Below, piece after piece: positions 1 to 39,220 of a DNA stretch of 39,220 bases. Origin of the DNA: Clostridiales bacterium (GTDB lineage Bacteria > Bacillota > Clostridia > Caldicoprobacterales > Xylanivirgaceae). Location of the stretch: positions 1 to 39,220 of the forward strand of contig JAAZLT010000024.1 in NCBI GenBank assembly GCA_012799205.1, read 5' to 3'. The translations under genes and the position numbers were made by a program. Every line of letters begins with the position of its first letter. Within the stretch, counting starts at the first letter, position 1. The notes under the pieces were generated by a model. It was not told where the DNA came from. It saw only the letters and a list, made by a program, of their open reading frames with translations, and did not search any database.

Positions 1-583
1 CAAGCCAGCACATTGTATCCACTGCATGTATTCCCTGATTCATCAGGCATCCACCGCCATCTAGCTTCTTTGTGCCCTTCCAATTAGAACTCGTAAAATA
101 CTCTGGCGATCTATATCCCCTATACTGACATTCTACTGTAGTCATCTTTCCAAGCTCTCCGCTATCTATGATCTCCTTAGCCTTTTTTAATCCCTCTCTA
201 GTTCTATTAGGAAATACGCAGCCTAGTTTCCTATCATAGTCCTTGGACACTTTTATCATTTCATCCATAGCATCGCTATCTATATCCAGTGGTTTCTCAC
301 AGAGTACATGTTTGCCATTTTTCATACATTCTATAGAATGTATACTATGTAGCCCACTGGGGGAGCATACACATATTGCGTCTACCTCTTTATCTGCAGC
401 TAAATCCTTATAATTAGAATATATCTTCTCGATTCCATATTCTTTAGCAAACTCCTTTACTCTCTCAGGATTAGTATGTCCGCATACTGCTACAAGCTCC
501 GCTCTACCATCACTCAATATGGCCTTTGCATGAAAATCAGCTATAAGTCCTGTGGATATAATTCCAAAACGAACCTTTTTCAA
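1..583 (-). CDS. Gfo/Idh/MocA family oxidoreductase (5' part, runs off the left edge)
   Basis: Not in the ORF track because it is open at the window edge. Read on the minus strand, a TTG start at 583 is preceded by AGGGGTG at 7-nt spacing. The translation begins KKVRFGIISTGLIADFHAKA, the N-terminal Rossmann fold of NAD(P)-dependent Gfo/Idh/MocA sugar oxidoreductases, with the dinucleotide-binding glycine region near residue 10. The family motif EKP appears in HVLCEKPLDID near residue 95, where its lysine is catalytic. About 194 residues are present of a usual 320-400, so the C-terminal substrate-binding domain is mostly outside. Substrate cannot be assigned; a sugar or inositol derivative is typical. 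It is divergent from the lipoprotein/MBOAT cluster. Confidence 0.9.
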   Translation of the reverse strand, partial: MKKVRFGIISTGLIADFHAKAILSDGRAELVAVCGHTNPERVKEFAKEYGIEKIYSNYKDLAADKEVDAICVCSPSGLHSIHSIECMKNGKHVLCEKPLDIDSDAMDEMIKVSKDYDRKLGCVFPNRTREGLKKAKEIIDSGELGKMTTVECQYRGYRSPEYFTSSNWKGTKKLDGGGCLMNQGIHAVDTMCWL

Positions 584-615
584 ATATATGCACCCCTATC
601 ATATTTTGTGTATCC

Positions 616-621
616 ATTATA
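616..621 (-). promoter_or_regulatory. Putative -10 element of the MocA-type gene
   Basis: TATAAT lies on the minus strand about 33 nt upstream of the TTG start. No good TTGACA-like -35 is visible at 17 nt, so only the -10 box is supported. Confidence 0.4.
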
Positions 622-743
622 ACCCAGATTAAAATAATTTCATATATATACAGATATTTTAGTCTTTATGAAACTTTTCCTAATCTTTTGCGTCTAACAA
701 TATGTATAAATAAATAATGAACTATCTAGAAAAGGAGATAATT

Positions 744-1223
744 ATGAAAAAAATATTTTTAGTTGTATTAGCAGTAATAATAAGTATAGGTATGATGAGT
801 TGTACGGATAGTCAAGGCGCGAAATCTGGTGATACAAAAATTGAGGGCAGCCTAGAGGATATAATGCAGGAGATTTATGATGGCTTTGATCCTGACTTCC
901 CTGAAACTGAAATTAGCAAAATAGATGATGAAAATATAGAATATTTCTTGGGAACTAAAGATGTGGAATTTGAAGAGGCTATTGCCTCAGAACCTCTTAT
1001 ATCTCCACATGCCCATTCTATAGCACTTATTAGAGTCTCAGAAGATGCAGACATAGAACAGATTAAAAAGGATATTAAAGAAAATGTAGATGGCATGAAA
1101 TGGATCTGTGTAGGGGTGGAAGACGACAATATATTAGTTGATAATATTGGTGATTTGGTTATACTGATAATGGATGAAAACTCGGAAGATATTCATACAA
1201 GTTTTCTTAGCCTGAAAAAATAG
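744..1223 (+). CDS. DUF4358-like lipoprotein
   Basis: The track starts at 717, but ATG 744 has AAAGGAGATA just upstream and begins a clean signal peptide (MKKIFLVVLAVIISIG), so 744 is preferred. The hydrophobic stretch ends in MMSC, a lipobox-like site, which suggests a membrane-anchored lipoprotein of about 159 residues. The mature part is acidic (EDIMQEIYDGFDPDFPETEI) and ends in a mixed alpha/beta region, resembling DUF4358 proteins. In Firmicutes these are often found beside MBOAT and DHHW genes, as here, with 21 nt to the next gene. The role is unknown; an accessory to envelope acylation is inferred from context only. The family assignment is by recognition of pattern and neighbours, not by a search. 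Confidence 0.75.
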   Translation: MKKIFLVVLAVIISIGMMSCTDSQGAKSGDTKIEGSLEDIMQEIYDGFDPDFPETEISKIDDENIEYFLGTKDVEFEEAIASEPLISPHAHSIALIRVSEDADIEQIKKDIKENVDGMKWICVGVEDDNILVDNIGDLVILIMDENSEDIHTSFLSLKK

Positions 1224-1244
1224 ACGACGAGGTATAAAACTTAA

Positions 1245-2648
1245 ATGGTATTCTCTAGCATAAGCTTTTTGTATTACTTTTTACCCTTAATGCTATGTAT
1301 ATACTTTATTGCTCCCTATAAGCTAAAAAATACTGCCCTTCTTATAGGGAGCCTACTTTTCTATTTTTGGGGAGAGCCTAAATACGCCGTTTTATTGCTA
1401 TTTTCCTCTGCAGTGGATTATATTAATGCATTAATAATTGAAAGATATCGGGGTAGCAAAGTAGCCAAAGGGGCAATTATAGCCTCAATAGTGATAAATT
1501 TATCGCTGCTTGGCTTTTTTAAGTATTCTGACTTTTTTATAGATAACTTCAATGCGCTATTTGGTACTCAAATATCTCTTTTAAGGCTCACTCTCCCCAT
1601 TGGAATAAGTTTTTATACGTTTCAAACCATGAGCTATAGCATAGATATATATAGAGGGGATGCAAAGGTACAAAGAAATCCCCTAGATCTTGCCACATAT
1701 GTGGCCCTTTTCCCTCAGCTTATAGCAGGGCCCATAGTCAGGTATAAGACAATAGATGAGCAGATAAACACTCGTTCTCACACTATAGAGGGGTTTTCCT
1801 CTGGTATAAGCAGATTTGTAATTGGTTTATCAAAAAAGGTGCTTATCGCAAATAATATAGGGGAGCTAAATGCAATCTTTAAAGGGGCTGATAAGGGTTC
1901 TGTACTGATTTTGTGGATATCTACCATAGCCTTTGCCCTTCAGGCTTATTTTGATTTCTCGGGGTATAGCGACATGGCAATAGGTTTGGGGAAGATGTTC
2001 GGGTTTGACTTTCCTGAAAATTTCAATTACCCATTTATATCTAAAAGCATTTCAGAGTTTTGGAATAGGTGGCATATATCCCTTGGAAAGTGGTTTAGAG
2101 ATTATATATATATTCCTCTCGGGGGGAATAGAACTTCCAAACTTAAATGGATCAGAAACATAATGATTGTATGGCTGTGTACAGGAATCTGGCATGGTGC
2201 TAGCTGGAACTTTGTCCTCTGGGGAATCTTTTTAGGGCTGATGGTGGCCTTAGAAAAGTTATTTTTAGATAGATTTGTAGATAATGCACCGGCTATTATA
2301 CGTCATATTTATGTACTATTTATTCTGATAATAAGTTTTGTACTATTCGAAAATGAAAGTATGAACGATATCTATATGCATTTTAAAGGTATGTTAGGCC
2401 TTTCTGGTCTACCATTATATGATGATAAAACAATTTATTATGTAAGGAGCTTTGCTGTGACATTTATTATAGCAATACTGGGGGCTACTCCCCTTCTTAA
2501 GAAAAGTATAAAAAAGATTAAAAAAATAAAAATAGCGAGAATTTTAATAGATATAATAGAGCCTATATGCTATATAGGATTAATAATAGTTATAACAGGG
2601 TACTTGGTGGATTCTTCTTTTAATCCATTCTTGTATTTTAGGTTTTAG
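1245..2648 (+). CDS. MBOAT family membrane-bound O-acyltransferase (AlgI/DltB-like)
   Basis: A polytopic membrane protein of 467 residues, the usual length for AlgI-type acyltransferases. It opens with the typical VFSSISFLYYFLPL segment. The MBOAT core includes FWNRWHISLGKWFRDYIYIPLGG and the motif GIWHGASWNF, whose histidine at about residue 317 is the family catalytic residue. MBOAT proteins of this class carry acyl groups across the membrane for O-acetylation of polysaccharides. The start ATG 1245 follows GACGAGGT. The gene is preceded by a lipoprotein and followed after 2 nt by a DHHW protein, the usual partner (AlgJ/AlgX-like) for extracytoplasmic acyl transfer. The acceptor polymer is not evident from this locus. 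Confidence 0.93.
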   Translation: MVFSSISFLYYFLPLMLCIYFIAPYKLKNTALLIGSLLFYFWGEPKYAVLLLFSSAVDYINALIIERYRGSKVAKGAIIASIVINLSLLGFFKYSDFFIDNFNALFGTQISLLRLTLPIGISFYTFQTMSYSIDIYRGDAKVQRNPLDLATYVALFPQLIAGPIVRYKTIDEQINTRSHTIEGFSSGISRFVIGLSKKVLIANNIGELNAIFKGADKGSVLILWISTIAFALQAYFDFSGYSDMAIGLGKMFGFDFPENFNYPFISKSISEFWNRWHISLGKWFRDYIYIPLGGNRTSKLKWIRNIMIVWLCTGIWHGASWNFVLWGIFLGLMVALEKLFLDRFVDNAPAIIRHIYVLFILIISFVLFENESMNDIYMHFKGMLGLSGLPLYDDKTIYYVRSFAVTFIIAILGATPLLKKSIKKIKKIKIARILIDIIEPICYIGLIIVITGYLVDSSFNPFLYFRF

Positions 2649-2650
2649 CC

Positions 2651-3751
2651 ATGAAGGATAAGATAACTATAATATTATTTATATTGCTCCTATTTCTAAT
2701 GTTTATAATAAATGCAGTCTCGCCTGTAAAAGATATATCATATAGTGAAAGAAGGAAATTAACCCGGTTTCCTAGTTTAACGATGAAACTTATATTCAAT
2801 GGCAAATTTATGGAGGATTTTGAAAAGTATGCACTGGATCAATTTCCATTCCGGGATAATTTTAGAAGTATAAAGGCCCATTTTGAACTAGATATATTCA
2901 GAAAACTAGATAATAACAATGTATATACAATAGATGATAATCTATTTAAGATAGAATATCCTATTAAACCTCATAATATTCAAAAAACTATCGATCATAT
3001 GAATACGGTCTATAATCTATATCTAAAGGGTATGAATGTGTACTATAGTATAATACCGGATAAGAGCTATTTTGCAGCAGATAAGCGCGGCTACCTTGGG
3101 CTTGATTATATAATGCTCGAAAATATGATGAGGGAAAACATAAAAGATATAATCTATATAGACATATTTGATACCCTCACATTAGATGACTATTATAATA
3201 CAGATGTGCATTGGCGACAGGAGAAACTAGATAAAGTCGTAAGTAGAATTATCCATGCTATGGGTCTAGAAGAAAGCCCTGAAGATGGGGATTACACCCA
3301 AAAACAATACTATCCTTTTTATGGCGCCTACTATGGCCAATCTGCCCTAAATCCCAAACCAGATACGCTTATATATAGGACAAACCCCTATATAGATGCT
3401 GCAAAGGTATATAACTATGATCCCTCAATTGATAAAGATGCACCCTTCTCTGTATACAATGAGGATAGCCTTGGCACTGTAGATTCCTATGATGTGTTTT
3501 TATGGGGAGCATCTCCTATAATAGAGATTATGGGCGATAATATTAAGACTGATAGAGAGCTTATAATATTTAGAGATTCCTTTGCCAGTAGCATTGCACC
3601 TCTTTTGCTTGAGCACTATAGCAAGATAACCTTAATAGATACTAGATATGTAAACCATAAACTCCTTGGAAGTTTTGTAGAATTTAAAGATCAAGATGTT
3701 CTATTCCTTTACAATACCGTATTAATAAATAATGGCAATATCCTTAAATGA
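2651..3751 (+). CDS. DHHW family protein (AlgJ/AlgX-like acylation partner)
   Basis: A 366-residue protein with an N-terminal membrane anchor (ITIILFILLLFLMFIINAV) and an extracytoplasmic domain. The signature D-x-H-W occurs as TDVHWRQ at about residues 184-190, the DHHW-family counterpart of the SGNH-like active-site region of AlgJ/AlgX. A later IFRDSFASSIAPLL segment fits the conserved serine block of the same fold. It starts 2 nt after the MBOAT stop, so co-translation is likely. By family knowledge, it would complete acetyl transfer to a surface glycan that MBOAT supplies with acyl groups. Specificity is unknown. Confidence 0.88.
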   Translation: MKDKITIILFILLLFLMFIINAVSPVKDISYSERRKLTRFPSLTMKLIFNGKFMEDFEKYALDQFPFRDNFRSIKAHFELDIFRKLDNNNVYTIDDNLFKIEYPIKPHNIQKTIDHMNTVYNLYLKGMNVYYSIIPDKSYFAADKRGYLGLDYIMLENMMRENIKDIIYIDIFDTLTLDDYYNTDVHWRQEKLDKVVSRIIHAMGLEESPEDGDYTQKQYYPFYGAYYGQSALNPKPDTLIYRTNPYIDAAKVYNYDPSIDKDAPFSVYNEDSLGTVDSYDVFLWGASPIIEIMGDNIKTDRELIIFRDSFASSIAPLLLEHYSKITLIDTRYVNHKLLGSFVEFKDQDVLFLYNTVLINNGNILK

Positions 3752-3834
3752 TAAAATATCCTGATATGTTTATATCTACTCTTTCTGGTTATAGATAATA
3801 TAGAGATGTTTAAACTGAGAAAGGAGCATATATT

Positions 3835-4251
3835 ATGGCTATAAAGAAAGTAAAGGCTGATTTAGTTGGAAATATGGGGTTTGAAATGGAGCTTGACGGT
3901 TTTCCCCTATTGATGGATGCATCTAAAGAGGTTGGTGGTGAAGAGCGTGGCCCTAGACCTAAGGCCCTTTTATTATCTGCATTAATTGGCTGTACGGGAA
4001 TGGATGTAGCATCTATGCTAAATAAAATGCAGGTAGAATTAGATGGCCTAACTATTGAGGTTGAGGCAGAAGAGGCAGAAGAGCACCCAAGGGTATATAC
4101 CAAAATCCATGTAATATATAGGTTTAGGGGCGATAATCTGCCTGAAGATAAATTAAATAGAGCGGTAACTCTATCTCAAGAGCAATATTGCAGTGTGTCT
4201 GCAATACTAAAGAAAGCTGCACCTATCACATACGAAGTAGTTATAGAATAA
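3835..4251 (+). CDS. OsmC family protein
   Basis: A 138-residue OsmC/Ohr-fold protein; start ATG 3835 has GAAAGGAGCATATATT upstream. Two cysteines sit where the family has its peroxidatic pair: C53 in GCTGMDVAS and C119 in EQYCSVSAILKK. The fold usually reduces organic hydroperoxides, although YhfA-type members, which this resembles in length and in the CSVSAIL motif, have less clear substrates. It lies 83 nt downstream of the DHHW gene and is probably a separate unit, ending at a bidirectional terminator. Confidence 0.88.
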   Translation: MAIKKVKADLVGNMGFEMELDGFPLLMDASKEVGGEERGPRPKALLLSALIGCTGMDVASMLNKMQVELDGLTIEVEAEEAEEHPRVYTKIHVIYRFRGDNLPEDKLNRAVTLSQEQYCSVSAILKKAAPITYEVVIE

Positions 4252-4257
4252 TAAATA

Positions 4258-4293
4258 AATGCGACCGTAAGATATATCTCTCTCGGTCGCATT
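4258..4293. terminator. Bidirectional intrinsic terminator between OsmC and P-II-like genes
   Basis: A perfect 10-bp stem, AATGCGACCG/CGGTCGCATT, with a 16-nt loop. T-rich tracts follow on both strands. It lies between two convergent genes. Confidence 0.85.
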
Positions 4294-4299
4294 CTTATT

Positions 4300-4977
4300 T
4301 TAATCCTCTTTTACTATTCCGGAAACTCTATTTATATCCATAGAAAATATAATGCCTTTGCCCGGTTTTTCAAGGTCCATTGATGTTTTTATGGCATCTA
4401 TTATTTTCTCTGATTTGTCTTTTTCAATGATTATCATTACTATCTCTTTCTCTGGTTCGATACGCATCGAAAAAAATGTGGTATCGTGATGTATTCCAGA
4501 GCCTCTTGCATTTATTATAGTGGCCCCTCTCGCTCCTGCAGCTGTAGCATTATCTACTACTTCTTGCCCAAGCCCTCTTTCTACTATAGTAAAAATCGAT
4601 TCATACTCCATATCATCTTTCCCTCCTGATATACGCTTAACAGTGGATGGATCAAATTCTTCTTGGCCTACCACTTCATTTAAAGATACGGAAAAGGCTA
4701 TGCCGTGATTTGGCTTTTCCAAGTGGAATTTTTCTGTTATCACTTCATGTATCACACCCTCAAGGCTTTTATGTGCTATTAAAATAACAATTTCTTTTTT
4801 AACTTGGTCAAGGCCTAATAACTCTAGAACATGACTTTTTACCGTACCCCTACCTAAGAACACGGTCCCTCCAATTATACCTATTTTTTCCGCCTCTTTA
4901 AAGATCTTTGTGCCTATTCCAGTGTTTACAACTACCGAAAACATAATATAATCTTCAGCACGCCATTCTAATTCCAC
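4300..4977 (-). CDS. Tandem P-II-like regulatory protein
   Basis: A 225-residue protein that contains two P-II-like domains in one chain. The first covers about residues 10-104 and the second about 125-221. The halves align by eye: GIIGGTVFLGRG (33-44) with GARGATIINARG (148-159), and LEKPNHGIAFSVSLNEVVG with LEKPGKGIIFSMDINRVSG. P-II and P-II-like proteins are normally single-domain trimers that bind adenine nucleotides and control transporters or enzymes (GlnK-AmtB, SbtB-SbtA). The GTG start directly abuts the TAA stop of the DUF1538 gene, with GGGAG 9 nt upstream; an in-frame ATG 11 codons later is the alternative. Tight coupling suggests it senses a metabolite and gates that membrane protein; this is inference. 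Confidence 0.85.
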   Translation of the reverse strand: MELEWRAEDYIMFSVVVNTGIGTKIFKEAEKIGIIGGTVFLGRGTVKSHVLELLGLDQVKKEIVILIAHKSLEGVIHEVITEKFHLEKPNHGIAFSVSLNEVVGQEEFDPSTVKRISGGKDDMEYESIFTIVERGLGQEVVDNATAAGARGATIINARGSGIHHDTTFFSMRIEPEKEIVMIIIEKDKSEKIIDAIKTSMDLEKPGKGIIFSMDINRVSGIVKED

Positions 4978-6456
4978 TTAATTCAACTCCCTTTTTCCCG
5001 ATTTACGCTCATATACAAGTCCTAAGGTTTGAATTGCTATTAATGGTGTTAGTGCCACCATAGCAATTACGCCAAAAGCGTCCAATAATACATTGGCTCC
5101 AGGAACTGCCCTTGCAACGCCTTGAGCAAATGCCAATATAAATGTTGCAGTCATCGGTCCCGAGGCCACCCCACCTGAATCAAATGCAATTCCTACAAAC
5201 AATGTAGGCGCATAATGTGATAGTGTTACTGCTATTATATAGCCTGGCAATAGATAATGCCAGAGCTGAATGGTAGGAATCAATATTCTAAGCATTGCAA
5301 GCATCACTGCAAGTGCCACTCCTATAGATAGCGTATATAATATGACTGGTTTTTTAATATGTCCACTTGTCACATCTTGAATTTGCTCATTCAATACATA
5401 GACCGCAGGCTCTGCAAATATAACCGTAAATCCTAAGAAGAAGCCTATGGTAGCCACCAAAACGTTGTTTCCAGTTGCTGCCACTGCATAGCCTATGGCG
5501 CTCCCTGCTTCCATAAAGCCTGCATTCACCCCTACCAAGAATAGTACGAATCCTATAAATGTATATAGGAGCCCTTTTAAAATTCTAAATACTTCTTTCT
5601 TGGCAAGATTAAAGTACAACCCTTGGAATATAAAAAACATTATAAGAAGTGGCAGTAAAGCCATAGTCACCTCCAAAGTAACCGGAGGTATTTCATATAA
5701 AAAAGAATGAAAAATACTTTTATATTCCATAGCTGCATTAGTTAGGCTATCTGACACTATCTCCGTCCTAAATATAATGCCCATCAAGGGAAGCGCTATC
5801 ATCGGCCCAGCTGATGCCAATCCTAGTAAGCCAAAGCTGTCTTCCTCGGACTTTTTCCCACCTTGGGTAGACGATATGCCTAGGCCTAAGGCCAGTATAA
5901 ATGGTACAGTCATAGAGCCTGTAGTTGCTCCCCCTGCATCAAAGGATATACCTAAAAACCCTTCAGGACTAAATATCCCTAATACTAAAATAAGCATATA
6001 CAATATAGTAAGGAGTCTGTTTAAGGCAACTCCAAATATTATTCTCAACATACCCATCATAACCAATATTCCTACACCAATTGATACTGCAATTATTATG
6101 CTAAGCTGAGATATATCTCCGCCCGTAACTATTCCTACTTGTCTTGCTAATACCTGCAGATCAGGCTCGGCAGCATTTATTAAAAATCCTAGTATAAAAC
6201 CGAATATCACTATTAACCAGACATTTCTCTTCTTGGCAAGGGTAGATCCCATAAGCTGGCCTATAGGCTGCACACCTATCTCGGTTCCAAACAAGAAAAT
6301 TGTGAGCCCAAATATTATAAATAATGCGCCTATTACAAATTTCCATATGAGTTCTGTCCCTATTGGGGCTGCAGTAAAATTTAGTATTAAGACTATTATG
6401 GTAATTGGTAGCACGGCTATAATAACTTCTTTAAATTTCTGTAGTAATACATTCAA
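4978..6456 (-). CDS. Fused double DUF1538 (UmpA/UmpB-like) membrane transporter
   Basis: A 492-residue polytopic membrane protein made of two homologous halves. The internal repeat is visible with an offset of about 253 residues: AEPDLQVLARQV (96-107) with AEPAVYVLNEQI (348-359), and FDAGGATTGSMT (172-183) with FDSGGVASGPMT (425-436). Both halves match DUF1538. From memory, the separate DUF1538 proteins UmpA and UmpB of Halomonas together act as a Na+(Li+,K+)/H+ antiporter, so this may be a single-chain equivalent. The acidic EP and FD.GG motifs would be the ion-binding candidates. The start is TTG at 6456: an in-frame TGA lies two codons upstream and AGGG about 12 nt upstream. It leads a two-gene operon with the tandem P-II-like protein. 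Confidence 0.85.
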   Translation of the reverse strand: MNVLLQKFKEVIIAVLPITIIVLILNFTAAPIGTELIWKFVIGALFIIFGLTIFLFGTEIGVQPIGQLMGSTLAKKRNVWLIVIFGFILGFLINAAEPDLQVLARQVGIVTGGDISQLSIIIAVSIGVGILVMMGMLRIIFGVALNRLLTILYMLILVLGIFSPEGFLGISFDAGGATTGSMTVPFILALGLGISSTQGGKKSEEDSFGLLGLASAGPMIALPLMGIIFRTEIVSDSLTNAAMEYKSIFHSFLYEIPPVTLEVTMALLPLLIMFFIFQGLYFNLAKKEVFRILKGLLYTFIGFVLFLVGVNAGFMEAGSAIGYAVAATGNNVLVATIGFFLGFTVIFAEPAVYVLNEQIQDVTSGHIKKPVILYTLSIGVALAVMLAMLRILIPTIQLWHYLLPGYIIAVTLSHYAPTLFVGIAFDSGGVASGPMTATFILAFAQGVARAVPGANVLLDAFGVIAMVALTPLIAIQTLGLVYERKSGKRELN

Positions 6457-6551
6457 ATAACATCACTGCCCTCTCTCTTTTTATTATACGTTTAGCCATC
6501 CTATATTATATTACAATATAATTGTTTTTGCATGCTTTATTTTGTGTTAAC

Positions 6552-6581
6552 TTGATATTGGCCACCTTAAAGGGATATAAT
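6552..6581 (+). promoter_or_regulatory. Putative sigma-A promoter of the hydantoinase/HDAC-like operon
   Basis: TTGATA, 18-nt spacer, TATAAT, located 78 nt upstream of the TTG start. It lies in the divergent region between the DUF1538 and hydantoinase-like genes. Confidence 0.6.
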
Positions 6582-6659
6582 GTAAAGAGATGACCTGTTT
6601 TATACAGATAGTTAATATAAGACGATAGATATAATATAAAATCATAAGGGGGCAGAAAT

Positions 6660-8333
6660 TTGATTGTTGGATTAGATATGGGAGGTACTCATATCGATGC
6701 TGTTGTTATAGAAAATGGTAAGATCCTGAATATAGTCAAAAGATCGACGGACCAGAAAGACCAATTTAACGCCATATGGGAGACCCTACAAAAACTCTTG
6801 ATCGGATATGATAAATCCAAAATAAAGCGAATTAACCTAAGCACTACAGTTTCTACCAATGCAATCGTAGAGGGCAAAATATCTGCTGTAGGAATGATTA
6901 TACAAAGCGGGCCAGGCCTTCCAAATGATCATTTGGCGTGTGGCGATGAAAATGTGTTTATAGATGGATATATAGATCATAGAGGTAAAGTAGTCAAGGA
7001 TTTAGATAGACAAGAGATAGAGCAAGCTATAAGTTCTTTCGAGAGAAGGGGTATAAAAAACTTAGCAATAATCACTAAATTCTCCACTAGAAATCCAAAT
7101 CATGAAATAGCAATTAGAAACATGGCTAAGTCGCATTTTTCTCATATTACTATGGGACATACTATATCTGGAAAGCTCAATTTTCCCCGTAGAGTATTTA
7201 CCTCCTATTTTAATGCGGCAGTATATAGTACATTCAAACAATTTTCACAAAGTATTGAGAAGTCTTTAAAAAAAGAGGGCGTTGATGCTCCTATATACAT
7301 CTTAAAGGCCGATGGTGGCACCACAAATTTGGATACAGCAACCACAAAACCTGTAGAGACTATTTTATCTGGCCCTGCAGCAAGCTTTATGGGTCTTAAT
7401 GCCATGCTATCCACACAAGAAGATGCTCTATTATTAGATATTGGCGGCACCACTACAGATATCTTCTTTTTGGCTGAAGGAGTTCCTTTGTTTGAACCTC
7501 TAGGAATTGAGATTGCATCTTATAAAACAGTTGTTAGGGCTATATATAGTAAATCCATAGGACTTGGAGGAGATAGTGCTATCAATATTGAAGATGGGCA
7601 AATTAGAATTGGACCAAAACGACATGGCAATCCCTATGCATTGGGAGGCCCCAAGCCCACACCAACTGATGCCATGATTGTACTTGGACTTACAAATATT
7701 GGAGATAAAGGGAAGGCTAGAGATGCAATAAAAAAATTAGCGTTTAAACTAGGGCTATCAGTTGGGATGGCTGCTACAAAAATTATACAACTTATGGGAT
7801 GCATGATTAGGGAAGAAGTGCATAATATACTTCACTATATAAATAATAGACCAGTATATACCATAGAGGCATTGCTACACGGGCCTGAAATTAAACCAGA
7901 ACTCATAGGTATAATCGGTGCACCAGCTAATGCTTTAAAGCCCACTTTAGAGGAAGAATTTGGCCTGCCCTGCCATTTACCTAGCAATTTCCATGTGGCA
8001 AATGCCATAGGCGCCGCTCTGGCAAGGCCTACTACAGAGATTACCATGCAGGCAGATACAGCCCTTGGAAAATTATCTGTGCCCGAATTTGGCATATATG
8101 AGAAAATATCTAAAGACTTTAATCTACGACAGGCCAAGGAAAAATCTCTAGAGCTTTTAACCAAACATATCACCTCTACTGATGCGCTCGATGAAGGTTT
8201 AGAACCTGAGATAATTGAAGGAAGTAGCTTTAATATGGTGAAAGGTTTTTTCACTAGTGGTCAAAATATAAGGGTTAGAGCCCAGATAAAGCCAGGGCTA
8301 ATTTATAAACTTTGGGGTGATTCTAATGATTAA
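6660..8333 (+). CDS. Hydantoinase/oxoprolinase family ATPase (HyuA-like)
   Basis: A 557-residue protein of the ASKHA-fold hydantoinase A/oxoprolinase family. The N-terminal phosphate loop is GLDMGGTHIDAVV (about 4-16) and the second one is LLLDIGGTTTDIFFL (about 257-271, with D260 and D267). Between them, STTVSTNAIVEGK matches the conserved HyuA N-terminal region. Family members hydrolyse cyclic amides such as 5-oxoproline or N-methylhydantoin, or carboxylate ketones, with ATP. No HyuB-like partner is present, and the chain is shorter than the usual 650-700, so the reaction cannot be named. The start is TTG 6660 with AAGGGGGC upstream. Its stop overlaps the start of the HDAC-like gene by 8 nt, which implies translational coupling. 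Confidence 0.88.
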   Translation: MIVGLDMGGTHIDAVVIENGKILNIVKRSTDQKDQFNAIWETLQKLLIGYDKSKIKRINLSTTVSTNAIVEGKISAVGMIIQSGPGLPNDHLACGDENVFIDGYIDHRGKVVKDLDRQEIEQAISSFERRGIKNLAIITKFSTRNPNHEIAIRNMAKSHFSHITMGHTISGKLNFPRRVFTSYFNAAVYSTFKQFSQSIEKSLKKEGVDAPIYILKADGGTTNLDTATTKPVETILSGPAASFMGLNAMLSTQEDALLLDIGGTTTDIFFLAEGVPLFEPLGIEIASYKTVVRAIYSKSIGLGGDSAINIEDGQIRIGPKRHGNPYALGGPKPTPTDAMIVLGLTNIGDKGKARDAIKKLAFKLGLSVGMAATKIIQLMGCMIREEVHNILHYINNRPVYTIEALLHGPEIKPELIGIIGAPANALKPTLEEEFGLPCHLPSNFHVANAIGAALARPTTEITMQADTALGKLSVPEFGIYEKISKDFNLRQAKEKSLELLTKHITSTDALDEGLEPEIIEGSSFNMVKGFFTSGQNIRVRAQIKPGLIYKLWGDSND

Positions 8334-9636
8334 ATCTAAAAATAGATTAGGACTTGTCTTTTTTCCAGCTTTTGATTGGGCAATAGATCCCGCACATCCA
8401 GAAAGGGAAGAAAGGCTTTTATATACACAAGATCAGCTGTTTGAAGAGGGAATCGAAGATATTGAGGGAGTCAGTTTTTTTAATCCTGTTATAGCTACAA
8501 ATAAAGATATTGAGAGGGTTCACTTTTGTGTACCAGATGTAGAGTCTAGGTTAACTAAATCCCATTTTATATCAGCAGGAGGGGCTATCAAAGCTGCCCA
8601 TGCTGTCATGAATAAAGAGGTGGATAAATCCTTTGCACTTATTAGACCCCCCGGCCATCATGCTCAAAGGGTTGTGTTAGGAGATAGAGGCTTTTGCATT
8701 GTAAATATGGAAGCGGTCATGATAGAAAATATAAGAGAAAAATATGGTGATCTTAGAGTCGCTATAATAGACACAGACTGCCACCATGGCGATGGTACAC
8801 AGGATATATATTGGAATGATAAAGATACTCTGTTTATTTCCTTCCATCAAGATGGGAGGACCCTCTACCCTGGCACTGGATCAGTAGAAGAATTTGGTGG
8901 GCCTGGTGGCTATGGATATAATATAAATATCCCTCTACCACCTAATACAGGAGATGAAGGTTTTTTATATGTACTAGATAATGTAGTCATGCCCATATTA
9001 GATGATTATAAGCCGGATATTATAATAAATTCTGCTGGTCAGGATAACCACTACACAGATCCTATAACCAATATGAATTTTTCGGCTCAAGGATATGCTA
9101 AACTAAATCACAAGCTAAATCCGGATATTGCTGTTTTGGAGGGCGGGTATTCTATAGAAGGTGCCCTACCCTATATTAACTTAGGCATAATACTTGCCAT
9201 GGCGGGCCTTGATTATTCACAAGTCCGAGAGCCAGACTATAGCATAGAAAAATCATCTCAATCCAGCAGAATTACAGAATATATACAAAGACTTTCAGAT
9301 TTAGTCTATAATAAATGGCAAAACAAAGAAAAGCTTTGGCATAGAGAGTTTAGCGGAGTGGATGTTGTAGATAGACCAAGGCAGGTATATTATGATACAG
9401 ATGGCATTATGGAATCTCAAAACCAGCGCTTTTATATCTGCAAAGACTGCTCTGGGCCCAGTACCATAGAATCGAAAAGCGATAGAGGAAGTAAGATATT
9501 TGCCATAACCATCCCAAGGGATGGATGCACTAAATGCATAGATATGGGATATAGTCTATACAAGGGTGCATCCTCTATAAAGTATTCAAATATATACCTA
9601 CAAGATAGGCCCAATGATGAATTTCATTCTAAATAG
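8326..9636 (+). CDS. Histone-deacetylase-superfamily amidohydrolase with C-terminal zinc-ribbon-like tail
   Basis: The track begins at GTG 8317, but ATG 8326 has GGGGTG 6 nt upstream and is preferred (436 residues). The arginase/deacetylase fold is clear: RPPGHHAQ (H111/H112), DTDCHHGDG with zinc ligands D151 and H153, third zinc ligand D245 in HYTDPITN, and active-site Y275 in LEGGYS. All catalytic residues seem intact. Bacterial members deacetylate small molecules such as polyamines; no histone substrate is implied. Beyond the catalytic domain, about residues 300-436 are unusual and hold two C-x2-C pairs (C372/C375 and C401/C404), which looks like a zinc ribbon. It overlaps the HyuA-like gene by 8 nt. 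The pair may act in sequence on one amide substrate (inference). Confidence 0.9.
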   Translation: MIKSKNRLGLVFFPAFDWAIDPAHPEREERLLYTQDQLFEEGIEDIEGVSFFNPVIATNKDIERVHFCVPDVESRLTKSHFISAGGAIKAAHAVMNKEVDKSFALIRPPGHHAQRVVLGDRGFCIVNMEAVMIENIREKYGDLRVAIIDTDCHHGDGTQDIYWNDKDTLFISFHQDGRTLYPGTGSVEEFGGPGGYGYNINIPLPPNTGDEGFLYVLDNVVMPILDDYKPDIIINSAGQDNHYTDPITNMNFSAQGYAKLNHKLNPDIAVLEGGYSIEGALPYINLGIILAMAGLDYSQVREPDYSIEKSSQSSRITEYIQRLSDLVYNKWQNKEKLWHREFSGVDVVDRPRQVYYDTDGIMESQNQRFYICKDCSGPSTIESKSDRGSKIFAITIPRDGCTKCIDMGYSLYKGASSIKYSNIYLQDRPNDEFHSK

Positions 9637-9643
9637 AACTATA

Positions 9644-11038
9644 CTAACATGAATCCAATGCTTCTTCTCTCGTATGAACCATCCCTACATCCTCTGTAGG
9701 ATTTTTTCTTAGAGTTATAACATACCAGGTTGGAAGTATTAGGCCCCTTATTATACAGGTTATAGTAATACTCCACCACACTCCATCTAGTCCTAAGCGA
9801 GTAGATGATAGAATTAGTGCAATGGGTATTCTAAAGCTATTGGCCAATATACCTATAAAAGCCGGGGGCCTAGTTCTTCCTATTCCATTAAAGGCTCCAC
9901 CTGTAGCTATCTCAACAGCCATAAATAACTGGCATAATCCTAATATTCTCATATAGGAAATCCCAATCTTTAGAGCCTCTGCATCATCTGGAATAAATAA
10001 TTTAAATACAGGCTCTGCACCAAATATAAGTAGTAAGGTGGCAAGAACTCCTATAGTACCTACAATTATCATACCATTTCTATAACCCCTGCGAATACGT
10101 CCCCACTTTTTTGCACCGTAATTTTGGCCTACAAAGGCAGAGATAGCTGTGGAAAATCCGCCTGCTGTCATCCAAGAGATAGATTCTATCTGTGAACCCA
10201 CATTTTGAACCGCAACCGGCGTAGAGCCCCATTTTGCGATTATCCTAGCTAAAACCATACCTATAAAGGCAAAGAATGTAGTCTGAAATGCAGCTGGAGT
10301 ACCTAGGGTAAATATTCTCTTTATATATCTTCCTATGGGCATCCTAAAGACCTTAATATCTGTAAAAAGCTCTGACTTTTGTATACTTAACCTTATGAAT
10401 ATAATCGTCACTACTAACTGTGCAAGTATTGTGGCTAGCGCTGCCCCTTTTATGCCCATTTTCGGAAAAGGGCCAATGCCCATTATCATAAGAGGGTCTA
10501 GTATCATGTTTATTACAAGACCAATGGCATTTATTTTAAAAGGTGTACTACTATCACCAGAACCATTATATATCCCCGAAAATACAGGGTTTATAAAGTA
10601 AAATACTATGCCAAACGCGATTATAAAAAGATAATCTTCCGCCATTTTCACAACTTCTGGATCATCCAAATTGAAAAAACCTATTATTTGTCTTTTAAAT
10701 ATCATAAGGGAGAGTGAGTATATAATCCCAATTATAAGCACAATCTGTATTGAATGTGATACATAGTCCCTCGCAGATTTCATATCCCGTCTACCATAGG
10801 ATTGTGCAACTCCGACTTCTGCCCCTATTTTAGGTATAGTAAAAAGACCTGAGCCAAGCCATGTAAGAAAACCTGCAGCCCCTGCTGCTGCCACAGCCTC
10901 TGTGCTAAGCCTTCCAAGCCATATCATATCCATCATATTATATGCCATCTGAACAAAAGATGTAGCCATAATAGGAATAGCTAGCTTGAAAAGTGTAGTA
11001 GTTATATTCCCCTCTGTTAGTAATGTCTCCTGTTTCAT
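9644..11038 (-). CDS. MATE family efflux transporter (third gene of the RND operon)
   Basis: A 464-residue, 12-TM protein of the multidrug and toxic compound extrusion family, which exports drugs or metabolites in exchange for Na+ or H+. The N-terminal segment FKLAIPIMATSFVQMAYNMM and the later INAIGLVINMILDPLMIMGIGPFPKMG are typical. The length is normal. ATG 11038 has CGGAGGAAATAT upstream. It lies 45 nt after the TetR gene and is probably transcribed from the promoter upstream of the RND gene. It converges on the HDAC-like gene with only 7 nt between stops. Confidence 0.92.
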   Translation of the reverse strand: MKQETLLTEGNITTTLFKLAIPIMATSFVQMAYNMMDMIWLGRLSTEAVAAAGAAGFLTWLGSGLFTIPKIGAEVGVAQSYGRRDMKSARDYVSHSIQIVLIIGIIYSLSLMIFKRQIIGFFNLDDPEVVKMAEDYLFIIAFGIVFYFINPVFSGIYNGSGDSSTPFKINAIGLVINMILDPLMIMGIGPFPKMGIKGAALATILAQLVVTIIFIRLSIQKSELFTDIKVFRMPIGRYIKRIFTLGTPAAFQTTFFAFIGMVLARIIAKWGSTPVAVQNVGSQIESISWMTAGGFSTAISAFVGQNYGAKKWGRIRRGYRNGMIIVGTIGVLATLLLIFGAEPVFKLFIPDDAEALKIGISYMRILGLCQLFMAVEIATGGAFNGIGRTRPPAFIGILANSFRIPIALILSSTRLGLDGVWWSITITCIIRGLILPTWYVITLRKNPTEDVGMVHTREEALDSC

Positions 11039-11083
11039 ATATTTCCTCCGTTATCTATCTGTATATAGTTTTCCTCGTGTCAT

Positions 11084-11695
11084 TTAGGGACTCAACGATT
11101 TTACCACAAGTTTATATGCTGAGTCCATAGCCTCCTCTAATTTTACATCTGGATAAAGAGTCCTTCGACTTATATATTGAGTAAATCCCATTATAGCACT
11201 ATTTATAACCATTGTCTTATAGTAATCACTTCCAGCAGGCTCTATAATCCCATCGGATATGCCTGTCTTTATTAAATGCATTATTACATCATTTGCCCTC
11301 CACATATATTCAGATATATCCCTACCGTCTTCCAAAAGATATTCATAAAATTCTTGTATACCCCTTGCAGACATAAGCATATTAAAAATAGATATATTGT
11401 TCTCTACACTTTCAACTACATTATATAGTGTTTCATAAAATTTTTCCTTAAAACCTGTCTTTGATTTAATTCGCATATAACCAGATTCTATTTCTTTAGA
11501 TAGGCCATATAATATGGCCTCAGATATAGCCTCTTCCTTAGAAGAGAAATAATCATATATAGTCCCTTTCCCTATATTAGCAGCTTTAGCAATATCTGAG
11601 ACCTTTATAAAATAGGGATTCGCACCTTCCCGAATTAGCCCTATAAGCCCCTCTATTATGGCTATCTCCTTTTTTGAATATGATATATTACCCAC
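11084..11695 (-). CDS. TetR/AcrR family transcriptional regulator
   Basis: A 203-residue protein with a TetR helix-turn-helix at about residues 23-50 (VSDIAKAANIGKGTIYDYFS), followed by an all-helical ligand domain. GTG 11695 is one base after the RND stop, with AGGGGTGA 7 nt upstream inside the end of the RND gene, so translation is coupled. It sits between an RND pump and a MATE transporter and is the obvious candidate to bind the perfect palindrome at 15608-15627. It probably represses its own operon and is released by a pump substrate; the ligand is unknown. Confidence 0.93.
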   Translation of the reverse strand: MGNISYSKKEIAIIEGLIGLIREGANPYFIKVSDIAKAANIGKGTIYDYFSSKEEAISEAILYGLSKEIESGYMRIKSKTGFKEKFYETLYNVVESVENNISIFNMLMSARGIQEFYEYLLEDGRDISEYMWRANDVIMHLIKTGISDGIIEPAGSDYYKTMVINSAIMGFTQYISRRTLYPDVKLEEAMDSAYKLVVKSLSP

Positions 11696-11696
11696 T

Positions 11697-14600
11697 TTAT
11701 TTCACCCCTTCTGAAGCTGGTTTATCTTTGTGAAACGCCAGATACATAACTGGTATCACTATAAGCGTCAAAATGGTTGCATATGTCAAACCTCCTATTA
11801 TCACTATTGCAAGAGGCTGAATCATCTCTGCCCCCATGCCAACTCCTATTGATGTGGTGGATAGCCCTAGGATCGTAGTTATAGCAGTCATTAATATGGG
11901 TTTTAGGCGTGTCTTTCCTGCCAAAATTAAAGCTTCTATAGTGTTAAGGCCATCAGCCCTTAGCTGGTTTGCAAAATCTACAAATACTATGCCGTTATTG
12001 ACCACAACTCCACCTAGTACGAGAAATCCTAGCATAGCTATAAGGCTTATTTCATTGCCAGTGAATACCAGTGCTGCCAATCCACCTGTAAAGGCCAGGG
12101 GGATGGTAAACATAACTATAAAGGGAGATAACAGAGACTGAAACTGTGCTACCATAATCAGATATATAAAGACTATTGCAAGCAGAAGCATCTTACTCAG
12201 ATCTAGCATTGATTCATCTATGAGCTCACTTTCTCCGGCAATCTCTACTTTATATCCATCTGGTATTTCAAAATCTCTGAGCTTTCTCTCAAATTCTCGA
12301 CTTACAAGGCCTATATTATGGTCTGCGTCAATGCCTGCAGTAACTGTCATATACCTTTCTTGTGAATCTCGTCTTATAGATGAAAGTCCTTCAGTTTCTA
12401 TAATCTCGGATATATCCTCTATTTTTATTGTTTCACCCTCTTGACTGTCCATATGCTCTAAGGAAGTTTCTATTTCAAGTTTTCCAATATCGTCTCTAGT
12501 TATAGATTTATTTTTTTCATCTAGTATTATTACTGGGTAATCCTTGTTTTGTATAGATAAAGTGGTGGCAGATCTATCCTTTGAAAGTATAGAATTTATA
12601 TGTGAAAACACCTGTGCTACAGTGAGACCTTTTTCCATGGCCTTTTCCTTATCTATGATAATTCTAACCTCTGTTAGATTGTCTTCTACACCATCAGACA
12701 CGTTGATAGTTCCATCTATCTGCTCTAACAGTTTGGCCACATCCGAAGATAGCCCACGGAGTGTATCCATATCTCTTCCCTTAATCAATACCTCCATACC
12801 TGATGAGCCCAACGATGATAAATCCATGGTAGATGTATTGATATTGATGGTGCAATCCAAGTCTGCTGTTACATTCTCAATTTGCCTACCTATCTCATCA
12901 TTAGATATAGTCTTATTTTCATCTAATAGTAGATAAAGCGACATGCTATTTCCCATAGAATTATTAGCTCCAAGCCCGCCCATTATACCACCTTGGAAGG
13001 CTCCTATAGTATCTACACCCCCTATATCCATGATTCTATCCATCACTTCATCAGACATGGAAGTAGTTTCTATGAATGTAGCCTCTTTAGGCATTTCTAT
13101 GGTTACATCCATTTGTGGTGCTTCCATATCCGGTATAAATGATGTACCCATGGATAATCCGCCATATACGCTTGCCCCTAATAAAATCACTACCAATATC
13201 ATTACAATTGCCTTATGACGTAAAGAAACTCTAAGCAATTTTTCATATATTTCTTTAATTTTATCAAATAAGGGCTCTTCCTTTTCGTCCACTTTCTTTA
13301 ACATATTGGCTCCCATGGTAGATACTAGCGTTAGAGCCACTAGAAGGCTGGCAAATAACGAGTAGGCTATAGTAAAACCCATGTCGGTGAATAATTGCCT
13401 TGACATCCCTTGTACAAATACTATGGGCAAAAATACACATGCAGTTGTCAAAGTCGATGCAAATATAGCCCCAGAAACCTCTCTTGCACCCTCTATAGCA
13501 GCGTCCCTGGCTGACATACCTTCCTGTCTCAATCTATATATATTCTCTATTACCACAATAGAATTATCTACTAACATTCCTACTCCTAAAGCTAGGCCCG
13601 ATAGTGAGATAATATTTATGGTAATACCTGTGAAATACATCATGGCTACTGCAAATATTATGCTTATTGGGATAGAGACAGCAATAATTATAGTAGGCTT
13701 AATATCTCTTAGAAATAATATCAGAACCAATATAGCTAATATTCCACCATATATTACATTCTTTATAACTGACTCAACTACCATATCGATATATATTCCC
13801 TGGTCCATTAGGTGAGTAACTGTAAGCCCTTCATGTTCCTCTGATAATTCCTCAGATTTATCCCTTATTCTTTTGGCTACATCTGCTGTGGAAAATGTGC
13901 TCTGCTTTTGAAAAACTAGCATTACCGCATCGTTGCCATTCACTTTTGCATATATGCCCTCAGAATTATCTTTAAAGGCTATATCTGCTACATCCTTTAA
14001 ATATATTTTCCCTATTGCATCTTCGCCAGTGTCAAAAAGTAATAAGTTTTTAATTTCATCTAAATCATCTACCTTATCTCCTACCTTTATTAGATAATCT
14101 GTGCCTTCTTCTGTAACATAGCCTGCCGGCATAGCAAAGTTCTGAGCAGTAAGTATACCCGAGATCATCTCTTGGGTTAATACACCATCCAAATTGGCCT
14201 TTTTGAATGCCTCATCCCTTGCCTTCTCAAATTCTTCGAGCTTTTCCTCTAGCGTCTCTTCGCCTTGCTGAAGTTTCTCGCCGGCCTTATCTAGCTCCCT
14301 TGACAGCAATAGCTTTCCTTCTAAAATTTCCCCTTCTTTTTTGCTTAATTCATTCTTTTGCGTTCTTAAAAAGGATTTTTGTTCTATCAGCTCTCTTTCT
14401 TTGCTTGATATTTCTTCAAGGCCCTTTTGTATTTCATCTTTACCTTGACTAATAATTTGTAGTCCATCATTTATTTCATCTTCAAGAGCTGTAAATTCTT
14501 CTAAATATCCTGCTACTTTCTGTTTCTCACCCTTGAATAAATTGCCCTCTATCTCCTCTAATGCTCTTTGAAATTCTTCTCTTTGATCATCGGGTAATCT

Positions 14601-15578
14601 AGCCAATAATTCGTCTAGTTCCCCTTCTAATTTAGCTTTATTGGATTCAAGTTCATCTCTAGTCTTATCAATAATATTTTCCTTTATTGAATCTAATATG
14701 GTCTTTATGCCTAGCAGCTCCTGTTCCTTAACAGTTATCTCATTTAATTTAGACTGCAATTCTCCCTTAGCATTCCTCAGCTCTAGCTCGCCCAGTAGGA
14801 TCTTAGATTCGCCGTCAGCCATCTCTTTCTTAGCATCCTCTATGGCCTTTTCCCCTTCTGCTAGCCTCTTAAATTGACTCTCTTCCTGTGAGGCTAATTT
14901 CGCCCTACCTTCTTCAATCTCTTCTCTGGCTTCTAATAATTGCTCCTCTGCCTCAGCTAATTCCTTATCTATTTCTTTTAACATCTTTCTATTTAATTCT
15001 TCAATCTTTTCAGAATTAATGGAAACTTCAACGTGTTCTCGTAAGAGTCCTTGACCTGATACAGAGGCAACTCCACTTATACTTTCAAATTCCGGAATTA
15101 TTCTCTCTTCTATCAAATGTGAAATTTCTATTATATCCATGCCCTCTACATCTACAGATGAGGTCATAACTGGTAACATGTCAGGGTTTAGTCTCACTAC
15201 CATAGGGGCACTTATACTATCATCCCATGCAGGCTTTACAAGATCTAGCATACTATTTATTTCTATGGTGGCTGAATCCATATTTGTATCGTTATTATAT
15301 TCTAATACGACAATGGATGAATTCTCCATTGAGATAGAACTTACATTTTTTATATTACTTGTGGTCGCCAGCACCTGTTCTAATGGCCTTGTCACAATCA
15401 TCTCTACTTCTTCCGGACTGGCACCTGGATAAGTAGTTGATATAACCACGTATGGTAGATCTATACTGGGAAGTAAATCTGTCTGTAGGTTTAAAAACGA
15501 TATGGTTCCTAATATGAGCACTATTATAACAGCTACAACTATGGTATATGGTCTCTTTACACTGAAACTTGGTAACAT
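11697..15578 (-). CDS. RND family efflux permease with a ~260-residue coiled-coil insertion
   Basis: A 1293-residue AcrB/HAE1-type permease; the family norm is about 1030. The start is ATG 15578 with AGGAGG upstream. Landmarks are FSVKRPYTIVVAVIIVLI (TM1), the porter motif TYPGASPEEVEMIVTRPLE (49-67), and the TM4 segment GMLVDNSIVVIEN, which keeps the first proton-relay aspartate and has Asn at the second position. The excess length is one highly charged helical insert at about 200-460, with dense Glu/Lys/Leu repeats such as EEQLLEAREEIEEGRAKLAS. It falls inside the first porter loop, just before LTQEMISGILTAQNFAMPAG. No membrane-fusion adaptor or outer-membrane gene is nearby, in line with a monoderm host. 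The insert may take the adaptor's role or reach across the wall (inference). Confidence 0.92.
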   Translation of the reverse strand: MLPSFSVKRPYTIVVAVIIVLILGTISFLNLQTDLLPSIDLPYVVISTTYPGASPEEVEMIVTRPLEQVLATTSNIKNVSSISMENSSIVVLEYNNDTNMDSATIEINSMLDLVKPAWDDSISAPMVVRLNPDMLPVMTSSVDVEGMDIIEISHLIEERIIPEFESISGVASVSGQGLLREHVEVSINSEKIEELNRKMLKEIDKELAEAEEQLLEAREEIEEGRAKLASQEESQFKRLAEGEKAIEDAKKEMADGESKILLGELELRNAKGELQSKLNEITVKEQELLGIKTILDSIKENIIDKTRDELESNKAKLEGELDELLARLPDDQREEFQRALEEIEGNLFKGEKQKVAGYLEEFTALEDEINDGLQIISQGKDEIQKGLEEISSKERELIEQKSFLRTQKNELSKKEGEILEGKLLLSRELDKAGEKLQQGEETLEEKLEEFEKARDEAFKKANLDGVLTQEMISGILTAQNFAMPAGYVTEEGTDYLIKVGDKVDDLDEIKNLLLFDTGEDAIGKIYLKDVADIAFKDNSEGIYAKVNGNDAVMLVFQKQSTFSTADVAKRIRDKSEELSEEHEGLTVTHLMDQGIYIDMVVESVIKNVIYGGILAILVLILFLRDIKPTIIIAVSIPISIIFAVAMMYFTGITINIISLSGLALGVGMLVDNSIVVIENIYRLRQEGMSARDAAIEGAREVSGAIFASTLTTACVFLPIVFVQGMSRQLFTDMGFTIAYSLFASLLVALTLVSTMGANMLKKVDEKEEPLFDKIKEIYEKLLRVSLRHKAIVMILVVILLGASVYGGLSMGTSFIPDMEAPQMDVTIEMPKEATFIETTSMSDEVMDRIMDIGGVDTIGAFQGGIMGGLGANNSMGNSMSLYLLLDENKTISNDEIGRQIENVTADLDCTININTSTMDLSSLGSSGMEVLIKGRDMDTLRGLSSDVAKLLEQIDGTINVSDGVEDNLTEVRIIIDKEKAMEKGLTVAQVFSHINSILSKDRSATTLSIQNKDYPVIILDEKNKSITRDDIGKLEIETSLEHMDSQEGETIKIEDISEIIETEGLSSIRRDSQERYMTVTAGIDADHNIGLVSREFERKLRDFEIPDGYKVEIAGESELIDESMLDLSKMLLLAIVFIYLIMVAQFQSLLSPFIVMFTIPLAFTGGLAALVFTGNEISLIAMLGFLVLGGVVVNNGIVFVDFANQLRADGLNTIEALILAGKTRLKPILMTAITTILGLSTTSIGVGMGAEMIQPLAIVIIGGLTYATILTLIVIPVMYLAFHKDKPASEGVK

Positions 15579-15607
15579 TTACAATCCTCCTAATCGATTC
15601 CCTCTCA

Positions 15608-15627
15608 ATGACCGACTGGTCGGTCAT
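15608..15627. promoter_or_regulatory. Perfect palindrome, likely TetR operator
   Basis: ATGACCGAC-TG-GTCGGTCAT, a perfect 9-bp inverted repeat with a 2-nt centre. It lies between the -10 box and the RND start, 29 nt upstream of the ATG. The position fits repression by the TetR protein encoded in the same operon. Confidence 0.85.
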
Positions 15628-15635
15628 ATTAATAT

Positions 15636-15664
15636 ATTATAAAGACTCAACCCCTCAATGTCAA
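15636..15664 (-). promoter_or_regulatory. Consensus sigma-A promoter of the RND-TetR-MATE operon
   Basis: TTGACA, 17-nt spacer, TATAAT on the minus strand. Both hexamers are exact consensus. The palindrome starts 8 nt after the -10 box, covering the likely start point. Confidence 0.9.
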
Positions 15665-15722
15665 CAGAAAGTTGAGTCGGCTAAAGCCTTTATAAGCAAT
15701 AACAATCCCAATCTATTTAAAA

Positions 15723-17060
15723 TTAATCCTCATAATCTTTATAAATCTCTAAGACCTTGTTGCCTAAAAATAATAGGGCAATAAGGTTTGGAAATATCAT
15801 TATCCCATTAAAAAAATCAGATAGTTCCCACATAAGCGGAACCTTAACAAAGGAGCCTAATAGTATAAATGCTATTACAATTATTCGATAGGGTAGCAGC
15901 CCTCGTTTACCAAATACATAGTGGATATTGGATTCACCAAAGTAATACCAGGCAATTATAGTAGAGAATGCAAACAATAGTAGGGCTATAGCAATAAAAC
16001 TATTTCCGAATGATCCAAATGCTCTGGTAAACGCCTCCTGGAGCAGTTGTATTCCCTCTAATTTAACACCCGTTTCATCAATGCAGCCGGTAGTAAGTAT
16101 GGTGAATACCGTTAGAGTCAGCACTATAAAGGTATCAAAAAATACGCTAAATATGGCCACAAAACCCTGTTGGGCAGGATGGTCAACTCTTGCCACGGCA
16201 TGGGCATGGGGAGTTGAACCCATTCCAGCTTCATTAGAGAAAAGTCCCCTTGCTATTCCATAGCGCACTGCCTGCTTTACCCCTACACCTATCAGCCCGC
16301 CGGTGGCAGCCCTAGGATTAAAAGCACCTTGAAAGATCATTTTAAAGGCTGGAATTATATTATAATGATATTTTATAAGTATTATTACACTACCCATTAA
16401 ATATATAATTGCCATAATGGGAACAACCTTTTCTATAAAGGAGGTTATTCTACCTATACCCCCCATAAAAATAAATGCTGCCATAATAGCCAATATAAAT
16501 CCAATTATATATGTAGGGATTTGAAAGGCTGCATTAAATGCCTCTGCTATTGAGTTTGATTGAACCGCATTGCCTATAAATCCTAGGGCTATAATGATAG
16601 ATATTGAGAAGAATATGGCTAAACCTCTACTACCAATTCCCTTATGTATATAATATGAAGGCCCGCCTATCCTCTGCCCCCCTTCGTCATAGCCTTTGAA
16701 CTTCTGCGCTAAAACTGCTTCGGCGAATATAGTAGCCATACCAAATAATCCTGCTATCCACATCCAAAAAATTGCCCCTGGCCCGCCAGATAATATTGCT
16801 GTGGCCGCTCCGGCCATATTACCTGTGCCCACTTGTGCGGCAATTGCGGTACTCATAGCTTGGTAAGAACTCATGCCTTCCTTTCCTGCCCGCTCTCCTG
16901 AAAACTTAAAGTCGCTAAATAGCTGTCTAAATCCTCGGGGGAATCCTTTAACCTGAATATCTTTCAATTTGAAAGTGTAATAGATGCCAGTACCACATAA
17001 TAGGAATATCAAAATATTATCCCACAATATAATATTTAAACTCTCTATAAAGCTTAGCAT
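15723..17060 (-). CDS. AGCS family sodium:alanine/glycine symporter
   Basis: A 445-residue polytopic protein of the alanine or glycine:cation symporter family, which imports small neutral amino acids with Na+. Family motifs include AQVGTGNMAGAATAI near residue 75, GGPGAIFWMWIAGLFGMATIFAE, and the GVKQAVRYGIARGLFSNEAG block near 270. The length is typical. ATG 17060 has AAAGGAGTT upstream. It is transcribed alone from a consensus promoter at 17149-17177 and ends about 60 nt before the -35 of the RND promoter, without a clear terminator between them. Confidence 0.93.
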   Translation of the reverse strand: MLSFIESLNIILWDNILIFLLCGTGIYYTFKLKDIQVKGFPRGFRQLFSDFKFSGERAGKEGMSSYQAMSTAIAAQVGTGNMAGAATAILSGGPGAIFWMWIAGLFGMATIFAEAVLAQKFKGYDEGGQRIGGPSYYIHKGIGSRGLAIFFSISIIIALGFIGNAVQSNSIAEAFNAAFQIPTYIIGFILAIMAAFIFMGGIGRITSFIEKVVPIMAIIYLMGSVIILIKYHYNIIPAFKMIFQGAFNPRAATGGLIGVGVKQAVRYGIARGLFSNEAGMGSTPHAHAVARVDHPAQQGFVAIFSVFFDTFIVLTLTVFTILTTGCIDETGVKLEGIQLLQEAFTRAFGSFGNSFIAIALLLFAFSTIIAWYYFGESNIHYVFGKRGLLPYRIIVIAFILLGSFVKVPLMWELSDFFNGIMIFPNLIALLFLGNKVLEIYKDYED

Positions 17061-17148
17061 ATAGACATAACTCCTTTACATAGCTTTGTCGAATACTTGT
17101 TGTTTAGTATATAGATGTTTGTGTTCAATTTATTAAACCCTAGTGTCA

Positions 17149-17177
17149 ATTATATAAGCCGACCCTTTTTATGTCAA
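17149..17177 (-). promoter_or_regulatory. Consensus sigma-A promoter of the AGCS gene
   Basis: TTGACA, 17-nt spacer, TATAAT on the minus strand, giving a leader of about 80 nt before the ATG at 17060. Both hexamers are exact. Confidence 0.85.
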
Positions 17178-17211
17178 GTGGCCAACCTTCAAGCATAATG
17201 CACAAATTTTG

Positions 17212-17241
17212 AGCCAAGGAAGAATATTTTCTCCCCTGGCT
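17212..17241 (-). terminator. Hairpin after the ferritin-helix microgene
   Basis: On the minus strand AGCCAGGGGAGA pairs with TCTTCCTTGGCT over 12 bp, including two G-U pairs, around a 6-nt loop. It starts 4 nt after the microgene stop. The T-tract is short (CAAAATTTG). The G-U pairs form only in the minus-strand RNA, which supports that direction. Confidence 0.55.
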
Positions 17242-17245
17242 ACAT

Positions 17246-17371
17246 TTATAAATTATTTTCCTTATTCTTTTCAGCTTGTTCCTTATAATATCTTTCCCCA
17301 TCAAGTTCCATTTGTATGGCAAATTCTATAGATTTCTTATTTGTACCCCTTTTTCTATATTTGTTAGGCAT
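17246..17371 (-). CDS. 41-residue microprotein resembling helix A of a rubrerythrin/ferritin-like domain
   Basis: Too short for the ORF track. ATG 17371 overlaps the M20 stop as ATGCCTAA, and the frame ends in TAA at 17246. After a basic start (MPNKYRKRGTNKK) comes IEFAIQMELDGERYYKEQAE. This closely resembles the first helix of rubrerythrin or ferritin-like proteins, where the glutamate of the ME-x-DG region is an iron ligand. The other helices are absent, and no continuation is evident after the stop because a hairpin follows. It could be a decayed ferritin-like gene or a real microprotein; the 8-nt overlap with M20 favours translation. Function is not assignable. Confidence 0.55.
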   Translation of the reverse strand: MPNKYRKRGTNKKSIEFAIQMELDGERYYKEQAEKNKENNL

Positions 17372-18491
17372 TTTTAGCAATTTCAGCGATAATACCCTTG
17401 ACCAGCTCTATTCTAGGCTCTACGGAATCTAACAATATATATTCATCCACACTATGTCCTTTCCCACCTATAGGCCCAAGCCCATCTATAGATGGAATCC
17501 CCAAGGCTGCTGTAAAGTTTGCATCAGATCCTCCACCAGAAGATGCCCATTTTATACTCATACCTAAGTTCTTTCCCACTCTTCCCACCATTTTGCACAA
17601 TTCTAATGTCTCTTTAGATGGAGTCATTGGTGGGCGACCTAGCCCTCCGGTCACTTCTACCTCTATTCCCTCAACTTTAGGGTTTTGTAATAAGTATTGT
17701 ATTTTATCTTCTATCCTACTTACTTCCTTCATATCAGTTACTCTATAATCTATACTAGCAAATGCACTATCTGGAACTACATTTGTGGCTATCCCCCCCA
17801 TAACAGTCCCAATATTAACAGTTGTCCCGACATCATAATCCGTCAAATCGTTTAAACGCTCTATCCAATATCCTAATTCTACAATAGCATTTATTCCTTC
17901 CTCATGAGCAGTACCGGCATGGGAGGCCCTTCCTTTGAATGTAATATCATATCCTCCCACACCTTTTCTCTCTGATACCAATGCACCGTTGACCCTACCC
18001 GCTTCCAATACAAGCACATATTTACTCTTTAGCGCAAGTTTCTCCAACCAAACCCTAGAATATTTGGACCCTATCTCCTCATCACTGTTTTGTGCTATGC
18101 ATATAGAGATATCAGTCACCTTTTTATTTAATTCCTTCATAGCATAATATGCAGAAAGCAGCCCCGATTTCATATCTATAACACCAGGGCCATAGCCATA
18201 GTTTCCCTCTCTTTTAAAAGGTCTCTTTCGTACCGTTCCCTCTGGAAATACGGTATCCATATGACCTATTAGTAATACATCATAATTATCCCTCTTACCG
18301 TTTGTAATCTCTAAGCAATCCCCTACTGAATCGTCAAAGCGATGTCTTTTGACATTCCAATTTATACTATTGTATTTTTCTTCAAACAAATCAGCAATCC
18401 TATTTACCCCTTCAATATTTGAAGTTCCGCTATCTATATTGACAAGCTCTTCTAATTCTTTTATGTAGTCTTCTATATCGAATTTATTCAT
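17364..18491 (-). CDS. M20 family metallopeptidase (CPG2/ArgE-like)
   Basis: The track start at 18539 lies inside the upstream gene. ATG 18491 has AGAGGGG 9 nt upstream and gives 375 residues starting MNKFDIEDYIKELEEL. Zinc-binding and catalytic motifs of M20 peptidases are present in order: GHMDTVFPEG, GVIDMKSG, NSDEEIGS, and a C-terminal GKGHSVDEYI with the last zinc histidine. The dimerisation domain contains FKGRASHAGTAHEEGINA. The nearest type is glutamate carboxypeptidase/aminoacyl hydrolase, which cleaves small amides or dipeptides in the cytosol; substrate unknown. It overlaps the preceding 80-residue protein gene by 8 nt and the following microgene by 8 nt, forming a coupled chain. 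Confidence 0.93.
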   Translation of the reverse strand: MNKFDIEDYIKELEELVNIDSGTSNIEGVNRIADLFEEKYNSINWNVKRHRFDDSVGDCLEITNGKRDNYDVLLIGHMDTVFPEGTVRKRPFKREGNYGYGPGVIDMKSGLLSAYYAMKELNKKVTDISICIAQNSDEEIGSKYSRVWLEKLALKSKYVLVLEAGRVNGALVSERKGVGGYDITFKGRASHAGTAHEEGINAIVELGYWIERLNDLTDYDVGTTVNIGTVMGGIATNVVPDSAFASIDYRVTDMKEVSRIEDKIQYLLQNPKVEGIEVEVTGGLGRPPMTPSKETLELCKMVGRVGKNLGMSIKWASSGGGSDANFTAALGIPSIDGLGPIGGKGHSVDEYILLDSVEPRIELVKGIIAEIAKNA

Positions 18492-18726
18492 CGCTATTGT
18501 CCCCTCTTTGTTGCCTCTTTTTTTTATAATCACCAACAAAATCTAATGTAATAGATATTAATAGCAGTATAATACCTGCGTACATTATATATCTATTGTC
18601 CTCTATAGGGCAAACTCCCGGTGGAAGCCCTCTTCTATCCATGAAACTCTTTACTAGTCCGAATATAGCTACTGCTACTCCAGCATAAAATGTGTATTTA
18701 CCAATCCTATCTATATACTCTTTCAC
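18484..18726 (-). CDS. Small two-TM membrane protein of unknown function
   Basis: An 80-residue protein with a GTG start and AGGGGGG 8 nt upstream. Two hydrophobic segments are clear: YTFYAGVAVAIFGLVKSF (about 11-28) and YIMYAGIILLLISITLDFVG (about 46-65). A short loop with RRGLPPGVCPIEDN joins them, and the tail is basic then acidic (KKKRQQRGDNSDE). I do not recognise the family. The stop overlaps the ATG of the M20 peptidase as ATGAATAA, so the two are translationally coupled. A membrane partner for the peptidase or transport of its substrate is possible but not shown. Confidence 0.75.
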   Translation of the reverse strand: MKEYIDRIGKYTFYAGVAVAIFGLVKSFMDRRGLPPGVCPIEDNRYIMYAGIILLLISITLDFVGDYKKKRQQRGDNSDE

Positions 18727-18758
18727 AAGGCTAGCCCCCCTCTTTAAGATATATTAAA

Positions 18759-18785
18759 GGGCATCCATAGATCTTATAGATGCCC
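18759..18785 (-). terminator. Terminator of the TM-helix-repeat channel gene
   Basis: GGGCATC/GATGCCC stem, 13-nt loop, followed on the minus strand by TTTAATAT. It lies 12 nt past the stop at 18798. The T-tract is weak, so read-through into the 80-residue protein gene is possible. Confidence 0.65.
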
Positions 18786-18797
18786 GGTTAATATAAT

Positions 18798-19991
18798 CTA
18801 CTCATCTTTGACTTCTATCTCTTCCTCAAGTCGTTTCAGTGTGTTAGCTGCAAAATCCCGTCCACCAATTCCAAATGCCACTGCAAAAGCCACCGCTAAT
18901 GCACCTACTACAATTATAAATGCGGCATTTACTATAGAGCTGGCAAGCCCTAATTGACTTAAGGCCATAAAGACTGCTATTACTATTATAGAAATCTTGG
19001 CAAATGGTGCACAGAGTTTTGCACCCTTACATTTTTTGTTTAATAAGCCTTCTACCCATGTGCCTAAGAGTATTGCAACTCCTAAAATAAGCGCTGCACT
19101 TATAAGGTAGGGTAGATATGCAATTATTCCCACACCTACTGTCTGTAAAATCTCAAATTCCAAGAAGTTAAATGCCTCTACAGCAAAGAGTGTTAATATA
19201 ATATACCTGATAGTTTCCCCAATTATTTTAGATAAGGACACTTTCTTAACATCTTCTTTTTCAGATGTAATAACCTTTTTCAGTATTTCATCTGTGCCTA
19301 CACTAGATAGGATGTTTTCCAGTAACCGACCAGCTATCTTCGCAATATAATTACCTATAATGATTATTGCAATGGCTATAAATATCTTAGGTAAGGCATT
19401 AAATATATTATTCAATACCTCTATAGCTGGTACCGAAATCGCAGAGATATTAAGTACTTGAAGCGCCGCAGTTAAAACTGCAATTATAATTACTACATAC
19501 ACTAAATAGGATATCATAGATGAGATTGATACACCATCTTCAGAAGAAAACCCTGCTTTTTCTTGAAGTTTATCTAGATTTAATTTTTTAAGCACTGGGG
19601 TTAAAAGTTGTCTAATGATCTTCGCAATAAACAATCCCACTGCTAATATAACTGTAGCTGCTACTAAATTAGGCAAAAATGCTATGAATCTAGAAATTAA
19701 CTCCTCAATAGGTGCAGATATACTCTGTAGACCTAATTTTGTCAATACACCCGGGATAAATAATAAGAACACGATTATATAGACTAGTTTCCCCACAAAT
19801 TCTGACGAACTTCCCGTATCCTCATCATATACTCCTAATTTGTCCGTATATGTGTCTAGATTCAATCTGTCAATGAGCTTTATCACCAACCTCTTCGCAA
19901 ACTCCGCCACTACAAAAGCAATACCTAAAATTATAATTGCATATACAACAGATGGCACTGCCAAAATAAGTTGATCTAATAATTGACCCAT
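18798..19991 (-). CDS. TM-helix-repeat membrane protein, mechanosensitive-channel-like
   Basis: A 397-residue membrane protein built of repeated conserved TM helix units, as in the PF05552-type family. Repeats are seen at about 13-40, 106-130 (LPNLVAATVILAVGLFIAKI), 200-224 (LPKIFIAIAIIIIGNYIAKI) and 293-317 (LPYLISAALILGVAILLGTW). The last segment, about 355-385 (GALAVAFAVAFGIGGRDFAA), resembles the pore helix of MscS, but no MscS beta domain follows. It is therefore closer to CmpX-type proteins than to canonical MscS. The ATG at 19991 has AAGGAAGG upstream. It follows the MATE pair by 66 nt and ends at a hairpin. An osmotic or envelope-stress role is inferred from the family. Confidence 0.82.
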   Translation of the reverse strand: MGQLLDQLILAVPSVVYAIIILGIAFVVAEFAKRLVIKLIDRLNLDTYTDKLGVYDEDTGSSSEFVGKLVYIIVFLLFIPGVLTKLGLQSISAPIEELISRFIAFLPNLVAATVILAVGLFIAKIIRQLLTPVLKKLNLDKLQEKAGFSSEDGVSISSMISYLVYVVIIIAVLTAALQVLNISAISVPAIEVLNNIFNALPKIFIAIAIIIIGNYIAKIAGRLLENILSSVGTDEILKKVITSEKEDVKKVSLSKIIGETIRYIILTLFAVEAFNFLEFEILQTVGVGIIAYLPYLISAALILGVAILLGTWVEGLLNKKCKGAKLCAPFAKISIIVIAVFMALSQLGLASSIVNAAFIIVVGALAVAFAVAFGIGGRDFAANTLKRLEEEIEVKDE

Positions 19992-20040
19992 TATAACACC
20001 TTCCTTTTTCTGTTTATACTTATATGTACCACCCTAGAAT

Positions 20041-20066
20041 AAGGTGAAACACATTCCTTACACCTT
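20041..20066 (-). terminator. Possible weak terminator after the second MATE gene
   Basis: AAGGTG/CACCTT stem with a 14-nt loop; the first arm overlaps the MATE stop and ATTCT follows on the minus strand. Short stem, so support is weak. Confidence 0.3.
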
Positions 20067-21533
20067 TATGCTCTTCCATTTTCCCGATCTATACCTTAAT
20101 ACTATGAAAACAGACCGTACTATCTGATCCACAACTATGGCTATCCACGCACCCTCTATACCCCAGTTTAAAAAGCGAATAGTGAGTATGGCAAGGCCCG
20201 GTCTAATAAGAAGTACTGTAAAGAACATGATTACAGCTGTAGCTCTAGTATCACCAGCACCCCTTAAAGCACCAGTCAAAATAAACTGGGATGATTGAAA
20301 GGGCTGAATGAGTGCAACGAGTTTAAGTATCTTGGCCCCCTGCTCAATGACATTTAAATCATCTGTATATAATCCTACTATTTTCTTCCCATAAAAGAAA
20401 AATACTGTGCCAAGTGAAACCGATATAATCATGCCTATTCGTCTTGTACGCCTACCATATGCTTGCGCCATATCTGGCCGTCTTTTACCAAGACTCTGTC
20501 CGGTTAGTGATGTAGCTGAGACGGCAAATGCTTGACCTGTCATGAAAGATAGAGATCTTATGTTCATACATATCTGATGTGTAGCAAAAGCAAGTGTTCC
20601 AAGAGATGCAACTGTTTTAGAAAATATTATCATACCAGCCCTCATTATAAGTTGCTCAAACATTGAGGGAATACCTATATTAAATATACTCTTTAGATAG
20701 TTCCACCTAAGCTTAAAACCATCTTTGATTCGTAGTTGTAAGTACTGATCCCCCTTTAGTATTACAATTAGGCCTAGTATAAATGCCACAAGCTGGCCTA
20801 ATACTGTTGCCAAGGACGCACCTACGATGCCCAACTTTGGGAATCCAAAATGTCCATGGATTAGTAGATAATTAAATATCACATTGACTAAATTAGCAAC
20901 CAAATTATATCTCATGGCAGTTTTAGAGTTGCCTACCCCCCTAAGAGTCGCAGTAATAGTTGTAGTAAGCGCCATTGGTACAAATCCTGCCATTTGAATT
21001 TTCAAATAGACGGTGCCTCCCTCTAATGTCTGTAGATCTGCAGCGCCCATAAACCTTACCATGGCCCTTGAATATATGTATCCAGCTATAGAGCCTAGAA
21101 TAGATAAAATAAATGTAAGTAATATTGCCTGATTTAGTATTATATTTGCCTTTTCGGGGCTATCCTCCCCCTTATATCTTGCGACCAAGGCTGTAGCCCC
21201 TACGTTCATAGCCATAAACATAGTCATCATCAAAAACTTAGGTTGGGTGGTAAGGCCAACGGCTGTTATAGCCCATGGCCCTAAGCCCCCTACCATCATC
21301 ATATCTACCATTGACGTAAGTTGAGTCAATGTAAATTCCACGAAAGAAGGCCAGGCTATACCAATTATATCACTATAGAGCATAGTAGATGTCACCCCAG
21401 ATGGAAGTTTGTTATCAACTCTTTTTTCTTTCCCATAACTTTCTGGGTCATCACTTCCTGACTCTACCATATCTAAAGCCATCTTTCTTTCGCTGTCTCC
21501 ACCGCTAAAAAGATTCTTTATCTTTGTTTTCAA
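20058..21533 (-). CDS. MATE family efflux transporter (tandem copy 2)
   Basis: A 491-residue, 12-TM MATE transporter. The first 50 residues form a polar cytosolic tail (MALDMVESGSDDPESYGKEK) that is also present in the upstream copy. The core includes IAWPSFVEFTLTQLTSMVD and GLGPWAITAVGLTTQPKF. It begins 8 nt after the stop of copy 1; the chosen start is TTG 21533 with AAAGGTG upstream, and ATG at residue 18 (MALDMVE) is an alternative. It is very similar to copy 1 along the whole length and of identical length, so a tandem duplication followed by divergence is likely. Substrate unknown. Confidence 0.93.
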   Translation of the reverse strand: MKTKIKNLFSGGDSERKMALDMVESGSDDPESYGKEKRVDNKLPSGVTSTMLYSDIIGIAWPSFVEFTLTQLTSMVDMMMVGGLGPWAITAVGLTTQPKFLMMTMFMAMNVGATALVARYKGEDSPEKANIILNQAILLTFILSILGSIAGYIYSRAMVRFMGAADLQTLEGGTVYLKIQMAGFVPMALTTTITATLRGVGNSKTAMRYNLVANLVNVIFNYLLIHGHFGFPKLGIVGASLATVLGQLVAFILGLIVILKGDQYLQLRIKDGFKLRWNYLKSIFNIGIPSMFEQLIMRAGMIIFSKTVASLGTLAFATHQICMNIRSLSFMTGQAFAVSATSLTGQSLGKRRPDMAQAYGRRTRRIGMIISVSLGTVFFFYGKKIVGLYTDDLNVIEQGAKILKLVALIQPFQSSQFILTGALRGAGDTRATAVIMFFTVLLIRPGLAILTIRFLNWGIEGAWIAIVVDQIVRSVFIVLRYRSGKWKSIKV

Positions 21534-21541
21534 TTATTTCA

Positions 21542-23017
21542 TCACACCTTTATGCTCTTCCACTTGCCAGAGCTATACCTTATTATTATAAGCGTAGAGC
21601 GTACCATCTGATCTATTACCATAGCAACCCATGCACCCATTACTCCCCAGTGTAGATGGTTTATCATAAGTATTGCAAGTGCGGGTCTTAGAAGTAGTAC
21701 AGTCAAAAATGTAACAATAGCTGTAGCCCTAGTGTCACCAGCCCCCCTTAGGGCACCAGCTAGTATAAACTGTGATGATTGGAATGGCTGAATAAATGCC
21801 ACTAGTTTCAAAATCTTGGCCCCTTGCTCTATGACCTGTAAATCATCAGAGTATAATGATACTATACCCTCTCCGAAAAAGAAAAATATTAGACCTAAAA
21901 ATATGGATACAACCATCCCCACCCGTCTAGTACGGCTGCCATAAGCCTGGGCCATATCGGGCCTTTTCTTACCAAGACTCTGCCCTGTAAGCGATGTGGC
22001 CGAAACTGCAAATGCCTGCCCACTCATAAAGGACATGGCCTGAATATTCATAGCCACATTGTGTATGGCAAAGGATAGTGTGCCAAGTGATGCAACTGTC
22101 TTAGCATAGGTAATCATACCTGCCCTCATAACTAGCTGCTCTATCATAGATGGGATCCCTATGTTGAATATGCTCTTAAGATGATCCCAATGCGGCTTAA
22201 ATCCCTTTTTAATTTGAAGGTGTAGATATTGATCTCCCCTTAATATAACTATTAGCCCTAATATAAATGCTACAAACTGGCCTATTGCAGTGGCCAAGGA
22301 TGCGCCAACTATACCCATCTCCGGGAATCCAAAATGTCCATGTATCAATAAATAGTTGAGAATAACGTTTACGAGATTTGCAACAAGGTTGTATCTCATA
22401 GCTGTCTTAGAATTTCCCACTCCCCTAAGTGTTGCTGTGATGGTACTTGTAAGTGCCATAGGCACAAATCCTGCCATTTGAATCTTTAAATAGACTGTAC
22501 CACCCCAAAGCGCGTCAGCATCAGCTGCGCCCATAAAACGTATCATAGGTTCTGAATATATATATCCAACTACAGAACTTATTACAGACAACACAAATGT
22601 AAGTAGCATTGCCTGATTTAATATTGTATTCGCCCTTTCACGATCATTGGCTCCCTTATATCTGGCAACTAGAGCTGTAGCTCCTACGTTCATAGCCATA
22701 AACATGGTCATCATCAAAAACTTTGGCTGAGTTGTAAGCCCAACTGCTGTAATGGCCCATGGGCCTAATCCCCCTACCATCATCATATCCACCATAGATG
22801 CCAACTGGGTAAGTGTAAGTTCGACAAAAGAAGGCCACGCTATACCAACTATATCATTATAAAGCATTCGGGATTCTACTTCGGGTGGGAGATGTTTATT
22901 TACCCTATCCCCTCTCCCATGATCCTGTGCATTATCAGTACCTGGCTCTACTAGATCCAGTGCCATAATACCTTTATTATCAAAACTACTAATGAATTTC
23001 CTAAATTTTTTTCTCAC
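21542..23017 (-). CDS. MATE family efflux transporter (tandem copy 1)
   Basis: A 491-residue MATE protein, the first of two adjacent paralogues. It shares the polar N-terminal tail (MALDLVEPGTDNAQDHGRGD) and near-identical core blocks such as GLGPWAITAVGLTTQPKFLM and LRGVGNSKTAMRYNLVANLV with copy 2. Most differences are in the tail, in the loop before about residue 180 and in the helix after about 390. The start is GTG 23017; AGGGGA lies somewhat far upstream, so ATG at residue 18 (MALDLVE) is a real alternative. It is probably transcribed from the extended -10 at 23119 with copy 2 and perhaps the channel-like gene. Confidence 0.93.
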   Translation of the reverse strand: MRKKFRKFISSFDNKGIMALDLVEPGTDNAQDHGRGDRVNKHLPPEVESRMLYNDIVGIAWPSFVELTLTQLASMVDMMMVGGLGPWAITAVGLTTQPKFLMMTMFMAMNVGATALVARYKGANDRERANTILNQAMLLTFVLSVISSVVGYIYSEPMIRFMGAADADALWGGTVYLKIQMAGFVPMALTSTITATLRGVGNSKTAMRYNLVANLVNVILNYLLIHGHFGFPEMGIVGASLATAIGQFVAFILGLIVILRGDQYLHLQIKKGFKPHWDHLKSIFNIGIPSMIEQLVMRAGMITYAKTVASLGTLSFAIHNVAMNIQAMSFMSGQAFAVSATSLTGQSLGKKRPDMAQAYGSRTRRVGMVVSIFLGLIFFFFGEGIVSLYSDDLQVIEQGAKILKLVAFIQPFQSSQFILAGALRGAGDTRATAIVTFLTVLLLRPALAILMINHLHWGVMGAWVAMVIDQMVRSTLIIIRYSSGKWKSIKV

Positions 23018-23118
23018 CTTTAATAATTCACATCCCCTATTAACAGATTGTTATATAGCTATAAGATATGTGAATCCCATCACCCCTTTGATATTTCTTA
23101 TTTTGGAAGTCGATTTTA

Positions 23119-23127
23119 ATTATACCA
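23119..23127 (-). promoter_or_regulatory. Extended -10 promoter of the MATE pair
   Basis: TGGTATAAT on the minus strand, an extended -10 (TGnTATAAT), about 100 nt upstream of the MATE copy 1 start. No good -35 is visible, which extended -10 promoters tolerate. Confidence 0.55.
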
Positions 23128-23163
23128 TATAAATATATATAGTGTTTGACACTTAAAAGAATA

Positions 23164-23207
23164 AAACTATCATCTAACTGGGCATATAGCTCAATTTTTG
23201 ATAGTTT
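23164..23207 (-). terminator. Possible terminator of uppP
   Basis: GAAACTATCA...TGATAGTTTTATTC on the minus strand: a 9-bp stem with a 26-nt loop and a T-rich tail, just after the uppP stop at 23222. The large loop lowers confidence. Confidence 0.45.
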
Positions 23208-23221
23208 CATATCCAAATATA

Positions 23222-24046
23222 TTATTGTGAGATGAGCATCTCTAGAATAAGCACAAGCCCCAGTACTATTCGATACCATCCGAATGCCTTAAAATCACTT
23301 TTCTTAATATAGTTTATAAACACTCTAATGGTCATAATTGAAACTATAAATGCAACTATCATTCCTATTAATAAGGTTGCCATCTCTGCACCAGTAAATG
23401 CGAAGCCAAATTTTAGCATCTTTAGAAGGCTTGCACCAAACATTACGGGAATGGCAAGTAAAAATGTAAATTCTACAGATACAATCCTGGATGCTCCAAG
23501 AAGCATTGCGCCGATTATTGTAGCACCCGATCGTGAGGTTCCTGGTATTAATGCTAATACCTGAAATATTCCTATTAAAAATGCTATTTTATATGTCATA
23601 TAAGGCAATTCAGTTATATCAGCCCTTCTATTTTGATTTGCGTTTTCAACTATTATGAATAATGCCCCATATACTATAAGGGCTATTGCTATAGTCTGAT
23701 GGTTGTTAAATAGTTCATCTATCTTATCATCAAACAATATGCCTATAACAGCTGCTGGAATACATGCCACCAGAATCTTATACCAAAGAGACATGATATC
23801 CTTCCTTATCCGTAGACCGTTTTTAGAAGATATAGGGAATATCTTCCGCCAATATAATACTACTACTGCCATGATAGCCCCTAATTGAATCACTACAAAA
23901 AACATATCTTTAAATGCCTCAGACATACTAAGGCCTAGATGTTTATCTACTAAAATCATATGTGCTGTGCTGCTTATAGGTAGCCACTCTGTGATTCCCT
24001 CTACAATTCCTATAATTATTACCTTTATAATTTCTATAAATTCCAT
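23222..24046 (-). CDS. uppP: Undecaprenyl-diphosphatase
   Basis: An integral membrane phosphatase that recycles undecaprenyl diphosphate for peptidoglycan and other wall polymers, also linked to bacitracin resistance. The active-site motifs are present: GIVEGITEWLPISSTAHM (E-x3-E region) near the N-terminus and LIPGTSRSGATIIGAMLLG (PGxSRSG) in the middle. The track starts at TTG 24064, but ATG 24046 has GGGAG 6 nt upstream and starts directly before the first membrane helix, giving 274 residues, the family norm. A promoter with TATAAT lies upstream. It is divergent from the FAD/Rieske gene. Confidence 0.95.
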   Translation of the reverse strand: MEFIEIIKVIIIGIVEGITEWLPISSTAHMILVDKHLGLSMSEAFKDMFFVVIQLGAIMAVVVLYWRKIFPISSKNGLRIRKDIMSLWYKILVACIPAAVIGILFDDKIDELFNNHQTIAIALIVYGALFIIVENANQNRRADITELPYMTYKIAFLIGIFQVLALIPGTSRSGATIIGAMLLGASRIVSVEFTFLLAIPVMFGASLLKMLKFGFAFTGAEMATLLIGMIVAFIVSIMTIRVFINYIKKSDFKAFGWYRIVLGLVLILEMLISQ

Positions 24047-24088
24047 AATATTCTCCCATTCCAAATTGATTAAATCTATATACTAAAC

Positions 24089-24116
24089 ATTATAGCACGT
24101 TCGGGTATTTTTACAA
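24089..24116 (-). promoter_or_regulatory. Putative sigma-A promoter of uppP
   Basis: TTGTAA, 16-nt spacer, TGCTATAAT (extended -10) on the minus strand, 43 nt upstream of the uppP ATG. Confidence 0.65.
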
Positions 24117-24185
24117 TTTTATTTTTACATATCTTTTCTCCGGTTGCAAATAATAATTTTATACAAATTAAATCGGAGGCGAGCT

Positions 24186-25751
24186 ATGAATATAAAAGCA
24201 TTAAATAAATTTAAAAACATGCCAGAGTCATATTGGATTGCATCTACTGAAACTACTGATTTTCCTATTTTCGAAAATGATGCTGATATAGATACAGTCA
24301 TAATAGGTGGCGGCATAGTTGGTATTACATGTGCATATCTGCTTAATCTTGAAGGCATAGATACTATGATCTTGGAGGGCAATCGTATAGCACTGGGAAC
24401 TTCAGGTCATACTACGGCAAAGATTACCTCGCAACATGATATAATATATAGTAAGCTGAAAAGTAAGATGGGGTTTGAGATTGCAAAACAATACGCAGAT
24501 GCTAATGAAACGGCAATACGAGAAATTGAAAAGATTATAAGCGATAATAGTATTGATTGTGACCTGTTACTTCAATCCGCATTTATATATACACAACAAA
24601 AGAAAAGTATGCAAAAGATCGAGGATGAAGTTAAAGCCGCAAAGCAGCTCGGCATTAAAGCTTCCTATGTAGATAGAGTACCCTTTAACTTTTCTATAGA
24701 GGCAGGCATACGTTTTGACGATCAAGCACAGTTTCACCCTAGAAAATTTCTATTGGCACTTGCAGATATAATCACTAAAAGAGGAGTACAGATATTTGAA
24801 AACAGTAGAGTAGTAGATATTGAAGATGGTAATAATTATATTATTACTACTGAGCACGGCAAAAGGATAAATGCTAAGAGAGTAATAATTGCCTCCCATT
24901 ATCCCTTCTATAATAAACATGGGGCATACTTTTCAAAAATCTATTCTGAGAGGTCTTATATAATTGCAATAAAGGCAAAGGAGAATTATCCGGGCGGTAT
25001 GTATATAAATGCGGATCAGCCAGCCCGCTCTATAAGAAATCAACCTATTGAAGATGGTGAACTAATCTTTATAGGCGGACAACATCATAAGACCGGCCAA
25101 GGTATAGATACTAAAAAACACTACGATGCTTTACTAGAGTTTGCGAATACTATATATACTGTAGAAGATATACCCTTTAGATGGTCTACTCAAGATTGTA
25201 TGACATTAGATGATCTGCCCTATGTAGGCCAATTTACGCCAAATACCCCTTATTTGTATGTGGCAACAGGGTTCAAAAAATGGGGTATGACAAATAGCAT
25301 GGCATCTGCCATGATTTTAAGAGATCTTATAGTTCATGGGAATAGCCCCTGGCAGGATGCATATAACCCATCCCGCCGAACTATCCTACCTTCCGCTAAG
25401 ACATTTATAGTAGAAAACTTAAATGTGGCAGAGCAGTTAATAGATGGTAAACTCTCTTCGCTCCCCGACAATGTATCTGTTGATCCCGGTGAGGGAAAGA
25501 TACTAAAGATAGATGGAGAGCGTGTAGGTGCATATAAAGATGACAATGGTCAGCTTCATTTTGTTGACACCACCTGCACACATATGGGTTGTGAGCTTAA
25601 TTGGAACAGTGCCGAGACAACTTGGGACTGTCCCTGCCATGGTTCTAGATTTTCATATAAAGGGGAGGTTATATCTGGTCCCGCAGTCGAGCCTCTTAAG
25701 TTTGGCGACGATGTAAATACCCTTATGAAGCTTTTAAAAGAGGATTATTAA
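24186..25751 (+). CDS. FAD-dependent oxidoreductase with C-terminal Rieske [2Fe-2S] domain
   Basis: ATG 24186 is chosen over the track start 24144 because of the strong CGGAGGCGAGCT site upstream; this gives 521 residues. The N-terminal part is a DAO-type FAD domain with DTVIIGGGIVGITCAYLL (about 37-54) and GTSGHTTAKITSQHD. The C-terminal domain holds the Rieske ligands: C464 and H466 in CTHMGC, and C482 and H485 in CPCHGSRF. This two-domain architecture is widespread in Firmicutes, but its physiological substrate is not established. The Rieske cluster presumably passes electrons to or from the flavin. It stands alone, converging on the CE15-like gene with 2 nt between stops. Confidence 0.93.
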   Translation: MNIKALNKFKNMPESYWIASTETTDFPIFENDADIDTVIIGGGIVGITCAYLLNLEGIDTMILEGNRIALGTSGHTTAKITSQHDIIYSKLKSKMGFEIAKQYADANETAIREIEKIISDNSIDCDLLLQSAFIYTQQKKSMQKIEDEVKAAKQLGIKASYVDRVPFNFSIEAGIRFDDQAQFHPRKFLLALADIITKRGVQIFENSRVVDIEDGNNYIITTEHGKRINAKRVIIASHYPFYNKHGAYFSKIYSERSYIIAIKAKENYPGGMYINADQPARSIRNQPIEDGELIFIGGQHHKTGQGIDTKKHYDALLEFANTIYTVEDIPFRWSTQDCMTLDDLPYVGQFTPNTPYLYVATGFKKWGMTNSMASAMILRDLIVHGNSPWQDAYNPSRRTILPSAKTFIVENLNVAEQLIDGKLSSLPDNVSVDPGEGKILKIDGERVGAYKDDNGQLHFVDTTCTHMGCELNWNSAETTWDCPCHGSRFSYKGEVISGPAVEPLKFGDDVNTLMKLLKEDY

Positions 25752-25753
25752 TA

Positions 25754-26857
25754 TTATGCCCCTTGCATTTTAAGCCTCATAAATTCCATATATCTATTCC
25801 AATCATATCTACTAAAGTAGTGATGACCTGGGCGAATATGATATCCAATGTCTCCAGAGTGCAATTCAGTTGGAGATTTTGGATACTCATTAGGCGTTAT
25901 AAGCCCTCTATAGCCTAATAGCTTGTAAACTTTAGATGCAACTACACATGATAAAAATTCAGACTTGGGATCAGCCCCTCTATCTAGCTCTGAACTTCCT
26001 ACACAGATATGGCGCGGTGCTATCACTGCAAGTAGATAATGCTGATCATAGGGCATATCGATATCTTCACGCCCATCAAAGCTTTTAAAATTTTCGCAAA
26101 ACCATTCCCAGCTTCCGACTCTTATAAAATCTGATATCCTCTCGCCTGTGGAATGCTTTGCTATGGCTGCACCACCGATACCAGAATTATTGGATATCCC
26201 CATAAAAAAACGTTCATCCTGTGCTGCACACCAAAGAGCAGTCTTGCCAAGTCTAGAATGACCTACTACAGCTATATGATCATGGTCGATATCCTCCCTG
26301 GTTAGGAGATAGTCCATAACTCTACTTGCACCATAAGCCCACATACCTATCTTGCCCCATTCACTTGGCCTCCTTTTTCTATCGCCGATATAAAGTTTCC
26401 CTAAGCCATCTGTATAATCACCATGATGGTTATCATTTACCATATCCTTGTAATTCACTATGGCAAGCGCGAAACCGTGATCTGTAATCTCCTCTACCGG
26501 AGAATATCTATCTGGGATATCTGATCTAAAGGCTATGTGCAAGAATAATGGTGCATGTGGATTGTTTCTAGGCAAAAATAGATAAAATGGAAACGTACAA
26601 TCGCCTTTTGGGGTATCAAATGTAATCTCTATAAGCTGTTGATTGACCTTCCCTGCAAAAGCTCTCTCCTCTCCCTGCTCTATTATCCTTCCTGTAACAA
26701 CCTTAGGCGGTTCCGGCGTAAATCCATATATATTCTCTTGCAGTATATCAAGTAGCTCTTCCCTTCGCTCTTTCCATAAATCTTTTGTACACACCCTTCC
26801 ATCATTCATAGTAAGAAGTGGCGGCAAATTCCTCTGTAAGATCTCTTCTTTTAGCAT
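25754..26857 (-). CDS. CE15-like glucuronoyl esterase / alpha-beta hydrolase, apparently cytosolic
   Basis: A 367-residue alpha/beta hydrolase. The nucleophile motif is VVGHSRLGKTALWCAAQDER, with Ser201, and GISNNSGIGGAAIAKHSTGE follows; both blocks are typical of bacterial CE15 glucuronoyl esterases. The C-terminal GYHIRPGHHYFS contains the probable catalytic histidine (H345 or H346). CE15 enzymes split the ester between lignin alcohols and the 4-O-methyl-glucuronic acid of xylan. There is no signal peptide at the N-terminus (MLKEEILQRNLPPLLTMNDG), so it may act on imported uronyl esters. ATG 26857 has AGGGGGA 6 nt upstream. It is downstream of a serine hydrolase, RidA and GH20 on the same strand. 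Confidence 0.85.
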   Translation of the reverse strand: MLKEEILQRNLPPLLTMNDGRVCTKDLWKERREELLDILQENIYGFTPEPPKVVTGRIIEQGEERAFAGKVNQQLIEITFDTPKGDCTFPFYLFLPRNNPHAPLFLHIAFRSDIPDRYSPVEEITDHGFALAIVNYKDMVNDNHHGDYTDGLGKLYIGDRKRRPSEWGKIGMWAYGASRVMDYLLTREDIDHDHIAVVGHSRLGKTALWCAAQDERFFMGISNNSGIGGAAIAKHSTGERISDFIRVGSWEWFCENFKSFDGREDIDMPYDQHYLLAVIAPRHICVGSSELDRGADPKSEFLSCVVASKVYKLLGYRGLITPNEYPKSPTELHSGDIGYHIRPGHHYFSRYDWNRYMEFMRLKMQGA

Positions 26858-26988
26858 AGCATATCCCCCTATACTCTAGATTTTATCCACATATAACCCT
26901 ATATCTACCTAGTTATGAAGCTCTATACTCATTCGATGTCTTGCATTAATCTAAATACTGGACTATATATTTGCATATAAATTAAATA

Positions 26989-28458
26989 TTAAGCTTTATA
27001 GCCACCTGCAAATCCTTGATATTCATTTAAGAAAAATTCCGCAGTTTTACTCATATATACACTAATCTGATCGTCTTTAAATGATAGGGTGATGGTCAGA
27101 TTTCCTAAATGATCATCTATTATATAAGATCGGATAACAAGTTTATCTTCCTCCGTCCACGCAGCACAATTTGTAGATTTATACATATCACCCAATGGTT
27201 TATTTATCGTATCACCAAAATAATGGGTCTCTGGAAAACCACACTCTATATATTTTTTTATTCCAAAGTAGAGCCTTTTGTCTCCTCTTGGATTTGTATA
27301 ATTAAGTACCCCTTCATCTCCATCTATGGATATTCCTAGTTTTGATATCTGCATAGGGTTATCCCTGAGTTTATATGTGACATTATTTACGGATTCTAGT
27401 ACACCACTTTCAGCCTCTCCAGCTATAGGTATAAACTCAAGAGATGAGCATCTATCTACTAGGTCCTTATATGACTTTTCATCCCCTGGTAGCCTATCCA
27501 TGAGTCTTTTTACTATCTTATGCCAGACCAGTTCATATATCATGCGCCCTGCCTGTACATCGCCTTGAGTGTCCGCTGTGCATACAAATAGAAAATCCTG
27601 TTTTGGGAAACAAAATGCAAACTGTGAACCCATGCCTCTAAATGAAAATGCTCCATCTTTCATAATCCATATCTGGTACCCATATCCATTGTTCCAGGGA
27701 TAGTTGGTACTATCCGGATTATTATCTATCTGTTTGGTTGTAGCAGCCTTTATATATTCTTTGGATATTAGCTGTTTGCCGTTATATTTACCCTCATTTA
27801 AGAATACAAGTGCAAACTTTGCAAGATCTCTAGTAGTAGCCATAACTCCTGATCCGCCCCAAGAATACCCCTCCGGTGCTTTAATACACCATGCATCTTC
27901 TGAAAAGCCTATATGATCTAGAAGGCCTTCTCTCATATATTCGAGAAATGGCATTCCTGCTATCCTTTCGACTATTACATTTAGTATATAGGTGCCTGAT
28001 GTATCATATTTGAATATAGTGCCTGCAGGATGATTTGTGGGAGTGTTAAAAAATGTCCATGCCCAGTCATCATATTCTAATCCATAAGTAGTTGTTTCAT
28101 AAGGTGTTGCCATAATAAGAAGATCCCTGATGGTAGCATCGCCAATATACGGCTCTAGCTTATCAGGCAGTTTATCTGGAAAATACTTTACTATCTTATC
28201 ATCTAGACTGAGTTTTCCCTCATCATGAAGCATCCCTATGGCAGCCGCCACAAAAGTCTTGCTTACAGAGTACATCCTATGCAGTCTATCTTTATCAAAG
28301 GGCGTCCAATATCCTTCCGCTCCTACCTTGCCATGCCTTATCAGCATAAAACTGTGCATACATAATCTGCTTTCTTCCAAAGCATCTAAAAGCTCTTCCA
28401 CCCATTTAGATGAAAACCCTAAGCTCTCTGGTGTTGCCATTTTTAATTCATTTGACAT
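26989..28458 (-). CDS. Serine hydrolase, class C beta-lactamase fold
   Basis: A 489-residue protein. The N-terminal 330 residues form a beta-lactamase/penicillin-binding-protein-like domain: the S-x-x-K motif is SVSK (S64-K67) in RMYSVSKTFVAAA, and the YDTSGTYILN segment supplies the tyrosine region. The C-terminal 150 residues look like a separate beta-rich domain (LYFGIKKYIECGFPETHYFG). There is no signal peptide, so it is likely a cytosolic esterase or peptidase rather than a drug-resistance enzyme. It lies between RidA and the CE15-like esterase (gaps of 112 and 131 nt). Substrate unknown. Confidence 0.9.
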   Translation of the reverse strand: MSNELKMATPESLGFSSKWVEELLDALEESRLCMHSFMLIRHGKVGAEGYWTPFDKDRLHRMYSVSKTFVAAAIGMLHDEGKLSLDDKIVKYFPDKLPDKLEPYIGDATIRDLLIMATPYETTTYGLEYDDWAWTFFNTPTNHPAGTIFKYDTSGTYILNVIVERIAGMPFLEYMREGLLDHIGFSEDAWCIKAPEGYSWGGSGVMATTRDLAKFALVFLNEGKYNGKQLISKEYIKAATTKQIDNNPDSTNYPWNNGYGYQIWIMKDGAFSFRGMGSQFAFCFPKQDFLFVCTADTQGDVQAGRMIYELVWHKIVKRLMDRLPGDEKSYKDLVDRCSSLEFIPIAGEAESGVLESVNNVTYKLRDNPMQISKLGISIDGDEGVLNYTNPRGDKRLYFGIKKYIECGFPETHYFGDTINKPLGDMYKSTNCAAWTEEDKLVIRSYIIDDHLGNLTITLSFKDDQISVYMSKTAEFFLNEYQGFAGGYKA

Positions 28459-28570
28459 TTTACATTATCCCCCTTTTCATTTTTATGTTTGATATCTTTT
28501 CAATTGTTTTGCATACTTTTTACATATTATACTTCTCGCCCTAATACTCTATCTTCTTTCCTACCTAGGG

Positions 28571-29044
28571 CTAGGAATCTAGCTCTATCAATAATTCTAT
28601 TTCCACGGAAATGTCACCTGGCAGCACATTTACACCAATAGCCGATCTGGCTGGACATTTATCTTCACCGAATATATCCACAAGAAGCTTAGATGCTGCA
28701 TTTACAACTTGAGGCTGCTTATAAAAATCATTGGAACTTGCTACAAATGCTAGCATCTTTACAAAATCCTTTACTTTATTAAGGTCTCCTAAATCTCTAT
28801 CTAGTACAGCCAATATATTTAAAATGCATCTTCGAGCTGCCTCTTGTCCCTCTTCAAGGGATACATCCTCCCCTACTTTTCCAATTATATCTGGCAATCC
28901 CTCTATAGCTGGGCCACATCCTGATATATAGGCAAGGTTTTCCCCGAATAGCTTCATTGGCTCATATACTCCAGCCTTCTCTGGTGCTTCGGGAAGCTCA
29001 ATATTCAGTTTCTTTAAGTTTTCATATACATCTTTACCTGACAT
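28571..29044 (-). CDS. RidA/YjgF family protein
   Basis: A 157-residue protein of the RidA (YjgF/YER057c/UK114) superfamily, here the longer ~150-residue subgroup. Family RidA proteins hydrolyse reactive enamine/imine intermediates made by PLP enzymes. The C-terminal CPARSAIGVNVLPGDISVEIE contains the conserved arginine of the RSA block. ATG 29044 has AGAGGAATATAAA upstream. It sits between the GH20 and serine hydrolase genes. No PLP enzyme is adjacent, so its role in this locus is unclear; amino sugar or uronate metabolism could generate its substrate (inference). Confidence 0.9.
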   Translation of the reverse strand: MSGKDVYENLKKLNIELPEAPEKAGVYEPMKLFGENLAYISGCGPAIEGLPDIIGKVGEDVSLEEGQEAARRCILNILAVLDRDLGDLNKVKDFVKMLAFVASSNDFYKQPQVVNAASKLLVDIFGEDKCPARSAIGVNVLPGDISVEIELLIELDS

Positions 29045-29135
29045 TTTATATTCCTCTTTTCTATATTATTTAATTTTTGCTCTACATTTATGATAGCTCT
29101 AACCCTATTTAGGGATCAAACTTCTTGAATGGGAA

Positions 29136-31052
29136 TCATATATCATTTACAGTGGCTATTCTTGAATATTGGTGTACCCAATATCCTAATACCTCTTTTT
29201 CATTTTGCCTCTCTCCGGTAAAATATAATCTCTCTTCTTCAAACTCTTCTATAGAGTTGAGACTTCCATCAAGATATGCTCCAATCCTCTCTATAGCTGT
29301 ATCTATTCTGGTGAGAAGTCCCCCATATCGGATATCTAATACTTCCCATCCAAAAGATTTATTCGTCTTAAACCATTGACTCCTATGAGATAGCCTTAAG
29401 GCTTTGATTCTTTTATAAAGCTCTGGTAATAGATTATCTTTGATATCTCTTAGCCCATCTCTATCATTATTATCATAGGCTTTTTTCATATTACAACCTA
29501 TATCTGCCTTTATAGCCAGTACATTTGCTATATTATATGGTAGGTCAAATATATAATGCCATTTAGGATATGAGTCTCTATGAGAAAGTAGATTCTTTGC
29601 CACATTTTCATAGTGTTTACCAAGCTCTAATCCCTCAATATGCTTATCAAAAAGACCTAGCATGATATCTTGCCATAAAAGAGGTGTTGTAGGATTTGGT
29701 GGATTGGTATTGCTGGGAAGATTTGATCTCTCATACATGCCATAGTCAGTAAGCCCAGGAATTACATCTAGGTCCTCTAGATCCTCCATAGCATCCATAG
29801 GCACTCCCATAATAAATTCAAATCTTTCTTTCATAGCCTCTTTATCTACATCTTCATTGTATGTATGCTCTGCAAATAGCTGAAGCCCTGGAAGTCCTGC
29901 AAATAAGTTGGTCTCCCCACCATTATTTCCCCACATGGTGGCTATTACATCTCTTACGCCTTTTGCTTTACAGGCATTTAGTGCAGGATCAGTTGTAATA
30001 TAGGTCTTAGTGAAATTTGGCGTAGGTCCATACCATGTCCATACTCCCCCTGCAAATACTATATTATTATCAAAGGTCTGATGCTCCTTTATAAAGTCTA
30101 TATAAAAATCCTCTTCATGATTATAATAATCCCAATATACTAAGTCTACTTCCTTTGGTACATTCTTTTTAACATCTTCTGGAATGTCTGCATTTATATC
30201 ATAATAGGCCCCTGATTTTGAACCCAGCCTAAAATACATATCACTCCATATCATGGGCTGTAGCTCATATTTATCACAGATTTCAAGAACCCTATCAAGA
30301 TGTTCATTCATAATATCAAATCTTCTCCTGTACCCATGTTTTTTAAGATACTGTCCGAGTCCCAGGTCATAGGCCTCATCCATTCCTATATGAATTCTCT
30401 TACTTCTAACTGCAGATGAGGATGCCCTGATCATGCTTTCTATAAAATCATATGTCTTCTCCTCACCAACCAGCAAGATATCTTGATTGTCTTTCATATC
30501 ACTGGCATAGGGCCATTTCAGCGCATGCCTTAAATGTCCAAGGGTTTGAATGCAGGGGATTACCTCTATGCCGAATATATCTGCAAAATCATCACATTCT
30601 ACTAGCTCCTCATGGCTATATCTTCCCCTCATATAACCGAAATAGGGATAATCATCTAGCGTATATGTATCTTCAGTATATAGCATCATCATGTTTATCC
30701 CCATGGCTGCGAGCTTAACCAGATAATCCTTGATGCTATCAACGGTTAAGACTCTATTTCGGGACACGTCGAACATAGGACCAACAGTGTCAAAGTGGAT
30801 ATCTTCTATCTTTTTAAAGTTGCCGCCCTCTTTTAGGCCCTGCATAAATGTTATAAGTCCTCTGAAAAAATGGATCTTATCTCTATAATATATCTTGCCC
30901 TTCCCATCTTCAAAGGCGACTTCAATATTACCTACCCCATTTTTAACTTCAACTAATATTCCATTTTCTCCAGTGGAGAAATTAAATCTCTCCTTAAATA
31001 TCTCTATGCCTTTCCGTAACTCCTCTAGATTTCCAACAAAATTGAGCTTCAT
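29136..31052 (-). CDS. Beta-N-acetylhexosaminidase-like glycoside hydrolase, GH20
   Basis: The track begins at 31103, but ATG 31052 has GAGGGGG 8 nt upstream, giving 638 residues. The barrel contains MGINMMMLYTEDTYTLDDYP and the catalytic pair D225-E226 in RIHIGMDEAYDLG, the GH20 DE dyad; the neighbour VIPCIQTLGHLRHALKWP also fits. GH20 enzymes remove terminal GlcNAc or GalNAc by substrate-assisted catalysis. No signal peptide is seen, so it likely acts on imported oligosaccharides. An alpha-helical C-terminal part of about 200 residues follows the barrel. It is the first gene of the minus-strand set GH20-RidA-serine hydrolase-CE15. Confidence 0.9.
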   Translation of the reverse strand: MKLNFVGNLEELRKGIEIFKERFNFSTGENGILVEVKNGVGNIEVAFEDGKGKIYYRDKIHFFRGLITFMQGLKEGGNFKKIEDIHFDTVGPMFDVSRNRVLTVDSIKDYLVKLAAMGINMMMLYTEDTYTLDDYPYFGYMRGRYSHEELVECDDFADIFGIEVIPCIQTLGHLRHALKWPYASDMKDNQDILLVGEEKTYDFIESMIRASSSAVRSKRIHIGMDEAYDLGLGQYLKKHGYRRRFDIMNEHLDRVLEICDKYELQPMIWSDMYFRLGSKSGAYYDINADIPEDVKKNVPKEVDLVYWDYYNHEEDFYIDFIKEHQTFDNNIVFAGGVWTWYGPTPNFTKTYITTDPALNACKAKGVRDVIATMWGNNGGETNLFAGLPGLQLFAEHTYNEDVDKEAMKERFEFIMGVPMDAMEDLEDLDVIPGLTDYGMYERSNLPSNTNPPNPTTPLLWQDIMLGLFDKHIEGLELGKHYENVAKNLLSHRDSYPKWHYIFDLPYNIANVLAIKADIGCNMKKAYDNNDRDGLRDIKDNLLPELYKRIKALRLSHRSQWFKTNKSFGWEVLDIRYGGLLTRIDTAIERIGAYLDGSLNSIEEFEEERLYFTGERQNEKEVLGYWVHQYSRIATVNDI

Positions 31053-31263
31053 AAAATATTCCCCCTCTAAAGGTTTTATTTCTGCATATTTAAGCTTCTT
31101 CACCCTATGAAAATATTCGACATAATATATAGAATTCCTTTTAATAATTGGTTTTACTAAACCTCTATAGCATATCTCTATCCCATAGCGTAGTGGATTA
31201 TATCAATCGTAGCCTACATTTTCCGCGATCTACAAGATCATAATATAGATTTTTTATACTATA

Positions 31264-31593
31264 TCAAATACTTTGAACCAAGATCATATATACAATAGTC
31301 CCCACCCCTATACTTAAAAGGGTATTTCTCTTAAGATTATGTATTATGACTATGCAAATTATAGCTATGGCCTCTACAATGCCATATGAAAATGTTGTAA
31401 ATTCTATATCTTTTAAGCAATATACCACCAATAGACCAATAGCTGAGTAAGGTAGGACTTCGCCTAGATATTTAATATAAGAGTTATTTGCACCAGCTGT
31501 CTTAAATAGAACAAATGGCAAAAACCTTGTGATCATAGTACCTGTTGCCACCATTAATATAATTATAAAAGTCTCAACTACTGTTAAAGTCAC
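31264..31593 (-). CDS. azlD: AzlD-type branched-chain amino acid export subunit
   Basis: A 109-residue membrane protein of the AzlD family with four hydrophobic segments and the family motif TMITRFLPFVLF near residue 20. It works with AzlC to export branched-chain amino acids or analogues. Start GTG 31593 overlaps the AzlC stop as GTGA, a typical coupling. It is the last gene of the MocR-AzlC-AzlD set. Confidence 0.9.
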   Translation of the reverse strand: MTLTVVETFIIILMVATGTMITRFLPFVLFKTAGANNSYIKYLGEVLPYSAIGLLVVYCLKDIEFTTFSYGIVEAIAIICIVIIHNLKRNTLLSIGVGTIVYMILVQSI

Positions 31594-32306
31594 TCTATCT
31601 CCCCCTTTTGCATCGTTTGCATATTGGTATATCTGCTTCTAAAAATTGTCAATACAGCCATAATTGAAGCCATCGAAGGAATTATAAAGTTGTCTTTCCC
31701 AAATATAATAAGGCATAGCGCAGTGCACAATACTCCGATAATAGCAGGCCTGTGATCCTCTTTTTCCTTCCACTGTTCTATAAATATAACTACAAATAGA
31801 GCAGTTAACGCAAAATCAAGCCCCTTTATATTAAATGAAATTATAGGACCTAATATCCCACCAAGGGCTGAACCTAAGATCCAATAGAGATGATTAAGTA
31901 GCGTTATATAAAACATAAATAGAGCCTTATCTATCCCCTTCGGCGGCTTAACTGAACATACAATAGAAAATGTTTCGTCGCATAGCCCAAATATGAGATA
32001 TGGTTTTACCTTGCCAGTCTCTTTATATTTTTGTAGCATAGATAGCCCATAAAAAATATGCCTAGCATTTATAAGTAGGGTCATAAGTAGAGCATATATA
32101 GGATTAAATGCAGTAGTTAGAAATGTAATGGCCATATATTGTGCAGACCCAGCAAAGGCTAGAAGGCTCATGAGAGCTGTCCATCCAACACCGTACCCTT
32201 TACTATTCATCAAAATTCCATATGCTATACCTAAAAACATAAACCCAGTAAACACTGGTATAGTATGCGGAAATGCCACCTTTAAAATATCAAGCTTTGT
32301 CTTCAA
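31590..32306 (-). CDS. azlC: AzlC-type branched-chain amino acid export permease
   Basis: A 238-residue polytopic protein with AzlC family features: FAGSAQYMAITFLT, LLINARHIFYGLSML, and FGLCDETFSIVCS. Length is typical. The TTG start at 32306 has GAGGTGAGAG upstream. It follows the MocR regulator by 21 nt and overlaps AzlD, so the three are likely one operon. Substrates in other bacteria are leucine/isoleucine/valine and analogues such as azaleucine. Confidence 0.93.
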   Translation of the reverse strand: MKTKLDILKVAFPHTIPVFTGFMFLGIAYGILMNSKGYGVGWTALMSLLAFAGSAQYMAITFLTTAFNPIYALLMTLLINARHIFYGLSMLQKYKETGKVKPYLIFGLCDETFSIVCSVKPPKGIDKALFMFYITLLNHLYWILGSALGGILGPIISFNIKGLDFALTALFVVIFIEQWKEKEDHRPAIIGVLCTALCLIIFGKDNFIIPSMASIMAVLTIFRSRYTNMQTMQKGEIE

Positions 32307-32327
32307 ACTCTCACCTCGTCTATTAAC

Positions 32328-33719
32328 TTACAGCCATGCCTTAGATAATCGCTGTATTCCCTTTACTATCTCACTATCTGACATATTTGCATAGCCAAGT
32401 AATATCCTATTTAGATCCCTATTTTTACTACAATATCTAGATAGTCCATATACTCTCACGCTCTGTTCCTTCGCTGATTCTACAAGTTCTTCCTCTGTCA
32501 TATGATTATTTACTTTTACTGTTATATGTAGCCCTGCATCGGCCCCGATTATTTTAAACTTTCCCCCATATTGAGATAAAGTCATCACTAGTAGTTCCCT
32601 TTTTTTTCGATAAGCGGTTCTCACCCTATTTAGATGTCTCCCAAAATATCCTTCATCTATGAACCTTGTAAGTACCCTCTGGGCAATAGTGGATACTGGA
32701 CATATCATAAATGGTAGCTCCTCTATATACCTTGCCATAAGCTCTTTTGGCATTACCATATAGCTAATTCTAATTCCAGGGGAAAGAGATTTTGAGAAAT
32801 TGCCCATGTATATAACTCTATCACTATTTTTTAGACCCTTAAACGCGGGAATGGGCCTGCCGCTATATTTAAATTCACTATCATAATCGTCCTCTATTAT
32901 ATATCTATCATTTTTTTCATTCATCCAATTGAGTAGCTGCACCCGCCTACTGATAGGCATTATAGAGCCTGTAGGGAACTGATGGGCCGGTGTTATACAA
33001 ATTATATCAGCCTTGCTATCCCTTACACCTTTTAGCGGCATTCCATTCTCATCCACATCTATGGACACATAGTTTACATTATTTCTAGAAAATAATAGGG
33101 GTAGTTTTTCATAGCCTGGGTTTTCTATCCCAAATAATTTTCGGCCCCTAAAGAGCTGAAATAATATATAAAACAAGTATTCTGTTCCAGCACTGAGTAT
33201 AATATCTTCAGCATGGCAATCTACTCCCCTAGATTGGCGTAAATATTGTGCTATGCTATGCCTGAGATGATAATCTCCTTGTGATTCTGTCTCCTTTAAA
33301 AGATCATTATCTCTTTCATCTATCACTTCTCGGGTAATCCTGCCCCATGTATAAAACGGAAATGATTTTGCGTCTACACCCTCATATGTGAAATCATATT
33401 CTATAGAGCTAAGCCCTCTGTCTTTATCTCTATTAATCCTTTTCTCAGGTGCATCTAGTATTATTAGATTATCTATCTTTTCTACAAAATAGCCCCTTCT
33501 TTCAATGGCAGATACATAGCCCTCATCTATTAACTGTTCATAGGCTGTCGTAACGGTGTTTTGACTTACCCCCAAATGGTCGGCTAGCTTTCTCTTTGAG
33601 GGCAATTTTTCTCCATAGTCTATTCTGCCCTCTTGGATCTCTATTTTTATATATTTATATAGCTGATGATATAGAGGCTCTGCTTTAGTATCATCTAATA
33701 CAAAAGTCAAAAGCTCCAT
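32328..33719 (-). CDS. MocR/PdxR-type regulator: GntR winged helix fused to aminotransferase domain
   Basis: A 463-residue protein. Residues 1-75 are a GntR-type winged helix (LPSKRKLADHLGVSQNTVTTAYEQL). Residues about 105-460 are a fold-type I aminotransferase domain with the PLP-binding lysine K310 in GNFSKSLSPG and the DDYDSEF block before it. MocR proteins sense PLP or amino-metabolites and regulate vitamin B6, GABA or transport genes. ATG 33719 has GGGGG upstream. It is upstream of azlCD on the same strand, so it may regulate this exporter; pdxS in this window is an alternative target. Both are inference. Confidence 0.93.
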   Translation of the reverse strand: MELLTFVLDDTKAEPLYHQLYKYIKIEIQEGRIDYGEKLPSKRKLADHLGVSQNTVTTAYEQLIDEGYVSAIERRGYFVEKIDNLIILDAPEKRINRDKDRGLSSIEYDFTYEGVDAKSFPFYTWGRITREVIDERDNDLLKETESQGDYHLRHSIAQYLRQSRGVDCHAEDIILSAGTEYLFYILFQLFRGRKLFGIENPGYEKLPLLFSRNNVNYVSIDVDENGMPLKGVRDSKADIICITPAHQFPTGSIMPISRRVQLLNWMNEKNDRYIIEDDYDSEFKYSGRPIPAFKGLKNSDRVIYMGNFSKSLSPGIRISYMVMPKELMARYIEELPFMICPVSTIAQRVLTRFIDEGYFGRHLNRVRTAYRKKRELLVMTLSQYGGKFKIIGADAGLHITVKVNNHMTEEELVESAKEQSVRVYGLSRYCSKNRDLNRILLGYANMSDSEIVKGIQRLSKAWL

Positions 33720-33778
33720 AGTATTATACCCCCATAACCCTATGTGCTATTTGCCCTATAGTCTACCATAATCCCACA

Positions 33779-33807
33779 AAAAAATCAGGCACTTGGCCTG
33801 ATTTTTT
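33779..33807 (-). terminator. Intrinsic terminator of the spore-coat gene
   Basis: AAAAAATCAGGC/GCCTGATTTTTT: 12-bp stem, 5-nt loop, T-tract. It lies 17 nt after the stop of the CotF-type gene and could work in both directions. Confidence 0.88.
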
Positions 33808-33823
33808 CTTCTATTTTCAATTC

Positions 33824-34291
33824 TTACGGGTACTTTACTTCATACATTCCATGGCTGTGCATATAATTAAATATCTTTTCACCATGGGTCTGCTCATCCC
33901 TTTGTATATGCTGTATAGCTTGCCGCACCTGAGGGTCAGCTGCCTCAAATATGGCCGTATCATAAAATGCAGAGACATATTTCTCTGTCGATAGTAGATC
34001 AGTTAAAAGCATCTGATCGCTGACATTTCCACTAAAACCTTGAGTCGTACTACCTCCTGATGGTGGTTGTGAAACTGCGCTAGGACTCATATCTGGCTGC
34101 TGTCCCTGTAGCATCTGATCAATCATATTGTAATGGTGCTGCTCTTGGCTTGCAATCTCTGTTAATAAATTTTTAAGCTCAACATCTTGTACTTGGTTTG
34201 CATAACCTTGATATTTTTTGATACATATATCCTCTTGTTTTTTTGCATCTTCTAGAAGCATCTGCTCCTTTTGCGATAGTTGAATCTGCAA
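33824..34291 (-). CDS. CotF-type spore coat protein (ferritin-like helical)
   Basis: The track starts at ATG 34306, but that frame translates the Shine-Dalgarno GGGAGGTGAT itself; the better start is TTG 34291, 7 nt after it (155 residues). Two helical blocks resemble the coat F domain: QKEQMLLEDAKKQEDICIKK with EIASQEQHHYNMIDQML, and LLTDLLSTEKYVSAFYDTA with HIQRDEQTHGEKIFNYM. A Pro/Ser/Gly/Gln-rich linker (about 70-90) separates them. Such proteins form part of the outer spore coat in Bacilli and Clostridia. Its presence shows that the organism comes from a spore-forming lineage. It is monocistronic with its own terminator. Confidence 0.88.
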   Translation of the reverse strand: MQIQLSQKEQMLLEDAKKQEDICIKKYQGYANQVQDVELKNLLTEIASQEQHHYNMIDQMLQGQQPDMSPSAVSQPPSGGSTTQGFSGNVSDQMLLTDLLSTEKYVSAFYDTAIFEAADPQVRQAIQHIQRDEQTHGEKIFNYMHSHGMYEVKYP

Positions 34292-34294
34292 TAT

Positions 34295-34304
34295 ATCACC
34301 TCCC
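34295..34304 (-). promoter_or_regulatory. Ribosome binding site that fixes the coat gene start
   Basis: GGGAGGTGAT on the minus strand, nearly complementary to the 16S 3' end and 3 nt before the TTG at 34291. It lies inside the longer track ORF, which decides against ATG 34306. Confidence 0.85.
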
Positions 34305-34383
34305 ATTTGGCCTCATAATTATGTTTTGCATTTATGATTTTTTTATTCATTAAATGGCCCATTCCTGGCTATATGCTAAATAG

Positions 34384-34411
34384 TTGCCAGAGTAAAGATA
34401 AAGTGTATAAT
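34384..34411 (+). promoter_or_regulatory. Putative sigma-A promoter of the ribulokinase-like gene
   Basis: TTGCCA, 16-nt spacer, TATAAT on the plus strand, about 53 nt upstream of ATG 34464. Confidence 0.65.
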
Positions 34412-34463
34412 AATAAATGGAAGCTAATTTCCAATCATTACAATATTTTCATTGGAGGTAAAA

Positions 34464-36110
34464 ATGAATACAGAAAAATTTGTAATAGGAATAGATCTGG
34501 GTTCACTTTCGGGACGAATTATCATCGCCTCTGTGAATGATGGCAGAATTGTAGCTAACCATTCTAAGGATTATAAACATGGAATCATGACTGATACATT
34601 TATAGATGGATCAAGGCTTGGCAGGGACTATAATTTAACGGTACCAAAAGACTATTTAGATGTAATTGGAGAATTGATCCCAAAAGCTATAAAATCCGCT
34701 GGAATACATAAAAAAGATATAATCGGCATAGGTGTAGATGCCACGTCTTACACCATGATAACTACAGATAAGATAGGGAAACCACTATGCGAATACGAAG
34801 AATTTAAATATAGGCCACAAGCATACGGAAAGCTCTGGAAACATCTTGGCGCCCTAGAGGACTCTAAGCTTTTTACAAAGCTTGCTATTGAGACTAATCA
34901 ACCATTTATGTGGCGATTTGGAAACTCTATATCCGGCGAATGGATGGCACCAAAGGTGATGGAAACCTTTAGAAAGGATAGAGAAGTCTTTGATAGGGCT
35001 ACATATTTTACAGATCTATCTGATTGGATAGTTTGGATGCTGACGGGAAATAGGATTCAAAATTCCGGCACTGCGGCCAATAAAGCGCTTTGGAACGAAA
35101 AGGATGGCTATCCTAGTTTTGATTTTCTAGATGTTATAGATCCTGCTTTAAGGCAAAAAATGCTTGCTAGCCTAGAGAGCCCTATTATGCCCTACGGTGA
35201 AAGAGCGGGATACTTAAAAAAACAAATGGCAGATAGCCTAGGTCTTTGTGAAAATACTCCTGTGGCAGTTGGAATAATAGATGCATATGCAGCATTTCCA
35301 CCACTTGGCCTTGGAAAGCCCAAGGAAGCCTTAATGGTGCTTGGTACATCAGCTGCAGTGTGCCTATTAAATGATGAACCTACCAAGGTTGAGGGAATGT
35401 GTGGCATAGCTAAAAATAGCATGTATCCGGGGCTTTATGGTTATGATACTGGGCAAAATTGTGTTGGAGACCTAATTAAATGGTTTTTAGAAAATATGAT
35501 CCCGGGTGAATATGAGGACGCTGCTAAAAAGCAGGATATGACCATCTATGATTACTTAAAGGAAAAGGCTCTTATAAGAAAGCCTTGGTTAAATGATTTA
35601 GTAATCTTAGACTGGTGGCGGGGCAATCGCTCAATACTATGTAATTTAGATCTATCAGGAGCTATCCTAGGTCTTAGGATGAACACTTTGCCAGAAGATA
35701 TATATACAGGTATCATTTTAGGAATTGCCTGCGGCACTAGAACCATAATAGATGAATTCGAAAAGCATGGTAAGCTAGAAAAGATAGTGGCATCGGGTGG
35801 CATATCCAGTAAAAATCCATTCTTTATGCAGATGTATGCTAATATCTTAAATAGACCCATAATGGCATCGCAAGTCTCTGACACTCCGGCTCTCGGTGCG
35901 GCTATATATGCTGCGGTTGCCGCCGGCAAGAAAAATGGAGGGTATCAAAGCTTGGATGAGGCAAAACAATATATGCAGCTTAAAGAAAGTAATTTTATAA
36001 CATATTATCCAGAGAAAGAACATGAAGAAGACTACGAAAGGATATATAAAAAATACAGTTATTATCATGACCTAGTGGGAAGAAACCCATATATAGATGA
36101 TACTTTATAA
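34464..36110 (+). CDS. FGGY family carbohydrate kinase, ribulokinase-like
   Basis: ATG 34464 is chosen over 34452 because TTGGAGGTAAAA lies directly before it; the product is 548 residues. The N-terminal GIDLGSLSGRIIIASVNDG is the FGGY phosphate-1 region, LTVPKDYLDVIGELIPKAI and LDWWRGNRSILCNLDLSG resemble ribulokinases, and the C-terminal ASGGISSKNPFFMQM is the adenosine region. It would phosphorylate L-ribulose or a related ketopentose/polyol with ATP. No araA or araD is next to it. The following gene is a sorbitol-6-phosphate dehydrogenase-like SDR with its own RBS 155 nt downstream. The substrate is not fixed by sequence alone. Confidence 0.88.
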   Translation: MNTEKFVIGIDLGSLSGRIIIASVNDGRIVANHSKDYKHGIMTDTFIDGSRLGRDYNLTVPKDYLDVIGELIPKAIKSAGIHKKDIIGIGVDATSYTMITTDKIGKPLCEYEEFKYRPQAYGKLWKHLGALEDSKLFTKLAIETNQPFMWRFGNSISGEWMAPKVMETFRKDREVFDRATYFTDLSDWIVWMLTGNRIQNSGTAANKALWNEKDGYPSFDFLDVIDPALRQKMLASLESPIMPYGERAGYLKKQMADSLGLCENTPVAVGIIDAYAAFPPLGLGKPKEALMVLGTSAAVCLLNDEPTKVEGMCGIAKNSMYPGLYGYDTGQNCVGDLIKWFLENMIPGEYEDAAKKQDMTIYDYLKEKALIRKPWLNDLVILDWWRGNRSILCNLDLSGAILGLRMNTLPEDIYTGIILGIACGTRTIIDEFEKHGKLEKIVASGGISSKNPFFMQMYANILNRPIMASQVSDTPALGAAIYAAVAAGKKNGGYQSLDEAKQYMQLKESNFITYYPEKEHEEDYERIYKKYSYYHDLVGRNPYIDDTL

Positions 36111-36265
36111 TTCTATGTCTCAACACATTTTTAGATCTACTACGATTAAAGTAATAGACTTTAATAATTATCTAATTATAATATTCTTGTAGGCTAGTAA
36201 AACTATGCAATGTTATAAAATGATATAATACAATCTAGATATATTTAAAAAGGAGAGGAATACAT

Positions 36266-37075
36266 ATGGCAAAATCATGGCTTGGATTAGAAGAAAAAAC
36301 GGTAATGGTGACAGGTGGAGCCTCTGGTATAGGAAAGGCAATCGCCAAGGAGTATTTAAATAATGGAGCCAATGTAGCTGTTCTAGATATTGCAGACAAT
36401 GTGCCCGATTTTAAGAGCGAAAGAGTTATCTATATAAAGACAGATGTGACAGATAGATCTGCTGTGAAATCAGCGGTCGAAGAGACAATATCTACATTTG
36501 GTCAGGTTGACATATTAGTAAATAATGCAGGAATCAACATACCTAGATTGCTTGTAGATCCTAAAGACCCAGAGGGTAAATATGAGCTAGATGAGGCTGT
36601 CTTTGATATAGTAATGAACGTCAATGTAAAAGGTGTCTTTTTCTGCGCCCAAGAAGTTGCAAGAGAGATGGTGAAAAAAGGCTCTGGGGTTATAATCAAT
36701 ATATCATCTGAATGCGCTCTTGAAGGCTCAGAGGGCCAAAGCATATATGCTGCCACTAAGGGTGCAATGGATTCATTCACCCGGTCCTGGGCCAAAGAAT
36801 TAGGAAAGCATGGAGTGAGGGTTGTAGGAGTAGCACCAGGCATATTAGAGGAAACGGGCCTTAGAACCATAGAATATGAGACAGCACTTGCGTATACCAG
36901 AGGAATTACAGTTGAAGATTTGAGAGCAGGATATGAAAGAGTAACTACAATACCTCTATCTAGGGTGGCTAGATTAGATGAAGCGGCAGATCTTGTATGC
37001 TATTTAGGCAGCCATAGAGCAAGTTATGTACATGGCGTAACTTATAATATATCTGGTGGCAAGACAAGAGGCTAG
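36266..37075 (+). CDS. SDR family oxidoreductase, sorbitol-6-phosphate 2-dehydrogenase-like
   Basis: A 269-residue short-chain dehydrogenase. The cofactor motif is TGGASGIG (16-23), NNAG is near 86-89, and the catalytic S148-Y161-K165 set is intact (YAATK). The C-terminal part, GVAPGILEETGLRTIEYETALAYTRGITVE with the final GGKTRG, strongly resembles the Firmicute SorD/GutF sorbitol-6-phosphate dehydrogenases. It would interconvert a polyol phosphate and ketose phosphate with NAD. No PTS genes for sorbitol are in the window, so a related polyol phosphate is possible. ATG 36266 has AAAGGAGAGG upstream. Confidence 0.85.
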   Translation: MAKSWLGLEEKTVMVTGGASGIGKAIAKEYLNNGANVAVLDIADNVPDFKSERVIYIKTDVTDRSAVKSAVEETISTFGQVDILVNNAGINIPRLLVDPKDPEGKYELDEAVFDIVMNVNVKGVFFCAQEVAREMVKKGSGVIINISSECALEGSEGQSIYAATKGAMDSFTRSWAKELGKHGVRVVGVAPGILEETGLRTIEYETALAYTRGITVEDLRAGYERVTTIPLSRVARLDEAADLVCYLGSHRASYVHGVTYNISGGKTRG

Positions 37076-37101
37076 TTTAAATTGAGGCGACTATATAATC
37101 C

Positions 37102-37155
37102 CAAACTGGTGCCATAGATTTTATTGTATTTGGTGCTTTAATTGATACCAGTTTG
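37102..37155 (+). promoter_or_regulatory. Inverted and direct repeats upstream of pdxS, candidate PdxR-type operator
   Basis: CAAACTGGT (37102-37110) and ACCAGTTTG (37147-37155) form a perfect 9-bp inverted repeat. A direct repeat TGGTGC occurs at 37107 and 37131, 24 nt apart. TATAAT follows at 37159-37164, without a good -35. The arrangement fits regulation of pdxS by a MocR-type protein; this is inference. Confidence 0.5.
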
Positions 37156-37158
37156 TAA

Positions 37159-37164
37159 TATAAT
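37159..37164 (+). promoter_or_regulatory. Putative -10 of pdxS
   Basis: TATAAT 32 nt upstream of the GTG start. The -35 region is weak (CTTTAA at 17 nt), suggesting an activator. Confidence 0.55.
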
Positions 37165-37195
37165 AGACTTAGAAACAATTTGAGGAGATGATTAT

Positions 37196-38071
37196 GTGGA
37201 TAAGATATATGGACTAGATGAAAAACTATATAAGCAGTTAAAAGGCGGCGTCATAATGGACGTGACCAACAAAGAGCAGGCTAAAATTGCAGAGGCGGCC
37301 GGTGCATGCTCTGTTATGGCTCTTGAGAGGATCCCGGCTGATATAAGGGCAGCCGGCGGGATATCTAGGATGAGTGATCCAAAGATGATAAAGGAAATAC
37401 AAGATACGGTCTCAATTCCTGTGATGGCCAAGGTTAGAATAGGCCATTTTGTAGAAGCGCAGATAATTGAAGCCATTGGAGTGGATTTTATAGATGAAAG
37501 TGAAGTGTTATCCCCTGCTGATGATAGATATCATATAGACAAGAAAAATTTCAAAACACCCTTTGTCTGTGGAGCAAAGAATTTAGGTGAAGCACTTAGA
37601 AGAATCAACGAAGGCGCTTCAATGATAAGAACAAAGGGCGAGCCTGGAACAGGGGATATTATACAGGCAGTCACCCATATGCGAAAAATAAACAAGCAAA
37701 TAAGAGAGCTTCAAAGCCTTAGAGAGGACGAGCTATATGATTATGCAAAGGAGATGCAAGTCCCCTATGATCTAGTTGCCCTTGTTCATAAAGATGGTAG
37801 ATTACCTGTTTTAAATTTTGCAGCGGGTGGGGTTGCAACCCCTGCCGATGCAGCCCTTATGATGCAATTGGGTGCTGAGGGGGTATTTGTAGGCTCTGGC
37901 ATATTTAAATCTGGTGATCCTGCCAAACGAGCGGAAGCTATAGTTAAAGCCGTAGCCAATTATAAGGATGCCAAGATTCTAGCAGAACTTTCGGAGGATT
38001 TAGGTGAAGCCATGGTAGGCATAAACGAAGATGAGATCGAAATCTTAATGTCAGAGCGAGGCATTGGCTAA
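37196..38071 (+). CDS. pdxS: Pyridoxal 5'-phosphate synthase lyase subunit PdxS
   Basis: A 291-residue protein highly like PdxS, which forms PLP from ribose 5-phosphate, glyceraldehyde 3-phosphate and ammonia in a 12-mer with PdxT. Landmarks are [50 protein letters not shown] with the catalytic lysine, and the C-terminal [23 protein letters not shown]. The start is GTG 37196, with GAGGAG 8 nt upstream. No PdxT glutaminase gene follows; the next gene is a DNA glycosylase after a terminator. Ammonia could come from free NH3 or PdxT elsewhere. Repeats upstream suggest MocR-type control. Confidence 0.97.
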
Positions 38072-38140
38072 AATTTTCCTAAAAGATTATTTATTCAAGC
38101 TACATTAACTTATTTGCAAATCTTTGCCTTTAATCTATTT

Positions 38141-38177
38141 AAGCCTGATGGTATAAATTTTTATCATCAGGCTTTTT
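38141..38177 (+). terminator. Strong intrinsic terminator of pdxS
   Basis: AGCCTGATG/CATCAGGCT stem with a 14-nt AT-rich loop, followed by TTTTT. It is 70 nt downstream of the pdxS stop. Confidence 0.9.
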
Positions 38178-38213
38178 GTGCTATAATATCTAAAAAGGAC
38201 AAGGGGTAAATAT

Positions 38214-38858
38214 ATGGATAATCGACCTTACTTTGAATATGGTAAAAAGGAAATTGAATATCTGAAATCAAGGGACAAAATACTCGGAAGTGCAATAGAT
38301 GAAATTGGCCCAATTAAACGTGCCGTAAGGCCAGATCTATACCAGGCGCTGGTGCAATCTATTGTAGGACAACAAATATCTACAAAGGCGCAAGAAACCG
38401 TCTGGGGTAGGATTATAGATAGATTTAATCCCATAACACCTGAAAGTCTTGGCAAAATTTCAGCTGAGGAATTGCAAAGCTGCGGCATGACCATGAGAAA
38501 GGCCAATTATATAAAAGATATGACAGATTCCATATTAAAAGGTGATATAGATCTATCAAAACTAGATGATATGGATGATGAAGAGGTCTGTAAGTATCTT
38601 TGTAAAATAAAGGGCATAGGAATCTGGACAGCACAGATGGTAATGACTTTTTCTATGCAGCGCCCAGATGTAATAAGCTTCGGTGATCTTGCAATCCTAA
38701 GAGGCCTTAGAATGCTATATGGCCACAAAGAAATCACCCGGGAAATCTTTAATAAATATGAGAAGCTATATTCTCCCTATGCATCAGTTGCAAGTCTATA
38801 TATATGGGCAATAGCAGGTGGGGCCCTCCCCCATCTTACAGACCCTGCAAATAGTTAG
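38214..38858 (+). CDS. DNA-3-methyladenine glycosylase, AlkA-like HhH-GPD family
   Basis: A 214-residue base-excision repair enzyme. The helix-hairpin-helix is KIKGIGIWTAQM (about 131-142) and the catalytic aspartate is D158 in SFGDLAILRG; no catalytic Lys is present at the OGG1 position, so it should be monofunctional and remove alkylated bases. The N-terminal motif QALVQSIVGQQISTKAQE is typical. ATG 38214 has AAGGGG upstream. It follows the pdxS terminator and converges on the serpin gene, with the two stop codons overlapping by 4 nt. Confidence 0.93.
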   Translation: MDNRPYFEYGKKEIEYLKSRDKILGSAIDEIGPIKRAVRPDLYQALVQSIVGQQISTKAQETVWGRIIDRFNPITPESLGKISAEELQSCGMTMRKANYIKDMTDSILKGDIDLSKLDDMDDEEVCKYLCKIKGIGIWTAQMVMTFSMQRPDVISFGDLAILRGLRMLYGHKEITREIFNKYEKLYSPYASVASLYIWAIAGGALPHLTDPANS

Positions 38859-39220
38859 TCTATATCCATTAAGCTACCCATAAACAGTGGTAGCTTTTCT
38901 TCTGTATCTATTATCATATAGAAGAAGGGTCTATCTAAAACTACCTCTCTATATTCGACTTCCATGGCAGCTTCGTCTTTCATCTCAACTGCAGTCACTG
39001 CCCCTGCCTTTGTGCCCTTTTCATCTACGTCAATCTTTGTCTTATGAATTACTCGTCCTATAAATATATTACCCCTTGAAGATGTACCTAGTCCACTAAA
39101 ATTTGCATCATGATCTGAGAAGGCATCTGTCATACCCATATTTTTAAGCGGCTCATTTAATAAAGCCTCATATTCCACTATAAACTTAGGAGTAACTGCG
39201 TTGACTGTATAGTCCTCTTC
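38855..39220 (-). CDS. Serpin-family protease inhibitor (C-terminal part, runs off the right edge)
   Basis: The frame is open to the window end: 14 codons precede the track's M (VTPKFIVEYEALLNEPLKNM), so the real start is outside. The C-terminal serpin pattern is clear: LKNMGMTDAFSD, IGRVIHKTKIDVDEKGTKAG (hinge of the reactive centre loop), then VLDRPFFYMIID and PLFMGSLMD at the end. Serpins trap serine or cysteine proteases by insertion of the cleaved loop. The hinge EKGTKAGAVTAV has small residues as inhibitory serpins do. Counting from the hinge as in alpha-1-antitrypsin puts Glu-Ala near P1-P1', but the loop is about 4 residues longer, so P1 is uncertain. It overlaps the stop of alkA. Confidence 0.92.
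   Translation of the reverse strand, partial: EEDYTVNAVTPKFIVEYEALLNEPLKNMGMTDAFSDHDANFSGLGTSSRGNIFIGRVIHKTKIDVDEKGTKAGAVTAVEMKDEAAMEVEYREVVLDRPFFYMIIDTEEKLPLFMGSLMDID
38871..38896 (+). terminator. Intrinsic terminator of alkA inside the serpin coding region
   Basis: AAGCTACC/GGTAGCTT, 8-bp stem, 10-nt loop, followed by TTCTTCT on the plus strand. It starts 13 nt after the alkA stop and lies wholly inside the last codons of the convergent serpin gene. Confidence 0.75.

Follow-up and report, generated by a model that had tools for sequence, protein, structure and literature searches.

A fused DUF1538 membrane protein and a tandem P-II-like protein encoded as a conserved gene pair: a candidate P-II-controlled cation/proton antiporter

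In the 39,220-bp stretch analysed here, hereafter called the window (positions 1 to 39,220 of contig JAAZLT010000024.1, assembly GCA_012799205.1, Clostridiales bacterium), a membrane protein of the DUF1538 family is encoded directly ahead of a P-II-like protein, which raises the question of whether the two constitute an ion transporter and its own regulator. The transporter gene (4978..6456, minus strand) starts with TTG and codes for a fused two-domain protein of 492 aa matching PF07556 with 457 bits over two stretches, and the sensor gene (4300..4977, minus strand) starts with GTG and codes for a tandem two-domain protein of 225 aa. As the initial annotation stated, the sensor GTG at 4977 directly abuts the transporter stop codon (4980-4978); a GGGAG sequence resembling a ribosome-binding site (4987..4991, minus strand) is located within the 3′ end of the transporter gene, 9 nt ahead of that GTG. 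The intergenic region 6457..6659 is the presumed promoter of the transporter-sensor operon, and across it, divergent from the unit, a hydantoinase/oxoprolinase-like gene (557 aa) and a histone-deacetylase-like gene (439 aa) overlap by 17 nt at 6660-9636 on the plus strand. The flanking genes were ruled out as members of the system since the flanks vary among the records examined. Neither the window itself nor the sequence ahead of the DUF1538–P-II unit at 31 loci yielded an Rfam element.

Both transporter domains, the N-terminal one at 5773..6405 and the C-terminal one at 5014..5646 (minus strand), exceed the curated PF07556 cut-off (234.6 and 235.2 bits, respectively, versus 22.6 bits). The internal duplication noticed earlier is borne out by the halves being 32.6% identical over 224 aa (E=2e-36; profile-profile E=2e-39) and by the repeated motifs, with the AEP glutamates E97 and E349 lying 252 residues apart and the FD aspartates D173 and D426 lying 253 residues apart. 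Among 112 transporter units, E97, R138 and D173 of the first half are each kept in 104-109, E349 and D426 of the second half in all 112 and R390 in 107; these six and Q106 of the first half make up the polar or charged positions conserved in over 90% of the units. Conserved charged residues at offsets of 252-253 residues thus indicate that neither half has decayed. The predicted model (pLDDT 84, pTM 0.85) is all-helical, placing E97 between helices 79-95 and 98-110 and D173 near the end of helix 165-177, ahead of the break to helix 183-195, positions which would be compatible with ion-binding broken helices. No match was found with Foldseek for the full model in the PDB at E<=0.001, nor for the DUF1538 profile among the sequences of solved structures.

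UmpA and UmpB of Halomonas zhaodongensis form a two-component Na+(Li+,K+)/H+ antiporter for whose activity in E. coli the genes umpA and umpB suffice, and conserved R, D and E residues have been counted between the homologs of the two (PMC5484666). The window protein resembles this pair in its family, its two homologous domains and its conserved charged E, D and R, and has in a single 492-aa chain what UmpA/UmpB have in two (PMC5484666), which agrees with the earlier description of it as a fused form. It is nevertheless distant from them, with its N-half scoring 111 and 98 bits and its C-half 84 and 73 bits with the UmpA/UmpB equivalog profiles NF041627 and NF041628, below the respective cut-offs of 490 and 500 bits. 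It also differs in having a dedicated P-II gene; none is mentioned for UmpA/UmpB in PMC5484666, and no mention of P-II was found either in PMC13255231, which counts DUF1538 as a key Pfam feature in its genome-based model of growth pH.

The sensor is likewise internally duplicated (halves 32% identical over 90 aa, E=2e-8; profile-profile E=2e-22) and comprises a first-type, faster-evolving P-II domain at 4633..4977 and a second-type, slower-evolving one at 4303..4632 (minus strand), the mean column identity being 41% in first domains and 54% in second or single ones. The assignment of the protein to the P-II family by the initial annotation was upheld by the C-half, which reaches 47.8 bits against the PF00543 cut-off of 25 bits (44.9 bits at 4315-4596 in another scan); the N-half has no Pfam match by itself, and among 44 first domains orthologous to it 32 match P-II in Pfam. 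The LEKP..GI blocks are repeated at residues 86-93 and 202-209 as described, and the described GRG repeat holds for the N-domain alone, the C-domain reading ARG. Against solved structures, the sensor profile finds a P-II chain at positions 11-107 (E=2e-6), and the predicted model (pLDDT 80) consists of two ferredoxin-like P-II folds and has Foldseek hits to GlnK/PII (probability 1.00, TM 0.6-0.7 over one domain).

The pair is conserved well beyond the source genome, as the adjacency survey proposed in the initial annotation showed. Within 300 Bacillota genomes, DUF1538 and a P-II of the sensor family are both present in 100, DUF1538 alone in one and the P-II alone in one (Fisher p about 2e-78, the rows not being independent). 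In both exceptions the lone partner is damaged: the P-II of G049 is a fragment, and G056, which has no P-II of the sensor family, retains a DUF1538 remnant broken by six stop codons (C1:2161174-2161630), so that in G056 both partners are lost together. Across the phylum, PF07556 is present in 139 of 399 genomes. DUF1538 lies directly upstream of the sensor relative at 76 of 80 loci in species genomes, two of the four remaining loci (L049 and L076) being at a contig edge. When 80 DUF1538 regions were surveyed in the reverse direction, a same-strand P-II gene directly followed in 78 of the 79 checkable places (L135 ends at a contig end). The only checkable exception, G219, possesses both DUF1538 (L190) and the sensor (contig C77), unlinked, and C77 has the same length as the contig bearing the "orphan" sensor locus L018 and is apparently that contig. 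The reading frames of the pair overlap at 41 of 67 loci and are no more than 6 nt apart at 21 more, which gives 62 of 67. Among the plasmid records that represent Pseudomonadota here, those of the alphaproteobacteria Methylocystis and Chelativorans carry two DUF1538 genes followed by one P-II gene and are annotated so in RefSeq.

Several loci deserve separate mention. Three of them (L146, L166 and L175) contain two complete DUF1538–P-II units in tandem, and at L120 (5491-5663) a c-di-AMP riboswitch is located directly downstream of the P-II genes, before an asparagine-synthase-like ORF. The fused pair was also found in MAGs labelled as Fervidobacterium/Kosmotogaceae of the Thermotogota (L040, L064 and L073), representing either transfer or mislabelled contigs.

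The transporter occurs fused or as two chains, and the P-II partner as a single gene, two genes or a fusion. The fused pair is no rarity, being more common in the phylum as sampled than any other architecture. In the transporter tree, all fused forms fall into one clade (100% SH-aLRT) that holds one split member, suggesting that fusion happened about once and was reversed no more than once. Each of the 72 fused transporters there is accompanied by a double P-II, and the 40 two-chain transporters are found with one P-II in 21 cases, two P-II genes in 7 and a fused pair in 12. In the tree of P-II domains, a branch with a support of 93 separates all 62 first copies from the second copies and single P-IIs, which points to one old duplication of the P-II gene followed by repeated fusion or splitting; the finer branching is unsure, given the shortness of the alignment and the length of some first-copy rows. 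The idea of a matched two-fold duplication is not supported, as the P-II duplication is, judging by these trees, older than and separate from the single transporter fusion, and the P-II partner of a two-chain transporter may be single, tandem or fused. Co-evolution of the two events could be examined over only two independent contrasts, which gives no power.

A second pairing of this kind exists in the same genome. Contig C53 (L004:210-1815) carries a gene for a 409-aa CPA2-type Na+/H+ exchanger with a P-II-like gene directly after it, and a CPA2 homologue adjoins the P-II-like gene of this type at 29 of 30 loci, the source locus included. This pair resembles that of the window in having a P-II-like gene beside a cation/H+ antiporter gene and differs in the antiporter superfamily (PF00999) and in the P-II-like protein, which is single-domain and belongs to another subfamily. 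No further P-II matches were found in the source MAG, so both of its detected P-II-like proteins are paired with antiporter genes. That two unrelated antiporter families have their own P-II-like partner makes a regulatory role of P-II in cation exchange more credible.

As to what the sensor may bind, the second and single P-II domains share the motifs GGTI, GRGxGIHE, IEPEKE and KPGxGIAF, with ARGxGIHE and EPEKE forming a conserved set that stands in place of the canonical P-II signatures. The T-loop uridylylation motif and the C-terminal P-II signature, the two classical PROSITE patterns, were detected in none of 89 domains; the GlnZ control was positive for both. The profile alignment to GlnZ gives I for R38, H for Q39, I for K90 and G for R101 and ends short of R103, these five residues being the ATP-phosphate contacts of canonical GlnB/GlnK. 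The T-loop is shortened by about 5 residues. By alignment, then, the canonical nucleotide and phosphate contacts are not conserved in the sensor, and a ligand pocket is likely. The absence of the canonical ATP/2-oxoglutarate contacts implies that the ligand may be another one or that the domain may be purely structural; "nucleotide-gated", as the antiporter was initially called, is a hypothesis.

Taken as a purely structural component, the P-II-like protein would be an obligate assembly subunit, a cytoplasmic cap sensing no metabolite. Its near-perfect co-inheritance with DUF1538, the translational overlap of the genes, the short loops and the loss of canonical ligand contacts and signatures would all fit; the cleft-type motif set is, however, strongly kept in second and single domains, as is expected of a ligand pocket, and UmpAB needed no genes besides umpA and umpB to be active in E. 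coli (PMC5484666), which makes such a role rather unlikely. The short T-loop also recalls PstA, and the sensor might accordingly sense c-di-AMP and adjust K+/Na+ efflux, as c-di-AMP controls K+/Na+ transport in Bacillota. Against this, the c-di-AMP receptor family of PstA is absent among the Pfam families listed at E<=1 for the P-II proteins, no c-di-AMP riboswitch precedes the unit in the 31 loci scanned, and the unit is also present in Alphaproteobacteria and in Thermotogota-labelled MAGs, where c-di-AMP is not known to be general; we consider c-di-AMP sensing highly improbable.

Another conceivable reading is that the DUF1538 protein transports something else, such as an organic ion, whose uptake or export the P-II controls. 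A single distant DUF1538 pair has been assayed so far, and there is neither a solved structure nor a fold match in the PDB, but the pair assayed exchanges Na+(Li+,K+)/H+ (PMC5484666) and the family informs the growth-pH model (PMC13255231), leaving another substrate quite unlikely.

A P-II-type regulator of the transporter, as initially proposed, is the best reading, based on co-inheritance, gene order and the conservation of both halves, and we put the probability that the two-gene operon encodes a self-regulated monovalent cation/proton antiporter under P-II-type ligand-responsive control at about two in three. The fused DUF1538 protein would be the single-chain counterpart of the UmpA-UmpB heterodimer. 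Its two membrane domains, which are homologous and carry an E/R/D set apiece, would together make up a single unit for Na+(Li+,K+)/H+ exchange. The P-II-like protein, whose synthesis would be coupled to that of the transporter, would bind the transporter's cytoplasmic face and limit or permit exchange according to a small cytosolic ligand in the P-II clefts, in the manner of GlnK-AmtB or SbtB-SbtA, and thus probably switches the exchanger on and off. The conserved second domain would be the likely ligand reader and the faster-evolving first domain more likely a docking or asymmetry module. For this candidate antiporter we infer the transport activity, the physical binding, the sign of control, the ligand and the oligomeric state.

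P-II control of other transporters is established for GlnK-AmtB and SbtB-SbtA (PMC10710835). The window pair is like GlnK-AmtB in that a P-II-family gene adjoins a transporter gene, with control being predicted here, and differs in the transporter family and the tandem P-II; compared to GlnK, the sensor has no uridylylation motif, a shorter T-loop and no conserved canonical ATP contacts. Like SbtB, the dedicated PII-like sensor of the cyanobacterial bicarbonate transporter SbtA, it would serve a Na+-linked secondary transporter; SbtA belongs to another family, and SbtB is a trimer of single-domain chains known to bind adenyl nucleotides. The P-II-controlled transporters known to date function as trimers (PMC10710835), and a DUF1538 trimer is hypothetical, which speaks against the proposed mechanism. 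So do the facts that one distant pair, UmpAB, is the source of what is known of antiport in the family (PMC5484666) and that the P-II could act on another target.

The kind of system is a known one, since both genes have labels in RefSeq and transporters under P-II control have been described. In the literature searched, outside which subscription papers and preprints lay, there was no experiment on the DUF1538–P-II pair, no described partnership and no paper treating DUF1538 together with PII-like proteins, and the literature on tandem P-II domains yielded nothing relevant to a DUF1538-paired sensor; within that literature, and on such weak evidence, the partner family, the tandem P-II and the re-built cleft would be new. 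Tentatively, and with the odds somewhat against it, the pair may represent a new class of P-II-controlled antiporters with reader and docking domains, a ligand other than ATP or 2-oxoglutarate in a re-built cleft and a transporter fold outside the PDB, a class which, if real, parallels the second, independent P-II-like/CPA2 pairing in the same genomes.

P-II proteins are known chiefly for sensing nitrogen and carbon and for acting on transporters of ammonium, nitrate, urea or bicarbonate. If they are also tied almost obligately to a family of cation/proton antiporters, the reach of P-II control would widen to the balance of ions and pH. The absence of canonical nitrogen-sensing features in the DUF1538-paired P-IIs would then be explained, and many genes whose sole labels are at present "DUF1538" and "P-II family nitrogen regulator" would gain a function.
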